Part shown: positions 1 through 64,000 of the stretch, piece after piece
How positions within the stretch are numbered: position 1 is the stretch's first letter
Layout of the letters: every line of letters begins with the position of its first letter
DNA from: Salisediminibacterium halotolerans
Lineage (GTDB): Bacteria; Bacillota; Bacilli; Bacillales; Salisediminibacteriaceae
Assembly (NCBI RefSeq): GCF_003814815.1
Contig: NZ_RKQQ01000003.1
Coordinates: 434,001-498,000, forward strand
Length of the DNA stretch: 64,000 nucleotides
Reading direction: 5' to 3'
Translations under genes and position numbers: made by a program
Notes under the pieces: model-generated
Databases searched by the model: none
What the model was told of the DNA's origin: nothing
Seen by the model: the letters and a program-made list of their open reading frames with translations, nothing else

Positions 1-15
1 CACCGCAAGCAGTTT

Positions 16-351
16 TTACGTACGCGAACTGGAGATCGTCATCGCGTCAAGATTAATTTTCGCTCCGGTTTTTTTAAGAAAATCCAGGCCGATCACACCG
101 TCTTTATGTGTATCTTCAATATACACCGTAAACGGGCTGACTTTTAGCGGCCCGATACTGATGGAGTTTAACTGCACATCTTTACCCTTCATCTCTGACG
201 GGATGCCGAGCTTATTTGCGAGCGCCGGAGAAATAGTTGTATAAAGCGCGCACGTATCAATCGTCATGTTTTCGGCTATATGGATTTCCCCTTCATAATG
301 GAAACGCATTTCTGTCAGCAGTTTTTTTTCTTCATAGCGAATGCTTTTCAT
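16..351 (-). CDS. Retropepsin-like aspartic protease-fold protein, altered active-site motif
   Basis: A 111-aa protein resembling the small retropepsin-like proteins of Bacilli. It has the family's two landmarks: the strand carrying the catalytic Asp (IDTCA, D32) and the hydrophobic GLDFL segment at residues 88-92 followed by a TGAKIN strand. The catalytic triad is normally Asp-Thr-Gly; here codon 34 is TGC, giving Asp-Thr-Cys, so activity is doubtful. No signal peptide or membrane segment is visible. Its ATG overlaps the stop of the upstream MOSC gene by 4 bp, so the two are probably translated together. The function and substrate of the family are unknown to me. Confidence 0.6.
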   Translation of the reverse strand: MKSIRYEEKKLLTEMRFHYEGEIHIAENMTIDTCALYTTISPALANKLGIPSEMKGKDVQLNSISIGPLKVSPFTVYIEDTHKDGVIGLDFLKKTGAKINLDAMTISSSRT

Positions 352-794
352 CGAGATCCCTCCTCAAAAGTCGCGGTATCGTGAATATGAACCGTTCCGC
401 TGTTTAAGATGACACCATATAAACCGCCGCGTTCATGATCAACCATCGCCTGTTTTAAACCGGGGAGCGCTTCGTCCATTCGTTCACATGGTTTTGTCTC
501 ACCGAGCAGTTTAATCTGAACTTCGCCGAGACGGAGTATTTGTCCTCTCTTGCCTTGCAAGGAGACATTTTCAGTCATGACATTGGCTCGTCTTGTTTCC
601 GGCGGCAGACGGCTGCCGAAGCGATCCATTAAATCTTGCCATACCTCCTGCTCAATCACGGTTACTTGCCGTTTCCCGCGCTGATCTGCATTATGAACAA
701 TTCCTTGATCCGCTAGAAACTCAGCGGATTTAACCGCATCCATCGGTCCGCGTTTCATCCGTTTCACCCACAGACCGGCAACCTTTCCGCTCAT
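348..794 (-). CDS. MOSC domain protein
   Basis: A 148-aa single-domain MOSC (molybdenum cofactor sulfurase C-terminal) protein. MOSC proteins bind Mo-cofactor or handle sulfur. The RRANVMTENVSL stretch (about residues 68-79) and the KPCERMD stretch, with the conserved Cys at about 103, are typical of this fold. I chose the ATG at 794 because GGGGGA lies 6 bp upstream of it; a longer start at 824 has no ribosome binding site. It overlaps the retropepsin-like gene by 4 bp and follows the cvfB-like gene after about 70 bp on the same strand. The physiological substrate is unknown; no molybdoenzyme gene is nearby. Confidence 0.8.
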   Translation of the reverse strand: MSGKVAGLWVKRMKRGPMDAVKSAEFLADQGIVHNADQRGKRQVTVIEQEVWQDLMDRFGSRLPPETRRANVMTENVSLQGKRGQILRLGEVQIKLLGETKPCERMDEALPGLKQAMVDHERGGLYGVILNSGTVHIHDTATFEEGSR

Positions 795-864
795 CGCTGT
801 TCCCCCGCTTTCAAATTGGTTCATTACTTACGTTTAATTGAAACCGAGCCGCGGTGCAGAACGG

Positions 865-1719
865 CTATTTTAAAAACGTGAATCCGTCTTGCTGTTCGAC
901 TTTGTCTTCTTTAAGGAGTTTGCCGATTGCCCGCTTAAACGCCCCTTTGCTCATGCCGAGCGAACGGTCGATTAAGTCCGGAGGCGACTGGTCGGTTAAC
1001 GGCATTTTCCCGCCTCGCCCTTCTAAGTAAGAGATGATTTTTTCTGCATCCGAGGCTTGCCTTTCTGTACGAATCGGACGAAGGGTCACGTTGACGGTTC
1101 CGTCCGTTTTTCGCTCGATAACGCGTCCGGAGACCGCTTCGCCTAAGCGGAGAACCCCGTTTGCTTCACTTTCGTGAATAAACCCGCGTATGCCTTGTTC
1201 CGAAAAAAATACCGCGCCTTCATCGAGAATCCGGTATATCTGTCCTGAAATCGCCTGGCCGTTGATATCATCTTGCGCAATATCGCGTTCTTGAAGAATG
1301 ATCTCTTCAGTGACCGGCTTGGCGACGAGTCTCTCCATTCTGTCGTATCCGAGCGTGACAAACAGACTGTCGCCGGCTTTCGGCCATTGCTGGCGCATTT
1401 CCGGCAAATCATCTTTTGATAAAAGTATGTCTTTGGTAATGCCGATATCAACAAATACTCCGGCACGCGGGTGAACGTGGACGACGTCAGCCCAATCATA
1501 TGTGTCGAGGGTGACGCCGGGTATCTGCATCGTTGCGTTTAAATTCCCTTGTTTATCTTCGTATAAAAAGACCGATACGTCCTCCCCTTTTTTGACAGGT
1601 TCGATCGCGTCGTTTGTATGAAGCAATATTTTAATCCCTTCATGGCGAAGAACGTAACCTGTTTCGATTATTTTCTCTACACGGCATTCCGTGATCATTC
1701 CTGCTTTAGCTGTTTGCAT
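865..1719 (-). CDS. cvfB: S1-like RNA-binding protein CvfB/YitL
   Basis: A 284-aa member of the CvfB/YitL family: tandem S1-like OB folds followed by a C-terminal winged helix (from about residue 235, LTDQSPPDLIDRSLGMSKG). In staphylococci and pneumococci CvfB binds RNA and influences virulence gene expression; in Bacillus its role is unclear. Length fits the family. A strong AGGAGG ribosome binding site precedes the ATG. The gene lies upstream of the MOSC and retropepsin-like genes on the same strand and may be cotranscribed with them. Confidence 0.85.
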   Translation of the reverse strand: MQTAKAGMITECRVEKIIETGYVLRHEGIKILLHTNDAIEPVKKGEDVSVFLYEDKQGNLNATMQIPGVTLDTYDWADVVHVHPRAGVFVDIGITKDILLSKDDLPEMRQQWPKAGDSLFVTLGYDRMERLVAKPVTEEIILQERDIAQDDINGQAISGQIYRILDEGAVFFSEQGIRGFIHESEANGVLRLGEAVSGRVIERKTDGTVNVTLRPIRTERQASDAEKIISYLEGRGGKMPLTDQSPPDLIDRSLGMSKGAFKRAIGKLLKEDKVEQQDGFTFLK

Positions 1720-1792
1720 GGAATCCTCCTGTTTTCTTCGATTAATTGCTACAGTCTACTATACAATGATATTGAAAAATACGAAAGAAAAA

Positions 1793-1817
1793 GCCGGAAA
1801 ACAACTGGTTTTCCGGC
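1793..1817 (-). terminator. Intrinsic terminator of ilvA
   Basis: A perfect 10-bp stem (GCCGGAAAAC / GTTTTCCGGC) with a 5-nt loop, followed on the minus strand by TTTTTCTTTC. It starts 13 bp past the ilvA stop. Confidence 0.9.
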
Positions 1818-1829
1818 ATCATCTCATGA

Positions 1830-3092
1830 TCAAATCAGCAAGTTAAACAGTTTTTGATCTTTGTTGATTTCTGTATAGTCGAAGCCGTTCTCCATCATCC
1901 GCTGCACGAGCGGCAAGTAATCGTCGCGGTCCTTTAATTCAATGCCGACGAGCACCGGCCCTTTGTCGCGGTTGTTTTTCTTCGTGTACTCAAACCGCGT
2001 GATGTCGTCGTGTTCGCCGAGAACTTTTGACATGAATTCCCTTAGCGCACCGGCGCGCTGCGGAAAATTGACGATGAAATAATGCTTATAGCCGTCGTAA
2101 ATCAGCGACCGTTCTTTAATTTCCTGCATGCGGTCAATATCGTTATTACCGCCGCTGATCACACAAACGATTGTTTTTCCTTTGATTTCATCTTTGTACT
2201 GATCGAGGGCGGCGATCGGAAGCGCACCTGCAGGCTCTGCGACAATGGCGTTTTCATTGTATAAACTGAGGATCGTTGAACATACTTTGCCTTCCGGAAC
2301 AACGCGGATGTCATCGACCACTTTCTGTGCGATATCAAACGTAATATCCCCGACCGTTTTTACCGACGCGCCGTCCACGAATTTATCGACTTGGTTGAGG
2401 CTGACAACATTGCCTTCTTCAAGTGATGTCTTCATCCCGGGTGCACCGGCAGGCTCTACGCCGACAACCTTCGTTGCCGGACTGATACTTTTGAAATACG
2501 AGCCGACGCCGCTTATTAAACCGCCTCCGCCAATACTCATAAAAATATGCGAGACAGGTTCTTCGATATTTTCGAGAATCTCCATCCCGATTGTCCCTTG
2601 GCCGGCGATCGTCCGCCGGTCGTTGAACGGATGGATAAACGACATCCCTTCTTCTTCGCGTGCGTTCATCGCTTCTTTGTATGCATCATCGAACGTATCG
2701 CCTGTCAAAATAACTTCAACGAACGGTTCGCCGAAAAATGTCACTCGCGACACTTTTTGCCGCGGCGTGGTTGTCGGCATAAAAATTTTCCCGCGCACAC
2801 CGAGCGCTTTGCACGCGTAGGCAAAACCTTGCGCGTGATTGCCGGCGCTTGCGCAGACGACGCCGTTTTGCAAGTCTTTTTCCGGCAAGCTTTGAACTAA
2901 GTGATACGCTCCGCGCAGTTTAAACGAGCGGACAACTTGTAAGTCTTCGCGTTTTAAATAGATGTTCGCCCCGTATTTTTCTGACAAAAGCGCATCTTTT
3001 TGCAACGGTGTGTTGACGACAACATCTTTTAATTTTTGGTGAGCAACAAGAATATCTTTCACCGGGATTGTTTCGTGTACGGTTCGCTCCAT
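1830..3092 (-). CDS. ilvA: Threonine ammonia-lyase (threonine deaminase), biosynthetic
   Basis: A 420-aa PLP enzyme that deaminates threonine to 2-oxobutanoate, the first committed step to isoleucine. The PLP lysine lies in RSFKLRGAYH (K58) and the phosphate-binding glycine loop is SIGGGGLISG near residue 188. A C-terminal ACT-like domain (from about residue 335, HYFIVNFPQRAGALREF) is the single-domain form found in B. subtilis IlvA (about 422 aa), rather than the double domain of E. coli. AAAGGAA precedes the ATG. It stands alone here; ilvE, the last step of the pathway, is about 23 kb away in the same window. Confidence 0.95.
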   Translation of the reverse strand: MERTVHETIPVKDILVAHQKLKDVVVNTPLQKDALLSEKYGANIYLKREDLQVVRSFKLRGAYHLVQSLPEKDLQNGVVCASAGNHAQGFAYACKALGVRGKIFMPTTTPRQKVSRVTFFGEPFVEVILTGDTFDDAYKEAMNAREEEGMSFIHPFNDRRTIAGQGTIGMEILENIEEPVSHIFMSIGGGGLISGVGSYFKSISPATKVVGVEPAGAPGMKTSLEEGNVVSLNQVDKFVDGASVKTVGDITFDIAQKVVDDIRVVPEGKVCSTILSLYNENAIVAEPAGALPIAALDQYKDEIKGKTIVCVISGGNNDIDRMQEIKERSLIYDGYKHYFIVNFPQRAGALREFMSKVLGEHDDITRFEYTKKNNRDKGPVLVGIELKDRDDYLPLVQRMMENGFDYTEINKDQKLFNLLI

Positions 3093-3191
3093 GATGCATG
3101 TTCCTTTCCGATTAATCTACCGAATTTTATGACTAATCTTAACACACTGCGCCCCTTCTGCAAACCGTCATTTTCGAAGGTTGCCGTTTAT

Positions 3192-3200
3192 TGGTATAAT
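3192..3200 (+). promoter_or_regulatory. Extended -10 promoter, HAD phosphatase/G1P dehydrogenase operon
   Basis: TGGTATAAT fits the extended -10 pattern (TGnTATAAT), 45 bp upstream of the HAD start codon. The sequence 17 bp further up (TTTCGA) is a poor -35, consistent with an extended -10 promoter. Confidence 0.5.
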
Positions 3201-3244
3201 ACATGTGTACACTTACACTTACGTTGATTGAAGGAGGAAGTTAT

Positions 3245-3895
3245 ATGACTAAAAAGTGGGCGTTTGTTTCCGATTTTGACGGAACGATCTCAAAAAAAGA
3301 TTTCTATTGGATTGTGATCGAGTCGTATTATCCTGAGGGTGAGGAATTGTATAAACAATGGAAAAACGGCGAGATGAAAGATATCGAGTTTCTATCGACG
3401 GTATTTCAAGCGACCGAGCTTTCCGTTGAAGAACTGAACGCACTCATTCATAAAATCCCGCTCGATGAAGGGGTGTTTCCGTTTATCGATGCGGTTAAAC
3501 AAGCCGGCGGTGACTTTATCATTCTCAGCGCCGGAACGGATTACTATATTCATGAGCTGATTCGTTACTATGATCTGCCGACGATCCCGGTATTTTCAAA
3601 CCGCGGTTCTTTTGAAAACGGCGGAATACAGATTTATCTCGACCATTCAGATCCGTTTTACTCCGAGCGCTACGGGATTGATAAAAAAACGGTTATTGAA
3701 GCTTTGCAAAAAGATTACGAGTTCGTTTTTTATTACGGCGACAGCGAACCGGATTCACACCCGGCGCGTTCAGCTGACCGGATGTTTGCCAAAGATAAAC
3801 TTGTGTCGATTTTGGATGAACAAAACGTCGGCTATGAACAGACAGAAACGTTTGCTGACGTTCATGAGCGGCTGAAATCTGAAGGGTGGGTATAA
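3245..3895 (+). CDS. HAD-superfamily (MtnX-like, subfamily IB) phosphatase
   Basis: A 216-aa HAD hydrolase with the DFDGT motif I (D10 and D12 as nucleophile and acid/base), a Ser/Gly-rich motif II (ILSAGTD) and motif IV YYGDSEPDSHPA. It resembles MtnX-like phosphatases, but no methionine-salvage genes are nearby, so that substrate should not be assumed. GGAGGAAG precedes the ATG at 3245. Its TAA stop overlaps the ATG of the next gene (TAATG), so it is translationally coupled to a glycerol-1-phosphate dehydrogenase. A phosphatase acting on a polyol phosphate or ether-lipid phosphate is a reasonable inference from context. Confidence 0.8.
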   Translation: MTKKWAFVSDFDGTISKKDFYWIVIESYYPEGEELYKQWKNGEMKDIEFLSTVFQATELSVEELNALIHKIPLDEGVFPFIDAVKQAGGDFIILSAGTDYYIHELIRYYDLPTIPVFSNRGSFENGGIQIYLDHSDPFYSERYGIDKKTVIEALQKDYEFVFYYGDSEPDSHPARSADRMFAKDKLVSILDEQNVGYEQTETFADVHERLKSEGWV

Positions 3896-4968
3896 TGATG
3901 AATGACGGCTTAAGCATTCCGATTCCTGATATTATGGACATTGAACCAGGTTCGTTGGCCTCGTTTTATACAAAACTGAAAGCGCGCGGAATGACGAAAG
4001 TCGGAATTTTATTCGACGAGTTTGCCGATGAGCATTACCGCAGCAGGCTGTTAGCTGCTGCTCCGGACGGGGTTGATGTTGAGGCGGTCAAGTACAGAAA
4101 TGAGCAGACCATTCATGATCTCATCAGCCGAGCATTTGAAATAGACAGGTATGATGCGATTTGCGCGATGGGCGGCGGCGCAGTGATTGATGCAGGAAAA
4201 TACATCGCATTTTCCCGCCGGACGCCGTTTATCAGTATTCCGATTTCGCCGTCCAATGACGGCTTTGCATCAAGCAACTGTTCACTTTACGTGGACGGGA
4301 AAAAGACGACGGTTCCGGCCCGTGTGCCGTACGGGATTGTTGCAGATCCCGCTATTATTGAAACAGCGCCGCGCCCGCTCGTTCTTGCCGGAGTCGGCGA
4401 TTTAATGTCGAACATCACCGCGCTATACGATTGGGAGTATGAAGCAGAGATCGGCGCAGCCACGGTCCATGCTTTTGCATCGATGCTCAGCAAAAAAGCT
4501 GTCAACAGTTTCATTCGAACGCCGATGGATGATTTATACAGCGAGGTTTTTTTGAAAGAACTGATCAGTTCGCTTGCAATGGGCGGTGTATCTACCGTTA
4601 TCAGCGGCAACAGTTCCCCGATCAGCGGAGCTGAACATATGATTTCCCACGCATTGGACAGGACAGCAAATAAGCCGCAAATGCACGGTGTTCAAGTCGG
4701 CATCGCCTCTTATCTTATGGCGCTTGTTCATGAACACCGGGCTGAACGAATGGTGAAAGTGTTTGAACGGACAGGCTTTTTTGATTACGTACAGACCTTG
4801 CCTTTAAACCGGGACGAATGGCTTTATGCGATTGAGATTGCGCCGGAGATGAAGCCGAAACGGCACACCTATTTGCATGAAGAGCGTCACCGCAACCGAG
4901 CGAAAGAGTTGCTGCATACCGATCCGGTGCTCAATCGTATATTTGCCGAATCGTCAGCGCTGGAATGA
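3895..4968 (+). CDS. egsA: Glycerol-1-phosphate dehydrogenase (AraM/EgsA family)
   Basis: A 357-aa iron/zinc alcohol-dehydrogenase-fold enzyme of the AraM/EgsA family. Members reduce dihydroxyacetone phosphate to sn-glycerol-1-phosphate, the archaeal-type lipid backbone, used in Bacillus for heptaprenylglyceryl phosphate. The NAD-binding AMGGGAVIDAGKYIA is at 91-105 and the family signature SPSNDGFASS at 118-127. Probable metal ligands are D169, H248 and H264. ATG at 3895 or 3898; a GGGTGGG lies just upstream. It is coupled to the HAD gene by TAATG. Its 3' end overlaps the convergent exonuclease gene by 15 bp, with no terminator visible between them. Confidence 0.85.
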   Translation: MMNDGLSIPIPDIMDIEPGSLASFYTKLKARGMTKVGILFDEFADEHYRSRLLAAAPDGVDVEAVKYRNEQTIHDLISRAFEIDRYDAICAMGGGAVIDAGKYIAFSRRTPFISIPISPSNDGFASSNCSLYVDGKKTTVPARVPYGIVADPAIIETAPRPLVLAGVGDLMSNITALYDWEYEAEIGAATVHAFASMLSKKAVNSFIRTPMDDLYSEVFLKELISSLAMGGVSTVISGNSSPISGAEHMISHALDRTANKPQMHGVQVGIASYLMALVHEHRAERMVKVFERTGFFDYVQTLPLNRDEWLYAIEIAPEMKPKRHTYLHEERHRNRAKELLHTDPVLNRIFAESSALE

Positions 4969-5685
4969 AGCGATGTACCGGTAAACGTCACCGAGTGATC
5001 GAAACCCGTCTTTTTTGAGCCGCTCGACGGAACAGCACCAAAGGCTGGCAGCCATTTTTGCATCTTCAAGGGCGTGATGACGGCCGTTCAGCGGAATTTG
5101 AAAAAAGCGGCAGCAGTCTTCCAAGTCTTTAAGCTGTTTTAAATCGCTGATTAAGGACGTTAACAAAACTGTATCGACGATCCGGTGCGGGAACCCGGTT
5201 TTATAAACCGACCACGTTGCCTGCTGCAAAAATGCTTTTTCATGGGCTGCATGATGAGCAGCGAGCGTTTCTTCTTTCGTAAACGAATAAAACGAATGAA
5301 GCGCATGTTTCTTTTCCGGTGCACTTTGCAGTTCTCGTTCCGAAAGGCCGGTTAACTGCTGAATCTCTTCACTGATCGGCCGGTCATGCTGGATGAGTGT
5401 ATAAAATGTTTCGTTTTCGAGCGGCCGATTGTTGCGGATCTTTTGTGCGCCGATCGATAAAATCTGATCCCCTTTTAACGGATAAAAGCCTGTCGTTTCT
5501 ATATCTACAACGGTAATATGAAGGTCATCAAACGGTACGTCCAGCGTTTTTCGCTGACGGATCTCTTTTTTTAAATGACGCAAATAGGCGATTTTTTTCG
5601 GATCCTGGCTGCCGGAACCGGGGTATATCGTTTGATCGATCAAGGAACCGGATATGTTTTTCATCCAATCAAATAACGGATTCAC
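4954..5685 (-). CDS. DnaQ-like 3'-5' exonuclease (DEDDh)
   Basis: A 243-aa protein with a PolC/epsilon-type exonuclease domain: ExoI VVDIETTG (D61, E63), ExoII around HHAAHEKAF, and ExoIII RHHALEDA (His and Asp), which together make a complete DEDDh set. About 55 residues precede the domain. I chose the GTG at 5685, which has AAGAGGTG five bases upstream; an in-frame GTG at 5694 overlaps the stop of the DUF294 gene. It is the last gene of amt-DUF294-exonuclease. Exonucleases of this type next to DUF294 proteins are a recurring pair in Bacilli, of unknown role. Confidence 0.85.
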   Translation of the reverse strand: MNPLFDWMKNISGSLIDQTIYPGSGSQDPKKIAYLRHLKKEIRQRKTLDVPFDDLHITVVDIETTGFYPLKGDQILSIGAQKIRNNRPLENETFYTLIQHDRPISEEIQQLTGLSERELQSAPEKKHALHSFYSFTKEETLAAHHAAHEKAFLQQATWSVYKTGFPHRIVDTVLLTSLISDLKQLKDLEDCCRFFQIPLNGRHHALEDAKMAASLWCCSVERLKKDGFRSLGDVYRYIASFQR

Positions 5686-5690
5686 GTGCG

Positions 5691-6614
5691 TCACCTCTTT
5701 TTACATTCATGTAAAAGCTGCTGTTCGGTTTTGCGCATGAAACGCGCGCCGTCTGTCATCCATTTTTTAACGAGCGCTGTTTCCGATTTTGTGAAATAGC
5801 CCGGGTTAATAAAATGAATACCTTCTGTTTTATCGCGCCGGCAATATTTGAGCCGCAGCTCCAGTGCTTTTTCAAACCAGCCGGGAACTTGCGGCGTGTT
5901 ACTATGTTTACCCTGCAATGCCCCGAGTCGCTCGATCGTTGACGTCGGCTGCAGATTTTCCCGGAAGGCCCATAGTCTGGCGGCGTGAACAACGGGGTAA
6001 AGCACTTGTTCTTTGAAATTAAAGGTCCCTTGATACTCCCCGTTAGACACCGTGAGGATTTGTCCGATCGCATTGATTCCGCGCTGGCGGTGAGCGGTAT
6101 TTTCAATCAGTCGTTTCATCGCGTTCGACCCCGGGGCAATCTGCTGAAATAAGCTGTTTTTAATATCATCCAGCAGCCATTTTGCGCCATACAAAGCCCG
6201 GGCATCACTGAAAATCAATAAATACCGCAGACTGCTCCAGCTGTTTTCTTCGAGCCATTCGTCAATTTGCGAAAACCAAGCGTGGTAACTTTGACACCAA
6301 GCGGCGTGATTGCTCATCACTTTTCCTTCACAGCGCGGATAACCGGCTTTTTCTAATTGATGCGTAATTTGTTCGCCGAGGTATTGGAAATATGCCTGTT
6401 CTTCGTCTTTCCCCCAAAAAATGATGCCGTGATCTTGGTCGCTTCGAACTGATTGTTCCTTCCTTCCTCCGCTTCCGGTCAAGAAAAACACAAAAGGAGC
6501 GGGGGCTCGGCCCCACGCTCGTTCTGTGATCGTCACCGCACACTCGCAAGCATTGTATGCCTGCTGATCGTGCCATTGATTTAATTGATGCTGTGACAAC
6601 GTTTCATTTAGCAT
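5691..6614 (-). CDS. DUF294-type nucleotidyltransferase-like protein (GlnD-related fold)
   Basis: A 307-aa protein with the nucleotidyltransferase motif GSGGRKEQ (residues 47-54) followed by D59 and D61. This is the DUF294 pattern, distantly related to the uridylyltransferase domain of GlnD. There is no CBS or cyclic-nucleotide domain, so this is the short form. I chose the ATG at 6614: TTGGAGC lies 6 bp upstream, inside the end of amt, and this start is one base from the amt stop. Coupling to amt and to an exonuclease suggests nitrogen or nucleotide signalling, but no substrate is known. Confidence 0.75.
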   Translation of the reverse strand: MLNETLSQHQLNQWHDQQAYNACECAVTITERAWGRAPAPFVFFLTGSGGRKEQSVRSDQDHGIIFWGKDEEQAYFQYLGEQITHQLEKAGYPRCEGKVMSNHAAWCQSYHAWFSQIDEWLEENSWSSLRYLLIFSDARALYGAKWLLDDIKNSLFQQIAPGSNAMKRLIENTAHRQRGINAIGQILTVSNGEYQGTFNFKEQVLYPVVHAARLWAFRENLQPTSTIERLGALQGKHSNTPQVPGWFEKALELRLKYCRRDKTEGIHFINPGYFTKSETALVKKWMTDGARFMRKTEQQLLHECKKR

Positions 6615-6615
6615 G

Positions 6616-7881
6616 TTATGCTCCAAATTTTTCGTCTTCACGAATATTTTCCGGGTAACCGTAACTGCCGTGTTCGCTGATATCAAGCCCCATCAGCTCT
6701 TCTTCCTCACTGACACGGATTCCGCCGAGTACGGCGCTCATTGCTTTAAGAATAATGAAGGCTGCGACGAAAGCGTAAATTCCGGAAACGGCAACGCCGG
6801 TAAATTGAACCCCTAGTTGAGCCAATCCGCCGCCGTAGAGAAGCCCGGCTTGGCCGCCGTTCATTTCTGCCAAGGCCGGTGTCGCGAAGAAGCCGGTTGA
6901 CAATGTACCCCAAATACCGGCAACACCGTGCACGGAGAGTGCGAAAATCGGATCGTCGATCTTCATTTTATCAAAGAAAAGCATGCTCAAATATACGAGA
7001 ACACCGGCGATCAACCCGATCACAACAGCTGCCCAAGTGGCGACAAAAGCGGTTGAAGCTGTAATCGCAACGAGTCCGGCCAGGGCTCCGTTAAGCATCG
7101 TCGGCACATCGGCTTTACCGGTAAGAGCCATCACCGTAAGCATGGCTGCCAATGCCCCGGCCGCTGCTGCGAGCTGCGTTGTTAAGGAAACGTAACCGAA
7201 AAAGGCACCTTCTACGCCAAGCGTGCTCCCGCCGTTAAAACCGAACCAGCCGACCCATAAAAGCAGCACACCGAGCGCGGTGTATACTTGGTTGTGTCCG
7301 GCTAAGTTGTTCGCTGAACCGTCTTTGTTGTATTTGCCGATCCGCGGTTTTAATACGATCGTTGCAGCAAGTGCGGCCATTGCGCCGGTTAAGTGCACGA
7401 CGGTTGATCCGGCAAAATCTTGCTTACCGAGTCCGGCCAACCAGCCGTCGCCCCAGATCCAGTGCGCTACGACCGGATACACAGCTGCTGAGAACAAAAC
7501 GGCAAATACGATGTAAGCAGAAAGTTTCGCCCGCTCAGCAAACCCGCCAAACGCAATTGTTAAGGCAATTGCAGCGAAGGCAAGCTGAAACATAAAATCA
7601 ACCGACCCCGCTAAACCGTCGACCTCAGATGTAAAATCACCGTAAAAGAAATCTGATAAACCTATGAATAAGTTCCCTTCGCCGTAAATAAATCCGTAAC
7701 CGACGGCCCAAAACACAAGTGAAGCAATTCCGACTGTGAAAATCGTTTTCCCGGCAATATGCCCGGCATTTTTCATGCGCGTTGAGCCGGCTTCGAGAAG
7801 AATGAATCCCCCTTGCATGAGTAATACGAGCACAAAACAGATAATGATAAAGACATTGTTCATCAAAAAGATTTCATCCAT
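6616..7881 (-). CDS. amt: Ammonium transporter
   Basis: A 421-aa Amt/MEP/Rh channel with about 11 hydrophobic segments. It carries the family pattern through LAGSVDFMFQLAFAAIAL, WVGWFGFNGGS and the His-containing FALSVHGVAGIWGT. It conducts ammonium at low external nitrogen. Unusually for an amt gene, no glnK (PII) gene follows; a DUF294 nucleotidyltransferase-like gene and a DnaQ-like exonuclease follow instead. Two TnrA/GlnR-like inverted repeats lie 64-107 bp upstream, suggesting nitrogen control. Confidence 0.95.
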   Translation of the reverse strand: MDEIFLMNNVFIIICFVLVLLMQGGFILLEAGSTRMKNAGHIAGKTIFTVGIASLVFWAVGYGFIYGEGNLFIGLSDFFYGDFTSEVDGLAGSVDFMFQLAFAAIALTIAFGGFAERAKLSAYIVFAVLFSAAVYPVVAHWIWGDGWLAGLGKQDFAGSTVVHLTGAMAALAATIVLKPRIGKYNKDGSANNLAGHNQVYTALGVLLLWVGWFGFNGGSTLGVEGAFFGYVSLTTQLAAAAGALAAMLTVMALTGKADVPTMLNGALAGLVAITASTAFVATWAAVVIGLIAGVLVYLSMLFFDKMKIDDPIFALSVHGVAGIWGTLSTGFFATPALAEMNGGQAGLLYGGGLAQLGVQFTGVAVSGIYAFVAAFIILKAMSAVLGGIRVSEEEELMGLDISEHGSYGYPENIREDEKFGA

Positions 7882-7944
7882 TTGAGATTCACGCTCCTTT
7901 TAAAAATTTGTCAGTTTTTTCAACTGATCTGATTCTCAGTATAC

Positions 7945-7962
7945 TGTCAAAATTTTCTGACA
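7945..7962 (-). promoter_or_regulatory. TnrA/GlnR-like inverted repeat (proximal)
   Basis: Perfect TGTCA...TGACA arms around an 8-bp AT-rich centre. The TnrA/GlnR consensus is TGTnAnATTTTnTnACA with a 7-bp centre, so this site is one base too long. It sits upstream of amt, a known TnrA target in B. subtilis. Confidence 0.4.
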
Positions 7963-7971
7963 CACTATTTT

Positions 7972-7988
7972 CGTCAGGTTATCTGACA
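7972..7988 (-). promoter_or_regulatory. TnrA/GlnR-like inverted repeat (distal)
   Basis: On the minus strand this reads TGTCAGATAACCTGACG: correct 17-bp length, both half-sites present, with the last base changed. It lies about 90 bp upstream of the amt start. Confidence 0.4.
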
Positions 7989-8023
7989 GACTTTTTGCCG
8001 AGCATTTTTTGTTGCACCAAAAA

Positions 8024-8046
8024 AAGCGTGCAGTTAACTGCACGCT
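8024..8046 (-). repeat. Terminator copy flanking element A (outer, T-run side)
   Basis: A 23-bp direct repeat, identical to 8417-8439. Its core is the palindrome GCGTGCAGTTAACTGCACGC. Read on the minus strand it is followed by TTTTTT, so this copy keeps the U-tract of the original terminator of the DMT transporter gene. Confidence 0.85.
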
Positions 8047-8416
8047 TCAGAGTGTTGACAAAGTCATGACATCGATAGAAGTCATATTAAAAGGAACGGA
8101 TGACTGCGCATCGTCCGGCTTATGTCCTGCGGGCGAGCGCCGAGCCGCTTCGGGCTGACGCCCTGCAGGGTCTCGTCTGTCTCGCTATCCCGCGGGAAAA
8201 AGCCGGGATGCTGGGTCATCCTCCTTCTTTGAATCGAGTGTATTCATCATAAAGGAAGCCGCGCATCCACTCCTCCGACGCCTCCGGGAAAGCAAGAGAC
8301 GAAGATCCGTATTTGGCGGCCTGAGGCCGCCAAATACTAGCTGAGTCCTTGCCCGGGGCAAGCGGAGGGTAGTGGCTGCGTGGCTTACGTCAAAATAATA
8401 ATTTGTCTATAAGCTG
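8047..8416 (-). mobile_element. Terminator-inserted non-coding element, copy A (370 bp)
   Basis: The shortest of three related elements in the window, in reverse orientation relative to copies B and C. Imperfect terminal inverted repeats share the TGTWGACAAA core (GTGTTGACAAAGTC at one end, TATAGACAAATT at the other). The interior has two structured modules in opposite orientation but no credible ORF or transposase. It lies between two copies of one intrinsic terminator. It lacks the roughly 60-bp segment before the right end that copies B and C carry. The module-1 hairpin has ATTTGGCGG/CCGCCAAAT where B and C have ATTCGGCGG/CCGCCGAAT, a compensated base-pair change. Confidence 0.85.
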
Positions 8417-8439
8417 AAGCGTGCAGTTAACTGCACGCT
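8417..8439 (-). repeat. Terminator copy flanking element A (gene-proximal)
   Basis: An exact 23-bp direct repeat of 8024-8046. It is the copy nearer the DMT transporter stop at 8506. On the minus strand the stem is followed by TCAGC instead of a T-run, so the insertion separated this stem from its U-tract. Confidence 0.85.
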
Positions 8440-8505
8440 CTCTTAACACGGTCAGGCATCTTCTGTTACGTTCAGCACGGTTGCTGAGGTGTGTACATGC
8501 GGTTT

Positions 8506-9420
8506 TTATTGCGGCGAATATTTTTTCGTCCGTAAATATTGCTGCTCGATATACCCGGTCCCTAACAGGACACCAAAGACAATTAAGATGAAGCCGCCGA
8601 TTTGCGTTAAATAAATTTGTTCACCTAAAAAGAAAAAGGACCCGATCAAGGCAAAAAACGGCACTAAGTTATTGAATACAGCCGATTTACCGGCCCCGAT
8701 TTTTTGAATCGCGGCATTAAACAAGATGTGCCCCATGCCTGTTGCTAAAATTGCTGAAGAGAAAAAGACTGACCATACCAAGGTTCCGGCAGTTAAAAAC
8801 GGCTCAGCAGTAACCGGTTCGACAGCGAAACTGATACCGACTAAACTGATTGAACCGATTAACAGCATCATCGCTGTTAATTGACGCGACGACAACGTCC
8901 CTGTCACTTTTCGGATAATGATAAACGATATTGCTTGCGCAAACATCGAGAGGAACACGAGGAGATCCCCTGATGATACGGCGCCGGCTGGATCGCCCGG
9001 GTTGATCACGACAAGCGCGACACCGCCGAATCCGAGCAAGATCCCGGTGAAACGGGATTTCGTGACATTCTCATTTAAGAAGATCATCGCAAGCACCGCG
9101 GTCGTGATCGGAATTAAACCGAGAATAAGCGATCCGTTTGAAGCTGTCGTGTACTGCAAGCCAACAGCTAGCAATGAGTGATGAGCAACTTGACCGAATA
9201 AAGCGCCGGCGATGATAAATATCAGTTCTGTCCGGGTCACTTTCCGCAAATCTTTCAGAAAATATAAAACGATCAATGCCGCCAGTCCGGCTGTACCGAT
9301 TCGAAGTCCTTGCATCATGACCGGGTCGAAATGTTCAACGAGAAATTTTACAGCGACAACATTCATCCCCCAAATGAACATGACGGTGATTAAAATGAAA
9401 TATGTACCTGTTTGCTTCAT
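8506..9420 (-). CDS. DMT-superfamily (EamA) transporter
   Basis: A 304-aa integral membrane protein with ten predicted segments in two EamA repeats, the second starting around residue 150. Proteins of this family export amino acids and other metabolites; the substrate cannot be read from sequence. AGAAGG lies 6 bp before the ATG at 9420; a longer reading frame to 9456 has no ribosome binding site. Its terminator was the insertion site of element A. Confidence 0.85.
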   Translation of the reverse strand: MKQTGTYFILITVMFIWGMNVVAVKFLVEHFDPVMMQGLRIGTAGLAALIVLYFLKDLRKVTRTELIFIIAGALFGQVAHHSLLAVGLQYTTASNGSLILGLIPITTAVLAMIFLNENVTKSRFTGILLGFGGVALVVINPGDPAGAVSSGDLLVFLSMFAQAISFIIIRKVTGTLSSRQLTAMMLLIGSISLVGISFAVEPVTAEPFLTAGTLVWSVFFSSAILATGMGHILFNAAIQKIGAGKSAVFNNLVPFFALIGSFFFLGEQIYLTQIGGFILIVFGVLLGTGYIEQQYLRTKKYSPQ

Positions 9421-9509
9421 TGTCGACCTTCTTTCATGATTAGAATGGATTGGCAAAACGTTTAAACCACAGTTTTACATACTAAGCCGAGAAACTCTCC
9501 TCGTCAATC

Positions 9510-9537
9510 TTGAACGGAAGTGATAGAATGATACATT
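9510..9537 (+). promoter_or_regulatory. Candidate promoter of the acyltransferase gene
   Basis: TTGAAC, a 16-bp spacer and TACATT, ending 53 bp before the chosen start at 9590. It matches the sigma-A pattern moderately. Confidence 0.35.
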
Positions 9538-9589
9538 GTGATTATTGCAATACTCTGCTTTAAGCTCGGAAAGAAATTGGGTGAACCAT

Positions 9590-10675
9590 ATGAAAAGTCC
9601 GCAAATGATCAAAGAAATATTCGTATTGCGGAGTCTTGGCTGTATAGGAATCGTTCTGTTGCACAGCATATACATTGCGCTTTCAGCTCATTCGCCGGAG
9701 GAACTCGGAACGGTCGTTTATACTTTGCTCGACTCCTTACAGGTGTTTTTGTACTACGGAACGCCGATGTTTGTTTTTATCTCTGAATTTGTTATTTCCT
9801 ATTCTTATCGTTCACGCCGCCTGCCGGGAAATTTTTTGCAAAAGCGGCTGAAGTTTATTATGATCCCGTATATCACGATGGGCCTTTTGTATTCGATTCC
9901 TTTTTTTCAACTCGGCGTAGAATTTTGGGGGACGAAAGCTTTGATGAATATTTTCGTCGGGGATTATCACGGTTATTTTGTGTTAATCATTTTTCAGTTT
10001 TATCTCGTTCATTACTTTTTTAACAGTTATTTGAAGCGATGGTCGCCGAGAGTAGTGATCTCAGCGGCACTCGCTGTAAATGTACTGTATTTGGCTGTGT
10101 TTAACTACACAGCACCGCCTGACTTTCTCCCCCACGGCGATTACATTTGGGACCGTTTTTTCTGGGTGCCGATGTTCGGATGGGTGTTTTATTTTGTGAT
10201 CGGCTTTTACTCTGGGTACTATTATGAATCGTTTATCGACTCGCTGACAAAATACCGCTTTGTTATTTTCGCCGGTCCGCTCGTTTCAACAGCATTTTTA
10301 ATGTTTATGTATCACAGCGGGATTTTGACCGAACACAGTTCAAAACGAATTGATATTCTTTTGCATACGACAGCGATCAGTCTGTTTCTGTTTTATATCA
10401 TGTCGTTTTTACCGAGACCGCCCCGGGTGCTCGTTTTTATCAGCCGCTACTCATTCGGGATCTTTCTCTTTCATTATGCGTTCATATTCATTATGGACTA
10501 CGTTTATCAGCAATTTTTCCCGTACGATCTGCTGCTGATGTATATTCCGGTTCTGTTTATATTCAGTCTGTTCAGTTCGATTTTTGTGATCTTCTTGTTA
10601 AATAAAACGCCATACGGGTTTTTATTTGTCGGAAAAATCGGGATCCCTTATGATACCGGCAAAAAAGCTGCTTAA
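9590..10675 (+). CDS. Acyltransferase 3 family membrane protein
   Basis: A 361-aa acyltransferase-3 (OatA/YfiQ-type) membrane protein with about ten hydrophobic segments. The N-terminal LRSLGCIGIVLLHSIYIA contains the family's conserved R and H (R-x-x-x-x-x-x-V-x-x-x-H region). Such proteins O-acylate cell-surface polysaccharides or other extracytoplasmic targets. There is no C-terminal SGNH domain. The ATG at 9590 follows GGGTG at a usable distance; an upstream ATG at 9545 is possible but unsupported. Confidence 0.75.
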   Translation: MKSPQMIKEIFVLRSLGCIGIVLLHSIYIALSAHSPEELGTVVYTLLDSLQVFLYYGTPMFVFISEFVISYSYRSRRLPGNFLQKRLKFIMIPYITMGLLYSIPFFQLGVEFWGTKALMNIFVGDYHGYFVLIIFQFYLVHYFFNSYLKRWSPRVVISAALAVNVLYLAVFNYTAPPDFLPHGDYIWDRFFWVPMFGWVFYFVIGFYSGYYYESFIDSLTKYRFVIFAGPLVSTAFLMFMYHSGILTEHSSKRIDILLHTTAISLFLFYIMSFLPRPPRVLVFISRYSFGIFLFHYAFIFIMDYVYQQFFPYDLLLMYIPVLFIFSLFSSIFVIFLLNKTPYGFLFVGKIGIPYDTGKKAA

Positions 10676-10705
10676 ATAAAAGGCTCCGGCATTTGCTCCG
10701 GAGCC
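10676..10705 (-). terminator. Intrinsic terminator between convergent genes
   Basis: GGCTCCGG / CCGGAGCC stem with an 8-nt loop. On the minus strand it is followed by TTTTATTT and begins directly after the serine hydrolase stop. On the plus strand the T-run is poor, so it mainly serves the minus-strand gene. Confidence 0.75.
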
Positions 10706-11782
10706 TTAGCGATCTTCTTGGATCTGTGAATCGAGAATCAGCTGCAGCAGCTGCAGGCGCTGCAAGTTATTGACGCTGTCTTGCGCCACGGTGAATGCTT
10801 CCTGATTTGAGTCGACCCGATGCACAAATACGAGGTCGCGTTCAGGAATTACCTCAATCGACTGGCCGTAGCGGCCGATCGCGGAGAACATGTCCAAATC
10901 GCTGAACGGCGGTTCGACAGCTGTCCACCATAAGTATCCGTAATCCATTAAATCATTTGAGGGCACTTCTGCTTGCGGGGAAGTGCTTTTTTCCACCCAG
11001 TCTTGCGGGACAATTTGTTCCCCTTCCCATTTGCCTTCCTGCAAATACAACTGGCCAAATCGAGCAAAGTCGCGCGCCGACATGCGAAATAAATAGGACG
11101 GATGAAGCGAGCGGCGGTTTTCATAACGGTAGTTCGTGTTGCCGAGCTCAAAATCTTCCATTCCGAGCGGTTCGGCGATGCGGTCGGCAAAATCTTCAAA
11201 CAAGTCCCGCTCGGTTTCTTGGTTATAAATCGTCCCGAGCACATTAAAATCCCAGTTGTTATAATAGTAGTACGTTCCGGGCAAAAATGATTCCCTTGCC
11301 GGCCGGGCTTGCCTCATCCCCCACGACTCTTCCCCGGCAGGCAAATACACCCCTGACGTAGAAGAGAGCAAATGTGAGAGCCGGGCGCGTTTTTCTAAAT
11401 TTGTCAGCGGCGGGTCTTCCTCTATTTCAAAATCAAACAGTGTCTCGTGCAGCTCAAAGGTGCCCTTTTCAAGTTCGATGCCGTACAGCGCGCTCAAAAA
11501 GCTTTTCCGCACGGAATGGGCGTTCGTGTTTCTCGTTACATCTCCCCAAGAAAGCAGCACGTCGCCGTCATAAATGACCATGAGCGCGGTAGAATTGATT
11601 GATTCATAATAATTTCTCGCCTGCAAAAGCGCATCCGGGTTCCAACCTGCTTCTTCAAAACTTTCATGGCGGTCCCATGTTGTTTCCTCTTCGTTTTCGA
11701 GTGTGAAATATTCATACATAAACAGAAACGTCAAAACGGATAAAACGCCTGCTGTAAATACGATCCACTTATCAAGCACCAT
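10706..11782 (-). CDS. Membrane-anchored beta-lactamase-fold serine hydrolase
   Basis: A 358-aa class C beta-lactamase/PBP4*-type hydrolase. One N-terminal membrane segment (residues 6-24) anchors it outside the membrane. The catalytic SVRK tetrad is near residue 91 (NAHSVRKSFLSAL), the YNN motif follows in YYYYNNWDFN, and the third motif is GRYGQS rather than KTG or HxG. Such enzymes cleave D-amino-acid peptides, esters or peptidoglycan stems; no specificity can be assigned. AAGGAA precedes the ATG. A second, soluble family member lies at 42046-42987. Confidence 0.8.
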   Translation of the reverse strand: MVLDKWIVFTAGVLSVLTFLFMYEYFTLENEEETTWDRHESFEEAGWNPDALLQARNYYESINSTALMVIYDGDVLLSWGDVTRNTNAHSVRKSFLSALYGIELEKGTFELHETLFDFEIEEDPPLTNLEKRARLSHLLSSTSGVYLPAGEESWGMRQARPARESFLPGTYYYYNNWDFNVLGTIYNQETERDLFEDFADRIAEPLGMEDFELGNTNYRYENRRSLHPSYLFRMSARDFARFGQLYLQEGKWEGEQIVPQDWVEKSTSPQAEVPSNDLMDYGYLWWTAVEPPFSDLDMFSAIGRYGQSIEVIPERDLVFVHRVDSNQEAFTVAQDSVNNLQRLQLLQLILDSQIQEDR

Positions 11783-11893
11783 TGATCATTCCTTGCAGTC
11801 AGCGTATGTAGTCTCGTTCACTATAACACGGAGTTTGTGTCCCGGTCACGGACAAACAGCATTTGCACGTTGGATGTTAACGCCCGAAAGCCG

Positions 11894-11922
11894 TTGACCG
11901 GCGTGCGAAAAGCTGATAGTAT
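11894..11922 (+). promoter_or_regulatory. Candidate promoter upstream of the glycine riboswitch
   Basis: TTGACC, a 17-bp spacer and TAGTAT: a good sigma-A match located about 60 bp upstream of the aptamer. Confidence 0.55.
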
Positions 11923-11974
11923 CTAATTGATTCAAGTTAATACAACGGGCAGTGAAGGCGTGGATAAAACTATT

Positions 11975-12052
11975 GCTGGAGCCGCTTCTGGAGAGACCGT
12001 TCCGCAGACGGCGCCGAAGGATTCATGATCTCAGGCAAACGGACAGAAGAAG
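11975..12052 (+). promoter_or_regulatory. Glycine riboswitch (single aptamer)
   Basis: The conserved glycine aptamer core is present in order: CTTCTGGAGAGACC, then GGCGCCGAAGGAT, then ATCTCAGGCAAACGGACAG. P1 pairs CTTCTG (11985-11990) with CAGAAG (12044-12049). I see one full aptamer rather than the usual tandem; a short GC-rich helix after it (GCAGTGCAGCTTTGCAC) could be a partner or ghost helix. An intrinsic terminator follows at 12082-12108, so glycine binding probably controls readthrough. It precedes an ACT-domain/UPF0210 gene pair, not a gcv operon. Confidence 0.88.
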
Positions 12053-12081
12053 CAGTGCAGCTTTGCACAGTTTTCTTGCGG

Positions 12082-12108
12082 GATTGGATGGTTATCCAAT
12101 CTTTTTTT
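12082..12108 (+). terminator. Riboswitch expression-platform terminator
   Basis: GATTGGAT / ATCCAATC 8-bp stem with a 4-nt loop and seven T's. It ends 29 bp before the ACT gene. Confidence 0.88.
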
Positions 12109-12137
12109 AATGGATTCAACTACGGAAAGGAAGATGT

Positions 12138-12416
12138 ATGATGGAACAGCAACGGGCGGTTATTACAGTCGTCGGGAAAGATCAGGTCGGTATAATTGCG
12201 AAAGTGACCACGGCGTTGGCCGATAATCAATTAAACGTTCTCGATATCAGTCAGACAATTTTGCAGGATTTCTTTACGATGATGATGATCGTCGATTTAA
12301 GCCGAGCGGCTGATTTAGAGAAACTCCAGGCTGATCTTGAAAAGATCGAGCAGGATATGCAGCTGCAAATTGATATGCAGCGTGAAGATATTTTTCAATC
12401 GATGCACCGGATTTAG
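12138..12416 (+). CDS. ACT domain protein (UPF0237)
   Basis: A 92-aa stand-alone ACT domain: RAVITVVGKDQVGIIAKVT is the ligand-binding first strand and helix. ACT domains bind amino acids. The family is related to GcvR, which modulates glycine cleavage control in E. coli. GGAAAGGAAG precedes two adjacent ATGs (12138 and 12141). It is nearly always found next to UPF0210, as here, with the next gene 18 bp downstream. The upstream glycine riboswitch suggests glycine is the effector of this module (inference). Confidence 0.88.
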   Translation: MMEQQRAVITVVGKDQVGIIAKVTTALADNQLNVLDISQTILQDFFTMMMIVDLSRAADLEKLQADLEKIEQDMQLQIDMQREDIFQSMHRI

Positions 12417-12434
12417 GATTAGGGAGTGAAAACT

Positions 12435-13796
12435 ATGAATATTGCGTTTACAGAAATCCAGGAAACGATTCGGATGGTCCAGATGGAAAGCTTAGACGTT
12501 CGGACTGTTACTATGGGCATCAGTTTGAGAGATTGCATCGATGCTGATGCTGAAAAAATGAATGAAAAAGTTTATCAAAAAATCGTCGGTTATGCCGGTG
12601 AGTTGCGGGAAACGGCGGAACAAGTCGAAAAAGAATACGGCATTCCGATTATCAATAAACGCATTGCGATTACCCCGGCTGCTGAATTGCTCGGCCAAGC
12701 AAGCACTGACGATGCTGTTATGCTCGCGAAAACTCTCGATCAAGCGGCAACGGATATCGGTGTCGATTTTATCGGCGGGTTCTCCGCCCTCGTTCATAAA
12801 GGAACAACCCGCGGCGATAATGTATTGCTTAAAAGTTTAGCCGAAGCGCTGAGTGAGACGGAACGCGTTTGCGCTTCTGTTTCTGTTGCGACCACTGCGA
12901 CAGGCATCAATATGGACGCTGTACGGGAAATGGGCGAAATCATTCACGATGCAGCAGTACGCACGCAAGATCAAAACGGCATTGCCAACGCGAAACTCGT
13001 TGTTTTTTGCAATCCGGTTGAAGACAACCCGTTTATGGCCGGTGCGTTTCACGGCTCCGGCGAAGGTGAAGCGGTGATTAATGTCGGCGTCAGCGGTCCC
13101 GGTGTGGTCTTGAATGCCTTGAAAAAACATCCTGATGCTGACTTGGGCGAAGTGTCCGAAGTGATTAAACGTACGGTGTTTAAAATTACCCGCGCGGGTG
13201 AGCTGATGGGCCGCGTCGTTGCCGACCGGCTCGAGCTGCCGTTTGGTATTATGGATCTCTCGCTTGCTCCGACAAACGCGATGAATGACAGCGTTGCGGA
13301 AATTCTCGAAGAAATCGGCCTTGAGCGCGTCGGGACGCACGGAACGATCGCGGCACTGGCATTGATGAACGATGCGGTTAAAAAAGGCGGCGCCATGGCC
13401 AGTTCGTATGTCGGCGGGTTAAGCGGCGCATTCATCCCCGTGAGCGAAGATAACGGGATGATCAAAGGCTTGGAAGACGGCGCTTTAAGTTTAAACAAGC
13501 TCGAAGCGATGACGTGCGTTTGTTCCGTCGGTCTCGACATGATCGCTGTTTCAGGCGATGCGACTCCCGCCTCGCTGTCCGGATTGATTGCTGATGAAAT
13601 GGCGATCGGCATGATCAATAAAAAAACGACCGCGGTTCGAATTATTCCTGTTCCCGGCAAAAATGAAGGGGATTTAGTTGAATTCGGCGGGCTGCTCGGC
13701 CGCGCTCCTGTGATCGGCATCAGCCCGTTTAATTCAGATAAAATGATCGCCCGCGGCGGCAGGATTCCCGCCCCGCTTCAGTCATTAATTAATTAA
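12435..13796 (+). CDS. UPF0210 (DUF711/PFL-like) family protein
   Basis: A 453-aa member of UPF0210 (DUF711), a conserved family whose structure resembles pyruvate formate-lyase but whose function is not established. Characteristic stretches include [22 protein letters not shown]-like [16 protein letters not shown] and [19 protein letters not shown] chose the ATG at 12435 because AGGGAG lies 8 bp upstream; an in-frame GTG at 12426 overlaps that site. It is in an operon with the ACT gene under the glycine riboswitch. Confidence 0.88.
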
Positions 13797-13806
13797 AAGC
13801 TTTATC

Positions 13807-13835
13807 TTGACAACGTGCTTTGAATCATCGATAAT
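13807..13835 (+). promoter_or_regulatory. proBA promoter
   Basis: A perfect TTGACA, a 17-bp spacer and GATAAT, located just upstream of the T-box leader. Confidence 0.75.
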
Positions 13836-13841
13836 ACTTTG

Positions 13842-14055
13842 TTACAGAGGAAAATAAATGAGTGACCGTGAAGATCAGTAATCAGACACTGGACAGACAG
13901 AGAAGGAAATTCATCGGCTGAAAAATTTCCTGCTGTACAAGACTGATGAACCTGCTTCCTTTTTGTGAAGTTACACGTGCCGTGAGCGTTAATCGCGAAT
14001 GAGAGGTTCCGCTTAACGGAAAAAGCGGTTCAAACAAGGTGGTACCGCGGAGCTG
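13842..14055 (+). promoter_or_regulatory. T-box leader, proline specifier
   Basis: A tRNA-sensing T-box leader. The T-box sequence AAGGTGGTACCGCGG is at 14036-14050. Stem I pairs ATCAGT with ACTGAT; the loop opposite carries AGTA, and the specifier region reads GAACCTGC, giving CCT (proline) at 13951-13953. Uncharged tRNA-Pro would stabilise the antiterminator and switch on proBA, so proline shortage raises proline synthesis. The competing terminator is at 14056-14094. Confidence 0.9.
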
Positions 14056-14094
14056 ACAGACTTCGTCCTTATTTAAGGACGAAGTCTGTTTTTG
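14056..14094 (+). terminator. T-box-controlled terminator of proBA
   Basis: A 15-bp perfect stem (ACAGACTTCGTCCTT paired across an ATTT loop) followed by a T-run. It ends 20 bp before proB. Confidence 0.92.
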
Positions 14095-14114
14095 TATATC
14101 CGGAGGTGAAACAA

Positions 14115-15233
14115 ATGGCGAAAAAACGCATTGTGATTAAAATCGGCAGCAGTTCGCTGACAACGAATCAAGGAAAGCTGTCGGAAAAACAGATGGAGCA
14201 TGTGACACAAATGATTGCTGCCTCTTATCGGGACAATTACGAAGTGATTGTCATTTCTTCAGGAGCTGTCTCAGCCGGATTCGGCGAAATGGGTTATCCG
14301 GTCCGACCGCAAACGTTAAAAGGAAAACAAGCCGCCGCCTCAGTCGGTCAAACCGTTTTAATGCGCCATTATCAAGACCGTCTCAACGCAAACGGCGTAG
14401 TTTCCGCCCAGTTATTGCTGACGAGAGCTGATTTTACGGACGAAGAGCGTTATCATCATATGTTTAATACGTTTGATGAGCTGTTTAAGCGCGGAGTCGT
14501 CCCGATTATTAACGAAAATGATGCAACCGCTGTCGATGAACTGACATTTGGTGACAATGATATGCTCGCATCGCTTGTCAGCGGCTTTATCCATGCGGAC
14601 CAGCTGATTATTTGGACAGATGTTGACGGCATATACAACGGCAACCCGTTGACCGATGCGCACGCCGAAAAAATTTATTCACTGACTGGACTCCCAGCTG
14701 AGTTAATCGACGGGATCGATAATTCGAGTTCTTCCTCTGTCGGCACCGGCGGGATGAAATCAAAGTTATCTGCAGCAGACAGGGCTTTGTCTATGGGAGT
14801 TCCTGTTTTTATCGGCAACGGTATTCATCAGCATGCAGTTCACGACGTCATTGCCGGTCAAGGAAACGGCACCTATTTATACCCTACGACAGATCGGCCG
14901 ATGAAAACAAAAAAACAGTGGATTGCCTTCCACTCCGACATTAAAGGGAGCCTCACCGTTGATAACGGGGCGGCCGAAGCGCTGGTGGAAAACTATCACA
15001 GCCTCCTACCCGTCGGTATTATCAGTGTGCAAGGAGAATTTATTGAAGGTGACGTGATCACTGTGTACGACAGTGACGGCAACCTGCTCGGAAACGGCAA
15101 AGCGGGCATTTCAAAAAACGAATTGGCGACGATGATAGCTTCAGGCTCATCACCTGCCTCCAAAACGCGCACGGCGATTCACCGTGATGACTGGATTACG
15201 ATTAAAGAAGAGAAGAAAGGAGAATCTTTATGA
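14115..15233 (+). CDS. proB: Glutamate 5-kinase
   Basis: A 372-aa enzyme: an amino acid kinase domain (IKIGSSSLT at the N-terminus, VPIINENDATAVDELTFGDND in the active site) followed by a C-terminal PUA domain from about residue 275. It phosphorylates glutamate in the first step of proline synthesis. The ATG at 14115 follows GGAGG by 8 bp; an in-frame GTG at 14106 overlaps that site and is unlikely. It overlaps proA by 4 bp. Control is by the proline T-box rather than by an osmotic signal visible in the DNA. Confidence 0.95.
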   Translation: MAKKRIVIKIGSSSLTTNQGKLSEKQMEHVTQMIAASYRDNYEVIVISSGAVSAGFGEMGYPVRPQTLKGKQAAASVGQTVLMRHYQDRLNANGVVSAQLLLTRADFTDEERYHHMFNTFDELFKRGVVPIINENDATAVDELTFGDNDMLASLVSGFIHADQLIIWTDVDGIYNGNPLTDAHAEKIYSLTGLPAELIDGIDNSSSSSVGTGGMKSKLSAADRALSMGVPVFIGNGIHQHAVHDVIAGQGNGTYLYPTTDRPMKTKKQWIAFHSDIKGSLTVDNGAAEALVENYHSLLPVGIISVQGEFIEGDVITVYDSDGNLLGNGKAGISKNELATMIASGSSPASKTRTAIHRDDWITIKEEKKGESL

Positions 15234-16477
15234 GTTCAGAAGTGAAGCAAAAGACCGATCAGGCACAAGCTTCCGTTGTCGCCATGTCAAAAGCATCGAC
15301 AGATATAAAACATGAAGCGCTTGAAAACTTGGCGAGCTGTTTGGATAAAAACCGCAGCGAGGTTTTAGCGGCAAACACCGAAGATGTCGAGCGTGGCAAA
15401 AGCAACGGCTTATCTGCAGCCTTAATCGATCGTTTAACACTGACAGATCAGCGCCTTGATGATATTATAGACGCGATTTATCACCTTGTTGATTTGCCCG
15501 ATCCGATCGGGACGGTTAAATCCGAAAACAAACGCCCAAACGGGTTGACAATCCAAGAGAAAACCGTGCCGCTCGGGGTGATCGGAATGATTTATGAAGC
15601 GCGTCCAAATGTTACGGTCGATGCCGCGAGTCTCGCGATAAAAACCGGCAATACAATTTTACTGCGCGGCAGCTCCTCCACCCTCTCCTCGAACCGAGTA
15701 TTGACCGAAATTATTCAGACTGGTTTAGAAAAAGCGGGCTTGCCCGCCCATGCAGTGCAGTTGATTGAAGATACGGAGCGAACGGCGCTTAAGGAAATGT
15801 TTACGATGCACGGCGATATTGATGTCTTGATCCCTCGCGGGGGCGCAGCTTTAATCAATCAAGTAGTGAATGAATCTTCTGTCCCGGTTATTGAGACAGG
15901 AGCAGGCAACTGTCATGTTTACATCGATGAATCTGCTGATCGTGACATGGCGGTGCAAATCACCGTGAATGCAAAAACGCAGCGCCCGTCAGTTTGTAAC
16001 GCGTGCGAAACGGTAGTCGTACATGAAAGTTGGGCCGCCCATCACCTTCCGCGCTTGATCGAATCGCTAGAAGAACACGGTGTGACTATTGTCGGCGACG
16101 AACAAAGCCGTTCTTATTCCGAAGCGATCTTACCGGCATCCGAAGAAGATTTCGCAGCCGAATTTCTCGATTTAAAATTGGCTGTAAAAGTTGCAGCGGA
16201 TTTATCTGATGCGGTCGAGCATATTCGCCGCTACAGCACGAAGCATTCTGAAGCGATTGTTTCGCAGAACAGCGAAAACGTGGAAACATTTTTTGCAAGT
16301 ATCGATGCGGCGACACTGTATCATAACGCGTCAACGCGTTTTACAGACGGCTTTGAATTCGGTTTCGGGGCAGAGATCGGTATCAGTACGCAAAAGCTTC
16401 ATGCCCGCGGACCGATGGGGCTGCCGGCATTAACAACGATCCAATATCACGTGTTGGGCGACGGACAGATAAAATAA
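15230..16477 (+). CDS. proA: Glutamate-5-semialdehyde dehydrogenase (gamma-glutamyl phosphate reductase)
   Basis: A 415-aa aldehyde-dehydrogenase-fold enzyme that reduces gamma-glutamyl phosphate to the semialdehyde, the second step of proline synthesis. The catalytic Cys lies in QRPSVCNACETVVVH and the glycine-rich segment in IPRGGAALI. Its ATG overlaps the proB stop (ATGA), so the two enzymes, which pass on an unstable intermediate, are made together. No clear terminator follows; the typA promoter begins 25 bp downstream. proC, the last step, is not in the window. Confidence 0.95.
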   Translation: MSSEVKQKTDQAQASVVAMSKASTDIKHEALENLASCLDKNRSEVLAANTEDVERGKSNGLSAALIDRLTLTDQRLDDIIDAIYHLVDLPDPIGTVKSENKRPNGLTIQEKTVPLGVIGMIYEARPNVTVDAASLAIKTGNTILLRGSSSTLSSNRVLTEIIQTGLEKAGLPAHAVQLIEDTERTALKEMFTMHGDIDVLIPRGGAALINQVVNESSVPVIETGAGNCHVYIDESADRDMAVQITVNAKTQRPSVCNACETVVVHESWAAHHLPRLIESLEEHGVTIVGDEQSRSYSEAILPASEEDFAAEFLDLKLAVKVAADLSDAVEHIRRYSTKHSEAIVSQNSENVETFFASIDAATLYHNASTRFTDGFEFGFGAEIGISTQKLHARGPMGLPALTTIQYHVLGDGQIK

Positions 16478-16501
16478 CCCCTCCCGTATTTCATGTGTTT
16501 A

Positions 16502-16510
16502 TGGTATAAT
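16502..16510 (+). promoter_or_regulatory. Extended -10 promoter of typA
   Basis: TGGTATAAT, 40 bp before the typA start. No good -35 is present at 17 bp, as expected for the extended -10 class. Confidence 0.55.
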
Positions 16511-16549
16511 TGTTAGGTTGAATCAGTTTAAATAAGAAGGAGCTTTTGC

Positions 16550-18397
16550 ATGACTAAACGAACAGACATCCGAAACATTGCGATTATTGCCCACGTCGAC
16601 CACGGTAAAACAACATTGGTGGATGAAATGCTTAAACAATCGGGCACGTTCCGTAAACATGAGCAAGTTTCCGAGCGCGCAATGGATTCGATTGATATTG
16701 AAAAAGAACGAGGCATTACGATTTTAGCTAAAAATACGGCGGTGGATTATGAAGGTACTAGGATCAACATTCTCGACACCCCGGGTCACGCCGATTTTGG
16801 CGGTGAAGTTGAGCGGATTTTGAAAATGGTTGACGGTGTTTTGCTCGTCGTCGATGCGTTTGAAGGCTGCATGCCGCAAACGCGGTTTGTGTTGAAAAAA
16901 GCGATGGAACAAAAACTGCGCCCTGTCGTTGTCGTTAATAAGATCGATCGGCCGATGGCGCGTCCGGCAGAAGTGATTGATGAAGTTGTTGATTTGCTGA
17001 TTGATCTCGGCGCGGATGAAGATCAGCTCGATTTTCCCGTCATTTATACATCAGCGATCAACGGCACGTCCAGCTTGGACCCTGCTCCGGAAAATCAAGT
17101 CGCTTCGATGAAAGACGTTTTTGAATCGGTGATTGAAAATGTGCCGGCGCCTGTATACAACGCCGATGAACCGCTCCAGTTTCAGGTGACGATGCTCGAT
17201 TATAACGAGTACCTCGGACGAATCGGTGTCGGCCGCGTCTTCCGCGGAAAAGTTAAAGTCGGCGACCAAGTGTCTTTATATAAGCGGGACGGTTCAACGA
17301 AATCGTTTCGTATTACTAAGCTGTTTGGTTTTCTCGGCTTAAAACGAATGGAAATTGAAGAAGCTGAAGCCGGAGATTTGATTGCGATCGCCGGGATTGA
17401 AGACATTATGGTCGGCGAAACAATCTGTCCGGCCGATCATATGGACCCCCTTCCCCTCGTGCGCATCGATGAGCCTACGCTGCAAATGACGTTCCTCGTT
17501 AATAACAGTCCGTTTGCAGGACGCGAGGGCGATTATATTACAAGCCGCAAAATCGAGTCCCGTTTAATGACGCAAGTGGAAACAGACGTCAGTTTAGAAG
17601 TTGAAAATACCGACTCGCCGGATGTTTGGAAAGTTTCCGGACGCGGTGAACTGCATTTATCCATTTTGATTGAAAATCTTCGACGCGAAGGTTTTGAACT
17701 GCAAGTATCCAAGCCGGAAGTTATCATACGCGAAATTGACGGCAAAAAGTGCGAACCTTACGAAATGGCGCAAGTGGATGTGCCTGATGATTACACCGGA
17801 GCGGTGATGGAATCGCTCGGTGAACGAAAAGGCGAAATGCTTAATATGACGAATAAAGGCGACGGCCAAGTGCGCATGGATTTTCTTATCCCTTCCCGCG
17901 GCTTAATCGGTTATACGACTGAATTTATGGCGCTGACGAAAGGTTACGGGATTTTAAACCACAGCTTCGACCGCTTCTTGCCGCTCGCTGAAGGATATAC
18001 CGGCGGCCGCCGCCAGGGCGCGCTTATTTCAATGGAAAACGGCAAAGTGACGCCTTACGGCATGATGCAAGTGGAAGACCGCGGTGAATTGTTCACCGAA
18101 CCGGGTACGGAAGTTTACGAAGGTATGATTGTCGGCGAACACGCCCGCGAAAATGATTTGACCGTCAATTTGACGAAAATGAAGCAGCAGACAAACGTAC
18201 GGTCTGCTACGAAAGACCAAACAGTGACGATGAAAAAACCGAGAATTATGACGCTTGAAGAAGCGCTCGAGTTTCTTAATGAAGATGAGTACTGCGAAGT
18301 GACACCTCAGTCCATCCGCCTGCGGAAAAAAGTGCTCGACAAAAGCACGCGTGAACGCGAAGAGAAACGCAAAAAACTGGCAATGAAACAAGACTGA
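16550..18397 (+). CDS. typA: Translational GTPase BipA/TypA
   Basis: A 615-aa ribosome-associated GTPase of the EF-G family, used in ribosome assembly and stress adaptation, including cold. It has a G1 loop AHVDHGKTT, a switch II DTPGHADFGGEVERI and G4 NKIDR. EF-G-like domains II, III and V are followed by the BipA-specific C-terminal domain. Full family length. GAAGGAGC precedes the ATG. It has its own promoter and terminator and lies between proBA and ectABC. Confidence 0.96.
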   Translation: MTKRTDIRNIAIIAHVDHGKTTLVDEMLKQSGTFRKHEQVSERAMDSIDIEKERGITILAKNTAVDYEGTRINILDTPGHADFGGEVERILKMVDGVLLVVDAFEGCMPQTRFVLKKAMEQKLRPVVVVNKIDRPMARPAEVIDEVVDLLIDLGADEDQLDFPVIYTSAINGTSSLDPAPENQVASMKDVFESVIENVPAPVYNADEPLQFQVTMLDYNEYLGRIGVGRVFRGKVKVGDQVSLYKRDGSTKSFRITKLFGFLGLKRMEIEEAEAGDLIAIAGIEDIMVGETICPADHMDPLPLVRIDEPTLQMTFLVNNSPFAGREGDYITSRKIESRLMTQVETDVSLEVENTDSPDVWKVSGRGELHLSILIENLRREGFELQVSKPEVIIREIDGKKCEPYEMAQVDVPDDYTGAVMESLGERKGEMLNMTNKGDGQVRMDFLIPSRGLIGYTTEFMALTKGYGILNHSFDRFLPLAEGYTGGRRQGALISMENGKVTPYGMMQVEDRGELFTEPGTEVYEGMIVGEHARENDLTVNLTKMKQQTNVRSATKDQTVTMKKPRIMTLEEALEFLNEDEYCEVTPQSIRLRKKVLDKSTREREEKRKKLAMKQD

Positions 18398-18411
18398 TCC
18401 CTCCACCCCCC

Positions 18412-18446
18412 AAGTCCCGGCTGTTTATTCAGCCGGGGCTTTTTTG
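18412..18446 (+). terminator. Intrinsic terminator of typA
   Basis: CCCGGCTG / CAGCCGGG stem with a 6-nt loop, extended by further pairs and followed by TTTTTT. Confidence 0.9.
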
Positions 18447-18709
18447 ATCTCATATGTGGGAATTATATCCAAAAATAATTTGCATTTGCTTGTATTCTTT
18501 ACAATAAGCGAGCAATAAATAAGATGAACGTTCTCAGCATTACTGAAGATGACATTTATCAGAAAATACGGTCAGAACCGATATAAACGCATTTGCTCAT
18601 TTGATCATTTCTCACTATCATTAACGTATGCGAGTCAAACAAAGAACCGTTTTTTCAGCGTTCTTACTTGACTGCTAAATCGAATAACAATGTAAGGTGG
18701 GTTTTCAAC
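18447..18709 (+). promoter_or_regulatory. Upstream region of ectABC; no firm element identified
   Basis: A 263-bp AT-rich leader ahead of ectA. A TACAAT hexamer near 18510 could be a -10, but no matching -35 lies at 16-18 bp, and I see no sigma-B-like pair or riboswitch. The region presumably carries the osmotic promoter of the ectoine operon (inference). Confidence 0.35.
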
Positions 18710-19216
18710 ATGAGCGAACGTTCGGCAGCAATGCTTGATTCGTTAACATTCGGGAAACCGACAAAATTTGACGGAAAGAAAATGTGGACCTTAGTTAAAG
18801 AGTCCACGCTCGATTTAAACTCAGCTTACAAGTATTTAATGATGGCTGAATACTTTTCCGAAACTTGTGTGATTGTAAAAGAAAAAGATGATGTTGTCGG
18901 CTTTATTACCGGCTTCATCGAGCCGGATGCACCGGATACTGTCTTTGTTTGGCAGATTGGTGTAGCCCCCTCACAGCAAGGTAAAGGGCTGGCTTCGAAA
19001 ATGCTGAGTGAATTAATCACCCGTCCAGCGTGCCGGGACGTCCGGTATGTAGAAGCAACCGTTACCGCTGATAATGAGGCGTCCAAGGCTTTGTTTACGC
19101 GGTTCGCTAAGAAAAACGGTATGGATTTGAACGTGTTTGAAACGTTCCCCGAAGATGCTTTCCCGGACGGGCATGATGCTGAATTCACATACCGGATCGG
19201 ACCTATATCCGAGTAA
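18710..19216 (+). CDS. ectA: L-2,4-diaminobutyrate N-acetyltransferase
   Basis: A 168-aa GNAT acetyltransferase that makes N-gamma-acetyl-2,4-diaminobutyrate from diaminobutyrate and acetyl-CoA in ectoine synthesis. The acetyl-CoA loop is QIGVAPSQQGKGLASKML, and the family-specific VEATVTADNEAS follows. I chose the ATG at 18710, preceded by AAGGTGGG at 9 bp; a reading frame open to 18668 has no ribosome binding site. First gene of ectABC. Confidence 0.95.
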   Translation: MSERSAAMLDSLTFGKPTKFDGKKMWTLVKESTLDLNSAYKYLMMAEYFSETCVIVKEKDDVVGFITGFIEPDAPDTVFVWQIGVAPSQQGKGLASKMLSELITRPACRDVRYVEATVTADNEASKALFTRFAKKNGMDLNVFETFPEDAFPDGHDAEFTYRIGPISE

Positions 19217-19290
19217 AGACGTGAGTTTACAAGGTTTTGACGGCCGGGCACTACTATAAAACAGACAGTATATTGGAGGAGATTATAGCG

Positions 19291-20589
19291 ATGAATAATG
19301 AAAAACTTAACGTTATTGAAGAGCTTGAATCATCGGTAAGAAGTTATGTGCGAAGTTTTCCGACGGTGTTTACAAAAGCGCGCGGACATAAAATGTGGGA
19401 CGAAAACGGCAAAGAATATATCGATTTTTTCTCCGGAGCGGGAGCGTTAAACTACGGCCATAATGAACCGAACATGAAAAAACGTCTCGTCGAGTATATT
19501 CTTGATGACGGGATCACTCACTCGCTTGATATGGCGTCAGATGCAAAGGTTGAGTTCCTTGAGAAATTCAATGACGTCATTTTAAAACCGCGGGAAATGA
19601 ATTACAAAGTTATGTTCCCTGGACCGACAGGAACGAACAGTGTAGAAAGCGCGCTGAAGATTGCCCGCAAAGCGACGGGACGAACAGATGTCATCAGTTT
19701 TACAAACGGTTTTCACGGAATGACGATCGGTTCCCTTTCCGTAACCGGAAACTCGATGAAGCGTCAAGGGGCCGGGATTCCGCTGCAGTATTCTCCTACG
19801 ATGCCTTACGATGATTTCGTCGGCAGCGAAGACGACACACTCGATTATTTAGAGCGCTTTTTAGAGGATAACGGAAGCGGCGTGTCGATTCCGGCTGCAA
19901 TGATTTTTGAAACCGTTCAAGGCGAAGGCGGTATTAATGCCGCGCGGTTTGAATGGATGAAGAAGCTGTCTGATATTTGTGAGCGCTGGGGCATCTTGTT
20001 GATTGTCGATGATGTGCAAGCCGGTGTCGGGCGCACAGGGACATTCTTTTCCTTTGAACCGGCAGGGATTAAACCGGACATTGTCTGCCTGTCAAAATCG
20101 ATCGGCGGTTACGGTTCGCCTTTCGCGTTGACGTTAATCGATCCGAAGCTGGATGAACTTTGGGTTCCCGGCGAGCATAACGGCACCTTCCGCGGCAACA
20201 ACCATGCGTTTGTAACTGCGGCAGAATCATTAAAATACTGGGAAGATCCTAAATTCGAAAAAAGCATTCAAACAAAATCAGAGCTGATTACGAAACGGCT
20301 TGAAAAACTGATTCAAGACTATCCCGCAATGAAAGGTCATTTGAAAGGCCGCGGATTTATGCAGGGCGTATCTTCAGACGTCGACGGTTTCAGTGAAAAA
20401 GTCGCCGAAAAAGCGTTTTGCCACGGTCTGATTATGGAGACGGCCGGCGGACATGATGAAGTGTTCAAGCTGTTCCCGCCGATCAATATTGATGAAGAAG
20501 GTTTAACTGCAGGATTGGACTTGATTGAAAAAGCGGTTCAATCGGCGATTACAGCGATGGAACTCGATAAAACCCCGGTTGGACAATAA
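19291..20589 (+). CDS. ectB: Diaminobutyrate-2-oxoglutarate transaminase
   Basis: A 432-aa class III PLP aminotransferase that converts aspartate semialdehyde to 2,4-diaminobutyrate, the entry step of ectoine synthesis. The PLP lysine is in [10 protein letters not shown], the aspartate in [15 protein letters not shown] and the phosphate site in [23 protein letters not shown] lies upstream of the ATG at 19291. It lies between ectA (75 bp upstream) and ectC. Confidence 0.96.
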
Positions 20590-20621
20590 AATCCGTATTA
20601 CTGTACTCAGGAGGAGAAATT

Positions 20622-21014
20622 ATGAAAACAGTTCGTTTAGAAGATGTAATCGGAACAGAAAATGAAGTTAAAGGCGAGAATTGGACAAGCAGACGCCTGA
20701 TTTTAAAGAAAGACAACATGGGCTATTCCGTTCATGATACAACGATCAAGGCCGGAACGGAAACGCACCTTTGGTATAAACACCACCTCGAATCTGTCTA
20801 CTGTATTGAAGGCGACGGCGAAGTCGAAACATTAGCGGATAACAAAGTTCATAAAATTACGGCGAATACGATTTATGCGCTTGATCAGCACGATGAACAT
20901 CTGCTTCGCGCGAATACAGATATGCGAATGGTCTGTGTGTTTAACCCGCCGGTCACCGGTCAAGAAATTCATGACGAAGACGGCGCTTATCAACTCGTAG
21001 ACGATGACTCGTAA
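20622..21014 (+). CDS. ectC: L-ectoine synthase
   Basis: A 130-aa cupin that cyclises acetyl-diaminobutyrate to ectoine. Visible family features are [22 protein letters not shown] (metal and substrate region) and [24 protein letters not shown] precedes the ATG. It ends the operon; no ectD (hydroxylase) or ask_ect gene follows. Its terminator is the target of mobile element copy B, 5 bp after the stop. Confidence 0.96.
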
Positions 21015-21018
21015 ATAC

Positions 21019-21047
21019 CTAAACCGGCTGCTTTTGCAGCCGGTTTT
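21019..21047 (+). repeat. Terminator copy flanking element B (ectC side)
   Basis: A 29-bp direct repeat of 21741-21769 with one mismatch. It contains the stem ACCGGCTG / CAGCCGGT around a TTTT-containing loop, followed by TTTTAG. It is the ectC terminator with its T-run shortened by the insertion. Confidence 0.85.
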
Positions 21048-21165
21048 AGACTGTAGACAAACTATATTTTTATATCAGCCATGAATCCACTACCCTCCGC
21101 TTGCCCCGGGCAAGGACTCAGCTAGTATTCGGCGGTCTGAGGCCGCCGAATCCGGATCTTCGTCG

Positions 21166-21174
21166 CTTGCTTTC
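21166..21174. repeat. 9-bp target duplication, left of nested element
   Basis: CTTGCTTTC, repeated exactly at 21441-21449. Copies A and C have this sequence only once at the same place. Confidence 0.85.
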
Positions 21175-21440
21175 GAGGCTGCTGAAAAAGTGCTGGATAA
21201 ACAAAGTCGGCGTTTATTTATGAGCCGCATAGAATAAAGAATATTATGAGCCCTCCGCAAACTCGCTTGCCGCGGGCAACGCCTCAGCCTCCTCAGAAGC
21301 GAAATCGCTTCTTGTGGGGTCTTCGGCAGTTGCTTTTCCCGCAGGCGTCGAGTTTGCTCCAGTCTCATAAAACTTCTCAATCTATAAGGGAGAATAAATA
21401 TGCAGTCACCCAATTGATCATCTACTTTTTCAGCAGCCTC
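21175..21440. mobile_element. Nested MITE-like element inside copy B (266 bp)
   Basis: Perfect 17-bp terminal inverted repeats (GAGGCTGCTGAAAAAGT) flanked by an exact 9-bp target duplication. Copy C supplies the unoccupied site for comparison. No transposase is encoded. The interior has an outer stem GCAAACTCG / CGAGTTTGC enclosing CTTGCCGCGGGCAACG, an AGAAGCG/CGCTTCT hairpin, GGGGTCTTCGG and TTTTCCCGCAGGCGT. This layout matches module 1 of the host element although the ends are unrelated. Confidence 0.88.
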
Positions 21441-21449
21441 CTTGCTTTC
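21441..21449. repeat. 9-bp target duplication, right of nested element
   Basis: CTTGCTTTC, identical to 21166-21174. Confidence 0.85.
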
Positions 21450-21740
21450 CCGGAGGCGTCGGAGGAGTGGATGGATGGCTTCTTTTTTATGAATACACTC
21501 GTTTTGAATAAAAGAGGATGACCCAGCATCCCGGCTTTTTCCTGCGGGATAGCGAGACAGACGAGACCCTGCAGGGCATCAGCCCGAAGCGGCTCGGCGC
21601 TCGCCCGCGGACTAGTAAGACACGGCGAAGTCTTTTTGAGCCGATGTCGCAGTGATACCTTCAGGTGAAAGAAGCCGGACGATGCGTCGTCATCTGTTCT
21701 ATTTAACATGACATCTAACGATGGCATGACTTTGTCAACA

Positions 21741-21769
21741 CTAAACCGGCTGCTTTTGCAGCCAGTTTT
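21741..21769 (+). repeat. Terminator copy flanking element B (distal, T-run side)
   Basis: A 29-bp repeat of 21019-21047 with one G-to-A change in the closing stem, followed by a complete T-run (TTTTTTT). It is the downstream half of the duplicated ectC terminator. Confidence 0.85.
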
Positions 21770-21770
21770 T

Positions 21771-21797
21771 TTGCTGCGATCATCTTTATGATACAAT
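21771..21797 (+). promoter_or_regulatory. Weak candidate promoter of the AbrB-type permease gene
   Basis: TTGCTG, a 15-bp spacer and TACAAT. The TATGATACAAT context overlaps the first possible ATG (21796), one reason to prefer the downstream start at 21835. Confidence 0.3.
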
Positions 21798-21834
21798 GAA
21801 TAAAACCAAAACCGACAGAAAGCGATGGAATTTG

Positions 21835-22869
21835 ATGCGACTCTTTTTGACCGTTCTTTTAGGAAGTGCCGGCGGAACAATATTTATGTATTTGAATACG
21901 CCAATTCCCTGGATGCTCGGGCCGTTAACAGCGGTGATGCTTGTCCAATCGCTCAGTTCTTTTCAGACGTTTTGGCCGGTTACGATCAAAAACAACGGTC
22001 TCATCGTTCTCGGTGTATCTTTCGGCCTCTATTTTAATGCAGAATCGCTCGCCGCAATCGGTCCTTACCTTCTTCCTTACGTAACGTTAGCAATCGCAAT
22101 CATTGCCGTCAGTATTTTGCAAAGCCTAATCGTTACGAAATGGATTAATATCGACCGCTTATCAAGTGTTTTCGGCGCAATTCCCGGCGGATTGACAGAA
22201 ATGGTCATCGCCGGAGAATCACTCGGGGCCAAACCTTCGTACGTCATTGTATTTCAAACGATCCGATTGCTGTTAGTGCTCTTTGCTGTTCCGTTTTTCG
22301 TCGTGCATATGTTTTCGTCCGACGCTGCGGTGACGGCTGATACCCTTACAGATGAAGGCGGCGCGTTTGCAGCGCTCGACGCGGCTTGGCTGTTACTTCC
22401 GGTTTTAGCGGCCTGGAAATTTCACCGCCTCCTTCCTGCCGGCTGGATTGTCATTCCGATGCTTGTGACAGCTGTTCTTGCTGTCAGCCCGGCTGCGCTT
22501 CCGTCGATGCCTGAGCCGATCTTTCTCGCGGCCCAAGCTGCTGTCGGAATCTCCCTCGGAAAACAAATTTTACTGCAAGATATTAAAAAAGCCGGAAACT
22601 ACGGGTTTGTTTACGCCGGTTTAGCTGTCAGTTTGATCATTGTCTCCTTTGGGTTCGGCTTTCTCCTCGCACGCTGGACGGCGATGGATCTGCCTACGGC
22701 TTTATTGAGTACGGCGCCGGGAGGATTAGTTGAAATGGTTTTAACAGCTTCAATGGTCGGCGCGGATCCTTCTGTTGTCACATCGCTGCAGCTGTTGAGA
22801 ATTTTATTGATTATTCTGGTTATCCCCGCCTTTTTGAAATGGCTGTTTAAACGGATGATTCAGGTTTAG
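21835..22869 (+). CDS. AbrB-family membrane protein (PF05145, often mislabelled ammonia monooxygenase)
   Basis: A 344-aa membrane protein with two copies of the AbrB-duplication domain. Each repeat carries the same signature, GAIPGGLTEMVIAGESLGAKPS in the first half and TAPGGLVEMVLTASMVGADPS in the second. About ten hydrophobic segments. The family's transport substrate is not established. Start uncertain: the ATG at 21835 follows GATGGAA, while the in-frame ATG at 21796 lies within a candidate -10 and has no ribosome binding site. The DCC gene begins 10 bp after the stop. Confidence 0.8.
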   Translation: MRLFLTVLLGSAGGTIFMYLNTPIPWMLGPLTAVMLVQSLSSFQTFWPVTIKNNGLIVLGVSFGLYFNAESLAAIGPYLLPYVTLAIAIIAVSILQSLIVTKWINIDRLSSVFGAIPGGLTEMVIAGESLGAKPSYVIVFQTIRLLLVLFAVPFFVVHMFSSDAAVTADTLTDEGGAFAALDAAWLLLPVLAAWKFHRLLPAGWIVIPMLVTAVLAVSPAALPSMPEPIFLAAQAAVGISLGKQILLQDIKKAGNYGFVYAGLAVSLIIVSFGFGFLLARWTAMDLPTALLSTAPGGLVEMVLTASMVGADPSVVTSLQLLRILLIILVIPAFLKWLFKRMIQV

Positions 22870-22879
22870 GAGGAATTAC

Positions 22880-23275
22880 GTGAAAGATATTATTCTTTTT
22901 GACGGCGTTTGCAATTTATGTCATCGCGGCGTTCAATTTATCATTAAGCGGGACCGTCATGACAGATTTCGATTTGCTTCACTGCAGAGCGAAACGGCCA
23001 GCCGATATTTGCCGAAAAAAACCGAATCCGCTTTTGGGGATTCGATTGTTTTGATTGAAGCATCCGGAGAAATTTCGACCGCTTCGACAGCTGTGATAAA
23101 AATTTCCCGCCGGCTCTATCGTATTTATTTTTTAACAGCGGTGTTTTTGCTCGTGCCAAAACCGTTCCGGGATGCGTGCTACCGGATCATTGCCCGCAAC
23201 CGCTACCGCTGGTTCGGAAAAAAGGATGCCTGCCCGCTCCCCTCTCCCGAGCAACGGAACAAATTTCTTGATTAA
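22880..23275 (+). CDS. DCC-family thiol-disulfide oxidoreductase-like protein (DUF393)
   Basis: A 131-aa YuxK/DUF393 protein named for its Asp-x-x-Cys-x-x-Cys motif, here DGVCNLCHRGVQFIIKRD at residues 9-26. The family is thioredoxin-like and thought to act in thiol redox chemistry; substrates are unknown. A GTG start follows AGGAGGAATTAC. It is probably cotranscribed with the AbrB-type permease. Confidence 0.85.
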   Translation: MKDIILFDGVCNLCHRGVQFIIKRDRHDRFRFASLQSETASRYLPKKTESAFGDSIVLIEASGEISTASTAVIKISRRLYRIYFLTAVFLLVPKPFRDACYRIIARNRYRWFGKKDACPLPSPEQRNKFLD

Positions 23276-23293
23276 CTGTTGAGTGCGGCTGTT

Positions 23294-23449
23294 TTACCGC
23301 GGTTTTCTTCGCAAAGCTTTGCGTTCTGCCTGCGGTACGCATTGAAAACAAACGTGCACCGTTTCATCGCGCTCATTCAAATAGACGGTTGTCTCACGTG
23401 TTTTTTTGCCGCAGATGGCACATGACTTGCCGAAAATTTTTTTAAACAT
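23294..23449 (-). CDS. Small zinc-ribbon protein (51 aa)
   Basis: A short gene read directly from the minus strand. Translation starts MFKKIFGKSCAICGKKTRET and ends with a basic tail ERKALRRKPR. Two CxxC pairs (CAIC near the N-terminus, CFQC near residue 34) form a probable zinc ribbon. A strong AAAGGAGG lies 8 bp before the ATG, good support for a real gene. It follows ypcP on the same strand after 26 bp and may be its operon partner. Function unknown; the basic tail suggests nucleic-acid contact (inference). Confidence 0.75.
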   Translation of the reverse strand: MFKKIFGKSCAICGKKTRETTVYLNERDETVHVCFQCVPQAERKALRRKPR

Positions 23450-23475
23450 ACGAGAAGCCTCCTTTCGATATTCCG

Positions 23476-24369
23476 TCAGCTTCGCCGCGGCGTCAAAATC
23501 CCCCGTTCTGCTGCTTTTTCCTGCAATTCTTGCTGACTTTTTCCGAGTTGAACGGATTCTGCCGGGAGCGATCTCACAGCGTCTAAATCGGTTATAATCG
23601 TGGCCAGTTCATAACTGATGTTCACTTTTTCTTCGCCTTCGATCAGTTTTTTCTTATAACGTTTAAAACGTTCATCTAATTCCCCTTGCGCAAGGACCTG
23701 ATAGAGGGTTTGCAAATCACCGTATGTCTGAATAAGCGGGTAAGCTGATTTTTCGCCGACACCGGGACACCCGGGAATGTTATCGGATGGGTCGCCTAAC
23801 AACGCTTTAACGTCAACCCATTGCGAAGGTTCCAATTGAAATTCTTGGCGAAACAGTTCAGGCCGGTAAATCACTTCTTCTTTCTTTTTTGCAATCACTT
23901 GAGCGACATTTTCATTGATCAGTTGAAGCATATCTTTATCGTTGCTGTAAATCCATACATTGCCGTTTACGCGGCTAGGCCAGTGCCGGCTCCAGGTGCC
24001 GATAACATCATCAGCTTCGTACCCGGGAGCATCCATTTGATGAATCCCGGCTTGCATGAGCAATTCTTTGATCAGTTCGTATTGATCGACAAGCGGTTCC
24101 GGTAAATCTGATCGTTGCGCTTTATAAAAATCGTACTTCTGCGTTCGTAAAATATCGCTTCGTTTCCCGTCCCAGGCAATAGACAGATCGGTGACTGCAT
24201 ATGTGTCAATCAACTGCTGCAGTTTTTGCAAAAAGACGCGGGCAGCATTAATGTACTCTCCGCGGCTGTTTTTCGGCAGCTCATCGATATTTCGCCCGTA
24301 AGAAGTAGCAAAATATCCTCGGCTCAGCAAGTTGAAGCCGTCAATCAGTAAAAAATTCTTTTCGTTCAT
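23476..24369 (-). CDS. ypcP: 5'-3' exonuclease (YpcP family)
   Basis: A 297-aa stand-alone homologue of the DNA polymerase I 5'-nuclease domain. Acidic metal-binding residues are visible in LLIDGFNLL, GYEADDVIGT, YSNDKDMLQL and LLGDPSDNIPGCPGVGEKSA (the helix-hairpin-helix). It removes RNA primers and flaps in Okazaki fragment processing and repair. Its ATG overlaps the stop of the upstream deoxyinosine glycosylase gene by 4 bp. Confidence 0.92.
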   Translation of the reverse strand: MNEKNFLLIDGFNLLSRGYFATSYGRNIDELPKNSRGEYINAARVFLQKLQQLIDTYAVTDLSIAWDGKRSDILRTQKYDFYKAQRSDLPEPLVDQYELIKELLMQAGIHQMDAPGYEADDVIGTWSRHWPSRVNGNVWIYSNDKDMLQLINENVAQVIAKKKEEVIYRPELFRQEFQLEPSQWVDVKALLGDPSDNIPGCPGVGEKSAYPLIQTYGDLQTLYQVLAQGELDERFKRYKKKLIEGEEKVNISYELATIITDLDAVRSLPAESVQLGKSQQELQEKAAERGILTPRRS

Positions 24370-24896
24370 AGCGTCCTCCCTACCTCGATATAGTGCGAGA
24401 AAAACTCCCGCCAGAGCATGGTTTTTTCTGCGAATGATTTAACGTTTTTCCCCGGCACCGGACTCGTAGACGGCAATTGTTTGCGCTCGAACGGCAGCAC
24501 TTCGTGAATGTTTTCCCATTTACGCAAAGAGTCAGTTGCTTTTGTCCCGTTCAGTGCGAGAGCGCACAGCTTTTCCGGGTAACTTAATAAATTTTCAAGC
24601 GGATTGTATTGTTCATTTGTTATGCGCTGATCGGCGCTCCCTCTCCGATCGCAAGAAGCGATCACATCCCAAAGACCGACTCCGCGGTCAGTCAAGCGGG
24701 CAAGTTTCGTTTGATAGTTCATAGAAGGAAAAGGTTCTTGAAAAATTTCCGCCATTATGTACCAAAAGTGGTTGCGCGGATGCCCGTAATATTGCTGATA
24801 TTCAATCGATCGTTCACTCGGCATTGAGCCGAGCACAACGATGCGTGTATTTTTTTTCAACACTGGTTTCAATCCGTAGCGATACGTTATCATCAT
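24366..24896 (-). CDS. DNA-deoxyinosine glycosylase (UDG superfamily, family 6)
   Basis: A 176-aa member of the uracil-DNA glycosylase superfamily of the hypoxanthine-DNA glycosylase type. The motif-1 region is VVLGSMPSERSIEYQQYYGHPRN-like (GSMPS ... YYGHP then FW) and motif 2 is LPSTSPVPGK. It would remove hypoxanthine left by adenine deamination. Start choice is awkward: AAAGGAG abuts ATGATG at 24896/24893, and a GTG at 24917 has no site. It overlaps ypcP by 4 bp, making a glycosylase-nuclease repair pair. Confidence 0.85.
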   Translation of the reverse strand: MMITYRYGLKPVLKKNTRIVVLGSMPSERSIEYQQYYGHPRNHFWYIMAEIFQEPFPSMNYQTKLARLTDRGVGLWDVIASCDRRGSADQRITNEQYNPLENLLSYPEKLCALALNGTKATDSLRKWENIHEVLPFERKQLPSTSPVPGKNVKSFAEKTMLWREFFSHYIEVGRTL

Positions 24897-25026
24897 CTCC
24901 TTTTCGAACAGCTGCACCAGTATTTCAGTTTAGCATAATTTATGCTTAAACAGAATAAATTGCATGTTAGAGACTGAACATGTAAGATAAACTATGCGTA
25001 TTAAAACTGAAGGAGATTTGACGTAT

Positions 25027-25725
25027 ATGCTCGGACCGTTTTTTATCGGAATTGTTTTTATTATTATTCATCTGCTTGCAAACAGCATTTTGCCGACCGA
25101 GCGGCTGAAAAGAATTCGTTGGTTTTCATTCTCCGGCGGTTTAGCCGTGTCGTATGTCTTTGTGTATATTTTACCGACACTGCATACCGTTCAACAAGAT
25201 ATTGATGACCCGTTCGCGATGGAGTCGGAAATTTATTTCATCGGACTGCTTGGAGTATTAATGTTTTTTGGCAGTCAGCTGTTTGTCAGACAAAAAACCG
25301 AGTATACGATGTCGTCTTTTTGGCTGCAAATCAGTTTCTACTCGGTATACAATATGATGGTCGCCTACGTTGTTCTTTCGACAGAAGTGACCGGTATTCA
25401 GGCTGTCTTTTACAGTTTTGCCATCGGGATGCACTTTATTGCTGTTGCGCATGATATGTGGCGGGAATTCTCCGATTTGTACAATAAAGTCGGCCGTTAT
25501 ATTTTAGCGCTGGGGATTGTTGCCGGCTGGCTTATTGCTTTGTTTATCGATTTCGTTCCGCTTATGCAGGCATTTATTATCGCGTTTATTTCCGGGGCGA
25601 TGATTTTAAACGTATTTAAATATGAATTGCCCAATGATAATGAATCGCATTTTCCGACGTTCGCTTTTGGCGTTGTTGTCTACACACTGATTACGATGTC
25701 GTTGAAATTTTTCTTTGAATGGTAA
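25027..25725 (+). CDS. Seven-segment integral membrane protein, function unknown
   Basis: A 232-aa protein with about seven hydrophobic segments. It somewhat resembles ZIP-fold proteins (a His pair in GMHFIAVAHDMW and an acidic KYELPNDNE near the C-terminus), but the similarity is too weak to call a metal transporter. The ATG at 25027 follows AAGGAG at 11 bp; an ATG at 24994 lies before that site. It is monocistronic, followed by a bidirectional terminator. Confidence 0.65.
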   Translation: MLGPFFIGIVFIIIHLLANSILPTERLKRIRWFSFSGGLAVSYVFVYILPTLHTVQQDIDDPFAMESEIYFIGLLGVLMFFGSQLFVRQKTEYTMSSFWLQISFYSVYNMMVAYVVLSTEVTGIQAVFYSFAIGMHFIAVAHDMWREFSDLYNKVGRYILALGIVAGWLIALFIDFVPLMQAFIIAFISGAMILNVFKYELPNDNESHFPTFAFGVVVYTLITMSLKFFFEW

Positions 25726-25755
25726 AGCGCCGCAGGTAATGCGCGTGACCATGGC

Positions 25756-25806
25756 AAAAAAAGCTGCCTCATCGGCCGGATTTTTCCGGCTGGAGGCAGC
25801 TTTTTT
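25756..25806. terminator. Bidirectional intrinsic terminator
   Basis: AAAAAA-AGCTGCCTC ... GAGGCAGCT-TTTTT with a further inner stem CGGCCGGA / TCCGGCTG. A-run and T-run on either side serve both the membrane-protein gene (+) and ilvE (-). Confidence 0.9.
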
Positions 25807-25815
25807 AATGCCGTG

Positions 25816-26886
25816 CTACACTTCTGTAACCCAGTTGAAATGGTCTTTGACAGTCCCGGTTTGAATCCCGGTGAGAGTGTCATAAAGTGCTTTGGTTAAT
25901 TCGCCGGTTTCGCCGTCTTGTACCTGATATTGCGTCTCGTCGATCGTAAACGCGCCGATCGGCGAGACAACAGCTGCGGTTCCGGCCCCGAAAGCTTCTT
26001 CCAACTTGCCTTGACGGTGCGACTCAATGACTTCGTCAATCGTAATTTTCCGCTCAGTGACGGGCACGCCCCACGATTGCAGCAATTCGATGATCGATTT
26101 TCTTGTAACCCCTTCCAAGATGCTTCCGCTCAGCGACGGAGTGATGACTTCGCCGTTAATCTTAAAGAAAATATTCATACTGCCGACTTCTTCAACGTAT
26201 TTTTTTTCAACTGCATCGAGCCAAAGTACTTGGGCATGACCGGAATTCGAAGCTTTTTCCTGAGCATTGTAGCCGGCGGAATAATTGCCGCCGGTTTTAG
26301 CCATGCCGGTTCCCCCTTGAGCAGCACGGGTATATTCTTTTTCGACTTTAATTTTCACCGGATTGATCCCTTCCGGGTAATAAGAGCCGACCGGCGATAA
26401 TATGACAAACAGCTGATAGGAATGGGACGGGTGCACGCCTAAGTTGGGCTCGGTTCCGATAATAAACGGGCGGATGTACAGCGATGTGCCCGGTTCGCCG
26501 GGAACCCAGTCTTTTTCAATTTCGATCAGCTGTTTAATGTATTCGAGCATTTCTTCTTCGTTAAAAGAGGGGATACTCATCCGTTCATTCGACCGGTTCA
26601 TCCGCTTCATGTTTTCTTCAGGGCGAAAAAGTAAAATTTCGTTGTCGGCGCTGCGGTAGGCTTTGAGCCCTTCAAACACCGATTGGCCGTAATGAAAAAT
26701 CATTGACGCCGGGTCGAGCGAGATCTTTTCGTATGGCCGAACTTGCGGCTGATGCCAGCCGTTTTCCTCCGTATAGTGCATTGTAAACATGTGATCTGTG
26801 AACATGCGTCCAAAGATTAACTCGTTAGGATCCGGCTTTTCTTTTTTTGTCGGTGCTTCAATCCACTCTAATTTTTTAACTGTCAT
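25816..26886 (-). CDS. ilvE: Branched-chain amino acid aminotransferase
   Basis: A 356-aa class IV PLP aminotransferase that makes or degrades leucine, isoleucine and valine by transfer with 2-oxoglutarate. The PLP lysine lies in AKTGGNYSAGYNAQ, with GTAAVVSPIG near the C-terminus. Length matches the B. subtilis YwaA/YbgE group (about 356-363 aa). GAGGAGTGA lies upstream of the ATG. The upstream 145 bp hold no element I can name. Confidence 0.93.
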   Translation of the reverse strand: MTVKKLEWIEAPTKKEKPDPNELIFGRMFTDHMFTMHYTEENGWHQPQVRPYEKISLDPASMIFHYGQSVFEGLKAYRSADNEILLFRPEENMKRMNRSNERMSIPSFNEEEMLEYIKQLIEIEKDWVPGEPGTSLYIRPFIIGTEPNLGVHPSHSYQLFVILSPVGSYYPEGINPVKIKVEKEYTRAAQGGTGMAKTGGNYSAGYNAQEKASNSGHAQVLWLDAVEKKYVEEVGSMNIFFKINGEVITPSLSGSILEGVTRKSIIELLQSWGVPVTERKITIDEVIESHRQGKLEEAFGAGTAAVVSPIGAFTIDETQYQVQDGETGELTKALYDTLTGIQTGTVKDHFNWVTEV

Positions 26887-27030
26887 ACGTCTGCGTCACT
26901 CCTCTAATTTCTTTGCGCGCCTCGGTTTTTGCTTGCAAACCGATCTTCCGTATTGCTTTAACGCGTTAGTGTGCACCCATTCTATCATATCTTGTTTTGC
27001 ACAGACAGCTTTTTTAACCGAATTTACCGA

Positions 27031-28416
27031 TTATTCCGTCTTTTTTTCCAGCGTCCGGCCCGCTTGTTTCAGTTGCTCTTTGACAGCTGTTTCTGAAGTG
27101 CCGCCTTCGCTCGTGCGTGCATTCATCACTGACCGAGGCTCGAGCACAGAAAAGATATCTTCTTCAAATGACGTGTGAAATGCTTGAAATTCTTCTAATG
27201 TTAAGTCGAGCAAGTATTTGTTTTCGTTAAGACCGTAAAGAACAATTTTTCCGATCACTTCATGAGCTTCACGGAAAGGCAGCCCTTTATTAACGAGGTA
27301 ATCAGCGATATCCGTCGCGTTGGAGTAATCCGTATGAACCGCGCGCTGCATCGTTTCTCGGTTTACCGTCATCGAAGCAATCATCGGCGCGAGCATATCA
27401 AGAGCGGTTTCAACGGTGTGTACCGTATCAAACATACCTTCTTTATCTTCTTGCATATCTTTGTTATAAGCGAGGGGAAGCCCTTTAAGCACCGTCAACA
27501 ATCCGACGAGATTGCCGTTAACTCTCCCTGTTCGCGCGCGCAGCAGTTCCGGAACATCGGGATTTTTCTTTTGCGGCATAATACTTGAACCTGTGCAAAA
27601 GGAGTCATCCAGTTCGATAAAACTGAACTCTTCGCTCATCCAGATCACAAATTCTTCAGACAGCCGGGAAATATGTGTCATGATCAAACTTGCCGCCGAC
27701 ATGAATTCGACGATGAAGTCGCGGTCGCTGACCGCATCCATGCTGTTAGGGTAGACAGCTTCAAATCCAAGCCGCCGCGCCGTATCTTCCCGGTCGATCG
27801 GAAATGTTGTGCCGGCGAGGGCACCTGCTCCGAGCGGAGACCAGCTGATCCGTTTTAAACTGTCATTTAACCGGCCGTAATCGCGTTCGAACATCCAAAA
27901 GTAAGCGAGCATATGATGGGCAAACGAAATCGGCTGCGCCCGCTGCAAATGAGTATACCCCGGCAAAATGGTGTCGGTATGCTCGCCGGAAAGATCATAG
28001 ATTGCCTGTTGCACATCGGCGAGTTTTGTCATGATCTGTTCAGTTTTGTTCAGTAAATAGAGATGCATATCTGTCGCGACCTGATCATTTCGGCTTCTTC
28101 CGGTGTGAAGTTTTCCGCCGACGGCGCCGATTTCATCAATCAAGTGTTTCTCAATATTCATATGAATATCTTCGTGTTCGGGCGAAAATGACAGTTGTCC
28201 GTCGCGCAGTTTTTTCTGGACAGTAAACAGACCCTGTTCAATTTGCGCTGCCTCATGTTTTGTTAAAATCCCTTGTGATTCGAGCATGTAAACATGCGCC
28301 AGGCTGCCTTCAATGTCTTGTTCTGCGAGCTTGTAATCAAACCCGATTGATGCCGTTTCTTTCTCAACAATTTTATTCGTTTCTTTCGTAAACCGGCCGC
28401 CCCACAATTTTGACAC
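27031..28416 (-). CDS. argH: Argininosuccinate lyase
   Basis: A 461-aa enzyme of the fumarase/aspartase superfamily that splits argininosuccinate into arginine and fumarate, the last step of arginine synthesis. The signature [12 protein letters not shown] is present. GTG start after GGGGGGAG. It follows argG by 66 bp and is presumably cotranscribed with it. No clear terminator is seen in the 144 bp before ilvE. Confidence 0.96.
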
Positions 28417-28482
28417 GGTTTGCTCCCCCCTTATCGAATTGAAGAAAAGGTGCAGATTGCTCTACACCTTTTCCATCGCTCA

Positions 28483-29706
28483 TTATTTGCTTGGATTTGC
28501 CGCTTCCGGTTCCTTTTTGTGAACTTCTGAATACGTTTTCGTCGTCAGTCCCCACAGTTTAATAAATCCTTCGGCAGCGTAGTGATCAAAAGCGTCCCCT
28601 TTAGAATACGTCGCGAGCTCTTCGTTGTAAAGGCTGTTTTCGGAATGACGCGCGACGACCATGTGCGTGCCTTTCCAAAGCTTCACTTTGATTTTCCCGT
28701 TGACATCTTTTTGTGTCTCATCAATAAATGCTTCCAACGCGTTTTTGATCGGCGAATACCAAAGGCCGTCATAGACGAGCTGGGTCATTTTTTGATCGAT
28801 GTTGACTTTATACTGGGTTACTTCTTTTGGCAATGTTAAAAATTCGAGTTCTTTGTGCGCATTGATTAAAATCAGCGCAGCCGGTGTTTCATAAACTTCA
28901 CGCGCTTTAATGCCGACGAGTCGATTTTCGATATGGTCGATCCGGCCGATCCCGTGTTTGCCGCCGATAACATTCAACTCTTTGATCAGTTCGGCTAAGG
29001 ACATCGACTGTCCGTTTAACGCTGTCGGTTCGCCGTTAACAAAGTCGATTTCAACGTATTCCGGCTCGTCAGGAGCATCAGCGATTGATGCCGTCCAATC
29101 AAACGCTTCTTCCGGCGCTTCGTTCCAAGTATTTTCGAGTACGCCGGCTTCGCAGGCTCTGCCCCAAATATTAGCATCGATCGAATACGGCTTTTCCAAG
29201 TTTACAGGAATTTCAATGTTTTTTTCCTTCGCGTAAGCAATTTCTTCCTCGCGGTTCATCCCCCATTCACGCACCGGCGCGATGACTTCTAAGTCCGGGT
29301 TGAGCGCTTGAATCGATACCTCAAAGCGAACCTGGTCATTGCCTTTGCCTGTGCAGCCGTGGGCGACCGCTACAGCGCCCTCTTGTTCGGCAACTTCTAC
29401 GAGGAGCTTTGAAATTAGCGGCCGTGACAGCGCAGACGACAGCGGATATTTTCCTTCATACATCGTGTTGGCTTTCAATGCCGGCATTAAATAATTTTTT
29501 GCTAAAAGTTCTTTCGCATCGATAATGACGGCTTTTGATGCGCCGACTTCATAAGCTTTCTCTTTCAGTTGATTTAAATCTTTGCCTTCGCCGATCTCAA
29601 GACCGAGCGCAATCACATCATAATCGTATTGCTCCTGTAAATATTTTATGCATACAGATGTATCAAGGCCACCTGAATAAGCTAAAACGACTTTTCCCTT
29701 ACTCAT
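28483..29706 (-). CDS. argG: Argininosuccinate synthase
   Basis: A 407-aa ATP-dependent enzyme that joins citrulline and aspartate. The N-terminal P-loop-like [11 protein letters not shown] binds ATP, and [14 protein letters not shown] is the family signature. I chose the ATG at 29706, with AGGAGAG upstream; a TTG lies two codons earlier. ARG-box-like sites lie within 60 bp upstream, so argGH seems to be its own ArgR/AhrC-controlled unit behind argF. Confidence 0.96.
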
Positions 29707-29725
29707 TAACAATCTCTCCTCTGAT

Positions 29726-29742
29726 CAGTATTTTTATCTATA
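29726..29742 (-). promoter_or_regulatory. ARG-box-like site 1 upstream of argG
   Basis: An AT-rich imperfect palindrome, TATAGATAAAAATACTG on the minus strand, close to the ArgR/AhrC operator pattern. It is adjacent to a stronger site at 29745-29762. Confidence 0.45.
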
Positions 29743-29744
29743 CT

Positions 29745-29762
29745 AACGTATTTTTATACATC
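29745..29762 (-). promoter_or_regulatory. ARG-box-like site 2 upstream of argG
   Basis: ATGTATAAAAATACGT is nearly palindromic with the central A/T tract of ArgR/AhrC ARG boxes. ArgR hexamers usually bind paired boxes, and the two sites here are separated by 2 bp. Confidence 0.55.
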
Positions 29763-29782
29763 TGTCTACAAAAAAATTAAAT

Positions 29783-30706
29783 TTACAGCAACTTTTTTAA
29801 TAATGCTTTTTGCGCGTGCATCCGGTTCTCTGCCTCTTCAAATACGAATGAGCGCGGCCCGTCAATAATCGAGGCGCTGACTTCTTCTCCTCTGTGGGCA
29901 GGCAAGCAATGCAAAAACATGTAATTCGGGGCAGCGGAAGAAACGAGAGCGACGTTCACTTGATACTCGGCAAACTTTTCTATCCGTTCGGCTTCTTCCG
30001 TTTCATTGCCCATACTGGCCCATACATCGGTAAGAATGACGTCAGCATCGGTAATTGCAGCGGCAGGATCATGCGAAAACTGAAAGGAGCCGCCGTTTGT
30101 TTCATGAAGACTGTGCACTTTGTTTGTAATATCCGCTGACGGTTCGTACCCTTCCGGACTGGCGACGTGCATATTCATACCCATTAATGCAGCGCCTTCC
30201 ATCAAAGAGTGCGTCATATTATTGTAGCCGTCACCGATAAAACACATCGTTAATCCCGTTAAGTCTCCTTTTTCTTCGCGTATCGTCATGAGATCGGCGA
30301 GCACTTGGCAAGGGTGGTGCTCATCGGTTAAGCCGTTAATGATCGGCACCTCGGCATAATGAGCAAATTCCTCTATTCCGCTGTGTGCAAACGTACGGAT
30401 CATCAATCCGTCGACGTAACGGGAGAGCACATTGGCTGTGTCATGAATCGACTCGCCGCGGCCGAGCTGAATGTCGCGGTGACTGAGAAACAGGGCATGA
30501 CCGCCTAACTGCATCATGCCTGCTTCAAAAGACACACGGGTACGCGTGGATGATTTTTCAAAAATCATTCCGAGCGTTTTGCCGGAGAGATCATCATGGT
30601 TGATCCCGCTTTTGCGTTCATGCTTTAACTTGATCGCTTCATCAATCAGTTCCAGCGTTTCTTCCTTTGTAAAATCCGTCACAGTTAAATAATCACGTTT
30701 AGTCAT
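29783..30706 (-). CDS. argF: Ornithine carbamoyltransferase
   Basis: A 307-aa enzyme that makes citrulline from ornithine and carbamoyl phosphate. The carbamoyl-phosphate motif SSTRTRVSFE and the HCLPAHRG motif are both intact, as is FHHPCQ-equivalent DEHHPCQ. It overlaps carB by 8 bp and ends the argCJBD-carAB-argF operon. No separate terminator is visible before the argG control region. Confidence 0.96.
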   Translation of the reverse strand: MTKRDYLTVTDFTKEETLELIDEAIKLKHERKSGINHDDLSGKTLGMIFEKSSTRTRVSFEAGMMQLGGHALFLSHRDIQLGRGESIHDTANVLSRYVDGLMIRTFAHSGIEEFAHYAEVPIINGLTDEHHPCQVLADLMTIREEKGDLTGLTMCFIGDGYNNMTHSLMEGAALMGMNMHVASPEGYEPSADITNKVHSLHETNGGSFQFSHDPAAAITDADVILTDVWASMGNETEEAERIEKFAEYQVNVALVSSAAPNYMFLHCLPAHRGEEVSASIIDGPRSFVFEEAENRMHAQKALLKKLL

Positions 30707-33700
30707 TTAAATTCACCTCGGGGTCGGCTGTTATCGATGCTGCTAAATAGCGGTGCAATGCTTGCGGCCGTTCATTGACATCATCGGCAATTAAAACATC
30801 AGACATCGCTTTAAACGTATCGAGACTGGTGAAATACGGAACATCAAAACGGACGGCCAGTTCACGAATAAAAAACCCTGTTTTTTCTTTTTGTCTGCCT
30901 TGACTGGCAATGTTTAAGACGATGTGCGGCGGATATTCTTTAAAGAGCGTGCTTAATTCTTTTTTCGTACGGTAAATATGATCGGCCGGATACCCTTGTA
31001 CACTGAGCCACTCGGCGGTTCCTTCTGTGGCAAAAATCGTCACCGGACTGTTCAAGAGCGCTTGAATATACGGTTTAGCGTCATCCTTCATCCGGTCGCT
31101 CAAGGATAAAAATACCCGCCATTTATCCTCTTCCGGATCTTTTTTCGGTTTCATTGCATGGAACGCTTTAGCCATTGCCCGTTCTTTCGACGTTGACAAA
31201 CCGATTAATTCCCCGGTTGATTTCATTTCAGGACCGAGCACATGATCGACGCCCTTTAGTTTCGGTGCGGAAAATACCGGCGCTTTGACCGTATAAAAAT
31301 TCGGCTCCTTCATCAAGTCCGTCTCTTTGACCGTCTCGTTCAGCGGTATCCCCAGCTGAGACTGGACAGCATGCTCAATCATCTTCACGCCGGTAACTTT
31401 GCTCATGATCGGCACCGTCCGGGACGAGCGCGGGTTGACTTCTAAAACGTAAATGGTTCCTTGATGAAGCACGAATTGAATGTTCATCATCCCGATGACA
31501 TCCGCTTCTTTTGCAATCGTGCGGCTGATTTCGGTAATTTTATTTTTTTCAGCCGCTGTTAACGATACCGATGGAAAAATCGTTACGCTGTCGCCGGAAT
31601 GTACACCCGCTTTTTCCAAGTGTTCGAAAATTCCCGGTATCACGATATCATTGCCGTCGGAAATAACATCGACTTCACACTCTTTACCGGGGACGTACTG
31701 ATCGACCAACAGCGGCCAGCAACGGTCGGCAGTGTCTTCTTGAATACGTTCGGAGTAAGCGATCAGTTCATCATCATCGTAGCAAATAAACATCGATTGC
31801 CCGCCGATGACGTAAGAAGGCCTGATTAACACAGGGTACCCGAGCTTTTTAGCTTCAGCGAGCAGTTGGTTCGATTCGTAAGCGATCGAGCCGGTAATGT
31901 GGTCAATGCCGTATTCGTTCAGCATTTGATAAAACTGATCGCGGTCTTCTAACCGGTCGATGTTCGCCGGTGATGTGCCGAGGACATGAAATCCGAGTTT
32001 TTTGAGCGAATCGGCAAGATTGATCGCTGTTTGCCCGCCGAACTGAACAATGACGCCGTCGATATTTTCCGTCCGGGCAACGGAATAAACGTCTTCCAGC
32101 GCAAGCGGCTCGAAATAAAGACGGTCGGCGACGGTATAATCAGTGCTGACCGTTTCAGGATTGTTGTTAATCACGATCGCTTCATGCCCGAGCTTTTTGA
32201 CAGCTTCTGCAGCGTGCACAGAGCAATAATCAAACTCAATCCCTTGGCCGATTCGGATCGGACCGGATCCGAGCACAAGAATCCGCTTTTTGTTCCCTTC
32301 TCTTACAGCTTCATCTCTGCCTTGCCATGTTGAATAATAATAAGGAGTTTCGGCATCAAATTCTCCGGCGCATGTATCAACGAGTTTATAAGCCGGATTC
32401 AAGCCGAACGATTCATAAATTTCCCGCAAATGGGCAAAAGACATGTCGAGCGTGTCAGCAATCCACTCGTCACTGATGTTTAAGCGTTTGATCTTTTTCA
32501 ATGTTTCTTCGGTTAAAATCGTATGCTGCTTGTGTCGAATCTCTTCTTCCATCATTACGATATTGTTCACTTTTCGTAAAAACCAGCGGTCAATCTCAGT
32601 GATTTGATGCAAATCATCTTCAGAGTTTCCGCGCCGGATCGCCTCACTGATAACGAAAAGGCGCTGATCGTTCGGTTTTTTAAGGTGTTCTTCGATCCAC
32701 GCATCGTCTTTTAGCTTCATGCCGGGGAGCTGAACTGACAATGTATTTTGTTCCAGTGAACGGACGGCTTTGTTCAGCGCACCTTCGAAAGTCCGGTCGA
32801 TCGCCATTACTTCTCCGGTTGCTTTCATTTGCGTCCCAAGCTCACGGTCTGCTTCGGGAAATTTATCAAATGGAAAGCGGGGAAGCTTAACGACAATGTA
32901 ATCCAGCGCCGGTTCAAAAGAAGCGTATGTGCTTCCGGTAATCGGATTAATAATTTCATCAAGCGCATAGCCGAGGGCACACTTTGCCGCGATTCTTGCA
33001 ATCGGATAGCCGGTTGCTTTACTTGCAAGCGCAGACGAGCGGCTCACACGCGGATTCACTTCAATAATGACATAATTTCCGGTTGCAGGCTCAACGGCAA
33101 ATTGAATATTGCATCCCCCGACGACATTTAAAGCGCGGATGACATTTAATGAAGCGCTCCGCAGAATTTGGTATTCATTGTCTGTCAATGTTTGCGAAGG
33201 AGCTGTGACGATCGAATCGCCGGTATGAACACCGACCGGATCCATATTTTCCATGTTGCAGACGATCGTGCACGTATCGTTATGATCGCGCATCACTTCG
33301 TATTCAACTTCTTTCCAGCCTTTGATGCTTTTCTCGACGAGCACTTGATGAATCGGGCTTAAGTGCAGGGCGTGTTTTAACATTGAGCGCAGTTCCTCTT
33401 CATTGTAGCAAAACCCTCCGCCGGCGCCGCCGAGGGTATACGCCGGACGAAGAATGACCGGATAACCGATTTGTTCAACGAATCTGATGCCTTCGTCGAC
33501 GCTTTCTACGATATGGGACTCAGCAATCGGCTCGTTTACCTCGATCATTAATTCACGGAAAAGGTCGCGATCTTCCCCGCGCCGAATCGCTTCAACGGAT
33601 GTGCCGAGCAGCTTAACATTGTATTTTTCAAACAGACCGCTGTTGTAACAGTCAACGGTTACATTGAGTCCTGTTTGCCCGCCGAGTGTTCCGATCATGC

Positions 33701-33953
33701 CGTCAGGTTTTTCTTGTTGAAAAATGTACTCGACAGATTGAGCGGTCAAAGGTTCAAAGTATACACTATCGGCAATCGTGTCATCAGTCATGATCGTCGC
33801 CGGGTTGTTGTTGAGCAGAACAACCTCAATCCCTTCTTCTTTGAGGGCGAGACAAGCTTGAGTTCCGGCGTAATCAAACTCAGCAGCCTGGCCGATAACG
33901 ATCGGTCCAGATCCGACGACTAACACTTTTTTTATGCTTCCATGCTCTCCCAT
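30699..33953 (-). CDS. carB: Carbamoyl phosphate synthase, large subunit (arginine operon)
   Basis: A 1084-aa synthetase with two homologous ATP-grasp halves (each starting with KxVLVxGSGPIxIGQ, near residues 9 and 560) and a C-terminal MGS-type domain. It makes carbamoyl phosphate from bicarbonate, ATP and glutamine-derived ammonia. Its place inside the arg operon marks it as the arginine-linked copy; a pyrimidine copy would be elsewhere. The ATG at 33953 follows GGGAGGA by 7 bp and overlaps carA by 22 bp. Confidence 0.96.
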   Translation of the reverse strand: MGEHGSIKKVLVVGSGPIVIGQAAEFDYAGTQACLALKEEGIEVVLLNNNPATIMTDDTIADSVYFEPLTAQSVEYIFQQEKPDGMIGTLGGQTGLNVTVDCYNSGLFEKYNVKLLGTSVEAIRRGEDRDLFRELMIEVNEPIAESHIVESVDEGIRFVEQIGYPVILRPAYTLGGAGGGFCYNEEELRSMLKHALHLSPIHQVLVEKSIKGWKEVEYEVMRDHNDTCTIVCNMENMDPVGVHTGDSIVTAPSQTLTDNEYQILRSASLNVIRALNVVGGCNIQFAVEPATGNYVIIEVNPRVSRSSALASKATGYPIARIAAKCALGYALDEIINPITGSTYASFEPALDYIVVKLPRFPFDKFPEADRELGTQMKATGEVMAIDRTFEGALNKAVRSLEQNTLSVQLPGMKLKDDAWIEEHLKKPNDQRLFVISEAIRRGNSEDDLHQITEIDRWFLRKVNNIVMMEEEIRHKQHTILTEETLKKIKRLNISDEWIADTLDMSFAHLREIYESFGLNPAYKLVDTCAGEFDAETPYYYSTWQGRDEAVREGNKKRILVLGSGPIRIGQGIEFDYCSVHAAEAVKKLGHEAIVINNNPETVSTDYTVADRLYFEPLALEDVYSVARTENIDGVIVQFGGQTAINLADSLKKLGFHVLGTSPANIDRLEDRDQFYQMLNEYGIDHITGSIAYESNQLLAEAKKLGYPVLIRPSYVIGGQSMFICYDDDELIAYSERIQEDTADRCWPLLVDQYVPGKECEVDVISDGNDIVIPGIFEHLEKAGVHSGDSVTIFPSVSLTAAEKNKITEISRTIAKEADVIGMMNIQFVLHQGTIYVLEVNPRSSRTVPIMSKVTGVKMIEHAVQSQLGIPLNETVKETDLMKEPNFYTVKAPVFSAPKLKGVDHVLGPEMKSTGELIGLSTSKERAMAKAFHAMKPKKDPEEDKWRVFLSLSDRMKDDAKPYIQALLNSPVTIFATEGTAEWLSVQGYPADHIYRTKKELSTLFKEYPPHIVLNIASQGRQKEKTGFFIRELAVRFDVPYFTSLDTFKAMSDVLIADDVNERPQALHRYLAASITADPEVNLND

Positions 33954-35029
33954 AACGAAAGTCCTCCCATATTTACTGTATCGATAAATTGATTAAAAAT
34001 GTAAGCTGTGTCGTTCGGTCCCGGGTGGGCTTCCGGGTGGAATTGAACGCCGATCATCGGCAAATGCTTGTGCTTAAATCCTTCGACTGTGCCGTCGTTA
34101 ACATTTTTTAAGAAAAAGAAAAAATCATCGGAGTTGATCGAATTAAACTCGACTTCGTAGCCGTGATTTTGCGAGGTCATCCACACTTTTCCGGTTTCGA
34201 TATCTTTGACGGGGTGGTTTCCGCCGCGGTGGCCAAACTTCATTTTCTTCGTTTTTGCTCCGTGTGCGAGTGCTGTGACTTGATGACCAAGGCAAATACC
34301 GAGCGTCGGATAAGTTAAGCTGAGCTCTTTTATATCTGAAAAGATCGGAGTCAGTTCCATCGGATCTCCCGGTCCGTTGCTTAAAACAATCCCGTCCGGG
34401 GCGAGCCGGTGAATCTCATTCGCCGGAGTGTCAAAGGGAACGACAGTAACGGCGGCATCCTGCTGCAACAGCGCATTTAAAATCGAGTGCTTATGGCCAA
34501 AATCAAGCAGCACGATATGCGGTCCGTCTGCTGAATCGTAGGAAGTATGATCAACTTCGGCTGCTTGTTTCACATAGCGGCCGTCTTTCGGCGGTTTTTT
34601 GAGTGATTCGGGTTTAACGAGTTCGGGGTTTTTGGTTAACACCGCGGTCACTGTGCCATGACGACGAATTTGCATGACAATCTCCCGCGTGTCGACGCCT
34701 TCTAATCCGGGGATGCCTTGCCGGACCAGTTCATCCTCAAAGGTGGACTTTGCCCCGGCGTGATTCGGTTCTTTGCAAAGCTCATTCATAATCACTGCCG
34801 AAGCCTGAATTTGGTTGCTTTCCGCATCGTTTTTCTGCCAACCGTAGTTGCCGATAAGCGGATACGTAAACGTTAATATTTGCCCTGTATAAGAAGGGTC
34901 TGTCACCATCTCTTGATAACCGGTCATGCTTGTATTAAACACGAGCTCGCCGGAAATATCTGTATCGGCGCCAATCCAGTTTCCTGTAAAAACATCGCCT
35001 GTTTCCAACACTAAATAGCCCATTGTCAT
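33932..35029 (-). CDS. carA: Carbamoyl phosphate synthase, small (glutaminase) subunit
   Basis: A 365-aa subunit that supplies ammonia to CarB. An N-terminal CarA domain is followed by a class I glutamine amidotransferase domain with nucleophile LGICLGHQ and catalytic His-Glu in QFHPEAHPGP. GGAGG precedes the ATG; it overlaps the argD stop by 4 bp. Confidence 0.96.
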   Translation of the reverse strand: MTMGYLVLETGDVFTGNWIGADTDISGELVFNTSMTGYQEMVTDPSYTGQILTFTYPLIGNYGWQKNDAESNQIQASAVIMNELCKEPNHAGAKSTFEDELVRQGIPGLEGVDTREIVMQIRRHGTVTAVLTKNPELVKPESLKKPPKDGRYVKQAAEVDHTSYDSADGPHIVLLDFGHKHSILNALLQQDAAVTVVPFDTPANEIHRLAPDGIVLSNGPGDPMELTPIFSDIKELSLTYPTLGICLGHQVTALAHGAKTKKMKFGHRGGNHPVKDIETGKVWMTSQNHGYEVEFNSINSDDFFFFLKNVNDGTVEGFKHKHLPMIGVQFHPEAHPGPNDTAYIFNQFIDTVNMGGLSLWESMEA

Positions 35030-36234
35030 TGTACATCCTCCGTTTCATGCAAATTTTGCAAAGACTGCGCGAATTTTTCCAAGAAGAAATCGGCTTCCTC
35101 GAGATCCGTATTTAACGGCGGCAGCACGCGCACAACTTTTTCACCTGCTGGAAGCGCAAGCACGTTACGCTCCCGCAAATCTGCTAACAGCGGCTTAACG
35201 GGCTGAGTTAATTCAATGCCGATCATCAGCCCCGCTCCGCGAACGTCCTCTATGACGGAATGTGTGAGTTTAAATTCGTTCAGCTTATCAAATATTTTTT
35301 CGCTGACTTTTTGGACGTTGGTTAAAATATCCGTTGAGAATAAAGTCTCTGCAGAAGCCAAAGCCGCACTCATAACCAGCGGATTTCCGCCGAATGTGCT
35401 CCCGTGACTCCCTTGAGAAAAAGATGCAGCGAAAGTATCCTTTGCAATCATTGCCCCGACCGGAAGGCCGGAACCAAGCCCTTTCGCGACGGTAACGATA
35501 TCCGGTTTAATCCCGTACTGTTCGAATAAAAACGGGGTGCCTGTCCGGCCCATGCCGGTTTGTACTTCATCGACGATCACCGGTATGCCGAGAGATTGTG
35601 CTTTCGTTACAAGATTTTTCACCCAACCGGAATCGGCGGGACGGACCCCTCCTTCACCTTGGATCAATTCGAGCATAACTGCCTGAAGCGGCGCATTGTT
35701 TAAAATATCGAAACTTTCAACGCTGTTGAACGGCTGATAGACGAAACCGGGTGTTAAAGGCTCGAATCCGTTATGAATCTTCGGCTGAGCAGTGGCGGCC
35801 ATCGTTGTTCCGGTCCGGCCGTGAAAGGAGTCTTCAAAGGTTAAAACAGACGTTCTGTTGTATTCCCCGAGGTCGTTCCAATATTTTTTAACGAGTTTAA
35901 GCGCTGCTTCATTCGCTTCTGCGCCGCTGTTAGCAAAGAAAACCCGGTCCATGCCAGCCGTCTTTGCCAACAGTTTGGCGAGTTCCTCTTGTTTCGGGAT
36001 ATGAAAAAGATTTGACGTGTGCCAAATTTTCGCAAGCTGTGATTCGAGCGCTTCAGCGACGGCTTGCGGACGGTGGCCGAGATTGCAAACGCTGATCCCT
36101 GATGTGTAATCAAGATAGCTCGCTCCGTCGCTTGCAACAACCCAGCTCCCTTCGCCGGACGCCAATTCTAGCGGAAATCTGCTGTACGTATTCATGACAT
36201 AAGAAACGCTGTTGCTGTCAAACATGATAGACAT
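35026..36234 (-). CDS. argD: Acetylornithine aminotransferase
   Basis: A 402-aa class III PLP aminotransferase that converts N-acetylglutamate semialdehyde to N-acetylornithine. The PLP lysine is in TVAKGLGSG and the Asp in VIVDEVQTGMGRTG. The start is ambiguous: the ATG at 36234 lies 3 bp after AAGGAGG, and an ATG at 36225 lies 12 bp after it. Both overlap the argB end or nearly abut it, implying coupling. Confidence 0.94.
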   Translation of the reverse strand: MSIMFDSNSVSYVMNTYSRFPLELASGEGSWVVASDGASYLDYTSGISVCNLGHRPQAVAEALESQLAKIWHTSNLFHIPKQEELAKLLAKTAGMDRVFFANSGAEANEAALKLVKKYWNDLGEYNRTSVLTFEDSFHGRTGTTMAATAQPKIHNGFEPLTPGFVYQPFNSVESFDILNNAPLQAVMLELIQGEGGVRPADSGWVKNLVTKAQSLGIPVIVDEVQTGMGRTGTPFLFEQYGIKPDIVTVAKGLGSGLPVGAMIAKDTFAASFSQGSHGSTFGGNPLVMSAALASAETLFSTDILTNVQKVSEKIFDKLNEFKLTHSVIEDVRGAGLMIGIELTQPVKPLLADLRERNVLALPAGEKVVRVLPPLNTDLEEADFFLEKFAQSLQNLHETEDVQ

Positions 36235-37018
36235 TGTCCTCCTTAATAAATTTTGTGCCGACATTTGCTGCATTTTGGTAGTCAGACAAACTCGATGGCT
36301 GTTTGCCGTTAAGGATAATCACTTCGTTGACGCCTTTTTCAATACTCGTTAAGGCAGCTTGAACTTTCGGAATCATCCCCCCGTAAATAATGCCTTGATC
36401 AATAAGTGTTTCAGACGACGAGGCGGTCAATACGCTGTGATGGATCCAGCCTTCTTCGGTTTCTTCCATGACACCGTCGACGTCGGTCAAGTAAATTAAC
36501 GGTGCATCGAGTTTAGCCGCAATCGCACTCGCAGCTGTATCAGCGTTAATATTGTATGCTTCGTGCTGTTCATCTGACCCAAGCGGTGAAATGACCGGTA
36601 CCCATGAGGCTTGTAAAAGCGAATGTAACAACGCAGGATTGACAAATGTAATGTCGCCGACGTAACCGAGTGCTTGTTTGTCTAACGGTTGGACAGAGAG
36701 AATATCGCCGTCTGTTCCGCTTATCCCGAGTGCATGAACGCCGCAATGTTGAAGTTTGCGGGCAAGCTGCTTATTTACTGTTCCGCTCAAGACCATTTCG
36801 GCCACGTTTAATGTTTCGGCGTCAGTGACACGCAGTCCGTCTGTAAAACTGGTCGGAACATCCAATTTTTCGAGCATTTCACTGACGTGCGGGCCTCCGC
36901 CGTGGACGATCAACGGATCAATTGCTTCATTTGCACAAAAAGAAGCAATATTCTCGCACAGTTCATCCGGAATCGGGTCCAATAAACTGCCGCCTAGTTT
37001 AATTACAATCGGATTCAA
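36218..37018 (-). CDS. argB: Acetylglutamate kinase
   Basis: A 266-aa amino acid kinase that phosphorylates N-acetylglutamate. KLGGSLL at the N-terminus and HGGGPHVSEML form the nucleotide and substrate sites; YLTDVDGV is typical. The start is TTG at 37018, placed 8 bp after GGAGGG; the nearby ATG is out of frame. A TTG start in the middle of the operon may lower its translation. Confidence 0.94.
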   Translation of the reverse strand: MNPIVIKLGGSLLDPIPDELCENIASFCANEAIDPLIVHGGGPHVSEMLEKLDVPTSFTDGLRVTDAETLNVAEMVLSGTVNKQLARKLQHCGVHALGISGTDGDILSVQPLDKQALGYVGDITFVNPALLHSLLQASWVPVISPLGSDEQHEAYNINADTAASAIAAKLDAPLIYLTDVDGVMEETEEGWIHHSVLTASSSETLIDQGIIYGGMIPKVQAALTSIEKGVNEVIILNGKQPSSLSDYQNAANVGTKFIKEDNVYHV

Positions 37019-37032
37019 TCTTCATCCCTCCA

Positions 37033-38265
37033 TTACGTCCGGTAAGAGGCGTTGATCGTGACGTACTGATACGTTAAGTCGCATCCCCAGGCTTTCGCTG
37101 ATTCGTCACCATCATGCAGATCCACCGTGATTTCAATAGTTTTATTTATTAAATAGTCCGTGGCTTTTTCTTCATCAAAAGCGAGCGGGAGACCGCCGCT
37201 GACAACCTGCACCGGGCCGAGAAAAACATCAACAAGATCCGGATTTACCGGTTCGTTGCTGTAACCGACAGCGCATACGACCCTTCCCCAGTTCGGGTCT
37301 GCACCATAGACGGCAGTTTTAACAAGGTTGGAAGAAATGACGGATTTCGCAATTTTTCTTGCTGCCGTCACAGAATGTGCATTCGTGACATTCACTTCAA
37401 TCAATTTTGTCGCCCCTTCGCCGTCTTCAGCGATTTTTTGCGCCAGCTTCTCACTTAATAGCGTCAGAGCTTGGATAAAGACCGGATAGTCTGGATGATC
37501 TTCTGTCAGTGTCTCGTTTCCTGCCCGCTGGTTTGCCAGCACTAAGACTGAATCATTCGTGCTTGAATCACCGTCGACTGTAATCATATTAAAGGTTTGA
37601 TCCGTAACGCTTCGGAGCGCTTTAAGAAGCGGTTCGTGTTCAATAACGGCATCTGTCGTTACAAACCCGAGCATCGTTGCCATATTCGGTTCGATCATGC
37701 CGGATCCTTTCGCGGCTCCGCCGAGCGTAACGGTTTTGCCGTCGATTTCACACTGGACCGCAGCGTGTTTTGTGACGGTATCTGTTGTTAAAATCGCATG
37801 TTCGAATGCATCGACCTGATAGGCGGATTGTTCGGACATCTGCTCAATTCCCGTTTTAATTTTGTCCATCGGGAGCTGTTCGCCGATCAGTCCGGTTGAA
37901 TAAACGGCAACATGGTGAGCGGCGACATTCATTTTTTCTGCTGTTTCCTCTTGCATGATCTTTGCATTTTTATAGCCGATATGGCCCGTGCATGCATTGG
38001 CGATCGCTGAATTACATACGATTGTTTGAATTTTTTGATCGACTTCAATCGCTTCCTGAGTTACTTTTAACGGCGCGGCTTGAAAGGTGTTTGTCGTATA
38101 AACACCGGCTGCAACGGCAGGAATATCGGAATGCAGCCAGCCGAAATCCAGTTTCTTCTTTCGTAATCCTGTATGCACACCGCCGGCTGTAAAGCCGGAA
38201 GGTGTTGTGACGTGTCCCTGTTCAAGGCAGCGGATCGATTTATTCATAGTATTTGTCATGTTCAT
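37033..38265 (-). CDS. argJ: Bifunctional ornithine acetyltransferase / N-acetylglutamate synthase
   Basis: A 410-aa self-cleaving Ntn-type enzyme that recycles the acetyl group from acetylornithine to glutamate. The autoprocessing site is in GSGMIEPNMATMLG, where the Thr becomes the N-terminal nucleophile of the beta chain. I chose the ATG at 38265, which follows AAGGAGG by 8 bp; the frame is open for 20 more codons. With ArgJ present, a separate ArgA is needed only for priming; none is in the window. Confidence 0.95.
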   Translation of the reverse strand: MNMTNTMNKSIRCLEQGHVTTPSGFTAGGVHTGLRKKKLDFGWLHSDIPAVAAGVYTTNTFQAAPLKVTQEAIEVDQKIQTIVCNSAIANACTGHIGYKNAKIMQEETAEKMNVAAHHVAVYSTGLIGEQLPMDKIKTGIEQMSEQSAYQVDAFEHAILTTDTVTKHAAVQCEIDGKTVTLGGAAKGSGMIEPNMATMLGFVTTDAVIEHEPLLKALRSVTDQTFNMITVDGDSSTNDSVLVLANQRAGNETLTEDHPDYPVFIQALTLLSEKLAQKIAEDGEGATKLIEVNVTNAHSVTAARKIAKSVISSNLVKTAVYGADPNWGRVVCAVGYSNEPVNPDLVDVFLGPVQVVSGGLPLAFDEEKATDYLINKTIEITVDLHDGDESAKAWGCDLTYQYVTINASYRT

Positions 38266-38291
38266 CTTCTTTCCTCCTTCATAGTTGCGCT

Positions 38292-39329
38292 TTACGGATA
38301 AATCGGAATCTGCTGCAAGCCGCATGTTTCCTCTAAACCGAGCATTAGATTGGCGTTTTGTATGGCTTGTCCGGAAGCTCCCTTCATCAAATTATCCAGC
38401 GCCGAGAAGACAGCTACCCGCTTAGTGCGTTGATCAACGTGTATGCCGATATCGCAATAATTGCTTCCGAGCACAAATTTTGTCGCCGGCATCTGCTCAT
38501 ACGGATGGATCCGGACAAACGGATGACCGCGGTAAAACTCCCGGTATTTATCAATCCATTCCTCTGTAGTTCGGCTCTTGTCTGTTTGCCCCGCGTACAT
38601 GCTGCAAAGCAACCCGCGTGTCATTGGAATTAAATGCGTCGACATTTGAATCGTCCACTCTGCTTCCGATGACTGCATTAAATAGCGTTCGATTTCCGGG
38701 ATATGCTGATGTTTGCCGATTTTATAAGGCATCGTGTTCTCATTCGTTTCAGAAAAATGGGTTTTAGCCGACGGAGTTCGGCCGGCGCCGGACAGCCCGG
38801 TTTTTCCGTCAACTGTCACGGAATCCGGATTGATCCAGCTGCTGTTGGCTGCAGGCAGCAATCCGAGTAAAGCTGACGTGGCAAAACATCCCGGATTGCT
38901 GCAAAGTGCGGCTTCCTGCAGCTTATCCCGATTGAGTTCAGGAAGTCCGTATTCAGCTTCGGTTAAAAATTCATCTGCTGCGGCAGTTTGCTGATACCAG
39001 TTTTCATAGTCTGATTTGTGCAGGCGAAAATCCCCCGATAAATCGACAACATAAACGCCTGCTTTGATCAGCGCCGGTGCATCATTTTTAGCAATGCCGG
39101 CCGGTGTAGCAAAGAAAACAATGTCTAATGTTTTTAAAGTTTCAAATTGAAAAGAACTGAAAGGCTCAAAAGTAAATCCATTCATATGCGGATACATGTC
39201 AGCTATATGTTCGCCCTCATGAGACTGCGAAACAAGCGATGTAATTTCAATGTGCGGGTGAAACTGCAATAACCGCACGAGTTCTAAAGCTCCATATCCT
39301 GTACTTCCGACAATGCCAGCATGTATCAA
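38292..39329 (-). CDS. argC: N-acetyl-gamma-glutamyl-phosphate reductase
   Basis: A 345-aa NADPH-dependent reductase. The Rossmann motif is GIVGSTGYGALEL and the catalytic Cys lies in SNPGCFATSALL. First gene of the argCJBD-carAB-argF operon; the promoter and an ARG-box-like site are directly upstream. Confidence 0.96.
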   Translation of the reverse strand: MIHAGIVGSTGYGALELVRLLQFHPHIEITSLVSQSHEGEHIADMYPHMNGFTFEPFSSFQFETLKTLDIVFFATPAGIAKNDAPALIKAGVYVVDLSGDFRLHKSDYENWYQQTAAADEFLTEAEYGLPELNRDKLQEAALCSNPGCFATSALLGLLPAANSSWINPDSVTVDGKTGLSGAGRTPSAKTHFSETNENTMPYKIGKHQHIPEIERYLMQSSEAEWTIQMSTHLIPMTRGLLCSMYAGQTDKSRTTEEWIDKYREFYRGHPFVRIHPYEQMPATKFVLGSNYCDIGIHVDQRTKRVAVFSALDNLMKGASGQAIQNANLMLGLEETCGLQQIPIYP

Positions 39330-39365
39330 AAAATCGCCTCTTTCTTTAGCGGAAATGTTTTTTTA

Positions 39366-39394
39366 ATTATACGAAATCGTAAATATAAATGCAA
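39366..39394 (-). promoter_or_regulatory. argC operon promoter
   Basis: On the minus strand TTGCAT (39394-39389), a 17-bp spacer and TATAAT (39371-39366), 37 bp upstream of the argC ATG. A near-consensus sigma-A promoter. Confidence 0.85.
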
Positions 39395-39407
39395 CATTTT
39401 TATGTAA
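39393..39407 (-). promoter_or_regulatory. ARG-box-like site overlapping the argC -35
   Basis: The near-palindrome TTACATAAAAATGTT overlaps the -35 hexamer, where bound ArgR/AhrC would block RNA polymerase. A weaker AT-rich match lies at about 39412-39427. Confidence 0.55.
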
Positions 39408-39435
39408 TTCCATTTATCTTTATACATGCATGTGC

Positions 39436-39459
39436 AAAAAAAAGAGAGCCGCAGCTCTC
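39436..39459 (-). terminator. Intrinsic terminator of cls
   Basis: GAGAGC-TGCG-GCTCTC on the minus strand, followed by eight T's. It lies between the cls stop and the argC control region. Confidence 0.85.
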
Positions 39460-39473
39460 AAAGAGATTATTTC

Positions 39474-40922
39474 TTACAGTATTGGCGAGAGAAGACGAAA
39501 CAAGGATTCTTTAATCCGGATTAAAGGCGGACGCCGTTTGTACATAGCCAATGTCAATTCATTTGATTGCTGCATATCGTTTTCAAAAGCAGCTGTTAAT
39601 TTTTGCGTTGTCTCTTCATCATAAATAAATGCATTCATTTCAAAATTCAGTTTAAAGCTACGCATATCAATGTTTGCAGTGCCGACAGAATTGATTTTTC
39701 CGTCAATCAGCATCGTTTTCGAGTGAATAAAACCATTTTCATAGATATACACTCTCGCTCCGGTTTCTAAAACCTTGCCGATATGAGAATAGGTCGCCCA
39801 GTAAACAAAAGGGTGATCCGGTTTGTTCGGAATCATAATGCGGACATCTTTTCCCGCTAAACAAGCGATTTGTATCGCATCTAATAAACTTTTATCCGGA
39901 ATAAAATACGGTGTTTGAATATAAATCGTTTCTTCCGCTTCAAACACCATTTTCATCAAACCGTTTTTAATCTGTTCGTGGTGGCTGTCAGGACCGCTGG
40001 AGACCATTTGAACCGCTGCGTCGCCTTCGCGCTGTTTCGGCGGGAAGTAATTTTCGCTGTACGCAATCGGTTCGTGTTTCGATGCTAGATTCCAGTCGAG
40101 TATAAAGCGTGTTTGCATCGGGTCGACCGCTTCTCCTTTGATGCGCAAATGAGTGTCGCGCCAATATCCGAATTTTTTAGAGTTGCCTAAATATTCATCG
40201 CCGACATTAAATCCGCCGATGTATCCGATCTCGCCGTCAATGATCGATAATTTTCGGTGATTGCGGTAATTAAGCCGAATATTAATCTTCGGAAACGTGG
40301 CTGGAAAAAACACACCGATTTTTCCGCCGGCATCGGTAATCGGGCGAAAATGGCGCCGGCGCATTTTGCGCGATCCGAGCTCGTCATACAATAAACAAAC
40401 TTCCAGTCCTTCAGCAGCTTTTTTGCGTAATTCTTCTATCATTCGCAAGCCGAGATCATCATAACGAAAAATGTAATATTGAATATGAATATGATGTTTC
40501 GCGCTGCGAATATCTTCGATAAGCTGATCAAACTTCTCGGCGCCGTCATTAAAAATTTCAATTTGATTTCCTTTAGTCAGCACCGCTTCGTTATTGATCA
40601 AATGCATATAAATAAGATCGCGGTAGCGGTCGACAATCGCGTTGCCGAATGAAAAGGTCCGGTCGCGTATTTGCCCGATTTGTTGATTGATCCGATCAAC
40701 AAGCCCGATTTGATAAATCCCTTCCCAATCGAACATCCGGCGCCGGGTTAAATTTTGTCCTAAAAATAAGTAGATAATAAAACCGATGACAGGAATAAAG
40801 AATAAAATCATCACCCATGCCCAGGTTGCAGCCGGATCTTTTCTTTCAATAAATATAATAACACCAGCAAAAAAGATATTCACAATAAATAAAATCACTA
40901 AAAAAATTGAGGTAAAATCCAT
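39474..40922 (-). CDS. cls: Cardiolipin synthase
   Basis: A 482-aa phospholipase-D-superfamily enzyme that condenses two phosphatidylglycerols to cardiolipin. Two N-terminal membrane segments (about residues 3-25 and 35-55) precede two HKD motifs, NHRKLSIIDG and IHSKTMLIDG. The ATG at 40922 follows AGAGGAGG by 4 bp. Cardiolipin content rises in many halophiles, which fits the osmoadaptation genes here (inference). Confidence 0.94.
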   Translation of the reverse strand: MDFTSIFLVILFIVNIFFAGVIIFIERKDPAATWAWVMILFFIPVIGFIIYLFLGQNLTRRRMFDWEGIYQIGLVDRINQQIGQIRDRTFSFGNAIVDRYRDLIYMHLINNEAVLTKGNQIEIFNDGAEKFDQLIEDIRSAKHHIHIQYYIFRYDDLGLRMIEELRKKAAEGLEVCLLYDELGSRKMRRRHFRPITDAGGKIGVFFPATFPKINIRLNYRNHRKLSIIDGEIGYIGGFNVGDEYLGNSKKFGYWRDTHLRIKGEAVDPMQTRFILDWNLASKHEPIAYSENYFPPKQREGDAAVQMVSSGPDSHHEQIKNGLMKMVFEAEETIYIQTPYFIPDKSLLDAIQIACLAGKDVRIMIPNKPDHPFVYWATYSHIGKVLETGARVYIYENGFIHSKTMLIDGKINSVGTANIDMRSFKLNFEMNAFIYDEETTQKLTAAFENDMQQSNELTLAMYKRRPPLIRIKESLFRLLSPIL

Positions 40923-40992
40923 ATGTCCTCCTCTGAACAATGTTCCACATTTTGTATTTTACCTTTTTTGGACGATTCTGTACACAGAAGGA

Positions 40993-41955
40993 TTACGAAA
41001 AAGAAAGCGGCGCAAGATTGTTTTCAATTTCTTTGCGGCGGGGTTCCAGAAACGGCGGGAGCGCTAAGTTCTTTCCTAATTCATCAAATGATTCATCCGT
41101 TTCAAAACCGGGTCCGTCGGTTGCCAGTTCAAACAAGATACCGTTTGGATCGCGGAAATACAGCGATTTAAAGTAATAACGCTCAACAAATCCTGAATGA
41201 GAGAACCCTCGTTTATCGATAACATCAATCCAATGCCGCAAAGATTGTTCGTCTTCAACTCGCAAAGCAACATGATGGACGCTGCCGCGCCCCGGTTTTT
41301 CCGTTTGTTCTTGAGGTGAAGGTTCAAGGTGAATTTCGGCGCCGGCTCCGCCGTTGCCGCAAGAAAACACTTCGACCGTGCGGCCGTTCTCTTCGTACGA
41401 ACCAGTCTTCACAAAGCCGAGTGTCTCTCTTAATAACTCAGCGGTTTTAGCTGCTTGTTTAACCGTCAATCTGACCGGTCCTAAGCCAGTGATGCCGAAC
41501 TCTTGAGGAACAGGACTTTCGCTCCAAGGTATTCCGCCAGGATCACCGCTGTTTGTTTGATCGGAAATCAGCTGTATCCTCTGCCCTTCAAAATCTTCAA
41601 ACGCTAATTGGCAGCGGCCGCAGACGGTCTCGGGCTGTGAAACGTTGACATTATATGAGCTGAGCCGCTTATACCAATAATCAACAGCTTGATCAGAAGC
41701 TACGCGCAGACCGGTGCGGCTGATGCTGCCGGAGCCGCGGTACGTTTGACCGGCGTTCGGGATTTCGAAAAATGTAAAATCCGTTCCCGGCCGCCCGCGT
41801 TCATCTGCGTAAAAAAGATGGTACATGGAAACGGAATCTTGATTCACGGTCTTTTTCACAAGCCTCATTCCCAGTATTTCCGTGTAAAAATGCAGATTTT
41901 TCGCTGCATTTGCTGTAATTGCAGAAACGTGATGAATCCCTTTGATTTGCGTCAT
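40993..41955 (-). CDS. Ring-cleaving (glyoxalase/extradiol) dioxygenase, MhqO-like
   Basis: A 320-aa protein with two vicinal-oxygen-chelate modules. Metal ligands are visible as His in GIHHVSAI, His in SVHHVALRVED and Glu in ILFELATDGPG. It resembles the MhqA/MhqO dioxygenases that detoxify quinones in B. subtilis. The ATG at 41955 lies 6 bp after GGCGGA. It lies in a group of redox-defence genes (msrA, ohr), but no MhqR-type regulator is present. Confidence 0.85.
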   Translation of the reverse strand: MTQIKGIHHVSAITANAAKNLHFYTEILGMRLVKKTVNQDSVSMYHLFYADERGRPGTDFTFFEIPNAGQTYRGSGSISRTGLRVASDQAVDYWYKRLSSYNVNVSQPETVCGRCQLAFEDFEGQRIQLISDQTNSGDPGGIPWSESPVPQEFGITGLGPVRLTVKQAAKTAELLRETLGFVKTGSYEENGRTVEVFSCGNGGAGAEIHLEPSPQEQTEKPGRGSVHHVALRVEDEQSLRHWIDVIDKRGFSHSGFVERYYFKSLYFRDPNGILFELATDGPGFETDESFDELGKNLALPPFLEPRRKEIENNLAPLSFS

Positions 41956-42045
41956 ATGCATTCCGCCTCTCTTACTTACTTTTATATAGTGTGAAGCAAA
42001 AATACCTGAAAAGGAAAGATGAAGATGGAGGCTGAAAATCGGGTT

Positions 42046-42987
42046 TTATTTGATTTCCGGCACAATATAGCGGAGAAACCATTGAAACGGATGCAAGCTT
42101 TTGCGCTGCGGTAAAACCGATGTAATCACAGCAGTCACACCGCTTACCGGTTCAAGAATCAAAAATTTCCCCCCGCGTCCAGCTGCATAAACCAATCTTG
42201 GCTGTTTCCCGTTGCCGCCCTCATTAATCCACCAATGAAAGCCGTACGATTGCCCGGGTTTGTCCGTATTTGTATGGGAATGAAAGGCTGTTTCCAGCCA
42301 TGATTCCGGAATCACTTCAGTATCATTCCGCCTGCCCCTGTTCATCAAAACAGACCCGTATCTCATTAAGTCGGCGGCGGATAAATACAGCCCGTAACCT
42401 CCGAGCGTGATCCCGTTATGATCAGTCTCCCAACTGTAATCTGTTATCCCGAGAGGCTGAAATAAGTATTGATCAGCAAACGCCTGAAGAGACATATTCG
42501 TCCGCGCTTCGATTACTGCACTTAAAAGCTGTGAATCGGCATTGTTATAGATCATTTTTTCGCCGGGCTCACCGCTCGGCACCCCGGACCAAATCGCTGA
42601 TAAGGGCAGTTCCTCTTCTGTGTACGCTTCCCACTGTTTCCTGCTTAAACCGCTCGTCATTGTTAATAGATGCCGAACAGTCAGCTCAGAAGGGGCGTTT
42701 GCTGCATTGGCCAGAATCTCAGATACCGGTTCATCAAGTGAACGGAGTCTGCCTTGTTCTAAAGCGATTCCGACGAGCGAACTTAAAACAGATTTTGTCA
42801 CTGAATTAATTTTATGCTTTTGATCTATGATTCCGCGGTGGTTTTCATACTGGTAGCCGACAATACCACGGCGGCAAAGCGTAAACGTTTCGACCCCGCT
42901 TTTTTTGAGTTGGTCTTCCAGCGCTTCAAACCGTTCCGTCGGAATGCCGATATCTTCTGGTGAACCTTGCTGAAATGAATGGATCAT
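42046..42987 (-). CDS. Beta-lactamase-fold serine hydrolase
   Basis: A 313-aa cytosolic member of the class C beta-lactamase/esterase family. Catalytic SVTK (in INSVTKSVLSSLVG), YNN (MIYNNADSQ) and a third motif AAGRGG. There is no signal peptide. The ATG at 42987 follows AAAGGAG by 8 bp. It starts 13 bp after the msrA stop, so the two are probably one operon. Substrate unknown. Confidence 0.82.
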   Translation of the reverse strand: MIHSFQQGSPEDIGIPTERFEALEDQLKKSGVETFTLCRRGIVGYQYENHRGIIDQKHKINSVTKSVLSSLVGIALEQGRLRSLDEPVSEILANAANAPSELTVRHLLTMTSGLSRKQWEAYTEEELPLSAIWSGVPSGEPGEKMIYNNADSQLLSAVIEARTNMSLQAFADQYLFQPLGITDYSWETDHNGITLGGYGLYLSAADLMRYGSVLMNRGRRNDTEVIPESWLETAFHSHTNTDKPGQSYGFHWWINEGGNGKQPRLVYAAGRGGKFLILEPVSGVTAVITSVLPQRKSLHPFQWFLRYIVPEIK

Positions 42988-43000
42988 ACAAGTCGCTCCT

Positions 43001-43531
43001 TTATTGCCAATATTCATAAATAAAATCATCTCTGCCGGAATCACGGCGTTCCTGCTCATAAGCTTCAGGTTTTTTTTGGTGAAATTTTTGATGGTGTTCT
43101 TCCGCCTCATAAAACGGAGCTGCCGGTAGGATTTGCGTTACAATCGGGTTTTGAAACCGTCCGCTCGCTTTAAGCTCGGATTTCGACTGTTCGGCTTTTT
43201 GTTTTTGGTCTTTGTCGTGATAAAAAATCGCTGTCCGGTATTGCGAGCCGCGGTCAAAAAATTGACCGCCGTCATCTGTCGGATCAATTTGCGGCCAATA
43301 CAAATTGAGCAGCTTTTCATACGGAAACACGTTTTCATCATATGTAATTTGCACGGCTTCGTAATGACCAGTCTCACCCGTTTTAACGTCTTCATACACA
43401 GGAGCTTCGGTCTTCCCGCCTGTATAACCGGAGCGTATATCGAGAATCCCTTCCATCTCATCAAACGGCTTTACCATACACCAAAAGCAGCCGCCGGCAA
43501 ACGTAGCTTTTTTAATCGATTGACACGCCAT
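43001..43531 (-). CDS. msrA: Peptide methionine-S-sulfoxide reductase
   Basis: A 176-aa MsrA that reduces methionine-S-sulfoxide in proteins. The catalytic Cys is in FAGGCFWCM and the substrate pocket in GYTGG and GHYEAVQITYD. No fused MsrB domain, and no separate msrB, is nearby. GGGAGAG precedes the ATG at 43531. The region upstream is element copy C. Confidence 0.95.
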   Translation of the reverse strand: MACQSIKKATFAGGCFWCMVKPFDEMEGILDIRSGYTGGKTEAPVYEDVKTGETGHYEAVQITYDENVFPYEKLLNLYWPQIDPTDDGGQFFDRGSQYRTAIFYHDKDQKQKAEQSKSELKASGRFQNPIVTQILPAAPFYEAEEHHQKFHQKKPEAYEQERRDSGRDDFIYEYWQ

Positions 43532-43604
43532 GTAAATCTCTCCCTTTAAAAATACTGTGTTCATCTTACAAAATATTTTACAGATTAGCTAGCAAACTGC
43601 ATTA

Positions 43605-43628
43605 AAAAACCGCTCAGAAGAGCGGTTT
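43605..43628 (-). repeat. Terminator copy flanking element C (distal, T-run side)
   Basis: A 24-bp direct repeat, identical to 44109-44132, with the stem ACCGCTC / GAGCGGT. On the minus strand it is followed by TT, completing the U-tract of the original ohr terminator. Confidence 0.85.
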
Positions 43629-44108
43629 TCAGACTGTAGACAAACTATATTTTTATGTCAGCCATGAATCCACTACCCTCCGCTTGCTCCGGGCAAGGAC
43701 TCAGCTAGCATTCGGCGGTCTGAGGCCGCCGAATCCGGATCTTCGTCTCTTGCTTTCCCGGAGGCGTCGGAGGAGTGGATGAATGGCTTCTTTTTTATCA
43801 ATACACTCGCTTCAAAAAAGAGGATGACCCAGCATCCCGGCTTTCTCCAAGCGGCGATGGAAACACGGCGAGGTCTTGTCGAGCCGATGTTGCTCAGGTG
43901 CCTGTGGTAGATACCGAGATAGACGAGACCCTGCAGGGCATCAGCCCGAAGCGGCTCGGCGCTCGCCCGCGGACTAGTAAGACACGGCGAAGTCTTTTTG
44001 AGCCGATGTCGCAGTGGTACCTTCAGGTGAAAGAAGCCGGACGATGCGTCGTCATCCGTTCCTTTTAATTAGGACATCTAACGATGTCATGACTTTGTCA
44101 ACACTCTG
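43629..44108 (+). mobile_element. Terminator-inserted non-coding element, copy C (480 bp)
   Basis: Ends CAGACTGTAGACAAACT and (reverse complement) CAGAGTGTTGACAAAGT. Module 1 has outer arms 43660-43673 and 43774-43787 and the hairpin ATTCGGCGG / CCGCCGAAT at 43710-43734. Around module 2 it carries a roughly 42-bp internal duplication: the ACACGGCGAGGTCTTGTCGA copy near 43863 and the ACACGGCGAAGTCTTTTTGA copy near 43982. No ORF with a recognisable domain. Relative to ohr transcription it is inserted in the opposite orientation to copies A and B. Confidence 0.85.
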
Positions 44109-44132
44109 AAAACCGCTCAGAAGAGCGGTTTT
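44109..44132 (-). repeat. Terminator copy flanking element C (ohr-proximal)
   Basis: An exact 24-bp repeat of 43605-43628. Read on the minus strand it follows the ohr stop by 16 bp, with stem ACCGCTC / GAGCGGT followed by only TTTT before the element begins (CAGAG). Confidence 0.85.
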
Positions 44133-44148
44133 TTTAGTCCATTTTATT

Positions 44149-44571
44149 TTATTTCGCAGTCACGTGCAGATCAACGTCGATGTTGCCGCGCGTCGCTTTC
44201 GAATAAGGACAGAAATCGTGCGCTTTTTGTGCGAGTGATTCCGCCTCTTCTTGGGAAACGCCTTTAATTTCAACATGCATTGTTACGCCGATTTTAAAGC
44301 CGTTGTCTGTCGGATCTTTAATTAAGCTTACTTCTGACGTTAACGTAGACTCAATGTCTTTTTTTTCGTTTGAAGCCATTAAGTTTAGCGCGCCGTCATA
44401 ACAAGCTGCGTATCCTGCTGCAAAAAGCTGTTCCGGATTAGTCTTATCGCTTGGAATGTTGTCACCTTTCGGCATTGATAAATCAAGGTCAATGACTCCG
44501 TTGTCCGACTTCACGTGTCCTTCGCGTCCGCCCGTTGCCGTTGCTGATGTTGTCAATACTTTATCTGCCAT
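44149..44571 (-). CDS. ohr: Organic hydroperoxide resistance protein (Ohr/OsmC)
   Basis: A 140-aa thiol peroxidase of the Ohr subfamily. The reactive Cys pair is in GYAACYDGAL and DFCPYSKATRGN. It reduces organic hydroperoxides, usually with lipoyl partners. In Bacilli it is normally repressed by OhrR, but no OhrR gene and no clear OhrR operator are visible here. Its terminator holds element copy C. Confidence 0.95.
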   Translation of the reverse strand: MADKVLTTSATATGGREGHVKSDNGVIDLDLSMPKGDNIPSDKTNPEQLFAAGYAACYDGALNLMASNEKKDIESTLTSEVSLIKDPTDNGFKIGVTMHVEIKGVSQEEAESLAQKAHDFCPYSKATRGNIDVDLHVTAK

Positions 44572-44661
44572 GTGATCACTCCTTAGTAATATTGTTTCAA
44601 AAGTTACTATTCACGTTTCTGTCATAATTTAAACATCATATTCGCGTCCGGCAGTCTCACT

Positions 44662-44670
44662 TGATATAAT
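44662..44670 (+). promoter_or_regulatory. Extended -10 promoter of the alpha/beta hydrolase gene
   Basis: TGATATAAT (TGnTATAAT), 27 bp upstream of the start codon. No clear -35. Confidence 0.5.
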
Positions 44671-44696
44671 AAAGCAACGATTCAGAAAAGGACGCG

Positions 44697-45551
44697 ATGC
44701 GATTGATCACTTCAACATTTACGTTTTCAGACAGTGCAGTTATACCGTATTACGAGATCGAAAGCCAGGAGCGCGATAAGACGAAGACAGTCATCGTCGG
44801 TATTCACGGCTTGATGTCAGATCTCGATTACTGGAAGCGTCTGGCTGACAATTTAACGGTTTTAGCTTCGGTTGATGTTCATCTGCCGATCTTGCGCGGA
44901 TACACTAACGCCGAAACTAAAAAAGGCGACATTCCGAATGCCGGTCAATATGACAACGATCTCGTAGAAATATTACAAGAATTAGAACACGAATACGAGC
45001 GTATCGTTTTGATTGGCCACTCGACCGGCGCAGCCAACGTTTGCCGGATTCTAAACGCCGGTCGTCTTCCAGTTAAGACGGAAAAAATCATTCTCGCTGC
45101 ACCGTTTCTTCATCCTGCTCTGCCGGTTAACCGGGAGATCTCCAATCAGGAAAACGGTTCGGACAGCTGGGCCGTTTATTCAAAACGCGCAAAATTTTAT
45201 CACATTTGGGCAAATATCAATCCATTTTTTCAAGGCCGCGCCCCTGTCGTGAAGGTTCCTGTCCGTGATGTCCCGTACGATGCTTCCTCGCAAGTTTACC
45301 CGTACGAATTAAGTTACCGTTTAGTCATGAGCCGGTTTATCGATTTAAAACATACCAATTGGCAATTGTTTGCGAAATCATCTGTTTTTATCGGCAGCGC
45401 TGACGAAGTCATCGACTCTGAAAAACTTAAGCAATTATGGAAAGATAAAACCGGAACAGACATGCACACAGTAGACAGCGAGGATCACAATTCCTTATTA
45501 ACATCACCGCCGTTTATGCAACACATCCTGGAATCCGTTCGCCTCTTGTAA
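44697..45551 (+). CDS. Alpha/beta-fold hydrolase
   Basis: A 284-aa hydrolase with oxyanion-hole HG (VGIHGLMSD), nucleophile elbow GHSTGA and a probable catalytic His in DSEDHNSLL near the C-terminus. An Asp in GSADEVIDS completes a likely triad. AAAGGA precedes the ATG. It is convergent with the C45 peptidase gene, 20 bp away. Substrate unknown. Confidence 0.82.
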   Translation: MRLITSTFTFSDSAVIPYYEIESQERDKTKTVIVGIHGLMSDLDYWKRLADNLTVLASVDVHLPILRGYTNAETKKGDIPNAGQYDNDLVEILQELEHEYERIVLIGHSTGAANVCRILNAGRLPVKTEKIILAAPFLHPALPVNREISNQENGSDSWAVYSKRAKFYHIWANINPFFQGRAPVVKVPVRDVPYDASSQVYPYELSYRLVMSRFIDLKHTNWQLFAKSSVFIGSADEVIDSEKLKQLWKDKTGTDMHTVDSEDHNSLLTSPPFMQHILESVRLL

Positions 45552-45570
45552 AGTTGCGGACGGATTCTTC

Positions 45571-46647
45571 TCAGTGCAGCGTGTGTGTTTCCGCTTGGAT
45601 ATGTTCTGTTTCCGGAAGTGTATCAGGGATCCGCCCGCGGATTTTCCGTAAAAACAGTTGCTCCCCTTCCAGCCACGCCTTAAAATCAATCGTTATCGGG
45701 GCAGCATCCGGGCCGATGCCGACTGTTGCCTGCAAGTTTTTTGTATCGTATACAGCTGTATGGATTGTTCCGGCCCAGCTGCGATAGTTGGTTTTTGCGA
45801 TGCCGTTTTGCAGCTGGTTCAGCTGTTCGAACATGGTATTTCTATCGGACTGAGCCGTTACCGTTGCGTTTAACAGATCAAGACGACCGATTGATTCTGT
45901 TAAATAATTCCGGTTTTCAATCAGTTTGTTCTCCGATTGAAAATGGTTCGTACATGTCAGCCGCTGCTTGCCGGAACGTTCATCAGTCCCTTTAGCCGAA
46001 GCTTCGACAACAGCGCTTTTGCCTGTCCGGTCAGTAAGCGAGTAGTTAAATGCGAACCTGTGCGGCAATTCATGTAAAAGCGCCGTTGCTTCATCGACAG
46101 AACGGCATGAATCGAGGATCAGCCGTGCAATCGTTGTACAGATAAACCCGTCGCCCGGGCGGAGCCGATTTACAAAATGATAGCCGACAGCTAAGCCATG
46201 TTCGTTCATCCCGTCCATTCTCCCCGCCATTCGCTGCGCAAAACCGATATGAGCAGCTCCTTGACCTGAAGAAGGCTGCCATAATACGAAGCGGCCGTCG
46301 TATGTTTTCGGGTGGTAATCATAATTTCGCCCGTACACACCGTTTGCCATAAAAGAACTGCATCCTGATGTAACCCAGCTTTGCTGATAACCGGCATACT
46401 CGTGCAAAACATTTTCCAACGACCACTTCAGCCCGTCCGCCATTCCGTTTAGCTCTGCCCACAATGACGGCGAAAAGGCGGTGATCCAATTTTTTGCTTC
46501 TTTGCTGTCTACGGTGTATTGACGGATCGATTTTTTTCGGCGTTTTAAGTGTTTGTCTTTTAATAGCGATGATACATGCTGCCCTTGTTTTACGCCAAAG
46601 TCATAAGGATCTCCCCGTCCGTGAATCACATCTGTTTCAATCAGCAT
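45571..46647 (-). CDS. C45-family autoproteolytic acyltransferase/hydrolase
   Basis: A 358-aa Ntn hydrolase of the acyl-CoA:6-aminopenicillanate acyltransferase (peptidase C45) type. The nucleophile Cys lies in SGCSSFMANG (about residue 97), becoming N-terminal after self-cleavage; NYDYHP and NEHGLAVGYHFV are family features. No penicillin biosynthesis genes are present; such proteins in Bacilli are thought to hydrolyse amides, with unknown targets. AGGGAG precedes the ATG. Confidence 0.82.
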   Translation of the reverse strand: MLIETDVIHGRGDPYDFGVKQGQHVSSLLKDKHLKRRKKSIRQYTVDSKEAKNWITAFSPSLWAELNGMADGLKWSLENVLHEYAGYQQSWVTSGCSSFMANGVYGRNYDYHPKTYDGRFVLWQPSSGQGAAHIGFAQRMAGRMDGMNEHGLAVGYHFVNRLRPGDGFICTTIARLILDSCRSVDEATALLHELPHRFAFNYSLTDRTGKSAVVEASAKGTDERSGKQRLTCTNHFQSENKLIENRNYLTESIGRLDLLNATVTAQSDRNTMFEQLNQLQNGIAKTNYRSWAGTIHTAVYDTKNLQATVGIGPDAAPITIDFKAWLEGEQLFLRKIRGRIPDTLPETEHIQAETHTLH

Positions 46648-46719
46648 CTAAACCCAGCTCCCTAAGTTAAAAATCGTTGTTTGCTGCTTTTCAGCGTTTT
46701 AAACCGGTTGACATGCCTG

Positions 46720-47613
46720 TCAGTTCTTATGATAAAGGAGCTTAATCCGTTGGACAGAGAGACTGTCAAGCTCTTCCTTGATCCGAAACTGTTCGGCCTC
46801 TAACCGGGTCAACCCGTCATGGATGAGATCGATTTTGCTGTCGATCGTTTTTAACCCTTCCGTTAAGCGGCCGTGACAGATCCAATCTGTTATTGTCCGA
46901 GCAAAAAAGTGTGCTGAAACATCGAGCAAATGGCTGAAGTCGGCCTCGATCATTTCGCTCTCATGCAAAAATGCCAATTCAGTTTGCCAATACAAGAGTA
47001 AAGTCTCCGCATGAAGACAAGACAAAGCTGCGTTATCCAACGGAAGAAGCTTGGCGGCCGATGTGGCCAGTTGCTGATTTAACTGTTCCGTAAGCACGGT
47101 GTCGTTTAAATGATCTGCCATTTCTTTAGTTTCATATAATGAAGCGAGGACTTCCTCGCTGAAAATAATCAGATCTTCCAATGTTTGCATAAAGCTGAGC
47201 ATATGTGCTTCGTTAACCGTTACGTCATACAGCTCGTTTGTCCAGACTGCAGATGTGTCGGCAATCAGTTCGTCTTTACGCTCCTCTAAATTTGTGTATT
47301 TGTGATCCAATGTTTCTTTAACGGGCGCAGCTTGCATGAATCCGGCCGCATCGTGGTGTAATTTGCGGATTTTTTCCTGCCAATACCAGCGGTTTACGGC
47401 TGCGGTCAATTTCGGCGATTCATCAGTTTCCTGCAACGAAAGCTGACAAGTCAGCACGGACGGATCGTGTGGACTCTCAGGATTGAAAATCCCGTCTCCG
47501 GTATCTATCCCGTCATCAATCGTCTGTTTTGCGGCGGCTGATAAGCGGTTATATTTCAGCATTCTCCGTGTCTTTTCAGTCAGGTCTACAATCTCTTCGT
47601 TTAAACTCTGCAT
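46720..47613 (-). CDS. Unrecognised cytosolic helical protein
   Basis: A 297-aa protein I do not recognise. It is predicted mostly helical with long acidic heptad-rich stretches (about residues 100-190 and a C-terminal coiled-coil-like segment from 255). No signal peptide, membrane segment or conserved catalytic motif is evident. GGAGGAGGA precedes the ATG at 47613, so translation is well supported. It lies downstream of adhE but beyond its terminator. Confidence 0.6.
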   Translation of the reverse strand: MQSLNEEIVDLTEKTRRMLKYNRLSAAAKQTIDDGIDTGDGIFNPESPHDPSVLTCQLSLQETDESPKLTAAVNRWYWQEKIRKLHHDAAGFMQAAPVKETLDHKYTNLEERKDELIADTSAVWTNELYDVTVNEAHMLSFMQTLEDLIIFSEEVLASLYETKEMADHLNDTVLTEQLNQQLATSAAKLLPLDNAALSCLHAETLLLYWQTELAFLHESEMIEADFSHLLDVSAHFFARTITDWICHGRLTEGLKTIDSKIDLIHDGLTRLEAEQFRIKEELDSLSVQRIKLLYHKN

Positions 47614-47629
47614 CTTTGTCCTCCTCCGT

Positions 47630-47668
47630 TAACGAAAAAAAAGACTTGGCGCTCTTAACGCCAAGTCT
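47630..47668 (-). terminator. Intrinsic terminator of adhE
   Basis: Perfect 10-bp stem AGACTTGGCG / CGCCAAGTCT, 7-nt loop, then a long T-run on the minus strand (AAAAAAAA on the plus). It starts 35 bp after the adhE stop. Confidence 0.93.
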
Positions 47669-47702
47669 ATCATGAGCTGTTCTGTCTCGGGTAGTATCCT
47701 GT

Positions 47703-50318
47703 TTATGCTTTTGTATGAACGCCGTGATAAGCGTTGCGGTAAATATCGGCAAGTTCGGATACAAGAGGCATCTTCGGATTGCTGATCGTACATTGATCTT
47801 CAAAAGCTAAATCTGCCAATCGCTCCACGTTGTTTTCAAACGTTTCGTGATCTACGCCGCACTCTGCAATGCTCATCGGAATACCGACTTCTTCAGCAAG
47901 CTTAATGACAGCTTGGACTAAGCTTTCTACGCCCTGATCAGTTGTATTCGCTTTTAAACCGAGCATTTTTGCTAAAGCCGCATAACGCTGATCCGCTTTG
48001 AAACTTTCGTATTTTGGGAAAGATGCAAATTTCGTCGGTTTTTTCGCGTTGTATCTGATCACATGCGGCATCAAAATCGTATTTGAGCGGCCGTGAGCGA
48101 TCTTGTATTCGGCGCCGAGTTTGTGAGCTAAACTGTGGTTAATGCCGAGAAACGCGTTTGCAAAGGCCATACCCGCAATCGTCGAAGCGTTGTGCATTTT
48201 CTCCCGAGCTTCTTCGTCATTGCCGTTATGATAAGCGCGCGGCAAATATTCAAACACGAGCTGCACTGCTTTTTCTGCCAGCGCATCGGTGTAATCATTC
48301 GCCATTACAGATACGTAAGCTTCGATGGCGTGTGTAAGCACATCCAACCCTGTATCTGCCGTTACGGATGGAGGAACCGTTTTAACGTAAACCGGGTCAA
48401 TAATCGCGACATCGGGTGTCAGTTCATAATCAGCAAGCGGATATTTTACATTGTTCTCTTTATCTGTAATCACGGAGAACGATGTTACTTCAGAGCCGGT
48501 TCCGGAAGTGGTCGGAATCGCGACAAACTGCGCTTTATTGCCAAGTTTAGGGTATTTAAACACGCGCTTGCGAATATCCATAAACTTTTGTTTCAAACCG
48601 TGAAAATCCAGGTCCGGGTGTTCGTAGAAAAGCCACATCCCTTTCGCCGCGTCCATAGCTGACCCGCCGCCTAACGTGATAATCACATCCGGTTCAAAGT
48701 TTTGCATCATTTTTGCCCCGTTCATGACTGTTTCAATCGACGGGTCTGCTTCTACTTTGGAAAATACTTCGTACTGTACAGATTTTTCGCGTTTGTTCAA
48801 ATAGTAGAGTACATTGTCTACATAACCTGTATTTACCATGACTTCATCGGTTACAATCATCGCCCGCGAAATGTCAGGCATTTTTTCCAGGTATTGCGTC
48901 GCGTTTTTCTCGAAGTAAATTTTAGGCGGAACTTTAAACCACTGCATATTGTTACGACGTTTACCGATTTTTTTAAAGTTTAACAAGTTGAAGGTCGTGA
49001 CATTTTGTGATACAGAGTTATGACCGTGTGAGCCGCAACCGAGAGTAAGTGAAGGAATGTATTCGTTATAAATATCGCCGATCGCTCCTTGTGATGATGG
49101 ACTGTTTGAGATGATTCGTCCCGCTTTCATGCGTAAACCGAAAGCTTCTATTAATTGATCATTTTGCGAGTGAATAACCGCTGAGTGGCCGAGTCCGCCG
49201 AAATAAAGCATTTCTTCCGCCCGCTTAAAGCCTTCTTCATAGTTTTTAACGCGATAACAAGCTAGAACCGGACTCATTTTTTCGCGTGATAGCGGTTCAT
49301 CTGCGCCGACAGTTTCCAACTCGGCGATCAAAATTTTCGTATCTTCCGGCACAGTTATTCCGGCCATCTCTGCGATTACCGGAGCCGGTTTGCCGACGAT
49401 TTCCGGACGGACCGCCCCTTTTTCGATATTGATGACCGTATTTTCAACTTTCTTCTTTTCATCTTTGGAGAGAAAATAACAGCTGTTAGCTTTTAATTCA
49501 TTTTTCGTTTCTTTAAACACCGGATCATCAATAATGACCGCCTGTTCCGACGCACAGATCATCCCGTTATCAAATGTCTTCGACAAGATTAAGTCATTGA
49601 CCGCCTGTTTGATATTCGCCGTTCTTTCGATAAAGCAAGGAACATTACCCGGACCGACGCCAAGTGCCGGTTTCCCGGTACTGTAGGCGGATTTAACCAT
49701 TCCAGACCCGCCGGTCGCGAGAACTACTGCTGTGCCTTGATGGTTCATCAGCAGCTGCGTCGCATCGATCGACGGCGTCGGGATCCACTGAATGCAATGT
49801 TCCGGAGCGCCGGCTTTTACGGCAGCATCATACATGATTTCCGCAGCTTTTGAACTGCATTGTTGAGCGGACGGATGAAAGGCAAAAATGATTGGATTGC
49901 GTGTTTTAATTGCAATCAGCATTTTAAACATTGCCGTCGATGTTGGGTTTGTTACGGGGGTCACCCCGGCAATTACACCGACAGGATCGGCAATTTCAAC
50001 GATCTCTTCGAATTTGTTTTCATTGACGACTCCGACAGTTTTGTCGTACTTGATGGCATGATAAATGTATTCTGTTGCAAAAATATTTTTAGTGATTTTG
50101 TCTTCATATACCCCGCGCCCTGTTTCTTCATGTGCAAGCTTGGCAAGCGGCATATGCTGATCGAGCCCGGCAAGCGCCATTTTATGAACGATCGCATCAA
50201 CCGTTTCTTGATCGAAATTCATAAATGATTCCGACGCTTTTTGTCCATTTTCAACTAGCCGGTCAATCATTTCCCGCGTCTCTTCTTTTTGCGTAACATC
50301 CGTTTCATTGACAGCCAT
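47703..50318 (-). CDS. adhE: Bifunctional acetaldehyde-CoA/alcohol dehydrogenase
   Basis: An 871-aa fusion that turns acetyl-CoA to acetaldehyde and then ethanol, oxidising two NADH. The N-terminal CoA-acylating aldehyde dehydrogenase half has its catalytic Cys in NGMICASEQAVI. The C-terminal iron-dependent alcohol dehydrogenase half has GGGSAMDAAK and the metal-binding His residues in NAFLGINHSLAHKLG. Full family length. GGAGGG precedes the ATG. Two Rex-type operators upstream suggest induction at high NADH/NAD, i.e. fermentative growth. Confidence 0.96.
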   Translation of the reverse strand: MAVNETDVTQKEETREMIDRLVENGQKASESFMNFDQETVDAIVHKMALAGLDQHMPLAKLAHEETGRGVYEDKITKNIFATEYIYHAIKYDKTVGVVNENKFEEIVEIADPVGVIAGVTPVTNPTSTAMFKMLIAIKTRNPIIFAFHPSAQQCSSKAAEIMYDAAVKAGAPEHCIQWIPTPSIDATQLLMNHQGTAVVLATGGSGMVKSAYSTGKPALGVGPGNVPCFIERTANIKQAVNDLILSKTFDNGMICASEQAVIIDDPVFKETKNELKANSCYFLSKDEKKKVENTVINIEKGAVRPEIVGKPAPVIAEMAGITVPEDTKILIAELETVGADEPLSREKMSPVLACYRVKNYEEGFKRAEEMLYFGGLGHSAVIHSQNDQLIEAFGLRMKAGRIISNSPSSQGAIGDIYNEYIPSLTLGCGSHGHNSVSQNVTTFNLLNFKKIGKRRNNMQWFKVPPKIYFEKNATQYLEKMPDISRAMIVTDEVMVNTGYVDNVLYYLNKREKSVQYEVFSKVEADPSIETVMNGAKMMQNFEPDVIITLGGGSAMDAAKGMWLFYEHPDLDFHGLKQKFMDIRKRVFKYPKLGNKAQFVAIPTTSGTGSEVTSFSVITDKENNVKYPLADYELTPDVAIIDPVYVKTVPPSVTADTGLDVLTHAIEAYVSVMANDYTDALAEKAVQLVFEYLPRAYHNGNDEEAREKMHNASTIAGMAFANAFLGINHSLAHKLGAEYKIAHGRSNTILMPHVIRYNAKKPTKFASFPKYESFKADQRYAALAKMLGLKANTTDQGVESLVQAVIKLAEEVGIPMSIAECGVDHETFENNVERLADLAFEDQCTISNPKMPLVSELADIYRNAYHGVHTKA

Positions 50319-50335
50319 GTTTCGTCACCCTCCAT

Positions 50336-50353
50336 TTGTGAATGTTTTCACTT
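50336..50353 (-). promoter_or_regulatory. Rex-like operator, proximal to adhE
   Basis: TTGTGAA-TGTT-TTCACTT, 16 of 18 matched to the Rex inverted repeat TTGTGAAnnnnTTCACAA. It lies over the ribosome-binding region, about 50 bp downstream of the promoter. Confidence 0.7.
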
Positions 50354-50398
50354 GATTCGTTAAAAATAAATGACCACCGTTTGTGATCTTTCGAATTG

Positions 50399-50427
50399 AT
50401 TATAACTCGATAATGCGCTGTTTTCTA
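50399..50427 (-). promoter_or_regulatory. Candidate adhE promoter
   Basis: On the minus strand TAGAAA, a 17-bp spacer and TATAAT. A perfect TTGACA at 50428-50433 is adjacent but 23 bp from the -10, too far to be its partner. Confidence 0.45.
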
Positions 50428-50435
50428 TGTCAAAT

Positions 50436-50453
50436 TTGTGAAAAGATTCACAT
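50436..50453 (-). promoter_or_regulatory. Rex-like operator, distal to adhE
   Basis: TTGTGAA-AAGA-TTCACAT, 17 of 18 positions matched to the Rex consensus. It is exactly 100 bp upstream of the proximal site and just above the -35. Confidence 0.75.
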
Positions 50454-50498
50454 TGATGAGTGTATCCGTTTTCAATGTGGCGGTTTTGTGACGGCCGT

Positions 50499-51410
50499 TC
50501 AGCTCTTGACGGCCGCCCCTTGCAGCAGCGTGACGGCTGCCATTTTTTGAATAAATGTTCTCATTTCGTTTATGGAGTAATCTTGCAATGACATCATATC
50601 AAACGTATCGAGTTCCCATTTTTTTAAAATCCATTCGATTCGTTCGCGGTCATTCGTTTCAATCCGTTTTTCGTCATACGGGATATTAACGAACAGCTGA
50701 CCTTCCCTTCTGTCGAGCGCTTCCATCAGCGGCAAAGTAGTCAAAAAAAGCGTTTCTGCGCGGTTTTCAATTCCGATCAGTTCTAAATGGACGGTGTGCG
50801 GGCACTTTAATTTTCGTTCCCCTTGTTTATAGACGATTCGCAGCTGCCCTTCATCGTAAAGCTCACCGCGAAAATAAACGTGAAAATGCCGCTGCTGCTC
50901 GGCTTCTGTCGCGGATAATTCCTTTTTGACGACCCGGTCGGAAAACAATAAAGTGAAGTCTGACCAGGCGGTGTTTAAGTCCTGATGAAGCAAATCTTCG
51001 CCGAACATGATCAGTTCATCTTCATACGTTCGGCCGGAGGATCGATCCTGAGCGGCCTGGCTGAGCATTGGCTGAACAGAGGCAAGTTCATAAATATTAA
51101 AGCAAGAGAACTCAAACTGTTCCAACAGCGCTCGGTAGTTATCAGCGAATTCCGGTGAACAGACAACCCGATGAAGGATTGCTTCATCATCGAGTTCGGC
51201 TGCTACATAATCAAATAAAACACCTAAATACACCCTTGTCAGGGGCTTTTCAAAAAAGTAAACCCGCCAGTTGTTTTTTTGCTGGTCTTCATAATCCAGT
51301 GTCGTTAAATTATCAGCAAAAAAAGATTGTGAGCGGATGTATGTTAAATCTTCCCCGAGGAGACTGGGGAATTGCTTAAATTTCGTTAACAGATCTGTCG
51401 TTGTCTGCAT
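50499..51410 (-). CDS. Unrecognised conserved-looking cytosolic protein
   Basis: A 303-aa protein I cannot assign. It has alternating helical and beta stretches, an acidic middle and no membrane or signal segment. I see no catalytic motif. The ATG at 51410 follows GCGGAGGA by 7 bp; the frame remains open for 22 more codons. It sits upstream of adhE on the same strand but before the Rex-controlled promoter, so it is a separate unit. Confidence 0.6.
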   Translation of the reverse strand: MQTTTDLLTKFKQFPSLLGEDLTYIRSQSFFADNLTTLDYEDQQKNNWRVYFFEKPLTRVYLGVLFDYVAAELDDEAILHRVVCSPEFADNYRALLEQFEFSCFNIYELASVQPMLSQAAQDRSSGRTYEDELIMFGEDLLHQDLNTAWSDFTLLFSDRVVKKELSATEAEQQRHFHVYFRGELYDEGQLRIVYKQGERKLKCPHTVHLELIGIENRAETLFLTTLPLMEALDRREGQLFVNIPYDEKRIETNDRERIEWILKKWELDTFDMMSLQDYSINEMRTFIQKMAAVTLLQGAAVKS

Positions 51411-51510
51411 CTTGATTCCTCCGCTGTTAATTATTGGTTCATTATTATGTAACCATATATTCCTTCGTTTAAACAAACTATTTCTGAAGGTCGTAATTTT
51501 TCTTCGCAGA

Positions 51511-51519
51511 TGATATAAT
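51511..51519 (+). promoter_or_regulatory. Extended -10 promoter of the ABC-F gene
   Basis: TGATATAAT, 37 bp upstream of the start codon, without a good -35. Confidence 0.5.
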
Positions 51520-51555
51520 GCTTGAGGATTTCATTAAAAGAGGATGATGTATATT

Positions 51556-53157
51556 ATGTTAGATGTAAACAAAGTCGGACTGCGTTTTGGCGATCAAAAA
51601 CTTTTTGAAGATGTGAATATAAAATTTACTCCGGGCAATTGTTACGGCTTGATCGGTGCAAACGGCGCAGGCAAGTCAACTTTTCTGAAAATTTTATCCG
51701 GCGAGATCGAACCGCAGGACGGCAACGTTCATTTAGCGAAAGATCACCGCATGGCTGTTTTAAAACAGGATCACTTTCAATATGAGAACGATGTCGTTCT
51801 CGATGTTGTCATGATGGGACATGAACGAATGTACGAAGTCATGCAGGAGAAGAATGAGATTTATATGAAACCCGATTTCTCCGACGAGGACGGAATGAAA
51901 GCAGCGGAACTTGAAGCTGAATTTGCTGAGATGAACGGGTATGAAGCGGAATCAGATGCTGCCGTCCTTTTAAAGGGGTTGGGCGTTTCTGAAGATTTGC
52001 ATTCGAAAACACTGTCTGAACTGACCGGTTCAGACAAAGTGAAAGTTTTGCTTGCGCAAGCTTTATTTGGCAACCCGGATGTGCTTCTTTTGGATGAGCC
52101 GACCAATAACTTAGATATTCAAGCGATTCAATGGCTGGAGGAATTTTTAATCAATTTTGAGAACACGGTTATTGTCGTTTCCCACGACCGGCATTTTCTT
52201 AACCATGTTTGCACGCACATTGCAGATATTGATTACGGAAAGATTCAGCTCTATGTCGGAAACTATGATTTCTGGTATGAATCCAGTCAGCTCGCGATGA
52301 AAATGGCGCAAGAACAAAACAAGAAAAAAGAAGAGAAGATTAAAGATTTAAAGGAATTTATCGCCCGCTTCAGTGCGAATGCATCGAAATCAAAACAGGC
52401 GACATCACGCAAAAAACTGCTTGATAAAATTGAACTGGATGATATTCAGCCGTCTTCAAGGAAGTACCCGTATATCGCGTTTAAACCGGAACGCGAGATC
52501 GGTAATGATGTACTCGAAGTGAAAAACTTATCGAAAACGGTAAACGGTGAAAAAGTGCTCGATAATGTCAGTTTCACGATCGACCGTGATGACAAAGTGG
52601 CACTTGTCGGACCAAAAGAAATTGCGAAAACGACGTTAATGCAAATTTTAATGGGCGAAGTTGAACCTGATGAGGGGACGTATAAATGGGGCATTACAAC
52701 GAGCCAAACGTATTTCCCTAAAGACAACTCGCCGTACTTTGAAGGCAAAGATGTGACACTTGTCGATTGGCTTCGCGAATATTCGCCTGAAGATCAAACA
52801 GAAACGTTTATTCGCGGGTTCCTCGGGCGAATGCTCTTTTCCGGTGAAGAAGCGAAGAAAAAAGCGCCGGTGTTATCCGGCGGCGAAAAAGTGCGCTGTA
52901 TGCTGTCAAAAATGATGCTTTCTGAAGCGAATGTGATGCTTTTGGATGAGCCGACGAACCATTTGGATCTAGAAGCGATTACAGCGTTAAATAACGGGTT
53001 GATTCAATTCAAAGGTGTATTGATCTTTGCAAGTCACGACTTGCAATTCAATGAGTCGATCGCCAACCGCATTATCGAACTAAAAGAAACCGGCGTTTAT
53101 GACAAAAAAATCTCATATAATGAGTACTTGCAAGAAAAACTGCAAACATCCTCATAA
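51556..53157 (+). CDS. ABC-F family ATPase (YkpA/YbiT type)
   Basis: A 533-aa soluble tandem ATPase. The first Walker A is GLIGANGAGKST, with Walker B VLLLDEPTNNLD. The linker (about residues 245-300) is charged and helical. The second Walker A is degenerate (GPKEIAKTT) and the first signature is LTGSDK. As I recall, both variations are common in the YkpA/YbiT subgroup and need not mean loss of function. ABC-F proteins act on the ribosome. Start chosen by family (MLDVNKVGLRFG); ATGs at 51544 and 51547 are alternatives next to GAGG. Confidence 0.88.
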   Translation: MLDVNKVGLRFGDQKLFEDVNIKFTPGNCYGLIGANGAGKSTFLKILSGEIEPQDGNVHLAKDHRMAVLKQDHFQYENDVVLDVVMMGHERMYEVMQEKNEIYMKPDFSDEDGMKAAELEAEFAEMNGYEAESDAAVLLKGLGVSEDLHSKTLSELTGSDKVKVLLAQALFGNPDVLLLDEPTNNLDIQAIQWLEEFLINFENTVIVVSHDRHFLNHVCTHIADIDYGKIQLYVGNYDFWYESSQLAMKMAQEQNKKKEEKIKDLKEFIARFSANASKSKQATSRKKLLDKIELDDIQPSSRKYPYIAFKPEREIGNDVLEVKNLSKTVNGEKVLDNVSFTIDRDDKVALVGPKEIAKTTLMQILMGEVEPDEGTYKWGITTSQTYFPKDNSPYFEGKDVTLVDWLREYSPEDQTETFIRGFLGRMLFSGEEAKKKAPVLSGGEKVRCMLSKMMLSEANVMLLDEPTNHLDLEAITALNNGLIQFKGVLIFASHDLQFNESIANRIIELKETGVYDKKISYNEYLQEKLQTSS

Positions 53158-53161
53158 AATT

Positions 53162-53192
53162 AAGCCCCGATCAACTAATGATCGGGGCTTTT
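53162..53192 (+). terminator. Intrinsic terminator of the ABC-F gene
   Basis: A perfect 12-bp stem (AAGCCCCGATCA / TGATCGGGGCTT) with a 5-nt loop and TTTTC tail. It is partly usable on the other strand for the DUF952 gene. Confidence 0.88.
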
Positions 53193-53214
53193 CTTTGTTG
53201 CAGCGGAAGTACGG

Positions 53215-53529
53215 TTAAGAAGCTGGGCAAGGTTCAATCAGTTCAGTGTCTTTTACAGCATCACTGTTTATATAGCCGTATACATGCGGAAACATCATAC
53301 CGCGCTCAGACACATCTTCATAAATGATTACGCTCTCTATCTGCTGCGGATCGATTTTCAATACATACAATGAACGGCTGTTTTCAAAACCGAGATCTTT
53401 AATTAACAGTTCGAGCTGGCCCGGTTCTGCACAAGGAATATAGCCGAGTTCATCGAAATTTTCCGGCCAATACTCATCTTCTTCGCGGACTGACAGCCAT
53501 TCCTCCGGCTTCATCACATAATATATCAT
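53215..53529 (-). CDS. DUF952 family protein
   Basis: A 104-aa protein with DUF952 landmarks: an N-terminal IYYVMKPEEW strand and helix, the GYIPCAEPGQLELLI segment (usually FIHCS...Q) and the C-terminal FPHVYGYINSDAV block. The function of the family is unknown. The ATG at 53529 follows GGGAGGGA; the frame upstream has no ribosome binding site. Between it and addA (53530-53722 lies upstream of this gene) I see nothing recognisable. Confidence 0.8.
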   Translation of the reverse strand: MIYYVMKPEEWLSVREEDEYWPENFDELGYIPCAEPGQLELLIKDLGFENSRSLYVLKIDPQQIESVIIYEDVSERGMMFPHVYGYINSDAVKDTELIEPCPAS

Positions 53530-53722
53530 CGGTAGTCCCTCCCTGCAGATCATTTCTGTAAATACAGTATAACGCGTTTTCCTGCCTTTGGAAGGGTTAT
53601 CCCGTGACAATTCACCGAACGTATACGGCAAGTTTTACTAATATGACGGCAACCGTTAACTGTATTTTTGACTGATGATCATCAACACGCTGCGGTTAAT
53701 CTCCTTCTTTATAAACTGGTCC

Positions 53723-56700
53723 TTATTTCATCGGGACTGTGCTGCCGATATCGAATAAATACAAGTAGGCCTCAGCAACCGTTTCATTCCAGCTGCTTTC
53801 CAGCGCCTCGCAGTACAAATCAATTTGAAACTTATATTTGTTAAAAAAGTGATCTTGAATGGCTTCGTTTGACCAAGTGTCAAATTTACCGCGGATACGG
53901 TCGGTTTTATAATCAACTACACAAAGCGTGCCGTCCTCTTCGCGGAACACCGCATCGATCATCCCTTGTACAAACACGCGTTCCTCTAAAGAGCCTTCCC
54001 AGTTGCTGTATGCCCGATGAGCTGGAAGCAGATAACTGAAAGGAATTTCTCTTTCGACTTGAGAGGCACATTTCATCCGCCGGCCGATTGCAGAACTGAA
54101 AAAAGCCGATATATCATGCGGTGCAATTTGCGCAGCTTCTGCTTCGAGCATTTGGTCTTTTTTCATCCATTCGTTTAGTTGCTCTTGCACCTGCTCGGGT
54201 TCGGTTTTAGTTAAATTGATTCTCTCCATCGCTTCATGGATGACGGTGCCGATTTCCGCCGCGGATAATTTATCTTTTTGCAGGAACGCGGGTCTTTCGG
54301 CAAAATCCGTTTCAAACGTACGAATAAATTCTTCGCTGCTGTAATCAGCTTCCCGGTCTTTTTTCAGCTCGGTCACCGTCTGCTTAGCTTGAAAAACAGT
54401 CGCATCGTGAAACGGATACGACCAGTTCAAGCGGTCGCGTATTGTCTCTTCCAACGCTTCATCTGCTCCCGGTACCGGCTTAAATGAAGCCAACGCCTGC
54501 TCGATGATATGGTTTTTTGCTTCGCCTTCGGACTGTTTGACAGCCAAGTCCGAACTTTTTATTGCCCGGACTGTCCAAATGGAGGGATCTTCCGCCCAAG
54601 CGGCGGCAAGATCTGTTTTTGCCGTTTCATATGCTGATTGCAGATCGCGGAATGCGCGGTGACGGTAAAGTGAGAGGCCAAGCCAATCAATAAATGACGT
54701 GCTTTTTTCACGGTCCGCTTCCGGCAGCACCCAATCGTCGGCGTCTTTCGCCTGCGACCACTTTTCAACTTTTTTCTGCAGATCACTGACAGTTCCGATC
54801 AGAAATAACTTTTCTTTCGCCCGTGTCATCGCCACATACATTACCCGCATTTCTTCAGCACTCATTTCGTTTTTAACCCGGTTTTTCAGCACTTGCTGCG
54901 GGATGCTCGGGTAGGCGGTCCGAAGATCAGGATCAATCATTTTCGAAGCAAATCCGAGTTCTTTATGCATTAAATAAGGCTGATTAACATCGCTCATATT
55001 GAATGGTTTCCCTAACCCCGTAAACATGACGACCGGAAATTCGAGCCCCTTACTTTTATGAACAGTCATTAGCCGAACGACGTCTTCTTGTTCCCCGACA
55101 GCACGGGCTGCGCCAAGATCATCTCCTCTTTCTTCCATCCGTTCAATGAAACGAAGGAAACGAAACAAGCCGCGAAAAGACGTCTCTTCGTACCCTTTCG
55201 CCCGGTCATAGAGCGCTTGCAGATTGGCTTGCCGCTGTTTTCCTCCCGGCATCCCTCCGGCGTAAGCTACATAGCCGGTTTCTTCATAGATCTGCCAGAT
55301 CAAGCGTGATAATGAACCGGACCGGGCACAGTTGCGCCAATGTTCAAGACGTTGTTTAAAAGCGGTTAATGTGTGGTGTAAACTTGGATCCTTTCCATCT
55401 GTCCCCTCAAGGACACGAATTACAGCACTGTAAAATGACCCGTTTTTATCGTAAAGCCGCACAGCAGCTAACTGTTCTTCATTCAGGCCGACGACCGGGG
55501 AGCGTAAAACGGCAGCCAGCGGGATATCCTGATAAGGATTATCGATAATTTTCAGCAAGGAAAGCATCGTCTGAACTTCTGTGGCATGAAAATAGCCGGA
55601 AGATAAATCAGCATAGGCCGGAATTCCTGATTGCCGCAGCTCATCGAGAATCGTTTCTGCCCAGGGCATTGAACGCATAAGAATCACAATGTCCCGGTAT
55701 TGAACGGGACGGGTTGCGCCGAGTGATTTGTCGAACACCGGACGCTTACTCTCGATTATCCCCTGAATCTCCGCCGCGATTGCCTTTGCCTCCACTTCTG
55801 ATTTTGCTAATTCTTCGGCGTCATCATCTGACTCATCAGCTTGCTTTTGAGACGAATTCGCTTCGTCTACAAGAACGACGGACGTTTCTGCATCGATGCT
55901 TTCATCATAATCGGTATTGCCGATTTTCAGTTCAGCAGCGTCGTCGTAGGCGATATCGCCTACGCTTTCATCCATAAGCTGCCGAAAAACGTAGTTTGTA
56001 CTTTGCAGCACTTCTTTTCGGCTCCGGAAATTTTTAGCTAAGTCAATTCTTAAACCAGCACCGCTTCCGTCCGGCGAATAACTTTTATATTTTTCGATAA
56101 AAATCGACGGTTCCGCGAGCCTGAAACGATAGATCGACTGCTTGACATCACCGACCATAAAGCGGTTATCTCCAGCAGATATAAGGGTGAGAATCGTTTC
56201 TTGCACAGCGTTGGTATCCTGATATTCGTCAATCAAAAGCTCATGAAAATAGCGGCTGTACTGACGGGCAATATCCGACGGCGCAAATTCTTTTCGTTCT
56301 TCAGTCAGAATACGGAGCGTTAAATGCTCAAGGTCGGAAAAATCGAGAATTCCCCGCGCTTTTTTTTCCTGGAAAAAACGCTGCTGAAATTCAATTGTTA
56401 ATTCCATCAGTTTTCTAATCGAGGAGCTCATTTCCTGTAAATCCGTCAGCAATATTTCTTCCGGCGCTGTGAAGTAACTTTTTTTCACCTCGCCGATCAC
56501 ATCTTTGTAGGCATTACGGTTGTTTTGCGCGGCTTTTTTTAAGTTTTCATCAACTTCGTCTTTTTTTGTGATCGAAGGGACTTTTGCTGCAAACGGAATG
56601 GTTTCAACCGCTTCAGCTAATCGGCGGTAGTCAGTTTCAGCGAGTGCGGCGGCAATGCCTTTGTACTCTGCTATGATGACATCTAAATATTTCTGCGGTC

Positions 56701-57451
56701 CGCTCGGCGCTTCTGCTGCTTCCCATGCTTTAGCTGCCAGGTCTGAAGCTTGAGCAAGCGACTTTTTAATCGCCTGAATCATTTCGTTATACCAAGGCAG
56801 CGAAGTGATCTCTGCCGCAGAAATTGTCTCGTACTTCTCGGCATTTTCTCGCAGCCACTTTTCAGGACGGGGATGACTGCGCGAAAACCGGTCGAGCTGC
56901 AGGACGATTCGGCGCAGTTCTTCATCTGAGCGGTCGCCGGAGTAACGGTCAACGAGGTCGAAAAAAGAGCTGTTATTGGCTTCATACTCTTCTTCGAACA
57001 AACTATCAAGCACTTCTTCTTTTAACAGTTCGCTTTCAATTTCATCGGTAATCCGAAATTGCGGATCAATATCGACTAAGTAATAATACTGGCGCACGAC
57101 ATTCATGCAAAAAGAATGGAGTGTCGAAATCGGCGCTCGCTGTAAGAGTGTCAGTTGGCGCCGTAAGTGGACGGAGTCCGGGTGTTGTTTTATTTTGTCT
57201 TCCAAAACTTTTCCGATTCGGTGGCGCATTTCGGCGGCAGCAGCGTTAGTAAACGTCACAACGAGCATGCGGTCAATATCAGCCGGATGATGGGCTTCGG
57301 TGACTTTACGAATAATTCTTTCGACTAAAACGGCGGTTTTTCCACTTCCGGCAGCAGCAGCTACAAGGATATTATTTCCTTCTGCGCTGATCGCATCCCA
57401 TTGTTCATCCGTCCATGGCGACGAATCTGGTTTTGCTTTCCGCTGAATCAT
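53723..57451 (-). CDS. addA: ATP-dependent helicase/nuclease subunit A
   Basis: A 1242-aa subunit of AddAB, the Firmicute counterpart of RecBCD that processes double-strand breaks for RecA. It has a UvrD-type helicase with Walker A AAAGSGKTAV (about residues 32-41), DEYQDTN as motif II and MTVHKSKGLEFP. The C-terminal RecB-type nuclease has the VVDYKTD motif. Full length. It overlaps addB by 4 bp. Confidence 0.96.
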   Translation of the reverse strand: MIQRKAKPDSSPWTDEQWDAISAEGNNILVAAAAGSGKTAVLVERIIRKVTEAHHPADIDRMLVVTFTNAAAAEMRHRIGKVLEDKIKQHPDSVHLRRQLTLLQRAPISTLHSFCMNVVRQYYYLVDIDPQFRITDEIESELLKEEVLDSLFEEEYEANNSSFFDLVDRYSGDRSDEELRRIVLQLDRFSRSHPRPEKWLRENAEKYETISAAEITSLPWYNEMIQAIKKSLAQASDLAAKAWEAAEAPSGPQKYLDVIIAEYKGIAAALAETDYRRLAEAVETIPFAAKVPSITKKDEVDENLKKAAQNNRNAYKDVIGEVKKSYFTAPEEILLTDLQEMSSSIRKLMELTIEFQQRFFQEKKARGILDFSDLEHLTLRILTEERKEFAPSDIARQYSRYFHELLIDEYQDTNAVQETILTLISAGDNRFMVGDVKQSIYRFRLAEPSIFIEKYKSYSPDGSGAGLRIDLAKNFRSRKEVLQSTNYVFRQLMDESVGDIAYDDAAELKIGNTDYDESIDAETSVVLVDEANSSQKQADESDDDAEELAKSEVEAKAIAAEIQGIIESKRPVFDKSLGATRPVQYRDIVILMRSMPWAETILDELRQSGIPAYADLSSGYFHATEVQTMLSLLKIIDNPYQDIPLAAVLRSPVVGLNEEQLAAVRLYDKNGSFYSAVIRVLEGTDGKDPSLHHTLTAFKQRLEHWRNCARSGSLSRLIWQIYEETGYVAYAGGMPGGKQRQANLQALYDRAKGYEETSFRGLFRFLRFIERMEERGDDLGAARAVGEQEDVVRLMTVHKSKGLEFPVVMFTGLGKPFNMSDVNQPYLMHKELGFASKMIDPDLRTAYPSIPQQVLKNRVKNEMSAEEMRVMYVAMTRAKEKLFLIGTVSDLQKKVEKWSQAKDADDWVLPEADREKSTSFIDWLGLSLYRHRAFRDLQSAYETAKTDLAAAWAEDPSIWTVRAIKSSDLAVKQSEGEAKNHIIEQALASFKPVPGADEALEETIRDRLNWSYPFHDATVFQAKQTVTELKKDREADYSSEEFIRTFETDFAERPAFLQKDKLSAAEIGTVIHEAMERINLTKTEPEQVQEQLNEWMKKDQMLEAEAAQIAPHDISAFFSSAIGRRMKCASQVEREIPFSYLLPAHRAYSNWEGSLEERVFVQGMIDAVFREEDGTLCVVDYKTDRIRGKFDTWSNEAIQDHFFNKYKFQIDLYCEALESSWNETVAEAYLYLFDIGSTVPMK

Positions 57452-60400
57452 CGGTTTCCTCCTTTGGGATCATTTTCTAAGACAGTAAGAATATCGTCAT
57501 TATCTTTGCTGCGCAAATAGCGGTAATCATTTTCTTCTAATGAAGGATCAAATTGACAAAAAGATTTATAACTGCAGTATGTGCAAGGAACTTTTTGTTT
57601 TTTCTTAAACGGCGTTAATGACGTGTCGCCGGCTGTGATTGCTGAAGCAGCGTACTTTACCTGTTCTCGTAAAAACATGCGGAGCCGTTCGTAGTCGTTA
57701 TCATTAATCACCCGCGACCGTTTTCCGAGCTTTCCGTCTTTATTTTTTGTTACAGGGACGATCTCTGAAGACTGACCGTTGTCGAGTGATTTATCCATTT
57801 CTTCGATAACCGACGGATCGGACGAGAGCAATCCTTTCATTTTAAACTGTTCCATCATTTTAGCTTCAATCTCGTCAGCTGACAGTTTAGTGTCAGCTGT
57901 GACAATCGGGTTATGCACATGAAAATATAGCACGCCTGCAGGGGTGACCTCTGTTTGAAACCACTTACCGCCGTGTGTCAGCAGAACATCCAGATACAAA
58001 AGCATCTGCATGGAGAGTCCGTAATAAATATCATCGAGCCGCAAATCTTGTGCGCTTGATTTGTAATCAATAATCCGCACGTATATGCCGTCTTCGCGCT
58101 CGGCACGGTCGACCCGGTCAATTCGGCCGATCAGCTCTACTTTAACCCCATTATCCAACGTTACCGTCAGAGGCGGCAGTTCGCCTCCGGGACCAAAATC
58201 AACTTCAAGTCCGGCTGGTGAAAAACCGGATTTTTGCGCTTGCTTTGCTAAGACGATCGAAGCGCGTGTGACAACTTCTTCAAGTTTTTTTTGCACATAC
58301 ATATGCCGGTGTGAACTGCGAAAAATTTCACGCTGGATTTTAGGCGCCAAATTCTCAACAATCTGCTTAGATCTGACAGCTGCTTCGCCCTCGGTTAAAT
58401 CTTTGAAATCGATCGCTTCTGCATTCAACGACTCGGCCATTTCCTTTAATGCCGCATGAAAAAGTTGGCCGATGTCAGGAGCTTCCAGTTTGAATGTTTC
58501 CCGTTCTTTTAACTTCAGGCCGTAATTGGCATATTGCTGAAACGGACAAGAATAATATTGTTCCATTCGCGACACACTCGTTTTTAATTGCTCGCCGTAC
58601 AGCTGTTTTGATGTCGCTGCCTGCAGCGAAACCGGCACATTCCGGTAAAACAGGCTCTTTAATGCTGTTTCAGCCTGAACATCAGGCGGGTTTTGCACGG
58701 CAAAATAGTTGTATGCCGCCCACCAGATCGATGAAACCGGGTATCCTTGTTTCCATTGCTGAAGCTGTGCTGTCATATGAGAGACCGTTTTTTTCTTTGT
58801 TGTGACAAACGCCAGTTCTTCATCTTCTGTCAACACATCCAAAGAAGAATCAAAAACCGTTTCTGCTTGCAAAGCGGGAAACATTTCATACAAATGGTTT
58901 AAAATCATCGATGGCTGAAGCGTCCGGCCTTCTTGATCGGCGAGTGCATAACTGATATAAAGCCTGTCTTTTGCGGAAGTTTGCGCCAAATATACGAGAA
59001 ACGATTCGTTCATGAGTTGTCTTTCAGCCCCCGGGGCCAACACCCAGCCTTGTTTTTCCAAGACCGTTCGTTCGTCTTCAGAAATCATGCTCGTTTCATC
59101 GGGAGACGCAGGGATAATCCCTTCATTGGCGCCCATTAAAAACGTGCAGTCCACAGCACTTAACCGCGAAGTTTCCATGTTGGCCACGACGACTTGATCG
59201 AAGGCCGGCGGAATAATTGAAAATGTCATGCCCTCTAAACCGGCTTCAATCATTTGCGTGAACAGTTGTAGAGAAATCGGTTTGTTATCAGCGGTTTCGA
59301 CAACTTGATCTAACAGCTGAACGATTTCCCGCCAAACTTGATCGTGCTGTCGCGCCTCTTGCGGTTTGCCCTCGGATTCCGCCCGCTCTCTCAAGCGCGA
59401 CAGTTTAAGCGGTGCATCGACATCTTCAAGCAGCTGAAATAGCGAAGCGGCAAAGTCTTGCATCGTCTGCGAATTTTTGATCCGGTCTTGAAAACGGACG
59501 AAAGGTGCGGTTAGCTTATCTTTAAGTCTGTTAATTTCTTCTTCCATTTCGATTTCAGCTCCGGCAGCTTCAAGGTCGCGCTCTACTGTCGTACCGAACT
59601 GCCGATAAATCCAGCGTTTTCCCGAATACCAAGAAGAACCGCGAATACCGTAAGCAATGACGTAGTTTTCCAATCGATCAATATCCTCGCGGACAGATTC
59701 ATCATCCAAATCCGTCGGTATCTCGGTTTTCAACGCGCGAAACACGGATTCATAACGCCAGTGCTGCTGGATGATTTCTAACGATGAGCGGATGAATTCG
59801 ACGAGCGGGTGGTACAGAGCGGATTGTTCTTGGTCGAAAAAAAACGGCAAGCCCTCAGATTCAAACTGCGTTTCGATGTAGTGGCGATAATCGTCGATAT
59901 TACGCAGAAAAATCGCAAACTGGCGGTAACGCATGCCTTCATCGCGGACAAGCCGTTTGATTTCCCGGGCACACCAGGCAACTTCCGCCCGTCTGTTCAC
60001 AGCATTGATCAAGCGAATCCCGGTGTGATCGGCGGCCGGCGCGGCCGGGCGCCGGACGCTCTCGCGCTCAAGGTGCGCCAATGCTTCGGTTTTGAACCGT
60101 TTTTGTTCATCGTATTCAAATATTGCCGGATTCGGGAGATTTAAATGATCGATCATCTCTTTTAGTTCCAGAAATGTCGATTTCGTTTCATAAAATAGAT
60201 CAAGCGGGTGCAGTTCTTCATCAAGCGCAGGCGGTCTGTCTGCTGTTAATACAAAAACAAGCTCGTTAACCGTTTCGAGCAGCGATGCAAGCACGGACTG
60301 CTCCAAAGGAGTGAAACTGTGAAAACCGTCAATATAAACGGAGGCAGAATGCAAATATTCACTGTGCGGCAGACGCTCAGCGAGAAGTTGAAGGTTATCT

Positions 60401-60930
60401 TCGCTGTCAAGATACAACTCAGCTGTTTCTTGTTCAAATTGAGACATGATCATTGCCAAATCGGACAGTTTGTCGATTAACAGCTGATCGGCCCCGTTCG
60501 GAAGCGTCTCGGTCATTGCAGTCGAGGAAATATGATGACGCTTGAGTTCTGTTATCATTTTTTCGGTTTTTTCAATAAATCCGTGGTTTTCAGATGCCTT
60601 TTCGAAGATTCGAAAGTTCTTTTTTTCTTTCTCGGTAATTTTTCGCAGCAGCATATGTATGCCGTTCTTTTTTAACGGCAAAAAACTTTTCCCGCCTGTC
60701 TCTTTAATAACCCGCTGACTCAGCCTGGAGAAACTGAGAACTTCAATACGCGTTAAGCCTTTATCGGAACGTTCAATCAACTCTTTTTCCGCCTGGAAAG
60801 TCATTTGCTCAGGAACGATTAAAACGATCGGCGGACCGTCCGGATACCGGTCACATTCGTCGATGATACGGTTATAGACACTTTCCGTTTTTCCTGTCCC
60901 GGAACGTCCGAGATGAATTTGTACTGTCAA
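57448..60930 (-). CDS. addB: ATP-dependent helicase/nuclease subunit B
   Basis: A 1160-aa AddB, partner of AddA. The N-terminal Walker A GRSGTGKTE is intact but further helicase motifs are degenerate, as usual. The nuclease motif is IIDYKSSA, and four cysteines (one in YYSCPFQQYA, three in CTYCSYKSFCQF) form the iron-sulfur cluster site. Start: TTG at 60930, five bases after AGAGGTGG; the in-frame GTG at 60939 lies inside that site. First gene of addBA. Confidence 0.95.
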   Translation of the reverse strand: MTVQIHLGRSGTGKTESVYNRIIDECDRYPDGPPIVLIVPEQMTFQAEKELIERSDKGLTRIEVLSFSRLSQRVIKETGGKSFLPLKKNGIHMLLRKITEKEKKNFRIFEKASENHGFIEKTEKMITELKRHHISSTAMTETLPNGADQLLIDKLSDLAMIMSQFEQETAELYLDSEDNLQLLAERLPHSEYLHSASVYIDGFHSFTPLEQSVLASLLETVNELVFVLTADRPPALDEELHPLDLFYETKSTFLELKEMIDHLNLPNPAIFEYDEQKRFKTEALAHLERESVRRPAAPAADHTGIRLINAVNRRAEVAWCAREIKRLVRDEGMRYRQFAIFLRNIDDYRHYIETQFESEGLPFFFDQEQSALYHPLVEFIRSSLEIIQQHWRYESVFRALKTEIPTDLDDESVREDIDRLENYVIAYGIRGSSWYSGKRWIYRQFGTTVERDLEAAGAEIEMEEEINRLKDKLTAPFVRFQDRIKNSQTMQDFAASLFQLLEDVDAPLKLSRLRERAESEGKPQEARQHDQVWREIVQLLDQVVETADNKPISLQLFTQMIEAGLEGMTFSIIPPAFDQVVVANMETSRLSAVDCTFLMGANEGIIPASPDETSMISEDERTVLEKQGWVLAPGAERQLMNESFLVYLAQTSAKDRLYISYALADQEGRTLQPSMILNHLYEMFPALQAETVFDSSLDVLTEDEELAFVTTKKKTVSHMTAQLQQWKQGYPVSSIWWAAYNYFAVQNPPDVQAETALKSLFYRNVPVSLQAATSKQLYGEQLKTSVSRMEQYYSCPFQQYANYGLKLKERETFKLEAPDIGQLFHAALKEMAESLNAEAIDFKDLTEGEAAVRSKQIVENLAPKIQREIFRSSHRHMYVQKKLEEVVTRASIVLAKQAQKSGFSPAGLEVDFGPGGELPPLTVTLDNGVKVELIGRIDRVDRAEREDGIYVRIIDYKSSAQDLRLDDIYYGLSMQMLLYLDVLLTHGGKWFQTEVTPAGVLYFHVHNPIVTADTKLSADEIEAKMMEQFKMKGLLSSDPSVIEEMDKSLDNGQSSEIVPVTKNKDGKLGKRSRVINDNDYERLRMFLREQVKYAASAITAGDTSLTPFKKKQKVPCTYCSYKSFCQFDPSLEENDYRYLRSKDNDDILTVLENDPKGGNR

Positions 60931-61003
60931 TTCAGCCACCTCTTTTAGTTATACAAGCATATGTTCGTGTCTCCTATTGTATCAAATTGACGACATTCAA
61001 CAA

Positions 61004-61043
61004 GAACAAACGCACCCGAAACATTAACGGATGCGTTTGTTCA
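61004..61043 (-). terminator. Possible terminator of the TVP38 gene
   Basis: A 15-bp stem with one mismatch (GAACAAACGC paired with GCGTTTGTTC and inner pairs), overlapping the stop codon. The minus-strand tail is TTGTTG, so the U-tract is poor. Confidence 0.5.
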
Positions 61044-61712
61044 AATTTTTTCATCGGGCAGTAAATCGATGTCGATCTCTTTTTTCGCCAACCGTTTACG
61101 AACGATAACCGGTATCGAAAAGGCAATGATAAACGTCGAAACTGTTAAGAGGATCATATTGAGCGATAAATCAACGATCGAAGCGCCAAGAAAATTAAAT
61201 GCCAGTGTTCCGGGAATGATCCCGACCATCGTAGCGCTCATATAGGTCCGGAAAGGAACGCGGGAAAGCGCAGACAAATAACTCAAAAAATCAAAGTTTA
61301 TAACGGGGATAATGCGAAGCGACAAAATGTAAAAAAAACCGTTTTCTTCGATATTTTTTTGCAATTGCTCCGCCCGCCCAGTCCATTTCTTCGTTCTGAA
61401 ACGGTGCCCCATTTTTCGCATCACGATAAATGAGAGAGCAGCTCCCGACAGAGAACCGATATACGTTGCCGCCGGCCCGATAAACGGACCGAACGAAAGA
61501 CCGCCTGCAATAGCCATTACTGATGCAGGAAAAAGAACAAATGGCCGGATCGTGTAAAGAACGATAAAGACAAGCGGCGCTAAAATTCCAAAACTGAGCA
61601 TGAACGTTTGGATTTGACCGGGTGTAAATCGTAAATAGTTTTCGCTGAAATAAATTAATCCTAAAACAAGAGGAATAAATAAAGCGATCTTGATGAGTAA
61701 TCGTTTTGGCAT
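61041..61712 (-). CDS. TVP38/TMEM64 family (VTT domain) membrane protein
   Basis: A 223-aa DedA-like membrane protein with five or six hydrophobic segments. The signature region IRPFVLFPASVMAIAGGLSFG followed by GAALSF and FFYILSLRIIPVINFDF is typical of the VTT domain. Related proteins are implicated in lipid flipping and membrane homeostasis. Separate transcription unit between addBA and the FAD oxidoreductase gene. Confidence 0.88.
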   Translation of the reverse strand: MPKRLLIKIALFIPLVLGLIYFSENYLRFTPGQIQTFMLSFGILAPLVFIVLYTIRPFVLFPASVMAIAGGLSFGPFIGPAATYIGSLSGAALSFIVMRKMGHRFRTKKWTGRAEQLQKNIEENGFFYILSLRIIPVINFDFLSYLSALSRVPFRTYMSATMVGIIPGTLAFNFLGASIVDLSLNMILLTVSTFIIAFSIPVIVRKRLAKKEIDIDLLPDEKI

Positions 61713-61767
61713 AAACGTCCCTTCCTCAATAATACGGCGGTAATTGTAATTGGGTGATTGAAAGAGT

Positions 61768-62889
61768 TTACCCGTTTTTCATCGTATGTGCGATGTCATA
61801 ATGTTCTTCTGTAATATTTAAACCTTGCTCCATCGCTTTTTTCGCGAGCTGTTCACCGAGAAACGGGCCGGAAGTCAAGCCGGTTGCCCCCAGGCCGTTT
61901 GCCGTATAAACATTATTTAACCCCGGAACTTTGCCGATAACCGGCAAAGAATCAGCTGTAAATGGCCTTGTCCCTACTCTTGTTTCAACTAACGAGGCGT
62001 GCTTTAAGCCCGGGGCAACCGTTAAAATCTTTGTTAAAATCTCATTGATGGCGCCGACAGTCACTTCAGTATCGTACTCTTGATCATCTTCCCGTGAAGC
62101 TCCGGCGACGATATGTCCCTTGCCGAAATGAAGCATGTAATAATCTTTCGGCGGCAGAACAACCGGCCAATCAAAGTTATTAACGTGCGGCATATGCAAA
62201 TGAAGAATCTGTCCTTTTTGCGCACGGACGTACATCGGCGCTTTTATTTTTTCCGTGATCCTTGCCGCCCATGCACCGGCAGTTACCAGCAGTTTATCCG
62301 CCGTGAAGATTTCGCTGCCGACCCTGACTTGATGCACCTTATCCTTGTCTCGTAAAGGTTCGGCATGACCGTATATACGAACAGCGCCGAATTTTTCTGC
62401 AGCTTGCAGTAAACTGTTGCGCAAATCTCTGCCGTTCACGCGGGCGCCTCCGCTGACATAAAGACTGATATATTCGTCAGATACGAGCGGGAATTTTTTC
62501 TGTGTCTCCTTTGCATCGAGCTTTTCGATCGAACCGATCTCCGGCGCATCTTCCCGCCGTTTGACGGCTCTTGCTGCTGTGTCATCGACCTTGAACTGGT
62601 CGTAATGCAGGCTCACGGCTCCGGAACGGTAATAGCCTGTCTCTGTCTCGCCCATATCGTTAAGCTCTTCGATTAAAGAGGGATAAAAAGCAGCTCCTTT
62701 TCTTACAAGTTCATACCATTTCTGGTTTCTCCTTTGCGACAGCCACGGACAAATAATTCCCGCACCGGCGTCTGTTGCCTGCCCTTTATCACCGCGGTCA
62801 ATAACGGTGACGCGTTTGCCCTCTTTAGCTAAGTGGTAAGCTGCCGATGCACCTAAAATGCCGGCGCCGATTACAATATAGCGTTCCAT
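61768..62889 (-). CDS. FAD-dependent amino acid oxidase-type oxidoreductase (DAO family)
   Basis: A 373-aa DadA/ThiO-type flavoprotein. FAD-binding GAGILGASAAYHLAKEG is at the N-terminus, followed by VIDRGDKGQATDAGAG, and the C-terminal NGLGATGLTSGP loop contacts FAD. It probably oxidises an amine or D-amino acid; no thiamine or glycine operon is adjacent. The ATG at 62889 follows GGAAAGGCGG; an earlier ATG at 62910 is possible. Confidence 0.85.
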   Translation of the reverse strand: MERYIVIGAGILGASAAYHLAKEGKRVTVIDRGDKGQATDAGAGIICPWLSQRRNQKWYELVRKGAAFYPSLIEELNDMGETETGYYRSGAVSLHYDQFKVDDTAARAVKRREDAPEIGSIEKLDAKETQKKFPLVSDEYISLYVSGGARVNGRDLRNSLLQAAEKFGAVRIYGHAEPLRDKDKVHQVRVGSEIFTADKLLVTAGAWAARITEKIKAPMYVRAQKGQILHLHMPHVNNFDWPVVLPPKDYYMLHFGKGHIVAGASREDDQEYDTEVTVGAINEILTKILTVAPGLKHASLVETRVGTRPFTADSLPVIGKVPGLNNVYTANGLGATGLTSGPFLGEQLAKKAMEQGLNITEEHYDIAHTMKNG

Positions 62890-62969
62890 GATAAGCCGCC
62901 TTTCCACCAATACGTTGATTAAATTTTCATTTTACACAATGATTGGAGCAAATACAATTACACGCAGGC

Positions 62970-62998
62970 TTGAAGTTCTGATACGGGTTTGTTACAGT
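62970..62998 (+). promoter_or_regulatory. dapA promoter
   Basis: TTGAAG, a 17-bp spacer and TACAGT, about 40 bp upstream of the lysine aptamer. Confidence 0.5.
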
Positions 62999-63034
62999 AG
63001 TAGCTAATTGAATAATTACTTGACTTCATTCCTA

Positions 63035-63220
63035 TAGAAGTGAAGGTAGAGGTGCAAAACAGATCAGTCGGTCCTTGGAGTACGGGGTAACGAAGAAGAG
63101 GATTTAAAGGCTGTTTTGCCGAAGTCTGCAGTGATCTCCATCATTGCAGGCTGGTTCCGGCATTGAACAAATCCGGAACTGTCGTCCAGCAATTGCTGAA
63201 CGAGGAGCTATCTGCTTATT
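63035..63220 (+). promoter_or_regulatory. Lysine riboswitch (L-box)
   Basis: The conserved L-box elements occur in order: AGGTAGAGGTGCAAAAC, GAAGAGGATTTAAAGGC, TTTTGCCGAAG, GCAGGCTGGTTCCGGCATTG, GGAACTGTCG and GAGGAGCTATCTG. An intrinsic terminator and dapA follow. High lysine should favour termination, reducing flow of aspartate semialdehyde into lysine and diaminopimelate. Confidence 0.93.
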
Positions 63221-63238
63221 TCGGTTTCTCAACCGCTA

Positions 63239-63270
63239 AACAGCGCAGAACAGCTCTGCGCTGTTTTTTT
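63239..63270 (+). terminator. Lysine riboswitch terminator
   Basis: A perfect 11-bp stem (AACAGCGCAGA / TCTGCGCTGTT) with a 5-nt loop, then seven T's, ending 62 bp before dapA. Confidence 0.92.
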
Positions 63271-63331
63271 ATTGCCGTATGAGAGCGGATTTTTTAGCGC
63301 ATGCAATAAACTTTTAAATGAGGTGGAAAAG

Positions 63332-64000
63332 ATGTATTTCGGATCGTTAATAACGGCGATGATCACGCCGTTTCATGAAGATGGCACACTGAACACGGAT
63401 GCTTGCGAGCGTATGATTGAACATTTGATTTCCGAGGGTTCTGATGCGATTGTCATAGCCGGTACGACAGGTGAAGCTCCGACCTTATCGATTGATGAAA
63501 AATCGAGACTGTTCAGATTAGCAGCTGACAAAGCTGCCGGCCGGGCATATATTATTGCCGGCACAGGAACGAACAGCACCCAGGCTGCCGTGCAATTATC
63601 TGAACAGGCGGAAACAGCGGGTGTGGATGCGGTTATGCTGACCGCTCCCTACTATAATAAACCGAATCAAAAAGGAATGTACGAACATTTTCGAACGATT
63701 GCCGAAGCGATCGATCTTCCGGTCATGCTTTATAACATTCCCGGCCGGACCGGCGTTAATATGACAGCAGACTTAACTGTATCATTGGCAGAAATAGAAA
63801 ATATCGTCTCCGTCAAAGAAGCAAGCGGAGATTTAGATCAAATGAGCAACATTATTGAGCGGACAAGTGCCGATTTTTCTGTCTACGCTGGAGATGATTC
63901 ACTGACACTTCCAGCAATGGCCGTCGGCGCAGACGGGATTGTGTCGATTTCAAGCCACGTGATCGGCAGAGAAATGAAGGAAATGATCACAGCGTTTGCC
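63332..64000 (+). CDS. dapA: 4-hydroxy-tetrahydrodipicolinate synthase (partial, runs off window)
   Basis: The first 223 codons of DapA, reading open to the window edge; about 70 residues of the usual 290 are missing. This aldolase condenses pyruvate with aspartate semialdehyde. Visible motifs: AGTTGEAPTL, the Tyr in YYNKPNQKG, YNIPGRTG, and the Schiff-base lysine in VSVKEASGD. GAGGTGG precedes the ATG. The lysine riboswitch directly upstream should repress it when lysine is abundant. The ectoine pathway in this genome draws on the same substrate. Confidence 0.95.
   Translation, partial: MYFGSLITAMITPFHEDGTLNTDACERMIEHLISEGSDAIVIAGTTGEAPTLSIDEKSRLFRLAADKAAGRAYIIAGTGTNSTQAAVQLSEQAETAGVDAVMLTAPYYNKPNQKGMYEHFRTIAEAIDLPVMLYNIPGRTGVNMTADLTVSLAEIENIVSVKEASGDLDQMSNIIERTSADFSVYAGDDSLTLPAMAVGADGIVSISSHVIGREMKEMITAFA

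Follow-up and report, generated by a model that had tools for sequence, protein, structure and literature searches.

Among the described systems closest to the elements examined here, IS1272/TnSha1, a member of the IS1182 family, is reported to target hairpins or terminators, into which it has inserted repeatedly and independently in both orientations (PMC4923244). Insertion of IS1272 is reported to delete part of the hairpin and not to duplicate the target (PMC4923244), whereas the elements at our locus are flanked by 9-bp or terminator duplications. The transposase family (NF033551), the end sequence and the 9-bp duplication of the full-length relatives are those of IS1182, but the copies in the window (the whole 64,000-nucleotide stretch of Salisediminibacterium halotolerans DNA that was analysed) are 266-bp and ~420-480-bp derivatives that lack a transposase and carry a conserved structured module.

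Several repeat families also bear comparison with this module. REP sequences, which are dispersed by an HUH tyrosine transposase (RAYT), are likewise short imperfect palindromes present in many copies and used as targets by IS110-type elements; however, they differ from the module in sequence and size, and the module is also found inside IS1182 elements. The stem-loop repeat families Bhal-1 (B. halodurans) and Sta-1 (S. aureus) resemble it, as compared by description alone, in being intergenic stem-loop repeats of ~74-105 bp in Bacilli (PMC2267715). The antisense strand of the module aligns to positions 129-204 of tsr24 (RF02577), an S. aureus small-RNA family whose model has 238 positions. 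Two separate modules match this same segment with 28.9 and 33.3 bits (E about 2e-4), which amounts to homology at the level of both sequence and structure but lies below the gathering score of 50 that marks membership. A literature search on tsr24 found no paper.

We propose, with a probability of about 0.7, that the window contains a module-bearing MITE of the IS1182 type within an IS1182-type host, that such MITEs have repeatedly targeted the host module, and that modules were exchanged between the two vehicles afterwards.

The nested element and its host

The original prediction described a 266-bp unit inside copy B of a larger host element, bounded by perfect 17-bp inverted repeats and flanked by an exact duplication of 9 bp, and this description holds at 21175-21440. 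The uninterrupted site predicted for host copies A and C is likewise present, as an intact CTTGCTTTCCCGGAGGCGTCGG at 8275-8296 (minus strand, copy A) and 43749-43770 (copy C). The features of the window are as follows.

8118..8367, minus strand: host copy A, modules uninterrupted (module 1 at 8273-8367, minus; module 2 at 8118-8204, plus)
21019..21047, unstranded: intrinsic-terminator hairpin, left duplicate beside host copy B, a 97% direct repeat with 21741-21769
21048..21740, plus strand: host copy B, carrying the nested element, with IS1182-type ends AGACTGTAGACAAA...TTTGTCAACACT
21095..21470, plus strand: host module 1 of copy B, interrupted by the nested element (21095-21174 and 21441-21470)
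21166..21174, unstranded: target site duplication CTTGCTTTC, left copy, belonging to host module 1
21175..21440, plus strand: nested MITE of 266 bp, non-autonomous, bounded by perfect 17-bp inverted repeats and flanked by a target site duplication of exactly matching 9-bp copies
21175..21191, plus strand: left terminal inverted repeat GAGGCTGCTGAAAAAGT of the nested element, the same as the ends of full-length IS1182-family elements such as L088
21261..21353, plus strand: structured module within the nested element, its outer stem extending to 21244-21250 / 21364-21370
21424..21440, minus strand: right terminal inverted repeat of the nested element
21441..21449, unstranded: target site duplication CTTGCTTTC, right copy
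21533..21621, minus strand: host module 2 of copy B, in opposite orientation (65.9 bits with the covariance model)
21741..21769, unstranded: intrinsic-terminator hairpin, right duplicate beside host copy B
43678..43981, plus strand: host copy C, modules uninterrupted (module 1 at 43678-43772, plus; module 2 at 43893-43981, minus)

The nested unit has no transposase gene, as expected of a MITE, and its overlapping 107-aa open reading frame has no match in Pfam or NCBIfam. About 20 full or partial copies occur in the 2.84-Mb genome, which holds 26 occurrences of the exact 17-bp ends; all of those that were traced lie on module-bearing copies. The host element, which carries one inward-facing module near either end, is matched more than 100 times in the same genome. 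Intrinsic terminators are its insertion sites, with a full terminator hairpin (~20-30 bp) left on both sides at most of the sites examined (8020-8444, 21019-21769, 43604-44134 and L033-L060). Modules are often paired, the two facing opposite ways and separated by a few hundred bp (L221, L223, L225 and the host copies).

Kinship of both vehicles with IS1182

The nested and host elements had been predicted to have unrelated ends, which proved incorrect: 12 of 16 bases are identical, a level of agreement equalled by 69 of 200,000 shuffles, and both sets of ends are of the IS1182 type. In a scan of public genomes the same 17-bp ends were found in many phyla, including on full-length elements of ~1.6-1.75 kb with 9-bp duplications (L088, L173 and L192). 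The exact nested-type ends bound L088, whose transposase scores 296.7 bits against the curated NCBIfam cut-off of 270 bits for IS1182 (NF033551). The transposases of L207 (280 bits), L206 (451 bits) and L210 (429 bits) also exceed the cut-off. As befits a MITE, the nested element thus has the inverted repeats of a full-length insertion sequence, and the 9-bp duplication is common to it, L088, L173, L192 and L207.

The 1931-bp element L207, from the same genus as the window, has ends GAGGCCACTGAAAAAGT that are near-identical to the nested type and an exact 9-bp duplication; it carries the module internally, upstream of a transposase that is 51% identical to that of L088 and whose reading frame is interrupted. 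In the genome of the window, L206 alone was found to encode an IS1182-family transposase. Its ends and its terminator duplication match those of the host element, as expected if the host derives from IS1182, and its module is placed between a predicted promoter and the transposase gene. Independent vehicles with unrelated ends were rejected on the similarity of the ends, the anatomy of L207 and the matches above the IS1182 cut-off. Since their ends and their full-length IS1182 kin agree, the two vehicles are relatives, and both look like transposase-less derivatives of the IS1182 family. With IS1182-type ends on both and an internal module in IS1182 elements of the genus, the sharing of the module is partly a matter of common IS ancestry.

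No transposase with nested-type ends was found in the genome of the window, and a search by exact pattern in this and the other family genomes examined returned no full-length partner with the ends of the nested element. Mobilisation of the nested unit therefore stays putative, and its partner may have been lost from the genome.

Structure, spread and position of the module

A covariance model was built from ten modules, taken from nested and host elements and from others and including the nested module of the window, and recovers all modules in the window. The nested module scores 87.2 bits (model R1, E 7.9e-20; fold z -6.7) and intact host modules in the window 39-75 bits, while the interrupted module 1 of copy B scores 20.9 bits against 59-64 in its intact counterparts. 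The covariation test covered 69 modules, 65 of them distinct, drawn from ~30 genomes. Of the cells, 86% pair, and 304 show changes on both sides, where shuffles give 104 +/- 8 and slid controls 37-108; the alignment had been fitted to the model and so leans in its favour. Changes on both sides were seen in 22 of the 30 pairs of the module. The internal module predicted to be common to the nested and host elements is thus real; it is one homologous covarying structure, and chance is no explanation for the resemblance. Folding energies make the antisense strand more stable than the sense strand in 52 of the 69 modules; counts of G-U versus A-C as an indicator of strand are skewed by the GU columns of the model.

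The module is present in all 35 genomes of the family and in 40 of 200 Bacilli genomes from several orders. At least 127 copies occur in some genomes, among them one (G010) that has no DUF772 transposase match, and the number of modules does not track the number of DUF772 loci, so that many modules must lie outside recognised IS1182 elements. On annotated plasmids, matches to the module are unannotated or labelled “hypothetical protein”, and a literature search for its sequence found nothing. At the gathering score, Rfam identified no known RNA in the window other than riboswitches away from the element, namely lysine and glycine riboswitches at 63039-63218 and 11978-12056. The module is apparently an abundant structured repeat of Bacilli that has so far gone undescribed.

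This distribution raises the possibility of a REP-like repeat that is selected by the host or stands by itself and has a function of its own, e.g. at the 3′ ends of transcripts, and that IS1182 elements would have acquired only by inserting next to it. Its occurrence throughout the family and in several orders of Bacilli, its abundance in a genome without a DUF772 match, copies with no recognised vehicle (L022, L023, L025, L027), the weak homology with tsr24 and the insertion of IS110-family elements into the module, as some do into REPs, all favour such an origin. Against it, all modules found within IS1182 elements occupy fixed positions inside the IS and face inward from one of its ends; at least five of the eight modules of one genome (G032) lie in IS copies and the sole module of another (G015) lies in an IS1182 leader; and some apparently free modules have IS-type ends on inspection (L229 with an exact 9-bp duplication, L218 with similar ends). 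We regard this explanation as a serious one, at somewhat under even odds.

Among 30 DUF772 transposase loci the module was found in 17, upstream on the same strand in 14 and downstream on the opposite strand in three, with no other layout, and it was absent from the remaining 13. It is thus a recurrent component of IS1182 elements in these genomes. Each of the 14 upstream modules is situated after the IS end and before the start codon, on the strand of the transposase gene, as would be expected if the module were a leader RNA that holds transposase expression low and is conserved for that role. L206 fits such a role, in that its module follows a predicted promoter and contains stems resembling terminators; so does a second, separate inverted repeat after the module in several elements that could mask the ribosome-binding site of the transposase gene, e.g. 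AAGGATACCTTC...GGAGGTATCCTTATG (L248, L259, L261, L262, L263, L270 and L265-L267). However, the three downstream modules have the opposite orientation, the antisense strand folds better on average, and the promoter matches are matches to a consensus only, which makes a leader RNA a tentative and somewhat doubtful explanation.

The original prediction had also considered that nested-type elements lacking the module would point to chance or local recombination. Such elements do occur outside the Bacillaceae: same-end elements of 131-191 bp from Clostridia and other MAGs have no module by inspection, and in four of them none was found by model search. None was found inside the family. Taken with the DUF772 loci that have no module, these same-end elements from other phyla indicate that the module is dispensable for transposition as such.

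Targeting and exchange of the module

Twelve of the 15 complete nested copies have an exact 9-bp duplication of CTTGCTTTC at the identical site of the host module, in both orientations. A thirteenth copy at the shared site (L011) has a degraded far end, and another (L005) lies in module 2. It could be supposed that host and nested element spread jointly as one composite and that the common site of most complete nested copies reflects a single insertion. However, divergence reaches 48% among the carrier hosts but is at most 10.5% among their nested units, a Mantel test finds no correlation between the two sets of distances (r 0.08, p 0.34), and two nested units only 0.8% apart (L001 and L008) are inserted in opposite orientations. 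The same nesting also occurs in other genera, in Pseudogracilibacillus (L123, L132) and in G016 (L230). We therefore rejected composite co-amplification as very improbable: a fixed site, both orientations and uncorrelated divergences argue instead for repeated insertion. The nested MITE is shown to prefer the module hairpin at CTTGCTTTC, where it has made many independent insertions in both orientations, and this repeated targeting of one site in the host module is what is new here.

IS110-family elements also sit precisely in the module (between ..CCCGCTGGAG and TCGCCG.. in L294, L297, L309 and L312), at a point that differs from that used by the nested MITE. IS110 had been considered as a neutral control for proximity to a transposase, and was dropped because it inserts into the module itself.

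Modules do not sort by vehicle in the tree reconstructed from their sequences. A single clade for the modules of nested-type vehicles was rejected (AU p 3e-5), and so was one uniting the two host modules (p 0.0015), although paired columns are interdependent, which inflates the significance of both tests, and the alignment is of short sequences. In four host elements (L019, L021, L024 and L026) the core of the module is partly or wholly of the nested type, with joins in shared motifs, which suggests that these chimeras arose by later recombination between inner and outer modules. Of the predicted picture of one module on two different vehicles, the homology of the module and its separability from the vehicle therefore stand, but the vehicles are not unrelated, both being of the IS1182 type. 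Neither the targeting of the module nor its chimeras had been part of the original prediction.

The account that we favour combines these observations. The nested unit, with its IS1182-type ends and 9-bp target duplication, would be a MITE of the IS1182 transposase family that, having no transposase, presumably moved in trans. It would have descended by internal deletion from a full-length insertion sequence, keeping the module that in full-length relatives follows the left end and precedes the transposase gene. The host would be another non-autonomous IS1182-type derivative, whose insertion at transcription terminators leaves these duplicated. As shown above, the MITE lands by preference on the side bulge of the module hairpin, at CTTGCTTTC, in many independent events, and so places one module inside another. 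Recombination via the shared arms CTTGCCNCGGGCAA and GCTTTTCCCG could then replace or trim the outer module, a probable route to the chimeras observed. Modules would thereby pass between vehicles, and as a result modules and vehicles would sort apart. The module itself may keep transposase expression low, as an insulator or leader close to the end of the element, or may be no more than a DNA-hairpin landing site.

Extended beyond this locus, module-bearing mobile elements might prefer the same module on other elements, with recombination overwriting the outer module, so that the module would serve as cargo, landing pad and unit of exchange; insertions would be steered away from genes and modules homogenised across vehicles in Bacilli. 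We offer this more general idea as speculative, and consider it possible rather than probable. What has been found is an abundant repeat of Bacilli that is tied to IS1182 elements, and a case in which mobile elements both carry a repeat and use that same repeat as a target. The exchange of modules between transposon families becomes directly testable, and the association offers a possible explanation for a repeat that is otherwise matched only by an orphan sRNA family of S. aureus.
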